This document shows positions 1 to 11,071 of a DNA stretch of 11,071 bases, piece after piece. The position numbers were made by a program, and so were the translations under genes. Origin of the DNA: Candidatus Cloacimonadota bacterium (GTDB taxonomy: Bacteria > Cloacimonadota > Cloacimonadia > Cloacimonadales > JAFGVF01); assembly GCA_016938155.1 (NCBI GenBank), contig JAFGVF010000133.1, positions 1-11,071 on the forward strand, read 5' to 3'. Position 1 is the first letter of the stretch. Each line of letters begins with the position of its first letter. Below the pieces are notes generated by a model, which was not told where the DNA came from, ran no database searches, and was given only the letters and a program-made list of their open reading frames with translations.

Positions 1-53
1 AGGGCAATCCCGACCTCCATAGGCGGGGAATAAACCAAATAGGAATTACATGA
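1..53 (+). other. Possible 3' end of an upstream gene
   Basis: Two reading frames could be the tail of a preceding plus-strand gene. Frame 1 reads RAIPTSIGGE and stops at TAA 31-33, leaving a 16-base gap that holds the AGGA ribosome binding site of the next gene. Frame 3 reads GNPDLHRRGINQIGIT and stops at TGA 51-53, overlapping the next start codon as ATGA. Both layouts fit the tight packing of the cluster, and neither peptide is recognisable. It is equally possible that this is non-coding leader sequence. Confidence 0.3.
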
Positions 54-2500
54 AATACGAGAAAATACGCTATGAACACTTGCTGTCGAGAGTTGATAAA
101 CCATCCCGATATATTGGATTGGAAATCAATACAGTAAATAAACAAGTTGAAAAAGATAAACTGAACTTCTGTCTTGCCTTTCCGGATGTCTATGAGGTTG
201 GAATTGCCCACTTGGGATTGAAGATTCTCTATTCAATTTTGAATAATGAATATGATACGGTTGCTGATAGGACATACGCACCTTGGACAGACTTTGCAGA
301 ACTGATGAGAAGTAATAATATTCCTCTCTTCAGCCTGGAAAACAAGATCGCAGTTAAGGATTTTGATGCCATAGGCTTTACTCTTCAATCCGAATTAAAT
401 TTCTCTAATGTACCATATATGTTGAAATTGGCAGGGATTTCTGAAATTGCTGAGGGAAGAAAAGAAGATGACCCAATCATTGTCGGTGGTGGTCCATCCA
501 TATCTAATCCGGAACCACTGTCGCTTTTCTTTGATGCTATCTTTATCGGGGAAGCAGAAGAGGGAATAATCGATATTAAAAACTGCCTGCTTGCCAATAA
601 AAGCTTATCCCGTAAGGAAAAGCTGTTGGCTCTCAGCAAAATAGAAAGTGTCTATGTACCATCAATAAATGATGGAACCTCTATAGTGCAAATCCGAAAA
701 TACAATGGATTCCATACTTTTGAGAATTCCCATGACAGACAGCTAATACCTTGGCAACAACCAACTCATGACCGCTATGTAGCAGAGATTATGCGAGGAT
801 GTGGTAGAGGTTGTCGATTCTGTCATGCCGGATATTTCTATCGTCCTGTCAGAGAACGGGAACCAGATAAGATAATTGAAAAGATAGTGGATGAAGTCAG
901 CCGTTCAGGTTGGGAAGAGGCATCGCTCACTTCTCTGTCCTCAAGTGATTACTCAGTAATTAAAGGGTTACTTTATGGATTATTTAAAAGAATCAGTGAG
1001 CATAGAGCTATAATCTCATTGCCATCTTTACGTGTTGATACTCTTGATTCCAACTTAACGGAACTACTAAACAGACTTGGTCAGAAAGGACTGACAATAG
1101 CCCCTGAGGCAGGCTCACAAAGATTAAGGAATGTGATAAACAAGAATATCAGTGAAGAAGAGATAATGGAAGGGGTTCAGGTAGCCCTTCAGAACGGATG
1201 GAGAGTGATAAAACTCTACTTCATGATAGGTTTGCCTTTTGAGAAAATAGAAGATATTTGGGGTATAATTGAGCTTGTAGAGAAGATTGTTTCTCTTGCC
1301 GGTAAGAAACTTAGTATAAACATCACACTTTCTCCCTTTATCCCAAAGCCATTTACTCCTTTCCAATGGGCAGGCATGTTTACTCGGGATGAAATTTATC
1401 ATAGAGTTCGTTTGATTAAAGACAGACTTGCCAGATTCAGGTTCATAAAGGTTCGTTATCACGATATAGAAAGCTCTCAACTGGAAGCAATCTTGACCAG
1501 AGGTGACCGTAGAATCGGAAATGTCATTAAAAGGGCAGTGGATAAAGGTGCCTGTTTTGATGGATGGCAGGAGAGATTCAACTTCTCAATATGGCAAAGC
1601 GCTCTCGAAGAAGAGGGAATTACTCTTGAGGAATGCCTGAGAAGCTTTAATTTAGAAGAAAGACTTCCATGGGATCACATCTCCATCAAAGTTAATCGAG
1701 AGTTCTTGCTAAATGAGTGGATGAAGGCTCAGGAAGAGATTACTACTCCATCCTGTATGGAAGAATGCACACTGTGCGGTGTATGTGATGAGAAAACCGG
1801 GATGACTTTTGCAAAAACTAAGCTTTTAGAGGCAATGCAACTTCCTGAGAGGATAGAACCTGATAACTTAGTAAAAGTCTATTTCTATAGGGTTTTCTTT
1901 CATAAAACAGGCGGTTTACAGTATGTCTCCCATCTGGATTTCTTGAGAATGATACACCGAATTTTGAGAGGAATCGAACTCGATTTAGCATATTCCCAAG
2001 GATTTAATCTACATCCTAAGGTTCGCTTTGGTCCTCCCTTATCTGTTGGTGTTGAAGGATTGAATGAATATATTGAAGTTGGATTCTATCAGCAATATCA
2101 ACCGGAGATTATTCTGACAGCCTTAAAACGACTCATGAAGAATGAACTTGCAGTAAACAGTGTAGAGTTTATTGAATCTAAAGAGAAGATTATCGTAGAA
2201 GAGGTTGGAGAAGAGATAATTGAAGTGATCCCCAATGAAGGAATTTCTGAGAAATTCAGAACAAAAACCTGTGAGTATCTGGGTCGAGATAGTTTTCCGA
2301 TTGAAAGGGAAAGAAAGGGTAAAATAAAGCAAATTGAACTCAAGGAGATAATCAAAAAAATTGAATGGGAAAATGGTGTTTTAAGGGTTAGAAAGAAATT
2401 ACAGGGAGCAAGCATCTTTCATATTCTGGAAAATGTGTATGGAATCCCAAGAGATGAAACCAGTAAGTACCGGATTGTTAGAACAAGGATATTGTTTTGA
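50..2500 (+). CDS. Radical SAM protein (TIGR03960-like) fused to a DUF2344 domain
   Basis: An 816-residue protein with three parts. Residues 1 to about 230 resemble the N-terminal region of the YgiQ/B12-binding type that precedes the radical SAM barrel, including GGGPSISNPEP at 146-156. The radical SAM core follows, with the iron-sulfur motif CGRGCRFC (Cys251, Cys255, Cys258) that would bind a [4Fe-4S] cluster and cleave S-adenosylmethionine; APEAGSQRLR at 351-360 is typical of the family. A second cysteine cluster (Cys569, 573, 576, 579) sits just before the C-terminal DUF2344 domain (about 609-790, with YVSHLDFLRM and SQGFNLHPKVRFGPPLSVG). In many bacteria these two parts are separate adjacent genes; here they are one chain. 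The substrate is not known; RNA modification is often supposed but is not shown by the sequence. The ATG at 50 is supported by AGGA at 41-44. Seven bases separate it from the next gene. No signal peptide is seen, so it is probably cytoplasmic. Confidence 0.9.
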   Translation: MKYEKIRYEHLLSRVDKPSRYIGLEINTVNKQVEKDKLNFCLAFPDVYEVGIAHLGLKILYSILNNEYDTVADRTYAPWTDFAELMRSNNIPLFSLENKIAVKDFDAIGFTLQSELNFSNVPYMLKLAGISEIAEGRKEDDPIIVGGGPSISNPEPLSLFFDAIFIGEAEEGIIDIKNCLLANKSLSRKEKLLALSKIESVYVPSINDGTSIVQIRKYNGFHTFENSHDRQLIPWQQPTHDRYVAEIMRGCGRGCRFCHAGYFYRPVREREPDKIIEKIVDEVSRSGWEEASLTSLSSSDYSVIKGLLYGLFKRISEHRAIISLPSLRVDTLDSNLTELLNRLGQKGLTIAPEAGSQRLRNVINKNISEEEIMEGVQVALQNGWRVIKLYFMIGLPFEKIEDIWGIIELVEKIVSLAGKKLSINITLSPFIPKPFTPFQWAGMFTRDEIYHRVRLIKDRLARFRFIKVRYHDIESSQLEAILTRGDRRIGNVIKRAVDKGACFDGWQERFNFSIWQSALEEEGITLEECLRSFNLEERLPWDHISIKVNREFLLNEWMKAQEEITTPSCMEECTLCGVCDEKTGMTFAKTKLLEAMQLPERIEPDNLVKVYFYRVFFHKTGGLQYVSHLDFLRMIHRILRGIELDLAYSQGFNLHPKVRFGPPLSVGVEGLNEYIEVGFYQQYQPEIILTALKRLMKNELAVNSVEFIESKEKIIVEEVGEEIIEVIPNEGISEKFRTKTCEYLGRDSFPIERERKGKIKQIELKEIIKKIEWENGVLRVRKKLQGASIFHILENVYGIPRDETSKYRIVRTRILF

Positions 2501-2507
2501 GGTGATT

Positions 2508-2702
2508 ATGACTTGGCTTCTTATAAGTGGATTATTGATAATGGTGGCAATTTTTGTGGTTGTTTTTTTCGGAATAAAAAAAACCAGAAAGATAAATCTT
2601 GAGTTAAAAGAAAAGAAAGAAGAGCTTGATAATATGCTTCTAACGCTCCAACAGCATTTAAGTGAGCGGGAGAAACTTTCAGGGAAAGTGGAGGAAGAAT
2701 GA
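2508..2702 (+). CDS. Small membrane-anchored coiled-coil protein
   Basis: A 64-residue protein. The start is ATG 2508, preceded by GAGGTG at 2499-2504, which overlaps the stop codon of the upstream gene; the reading frame is open further upstream (to 2433), but that part lies inside the radical SAM gene and has no better start. Residues about 3-22 (LLISGLLIMVAIFVVVFFG) form one hydrophobic membrane segment, followed by basic residues KKTRK and then a charged heptad-like helix (about 30-64, rich in Leu, Glu and Lys) that should form a coiled coil facing the cytoplasm. Its stop overlaps the RmuC start as ATGA, so the two are probably translationally coupled. I do not recognise a named family. 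The layout is like the N-terminal part of RmuC without the nuclease-like domain, which suggests, but does not prove, a partner role. Confidence 0.72.
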   Translation: MTWLLISGLLIMVAIFVVVFFGIKKTRKINLELKEKKEELDNMLLTLQQHLSEREKLSGKVEEE

Positions 2703-4192
2703 TAGAATACATTATTATTGCTATAATTTTTGGTGCCATACTGATTGTAGTATTAGCAATGAATGCAAATAAAGAAAAGAAACTGAGAAGTGAACTGGAG
2801 CAATTGGAGCGAAAAGCTTCCGATTTGGAACTTACTCGAATGCGTCTTGAGACTCAAAACAGTGAGTTACTCAAGAGAAGTGAGTTATTGGAGCAATTCC
2901 GAAGTGAAAAAGAGCAAAAGAACGAAGCCCTTAAAGAAGCTACAACTCAGCTCGTTGCAAAAAATGAAAGAATTGAACAGCTATTAAAAGAACTTGAAAA
3001 ACTGAATGAGAAAATAGATGCTTTTCAGAAAGAGAATTCCTCTATTAAAGAGCAATTGGCAAGAACTCTTACAACCCTTGATGAAGAAAAAAAACAAACA
3101 ATTGAGAAACTGAAATTACTTGAAGACAGCAAAGAAAAGCTAAAACTTGAGTTTGAAAACCTCGCTAACAAGATATTTGATGCTAAGAGTGAAAAGCTTA
3201 CCAGTACAAGCAAAGAAAGCTTGGACGGAGTTTTGAAACCGCTAAAAGAACAACTGACAGATTTTAAGAAAAGAGTTGATGATATATATGACAAAGAGGC
3301 AGAGGAGCGGGGATTTCTAAAGAAAGAGATTTCTGATCTCAAGAAGCTTAATGAAAGAATTAGCGAAGATGCTCTTAATCTTACTTCTGCTTTGAAGGGT
3401 GATAAGAAGTTCCAGGGCGATTGGGGTGAAGTTCAATTAGAGATGATTCTGGAGTATTCCGGACTTACCCGTGGAGTTGAATATGATGTCCAGGTTTCAC
3501 TGACAAGCGAAGAGGGTGATACTTTCCGTCCTGACATAATAGTACATCTTCCCGAACAGAAGGATATTGTAGTTGATTCTAAGGTTTCCCTTGTCGCATA
3601 TACTCAGTATTGCAGCACAGATGATCCGGTTCAGAAGCAGAAAGCTTTGAATGAGCATATAACTGCAATCCGTACGCATATAAAACTTTTAAGTGCTAAG
3701 AATTACCAGAATCTGAAAGGGATAAATACACTTGATTTTGTTTTAATGTTTCTTCCTATAGAAGCTTCCTATTTCGTAGCGATAAATGAAGACAGGGAGC
3801 TATTCCAAGAGGCAATGAGCAGGAATATCTTAATTGTTTGTCCTTCAACTCTTCACATGACTCTGAAAATGATTTACAATATCTGGAAGTATGAACATCA
3901 AAACAAGAATGCTAAAGATATCGCAGAACGGGGCAGGCTACTTTACAATAAATTCAGGGGCTTTGTAGAAACTTTTGCCTCAGTAGGCAAGAAGCTGGAA
4001 GCAGCAACAAAGGACTACGATAAAGCTTTCAATCAGCTTTCAGAAGGAAAGGGTAACTTAATCGCTCAAGCGAATGAGTTGACTAAGTTAGGAATTCAAC
4101 CTGATAAGCCCATAGATAAAGAACTTGCTGAAAAAGCGGAAACATCTGCCCTATTAAGTATTGAAGAAAAAACAGAGGAACATGATGAGTAG
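2699..4192 (+). CDS. rmuC: RmuC-family protein (nuclease-like, membrane-anchored)
   Basis: A 497-residue protein, a usual length for RmuC. Residues 3-20 are a hydrophobic N-terminal anchor, residues about 24-225 are an almost continuous coiled coil, and residues about 230-465 are the RmuC domain. Recognisable blocks are KFQGDWGEVQLEMILE (237-252), RPDIIVHLP...DIVVDSKVSL (277-298), FLPIEASYFVAI (351-362) and SRNILIVCPSTL (374-385). The fold is related to PD-(D/E)xK nucleases; by position Glu244, Asp279, Asp293 and Lys295 are candidate active-site residues. In E. coli, RmuC limits inversions at short inverted repeats and has been linked to restriction of foreign DNA; the biochemical activity is not well settled. 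The start ATG 2699 follows GGAGG (2690-2694) and overlaps the small upstream gene by 4 bases. The final 8 bases overlap the next gene. Confidence 0.93.
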   Translation: MIEYIIIAIIFGAILIVVLAMNANKEKKLRSELEQLERKASDLELTRMRLETQNSELLKRSELLEQFRSEKEQKNEALKEATTQLVAKNERIEQLLKELEKLNEKIDAFQKENSSIKEQLARTLTTLDEEKKQTIEKLKLLEDSKEKLKLEFENLANKIFDAKSEKLTSTSKESLDGVLKPLKEQLTDFKKRVDDIYDKEAEERGFLKKEISDLKKLNERISEDALNLTSALKGDKKFQGDWGEVQLEMILEYSGLTRGVEYDVQVSLTSEEGDTFRPDIIVHLPEQKDIVVDSKVSLVAYTQYCSTDDPVQKQKALNEHITAIRTHIKLLSAKNYQNLKGINTLDFVLMFLPIEASYFVAINEDRELFQEAMSRNILIVCPSTLHMTLKMIYNIWKYEHQNKNAKDIAERGRLLYNKFRGFVETFASVGKKLEAATKDYDKAFNQLSEGKGNLIAQANELTKLGIQPDKPIDKELAEKAETSALLSIEEKTEEHDE

Positions 4193-6551
4193 AATAAAAA
4201 CCATTTATATCATAAATCACAGTCACACCGACATTGGCTACACAGAGCTTCAACACCAGATTCGTGCCTGGCATATAGATTTTATTAAACAGGCACTGCA
4301 AATAATCAAGCAGGACAAAACCTTTGTTTGGAATTGTGAAGCTTTCTGGGCTGTGGAGAAATTTTTACAAGAGTGCGGGAAACCCGAAAGAGAGAAGTTT
4401 TTTAAAGCTGTGCTAAACAAAAACATTGGAATCACAGCAGGCTATCTCAATTTCAATGAACTAATCGATGAATCAACTTTAGACAATATGATAGAACGAG
4501 CAGTATCCACGAGCAAAAAATACGGTTTTGAGATTGATACTGCCATGACTGCAGACATAAACGGGGTTGGTTGGGGATTTGCTCAATCAATGGTGAAACA
4601 TGGAATCTCAAACTATTTTTCATGCGTTCATACTCATCACGGGATGTGGCCGGTAAACCGTAAACAATACCCGTTTAAGTGGATTGCCCCGGATGGTAAA
4701 GAACTTCTCGTTTGGAACGGAGAACATTATCATTTCGGCAATGAACTCGGATTTGCAGAACGAGCTGGCTCAAGTTATACAATAAAAGATGACTGTGATG
4801 CTCATTCAGTTTATTATGATCAATGGAAGCTTGCAGAAACACGCATCCCACGATACCTTAAGATGCTTGAAGATGAAGGATATGAATTTGATTTTGTTCC
4901 TGTAATGGTTTCCGGACTAAGGACTGATAATTCCCCACCATCTGCCGAAATCCCTAAAATGATAAAGAGATGGAATAAACAACATAATGATATCTGCATT
5001 TTAGAAATGATCACCCTGTGTGATTTCTTTAGTAGAGTACGGATAAGCGATGTCTCTATCCCTTCGTACAAAGGGGATTGGCCAGACTGGTGGTCAGATG
5101 GTTTTGCCTCTGACCCGGATGGAGTAAAGATTTATCGCCAGGCACAAAGGACTTTTGAGTTATACAGGATATTGGATACAGATTCTATAAATAACGATAT
5201 AGATATATACGATAAACTTGCTCTTTATGCAGAGCATACCTTCAGCCATTCCGATTCAATGAGCCAGCCGTGGAGTGACCCTGTGAAACAGATTAGTCTG
5301 ATAAAGAGGGGATATGCAGTTTCTGCGTTTGAAAAAGCATGTATCCAGTTAAGACATAAACGGGAGGAATTGGGGGAAACATTCCTTAAGTTTGGACGCA
5401 AACCCGTTTTCAATCTTATTAATCCCTATTCATGTGATTATAAGGGAGAATTCAGACTCTTTATCGGTTGGTTTGAGTGGAATGAGTTAAAACTTAACAA
5501 TGGAGCAGCTGTAATTGAACCGATTACGGGGGATATTATCCCATCTCAAATGAGATATGTACCTGGGGGTGTTGAATATTGCATTTATCTTCTTTTAAAT
5601 GAGAAACAGGAATTGCAGCTTGAATTAGTGCCCCATCAGAACCTACCAATCAGGTTTGTTAACAGCTTCTATCAACGAGGAACAGATGGTGTTTCGGATA
5701 TTAGCGGTCAACTAAAAGAAAACTTTACTACATATATTGAGACAGATTATTTTCGTATTAGCTGGGATTACGATTGGGGAATCAATTCCTGGTTCAACAA
5801 GCAGGATACACAAGAGCTGATAACCGGAGAATTCGGAGCTTTTACTCCAATATATGAACTCACTCCCGTAAAAGATAATCGGGATATCAATAGTGTTCGC
5901 GGTCAGATGGGCAGAAATAGAAAGGGATTTAATGTCGAAAGAACCATCGGCAAGTTGAAAAATGCCATCATTAAGTCAGTTGGTGAACTTTGGATTGAAG
6001 CTGAGTTGGACTACTATTGCAAGGGTATGGAATTCTACAAGGTTCAAATAAAACTGTGGAAGAATGTTCCCGAAGTAGATGTTAAGATTGTATTGCATAA
6101 GGAAAGTATCTGGGCACCTGAAAATCTTTATATAGCTCTTCCCTTTACTACCGGAGAGAGTGAGGAACTCTGGATTGATAAAGCCGGTTGTATCATGAGA
6201 CCAATGATTGACCAACTTCCGGGAACCTTAATTGATTTCTACACAGTGCAAACCGGATTCAGACTCCAATCACGGAAACATGGTTTATCAATTGGAATGC
6301 CCGATACACCTATTCTTCAATTGGGCTCTCTTGAATTCGGAGAAAGAGAGTTGTGCCGACCCGGTATGACAACATCTCCCGGTTATCAATTTGCCTGGGT
6401 AATGAACAATTATTGGGAGACAAATTTCAATGCATCTCTGGGTGGATTCTATGAGTTTAACTACAGCATTGCCCTAAACCAATTAAACAGCGAAGATGCC
6501 CTAAAAGAGATGCGTAGAAAAATGCTGGGAGCGTTAACCTTAAGAACTTAA
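4185..6551 (+). CDS. Glycoside hydrolase family 38-like protein (DUF5054 type), putative alpha-mannosidase
   Basis: A 788-residue protein. The N-terminal HSHTDIGYT (12-20) matches the family 38 HxD metal-binding motif, with His14 and Asp16 as candidate zinc ligands. Asp124 in TADINGVGWG is the candidate catalytic nucleophile by position, and EHTFSHSDSMS (350-360) contains the likely distal zinc-binding histidine (His351 or His355). An alpha-helical middle region (about 320-400) and a long beta-rich C-terminal part (about 400-788) complete the usual layout. Known family members remove alpha-mannose residues with retention of configuration; the actual substrate here is unknown, and the divergent DUF5054 group has little biochemistry. 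No signal peptide is seen, so it probably acts on internalised or cytoplasmic oligosaccharides. ATG 4185 is preferred because AGAGGA (4174-4179) lies 5 bases upstream; ATG 4182 is adjacent and a TTG at 4161 has poorer support. It overlaps rmuC by 8 bases and ends in tandem TAA codons (6549-6554). Confidence 0.8.
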   Translation: MSRIKTIYIINHSHTDIGYTELQHQIRAWHIDFIKQALQIIKQDKTFVWNCEAFWAVEKFLQECGKPEREKFFKAVLNKNIGITAGYLNFNELIDESTLDNMIERAVSTSKKYGFEIDTAMTADINGVGWGFAQSMVKHGISNYFSCVHTHHGMWPVNRKQYPFKWIAPDGKELLVWNGEHYHFGNELGFAERAGSSYTIKDDCDAHSVYYDQWKLAETRIPRYLKMLEDEGYEFDFVPVMVSGLRTDNSPPSAEIPKMIKRWNKQHNDICILEMITLCDFFSRVRISDVSIPSYKGDWPDWWSDGFASDPDGVKIYRQAQRTFELYRILDTDSINNDIDIYDKLALYAEHTFSHSDSMSQPWSDPVKQISLIKRGYAVSAFEKACIQLRHKREELGETFLKFGRKPVFNLINPYSCDYKGEFRLFIGWFEWNELKLNNGAAVIEPITGDIIPSQMRYVPGGVEYCIYLLLNEKQELQLELVPHQNLPIRFVNSFYQRGTDGVSDISGQLKENFTTYIETDYFRISWDYDWGINSWFNKQDTQELITGEFGAFTPIYELTPVKDNRDINSVRGQMGRNRKGFNVERTIGKLKNAIIKSVGELWIEAELDYYCKGMEFYKVQIKLWKNVPEVDVKIVLHKESIWAPENLYIALPFTTGESEELWIDKAGCIMRPMIDQLPGTLIDFYTVQTGFRLQSRKHGLSIGMPDTPILQLGSLEFGERELCRPGMTTSPGYQFAWVMNNYWETNFNASLGGFYEFNYSIALNQLNSEDALKEMRRKMLGALTLRT

Positions 6552-6683
6552 TAACTCCCTTTAATATTTTCTAAAAACTGCTTTCCCCTGCATACTCAAA
6601 ACAAGGAAATTCAGGGTTAGATTATACCTGTTTCTATTGTTTTTCCAAAGCTTCATTTTTCTATTCAACAATGCGGAGTCTCT

Positions 6684-6769
6684 CCACTGTTTTTCCACTG
6701 TGTCCCCACTGTCCACCCACTGTTTCAGTGGGTGGACAGTGGGGACACAGTGGCAGAGCAGTGGGAAAA
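6684..6769. repeat. Perfect palindrome made of 11-base tandem units
   Basis: The arms at 6695-6722 and 6726-6753 are exact reverse complements over 28 bases, separated by the loop TTT. Outside these, after a 5-base poorly matching interval (6690-6694 against 6754-6758), a further 6 bases pair in register (6684-6689 with 6759-6764). The right side is four 11-base units, each beginning CAGTGG (starting at 6726, 6737, 6748 and 6759); the left side is the mirror image, with CCACTG starting at 6684, 6695, 6706 and 6717. A transcript from either strand would fold into a very stable hairpin, and the DNA could extrude a cruciform. There is no T run after either arm, so it is not a standard intrinsic terminator. 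Its role is unknown; 3' end protection of converging transcripts or a protein-binding array are possibilities. Confidence 0.95.
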
Positions 6770-6860
6770 TTGCCTGTGGATGAATAGAATGATAAAGGAT
6801 AAGAAAAGGACACGAAAAGAAGCTAACTGACGAAAAAGCCACTGAGTACAACTTCATTAT

Positions 6861-6898
6861 CAGAATTTCAGAAGGATTCCTATTCTGGGGCATTTTTT
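6861..6898 (+). terminator. Weak candidate terminator on the plus strand
   Basis: CAGAAT (6861-6866) can pair with ATTCTG (6882-6887), or CAGAA (6869-6873) with TTCTG (6883-6887). GGGCA and six T residues (6893-6898) follow. The stem is short and about 310 bases downstream of the last plus-strand gene, so this is a low-confidence call. It would be the only T-tailed hairpin available to the plus-strand transcripts in this interval. Confidence 0.25.
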
Positions 6899-6906
6899 CA
6901 CTATAT

Positions 6907-6942
6907 AAAAAAGCCCCCTGACAGATAACTCAATCAGGGGGC
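6907..6942 (-). terminator. Intrinsic terminator of the minus-strand surface protein gene
   Basis: Read on the minus strand, GCCCCCTGA (from 6942) is followed by a 12-base loop and the exact complement TCAGGGGGC (ending at 6913), then six T residues (6912-6907). The nine-pair GC-rich stem with a T tail lies 17 bases after the TAA stop of the minus-strand gene. On the plus strand the stem is followed by CATATACTT rather than a T run, so it should act in one direction only. Confidence 0.92.
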
Positions 6943-6959
6943 ATATACTTAGAATCCGA

Positions 6960-9900
6960 TTATTTCATCAGAATCATTTTCTTTGTCTTTGTATAAGTAC
7001 CGGCCTCCATCTTAAAGAAGTAGATTCCGCTACTAACATTATGATTATCGTTGTCTTTTCCGTTCCAGATAACCTTGTGGTTTCCTGCATTATAATCATC
7101 ATTAATCAGGGTCTTAACCTTTTGTCCTTTGATATTATAAATATCAATCTTAACTCTTTCATTCTGTTTCAGGTCAAAACTGATAGTTGTTTCAGGATTA
7201 AAGGGGTTAGGATAATTAGTATATAACTGAGTTGCTCCAGGGATTACTAACTGTTCTTCATTGCCAACTGCACCACCGTCGCTTGAGATTATAATTTCAT
7301 CAAGCAGAAGGAAGAAAGTTTGAGCTGAAGTACAATTGAAACCAACATATATGAGTTGGTCAGCATAATCTGACAGGTCAAATTCATAATAACTCCAAGC
7401 TAGAGGAACAGCAATAGGTTCTGTACCACCAATCTGTGTGAAATTAACTGGGTCATTTCCTGTGGTGGAAACACTTACACTCAACAACTCCGGACCATAC
7501 TGAGTAGTATAAGAACGAGCCCAGAAACTGAGTTGAGTGGCATTTTCACCTAATTGAAGGTGCGGAGTAATCAACCAGTCGTCATTTGTACCTGAATCTG
7601 CAGCAAAACATGCGGCATATTTATCTCCACTATATGCAGAAGCAAACATGAGCGGAGGAGTTGTTGCAGATGGGTTGAAAATGATATATGCCATTGCACT
7701 GTTTTCACCAGGGAAATCAATTCCGTTATTGAAGCCATAAGTTGTTTCACCATCTTCATCATAACATGTCCAAGGATAGAAACTGGTTACGAAATTATCG
7801 TATCCCTCAAAGCTCTCTGAAATTATAGGAGCATCGACTTCTATATGTGTGAAGTTGATAGAGTCACAAGGTGCTGACTCTCCTGGAGGTGCAGTATATA
7901 CAGTACTTACTTTATATTCATAAGTTTGTCCAACAACAGCATCATAATCTATATACATAGTACTTGTTACTGTAGCTGTATTAAGAATTACATCATCTCG
8001 GAAAACATTGTATCCTGCAAGTGATCTAACAGGGGCAATCGGTGCATCCCAACTCAACTCTATGCCATTGAAGAGACTTTCGCAAGCGAAATTAATCGGT
8101 GGTAAGTAATCTTCTGGTGGAGTTAGGTTGTTGGATATGATTGATAAAGCATATTCTCCGATACTAGCTCTGGTTTCCATATCCCTTTTCTTGAAAGGAC
8201 GCATTCCGGTTGGAACATTCTGGAAATGAGAAATACGAACAAAATAGAAACCGCTTTCTGTAATATCTATATCGATCTGTGGCTGGTCTGCACCATGAGA
8301 ATCGTCATCAGCCATGATGTACAACATATCATTTACATTATAATCCGGATCAAAGTATGGTCCGTATAGACACATGTATGTATCAAGTTGAGAGCCGTTT
8401 ATAGCCTCGGTGTACATTGATACATTTGCCGGTGCAGTCTGCCAGAATACATACCAATCTATTTCATTTTCCGGATAAATCATCTCTTCGTAATCATTAA
8501 GATTAAGCTGAACCTGCGTGGCAGTAGTCGGAGTATCATTACCATCAAGGAAGTAACCTCTACCACTTATTGGTAGATTATGAACCTGTCGCGGTCTGGT
8601 ACTTCTCTGGTCATCAGGAGCATTGTCGGTTATTACTATCTCTGCGTTCTTCCACCCCTCTGAAGTAGGCGTAAAGAAAACACTGATATCTACTGTTTCC
8701 AGATAATTGATCTGAACAGGATAGGTGTTGTTATCAATGAGAGTAAATTCACCGGCATCATCTCCTTGAATACTGATCGTTGCATTAATATACAGTGAAT
8801 CCTGCCCGACATTTCTTATCGTGATTGTTCGTGTATCTGAATCCGAACCAATATTTACAAATCCGAAATTCAGGGATGAAGGGGTAATAATCGGATATGG
8901 ATTTTCTCCGGTAGGTAACATAAACAATCTTGTATTAGGAATAAATGCCATAAGAGTTCCGGTTGGTGGAGCTGCAGGGTCGGCATTAACGCTGTCGCTG
9001 TAATGGTAGATACTTCTATTGTTTGGTCTGGCAGAGCAATAGAACTCTTCAGTACTACTACCATAAGCCGGTTGATTTTCTTCAACGGCTATTACAAGAT
9101 TCTGACTACCATCATAGAGGAACCAGCTGGTCTGGTCCAAAGTGAAATCGATCCAACCTGCACCTGTGGGAGCAGTGATTGTACCATTCCATACTTCAGT
9201 TAAGCTTGTAAGCGGTACCCATGAAGTTGTGGTAGCAAACTCATTCTGGTCGGTCATACCAATGTAGATAACCCACTGAGTAGAATTATTCAGGGTTGCA
9301 GCACCATTGTAATAGAAGCTGACACTTGTAATGAAACCGGGCATTCCTACTTCCTGCAATGTGTGTATTGATTGAGAATAGGAATAACCATAGTACGGCT
9401 CTATCGGAAGATGTTTATCAACCAACTGTTCATCTCCAATAATCACCATACCGGCAGGATGTGTCTCAAATGTCCAAATAGGGCAATTAGCAGCATCGCC
9501 AACGAAGTTATATGGTATCACTCTCCAGAAATATTGAGTGCTGTATTCAAGAGGTGTTGTGAGTGTGTAAGTAGTTGTGAACCCCACATCCAACCCATCA
9601 ATGAAAGATGTTGGAGGGTTATTTGTTCCCAAATAGAGTCTATATCCATCAGGGAAGTTACCTCCACTTGCCCACTCCAAATCCAGTACAGGATTCATAT
9701 TTAACGCACCATTAACCGGATAAACAACAGTTGCAGGATTGGGTATATCGTTGAAAGTAGTAAATGACCATACAGGACAGTTTGTTGCCTGCCCAATAGC
9801 ATTGTATGGTGTTATCATCCAATTATACACAATACCGGGTTGTAAACCTGTATAAGTGAAACTGAGAGCATTTCCGGCATCAACCATGTCATAAACATCT

Positions 9901-11071
9901 GTTGGTGGATTATCTGTACCGACAGACACATAGTAACCACTTGCAGCAACAGCAGGAATCCAGCTGAGATTGCCGGTCATTGCCACACCGGTTGCATTGT
10001 TGGCTGGTGCAACTAATGATGTGGGAGCCGGTGGTTGGTCATTATCCCAAACACTGAAATCATCTATGGAAATATCACTATAATAATTAGAGCCGGTTAT
10101 ACCACGGAATCTTACACGAACTATATCTCCGTAGTTCCCGAGGCTAATATCTGCGAAATGCCAATCTTGTCCCTGATCACCACTTATAGCTGGGAATATA
10201 TCCTCTACCCAAGCTGTACCGTTCCAAATATCAAAGTGTAAATCACCCATTGTTTGACCATACATATTATACCAAATTGACATAAATGGATTAGTCATTG
10301 TTGAAACATTTAAAGGTGGTGATAATAAGTCAAACCTCATATTGAGATATCCGGAAGCCTCGGTATAGGCAAAATATCCCGTACCGGAAGTATGGTCACC
10401 AGCTTGTGGACCGGTATCAACAGATGATGTTGATGTTCCAAATGACCAATTCTGTTGGTCATCTGTACCCTGTTCCCAACCTATAGGTAATGCACCTGTA
10501 TCAAAAGTTTCCGAATAAGGGAATACTGAAACTGTCTGATTAAATCCTGTACCTGTTAAGGGGACATTACTTACTTCATTAGCATCTGTGATGACTATCA
10601 TTGTTGTAAGAGGTCCTTCGTTTATAGGAGCAAAGGCAACAGTGATTGTGGCAGTTTGAGCAGTTGCTAAGGTTAATGGATAAGTGTTTGTATCTGTTAA
10701 CACAAAGTCAGTTGCATTACTAAGAGCTACAGAATTGATAACCAAGTCACCAATACCAGAATTTTGAAGCGTAAATGTTACCGGGTTAGTTTGAGTATTT
10801 GTGAATACTGTACCGAAATCGTAAGATAACGGTCTGTAATCTAACTCAGGACCTACCGGTAAATCATCAAAATAGAACATTGTATTCGGAATGAACATGC
10901 GTACACCACCTGCTGTTGGTGGTGCTGCAGGGTCGGCATTTACGGAGTCGCTGTAGTGATAAATACTCCTATTGGTCGGGGTTGCTGTGCAATAGAAATC
11001 TTCTGCGGAAGAACCGTAAGCCGGTTGATTTTCTTCCACAGCCACAACAAGGTTGTCAGTATTGTTATACA
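6960..11071 (-). CDS. Large multidomain secreted surface protein with type IX secretion sorting tail (5' partial)
   Basis: The visible part is 1369 residues, counted from the first full codon at 11069-11067; the frame is open to the window edge, so the true start and any signal peptide lie outside. Domains in approximate order: the end of a first repeated module (1-63); a choice-of-anchor D/HYDIN-like Ig domain (79-176); a jelly-roll domain of the choice-of-anchor J or MAM type (184-342); two fibronectin III-like domains (346-439 and 442-537) that share the ending NCP(V/I)W(S/T)F; the complete second copy of the module (541-717); a second anchor D domain (723-838); a pre-peptidase-C-like domain (841-978, with DWYVFW and GFYFVRIS); a third fibronectin III-like domain (988-1079); a cleaved-adhesin/choice-of-anchor J domain (1080-1263); and the type A sorting tail (1283-1369: NYPNPFNP, IYNIKGQKVKTL, SSGIYFFKM). 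Such tails direct export through the type IX system and attachment to, or release from, the cell surface. No catalytic motif is seen; adhesion or binding of polymers is an inference. A protease or glycosidase domain could still lie in the missing N-terminal part. It ends in a strong terminator and converges on the plus-strand cluster. Confidence 0.93.
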   Translation of the reverse strand, partial: YNNTDNLVVAVEENQPAYGSSAEDFYCTATPTNRSIYHYSDSVNADPAAPPTAGGVRMFIPNTMFYFDDLPVGPELDYRPLSYDFGTVFTNTQTNPVTFTLQNSGIGDLVINSVALSNATDFVLTDTNTYPLTLATAQTATITVAFAPINEGPLTTMIVITDANEVSNVPLTGTGFNQTVSVFPYSETFDTGALPIGWEQGTDDQQNWSFGTSTSSVDTGPQAGDHTSGTGYFAYTEASGYLNMRFDLLSPPLNVSTMTNPFMSIWYNMYGQTMGDLHFDIWNGTAWVEDIFPAISGDQGQDWHFADISLGNYGDIVRVRFRGITGSNYYSDISIDDFSVWDNDQPPAPTSLVAPANNATGVAMTGNLSWIPAVAASGYYVSVGTDNPPTDVYDMVDAGNALSFTYTGLQPGIVYNWMITPYNAIGQATNCPVWSFTTFNDIPNPATVVYPVNGALNMNPVLDLEWASGGNFPDGYRLYLGTNNPPTSFIDGLDVGFTTTYTLTTPLEYSTQYFWRVIPYNFVGDAANCPIWTFETHPAGMVIIGDEQLVDKHLPIEPYYGYSYSQSIHTLQEVGMPGFITSVSFYYNGAATLNNSTQWVIYIGMTDQNEFATTTSWVPLTSLTEVWNGTITAPTGAGWIDFTLDQTSWFLYDGSQNLVIAVEENQPAYGSSTEEFYCSARPNNRSIYHYSDSVNADPAAPPTGTLMAFIPNTRLFMLPTGENPYPIITPSSLNFGFVNIGSDSDTRTITIRNVGQDSLYINATISIQGDDAGEFTLIDNNTYPVQINYLETVDISVFFTPTSEGWKNAEIVITDNAPDDQRSTRPRQVHNLPISGRGYFLDGNDTPTTATQVQLNLNDYEEMIYPENEIDWYVFWQTAPANVSMYTEAINGSQLDTYMCLYGPYFDPDYNVNDMLYIMADDDSHGADQPQIDIDITESGFYFVRISHFQNVPTGMRPFKKRDMETRASIGEYALSIISNNLTPPEDYLPPINFACESLFNGIELSWDAPIAPVRSLAGYNVFRDDVILNTATVTSTMYIDYDAVVGQTYEYKVSTVYTAPPGESAPCDSINFTHIEVDAPIISESFEGYDNFVTSFYPWTCYDEDGETTYGFNNGIDFPGENSAMAYIIFNPSATTPPLMFASAYSGDKYAACFAADSGTNDDWLITPHLQLGENATQLSFWARSYTTQYGPELLSVSVSTTGNDPVNFTQIGGTEPIAVPLAWSYYEFDLSDYADQLIYVGFNCTSAQTFFLLLDEIIISSDGGAVGNEEQLVIPGATQLYTNYPNPFNPETTISFDLKQNERVKIDIYNIKGQKVKTLINDDYNAGNHKVIWNGKDNDNHNVSSGIYFFKMEAGTYTKTKKMILMK
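8931..9116 (-). repeat. Repeated module, copy 2 (the part matching copy 1)
   Basis: Encodes 62 residues from YDGSQNLVIAVEENQPAYG to FIPNT, one codon shorter than copy 1. The shared DNA blocks lie at 8971-8987 and 9064-9083, each exactly 1953 bases (651 codons) from the matching block of copy 1. Upstream of this matching part the complete module begins near 9450 (VIIGDEQLVDKHLPIEPYYGYSYSQSI), which shows what the missing part of copy 1 should look like beyond the window. Confidence 0.93.
10881..11069 (-). repeat. Repeated module, copy 1 (partial, at window edge)
   Basis: Encodes 63 residues of the surface protein from YNNTDNLVVAVEENQPAYG to FIPNT. It matches copy 2 closely in protein (identical NRSIYHYSDSVNADPAAPPT) and in DNA, sharing 17 identical bases at 10924-10940 and 20 at 11017-11036. 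The match reaches the window edge, so the copy continues outside. It is directly followed by a choice-of-anchor D domain, as is copy 2. Confidence 0.93.

Follow-up and report, generated by a model that had tools for sequence, protein, structure and literature searches.

REP/BIME elements are palindromes tagged with GTAG or CGTC and associated with RAYT transposases, and the gene for TnpA_REP (Y1) is itself flanked by copies. MITEs are short, non-coding and dispersed, and carry terminal inverted repeats. In parC of plasmid R1, two sets of five 11-bp repeats are bound by ParR, and regulators of the OmpR/PhoB family use tandem operators composed of 11-bp direct repeats. The length of REPs is given as 20-40 bp (PMC3733652).

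In this work, we describe a palindrome of 11-bp units in a window of 11,071 nucleotides (the whole stretch of DNA that was analysed, from a Candidatus Cloacimonadota bacterium), and the repeat family to which it belongs. The family is a dispersed module found only in two congeneric genomes. Judging from sequence comparison, it may be a duplex-DNA module, probably derived from a mobile element, that serves the cooperative binding of a putative CAGTG-binding protein, a reading to which we give about an even chance.

The palindrome in the window

The features of the window are as follows.

4161 to 6551, plus strand: gene with a glycosyl hydrolase family 38 (GH38) N-terminal domain (domain scan)
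6661 to 6672, no strand: outer left end, CTATTCAACAAT, frequent among the copies of the family and matching the right end in register
6684 to 6722, minus strand: left arm, four CAGTGG units at 11-bp pitch; spacers from the centre outward GGTGGA, GGGACA, GAAAAA
6723 to 6725, no strand: loop TTT at the dyad centre, the centre base being 6724
6726 to 6764, plus strand: right arm, four CAGTGG units; spacers GGTGGA, GGGACA, GCAGAG
6776 to 6787, no strand: outer right end, GTGGATGAATAG, a partial mirror of 6661 to 6672 about 6724
6821 to 6851, minus strand: solitary box of type 2, TTGTACTCAGTGGCTTTTTCGTCAGTTAGCT, its CAGTG starting 120 bp from the dyad centre
6907 to 6942, minus strand: separate terminator-like hairpin, GCCCCCTGA / TCAGGGGGC, followed by TTTTTT (by eye)
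6960 to 11045, minus strand: gene for a large secreted protein with MAM and Ig-like domains and a Por_Secre_tail (domain scan)

A preliminary description of this DNA had reported 28-base complementary arms around TTT and eight CAGTGG units at an exact 11-bp pitch, and a recount confirmed this: 6695-6722 and 6726-6753 are complementary at 28 of 28 positions with TTT between them (6723-6725), and the hexamers start at 6684, 6695, 6706 and 6717 on the minus strand and at 6726, 6737, 6748 and 6759 on the plus strand. It is also correct that the inner spacer variants, GGTGGA and GGGACA, are copied exactly between the arms; the third spacer differs (GAAAAA versus GCAGAG). The symmetry extends beyond the arms, as the outer ends at 6661-6672 and 6776-6787 share the centre 6724, and the whole palindrome measures about 127 bp (6661-6787). 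A ninth CAGTGG (6839-6844, minus strand) is part of the conserved box, and boxes similar to that of the window occur at six other loci (L069, L074, L077, L087, L092 and L099); the window copy is thus a complete module, consisting of box and array. The hexamer occurs 12 times in the whole window, compared with a mean of 3.83 and a maximum of 11 in 200 shuffles, and the fold of 6641-6807 reaches -95.6 kcal/mol, compared with -43.7 +/- 4.1 in 200 shuffles (z = -12.8). A 110-aa ORF overlaps the palindrome and shows no sign of being a gene.

The palindrome sits between two genes that point at each other, the GH38 gene and the MAM/Por_Secre_tail gene. The earlier remark that it lacks the T run of a terminator holds: no terminator-like site was found in a scan of 6400-7100, and the palindrome does not have the GC-rich stem plus T run of an intrinsic terminator. 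Note that the hairpin at 6907-6942 has a 12-nt loop, which lies beyond the limits of that scan. It is likely the terminator of the minus-strand gene itself and no part of the module, and a minus-strand transcript would meet it before the palindrome. Within the large secreted-protein gene there is also a 147-bp direct repeat (8962-9108 and 10915-11061, 78% identical), which probably represents duplicated domains.

A dispersed family and its placement

The genome of the window (G000) is a MAG of 2.38 Mb in 427 contigs that is 72% complete, and its congener (G001) is 83% complete. Among hits that bear an organism name, the best one for the RmuC protein encoded in the window belongs to 'Candidatus Zophobacter franzmannii' (57% identity), a name from the Cloacimonadota. 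In G000, CAGTGGNNNNNCAGTGG gave 38 matches and the reversed pattern 1; three CAGTG at 11-bp pitch gave 85 matches and the reversed control 0, and, when up to two mismatches were allowed, 145 matches as compared with 15 in the control. The array pattern matched 7 times in G001. A pattern for the box matched 35 times in G000 and 10 times in G001, and added copies in which the array is degenerate or absent. Among 35 stretches and the window, we obtained 32 clusters with at least four CAGTG, 29 in G000 (window included) and 3 in G001; the palindrome is therefore not a one-off, and the earlier suggestion of a dispersed intergenic repeat family is borne out by dozens of copies in two genomes. When the exact pattern, which would miss decayed arrays, was searched in 124 genomes of the phylum, it matched only in G000, G001 and G030, the last with one single plain match, and the other 121 of 122 genomes had none. 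Some pairs of copies are closely alike while their flanks are unlike (L094/L095, 90% identical over 197 bp; L079/L087, 88% over 214 bp), which indicates that the module has spread by copying to new places in the genome, apparently as a unit of about 200-300 bp.

When 17 symmetric copies are aligned on the dyad, each arm consists of four to five repeats of CAGTG plus a six-base spacer. Wherever the available sequence reaches far enough, the outer ends, with the consensus TTGWTGAATAG, lie in the same register on both sides. Of the unit proposed at first, then, the 11-bp pitch stands, and the CAGTGG core gives way to CAGTG followed by six variable bases. The arrays end in mirrored TTCAACAA/TTGATGAA. 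Two kinds of box were recognised, box 1 being CAGTGNNNNTWATGCGGAGTT and box 2 being CAGTGGTATTTGCAATAACTTA and its relatives, and in most of the symmetric relatives a box is found 120-122 bp away from the centre of the dyad. By eye, the copies were sorted into three types. In type A, the distance from box 1 to the dyad is mostly 122 bp. In type B, the array lies ten bases nearer, the cores are more decayed and some copies have a second box on the far side. Type C comprises the window, L077 and L088, with box 2 on the other side; its distance to the dyad is 120 bp in the window, 122 bp in L077 and, by eye with CAGTA replacing CAGTG, 122 bp in L088. At one locus (L069, reverse-strand 1577-1960), an alternating string of box 1 and box 2 precedes the array, as if boxes can multiply.

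Two further observations concern the same genomes. First, G000 contains another palindrome family, in which the 11-bp units have CAGGGG as their core and the mirrored ends are CCTGCCTGGCAG, located at L088 3230-3320 (G000:C314) and L230 about 690-760 (G000:C112); its pattern matched 8 times on these two contigs and not at all in G001. Second, at four loci across both genomes (L077 start, L083 end, L102 about 85-1440, and L224), the module is adjoined or interrupted by an insertion sequence whose pair of ORFs (139 and 263 aa) looks IS3-like by eye.

Placement was counted for 45 copies oriented by their box, leaving out L073, L086, L098 and L102, to which no box was assigned, and using ORFs of at least 150 aa without a gene caller. 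The next gene beyond the array runs in the same direction as the module in 25 of 32 cases (p = 0.002), 13 copies having no scored gene there; this replaces a value of 28/34 in which some copies had been given an array-based or default orientation. Behind the box, 18 genes run in the same direction and 21 away. Gene starts face the module at 46 of 71 scored flanks (25/32 beyond the array and 21/39 behind the box). Among the 26 copies with both flanks scored, 10 lie between divergent genes, 13 between tandem genes and 3, including the window, between convergent genes. The tandem cases alone, 9 along the genes and 4 against (p = 0.27), are not significant; hence we claim a lean towards 5' flanks and no proven direction, and the window copy, located between two 3' ends, is an exception to this lean.

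The neighbouring genes were also considered as a possible regulon. We scanned 29 flanking proteins, mostly encoded by the genes beyond the array, and one array-overlapping ORF, 6 of these 30 being without a Pfam match. The domains beside copies include a DNA glycosylase, a PhoU-like domain, a citrate transporter, an aminotransferase, urocanase, phosphotransacetylase, a tRNA synthetase and trigger factor. Because the genes beyond the array are unrelated by their Pfam domains, no regulon can be recognised, and this reading was rejected.

CAGTG arrays at 11-bp pitch are also present elsewhere. A scan of genome contigs gave at least 112 loci, among which similarity groups were drawn from the matches listed; most of the other loci among the 80 that were read looked by eye like plain tandem repeats. 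One group is a Sphingobacterium-type family of at least 18 loci (L107, L108, L112-L114, L121, L146, L150, L161, L176, L183, L187, L194, L195, L197, L203, L207 and L208), with arrays inside predicted hairpins; all 10 titled loci are from Sphingobacterium, and of five Sphingobacterium genomes searched, four had 25-33 array matches and the fifth 2. Another dispersed family comprises at least six loci (L109, L131, L147, L151, L175 and L214), all five titled ones being from one Chitinophagales MAG (G129), which has 56 matches, with CAGTGGCGCAT units and mirrored GGGATATC ends. In 394 further genomes from the phylum of G125, CAGTG matched in three (once each) and the reversed pattern in five. One of these five, G307, has 11 matches to the reversed control GTGAC at a pitch of 11 bp, which may represent a further dispersed array family built on another core. 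In viral contigs, CAGTG matched 39 times at pitch 11, compared with 106 and 80 for two other pentamers, 22 times at pitch 10 and 10 times at pitch 13, and the box pattern matched 14 contigs. A universal CAGTG code was rejected, as these controls do not mark the pentamer as special beyond the genus. Since arrays of other pentamers exist, the shared CAGTG beyond the genus may be coincidence, and the controls offer no grounds for assuming common descent.

Constrained cores and a phased box

In type-A copies, the CAGTG cores are constrained more than the spacers. The 14 type-A copies that were also found by the box pattern have 105 of 110 cores intact; type-B copies, whose cores are decayed, stand outside this count. 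Over all copies the value is 131/134, which is biased by the fact that copies were found through their cores, so that the type-A count is the fairer one. Pairwise identity among type-A copies is 0.978 (97.8%) in cores and 0.706 (70.6%) in spacers, and it falls to 0.555 for the DNA that separates the box from the array (12 copies, 66 pairs).

A single orthologous site in the two species allows a more direct comparison. At L076 (G000) and L101 (G001), the module lies between the same two genes in a stretch that is 81% identical over 3.3 kb, and the two sites agree at 43 of 45 core positions, 25 of 27 box positions and 29 of 42 spacer positions, compared with 24 of 59 between box and array and 204 of 286 after the array. 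Because L101 was found by its four intact cores, we also give a corrected figure for cores, 23/25 as against 29/42 for spacers, which is a weak difference at one locus (p = 0.036).

The distance between box and array is fixed and helically phased. When the dyad-to-box distance was fitted between 118 and 135 bp for the best core match, it was 122 bp in 12 of 14 type-A copies, the exceptions being L084 (121) and L076 (132); the solitary CAGTG box and the dyad centre are thus separated by about 11.5 turns of the helix, on a grid of about 10.5 bp, across poorly conserved DNA. Over a set of 14 values that we chose as one per subfamily or divergent element, the distance from box to first unit was 61-62, 71-73 or 81-83 bp, with nothing between; a value of 52 at L224 is an insertion junction without an array unit, and was excluded. 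A period of 10.5 bp fits best, and such regularity was not reached by any of 20,000 random sets, although the values are not fully independent owing to the shared ancestry of the copies. The result is unchanged when two lone units are dropped (12 values). When the test is confined to 8 values, 9 random sets in 20,000 are equally regular, and the number is 43 in 20,000 if the first unit of L101 is taken to be a stray CACTG located 56 bp from its box.

Readings of the module and comparison with known systems

Of the explanations offered at the outset, the best-supported mechanism, in view of core constraint, phasing and the absence of covariation described below, is a series of protein-binding sites aligned along a single helical face. 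The module comprises a box about 120 bp from the dyad and two arrays of opposite orientation, each with four to five CAGTG sites. Their 11-bp spacing places all sites on roughly one side of the DNA. A putative multimerising protein could bind CAGTG cooperatively along both arms and at the box, the latter contacted by looping, and the resulting looped or filament-like complex might organise DNA or tune neighbouring promoters on behalf of the host. Against a protein reading stand the decayed cores of type B, the lack of a recognisable regulon, the non-significant orientation among tandem genes, the weak corrected core test at the orthologous site, the loss of regularity when the stray CACTG is counted, and the position of the window copy outside any 5' region. 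A more elaborate version, which we regard as rather unlikely, is a lineage-specific nucleoprotein system in which dispersed modules nucleate filaments or loops of one CAGTG-binding protein, a self-spreading site having turned into a chromosome organiser or promoter insulator.

A problem arises from the fact that core constraint among dispersed copies would also be expected if a transposase reads the sites. The module might then be a selfish, non-autonomous miniature element with an array at each end that serves the transposase as its site; the autonomous parent would be lost or unassembled, and the cores would be kept only for movement. The size of the copies and their unrelated flanks suit such an element, as do the mirrored TTCAACAA/TTGATGAA that close the arrays, the decay of some copies (type B) and the greater richness of G000 over G001 (85 versus 7 by array, 35 versus 10 by box). 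However, on one side the box is found beyond the mirrored end, which means that ends and element do not coincide, and seven matches to Y1_Tnp in the two incomplete genomes had no array or box within the 1.8-3.3 kb around them. In addition, cores have been kept at a fixed site in the orthologous copy, which leans towards a host protein over a transposase, at one locus. We consider the selfish element possible, though doubtful.

Readings based on RNA fare worse. A transcribed hairpin might stabilise, terminate or regulate transcripts, with an 11-bp pitch derived from the A-form helix; the fold is very stable, and with the lean towards 5' flanks copies could lie in leaders. Such a hairpin should keep its pairing, but spacers match within an element no better than between elements (0.696/0.702, 0.333/0.315, 0.300/0.463 and 0.607/0.608, within/between). 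In 13 full copies, 155 of 312 spacer cells are paired, compared with a permuted mean of 165, and the G-U and A-C mismatches (53 and 43) are near their permuted values (48.8 and 39.2), with no clear strand-specific excess of G-U. Compensatory covariation between arm spacers was not found in the 17 symmetric copies, 13 of them full, and pairing is therefore not maintained in the family. No Rfam family matched at gathering scores, there is no terminator-like site, and the box-to-array distance is phased like B-DNA. We therefore rejected the RNA hairpin as an explanation and consider an RNA element of any such kind improbable. The proposal that the hairpin protects two converging transcripts meets the same objections, and moreover only 3 of the 26 copies with both flanks scored have a convergent setting and the minus-strand gene has a terminator-like hairpin of its own ahead of the palindrome.

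The perfect arm symmetry of the window is exceptional in the family. It had been taken to imply either inverted duplication or maintained pairing, which fails for the family with its non-covarying spacers and may hold for the inner two units of the window. The second spacer GGGACA, present on both arms of the window, is found at that position in none of the 16 other symmetric copies. A template switch across a hairpin is a mechanism able to make such a pair, and could be its origin here.

A related alternative is that an HUH enzyme, or another enzyme that is structure-specific, recognises the hairpin once it is extruded as a single strand or a cruciform, as in REP elements. The perfect inner palindrome of the window and the presence of Y1_Tnp genes in both genomes would fit, but spacers are unpaired in many copies and no Y1_Tnp gene has flanking arrays in the stretches examined, which makes this reading very improbable. 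Finally, a one-off rearrangement or assembly artefact, for which one might cite the several copies at contig ends, where repeats tend to lie, is refuted by dozens of copies, two genomes and one shared site, and has practically no chance of being right.

Compared with known systems, the binding-site module resembles REP/BIME elements in comprising many dispersed intergenic palindromes, but here the palindrome measures about 127 bp, is composed of 11-bp units and is accompanied by a separate box, and none of the copies was seen to have a Y1 gene next to it. An unscored look at the alignment revealed no GTAG or CGTC tag at the outer ends, and identification as a REP/RAYT system was rejected on the seven Y1 genes without arrays and on size (6661-6787). 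Like MITEs, the module is short, apparently non-coding and dispersed with unrelated flanks. It also has mirrored ends, but with a conserved box beyond them these may not be the borders of the mobile unit; unlike in MITEs, the cores are constrained, and no parent was found. With parC/ParR it shares two arrays of 11-bp duplex sites, which are direct in parC but opposed here and present in dozens of copies; no partition domain was found among 34 window and flanking proteins scanned. OmpR/PhoB operators likewise combine a short core with a spacer, repeat with a pitch of 11 bp and lie near genes, whereas the module has far more sites, dyad symmetry and a fixed distant box, and lacks a common regulon. 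The arrays of Sphingobacterium and Chitinophagales are dispersed, share pentamer and pitch and lie in predicted hairpins, but their spacers and flanks are other than in G000 and G001.

The titles and abstract openings of the literature retrieved mention no counterpart of a phased two-array module with a distant box. Dispersed palindromic repeats are known, and this module, whose pairing is not maintained, appears to be a variant of them. If a protein reads the array, the module offers a bait for a DNA-binding protein that multimerises, from a phylum that has received little study, and would be a case of a repeat that has carried an array of its own binding sites to the vicinity of dozens of genes. 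Palindromes scattered through bacterial genomes are commonly interpreted as hairpins; in this family, it is not the pairing that is kept but the sites, together with their phase along the helix and their distance from a separate box.
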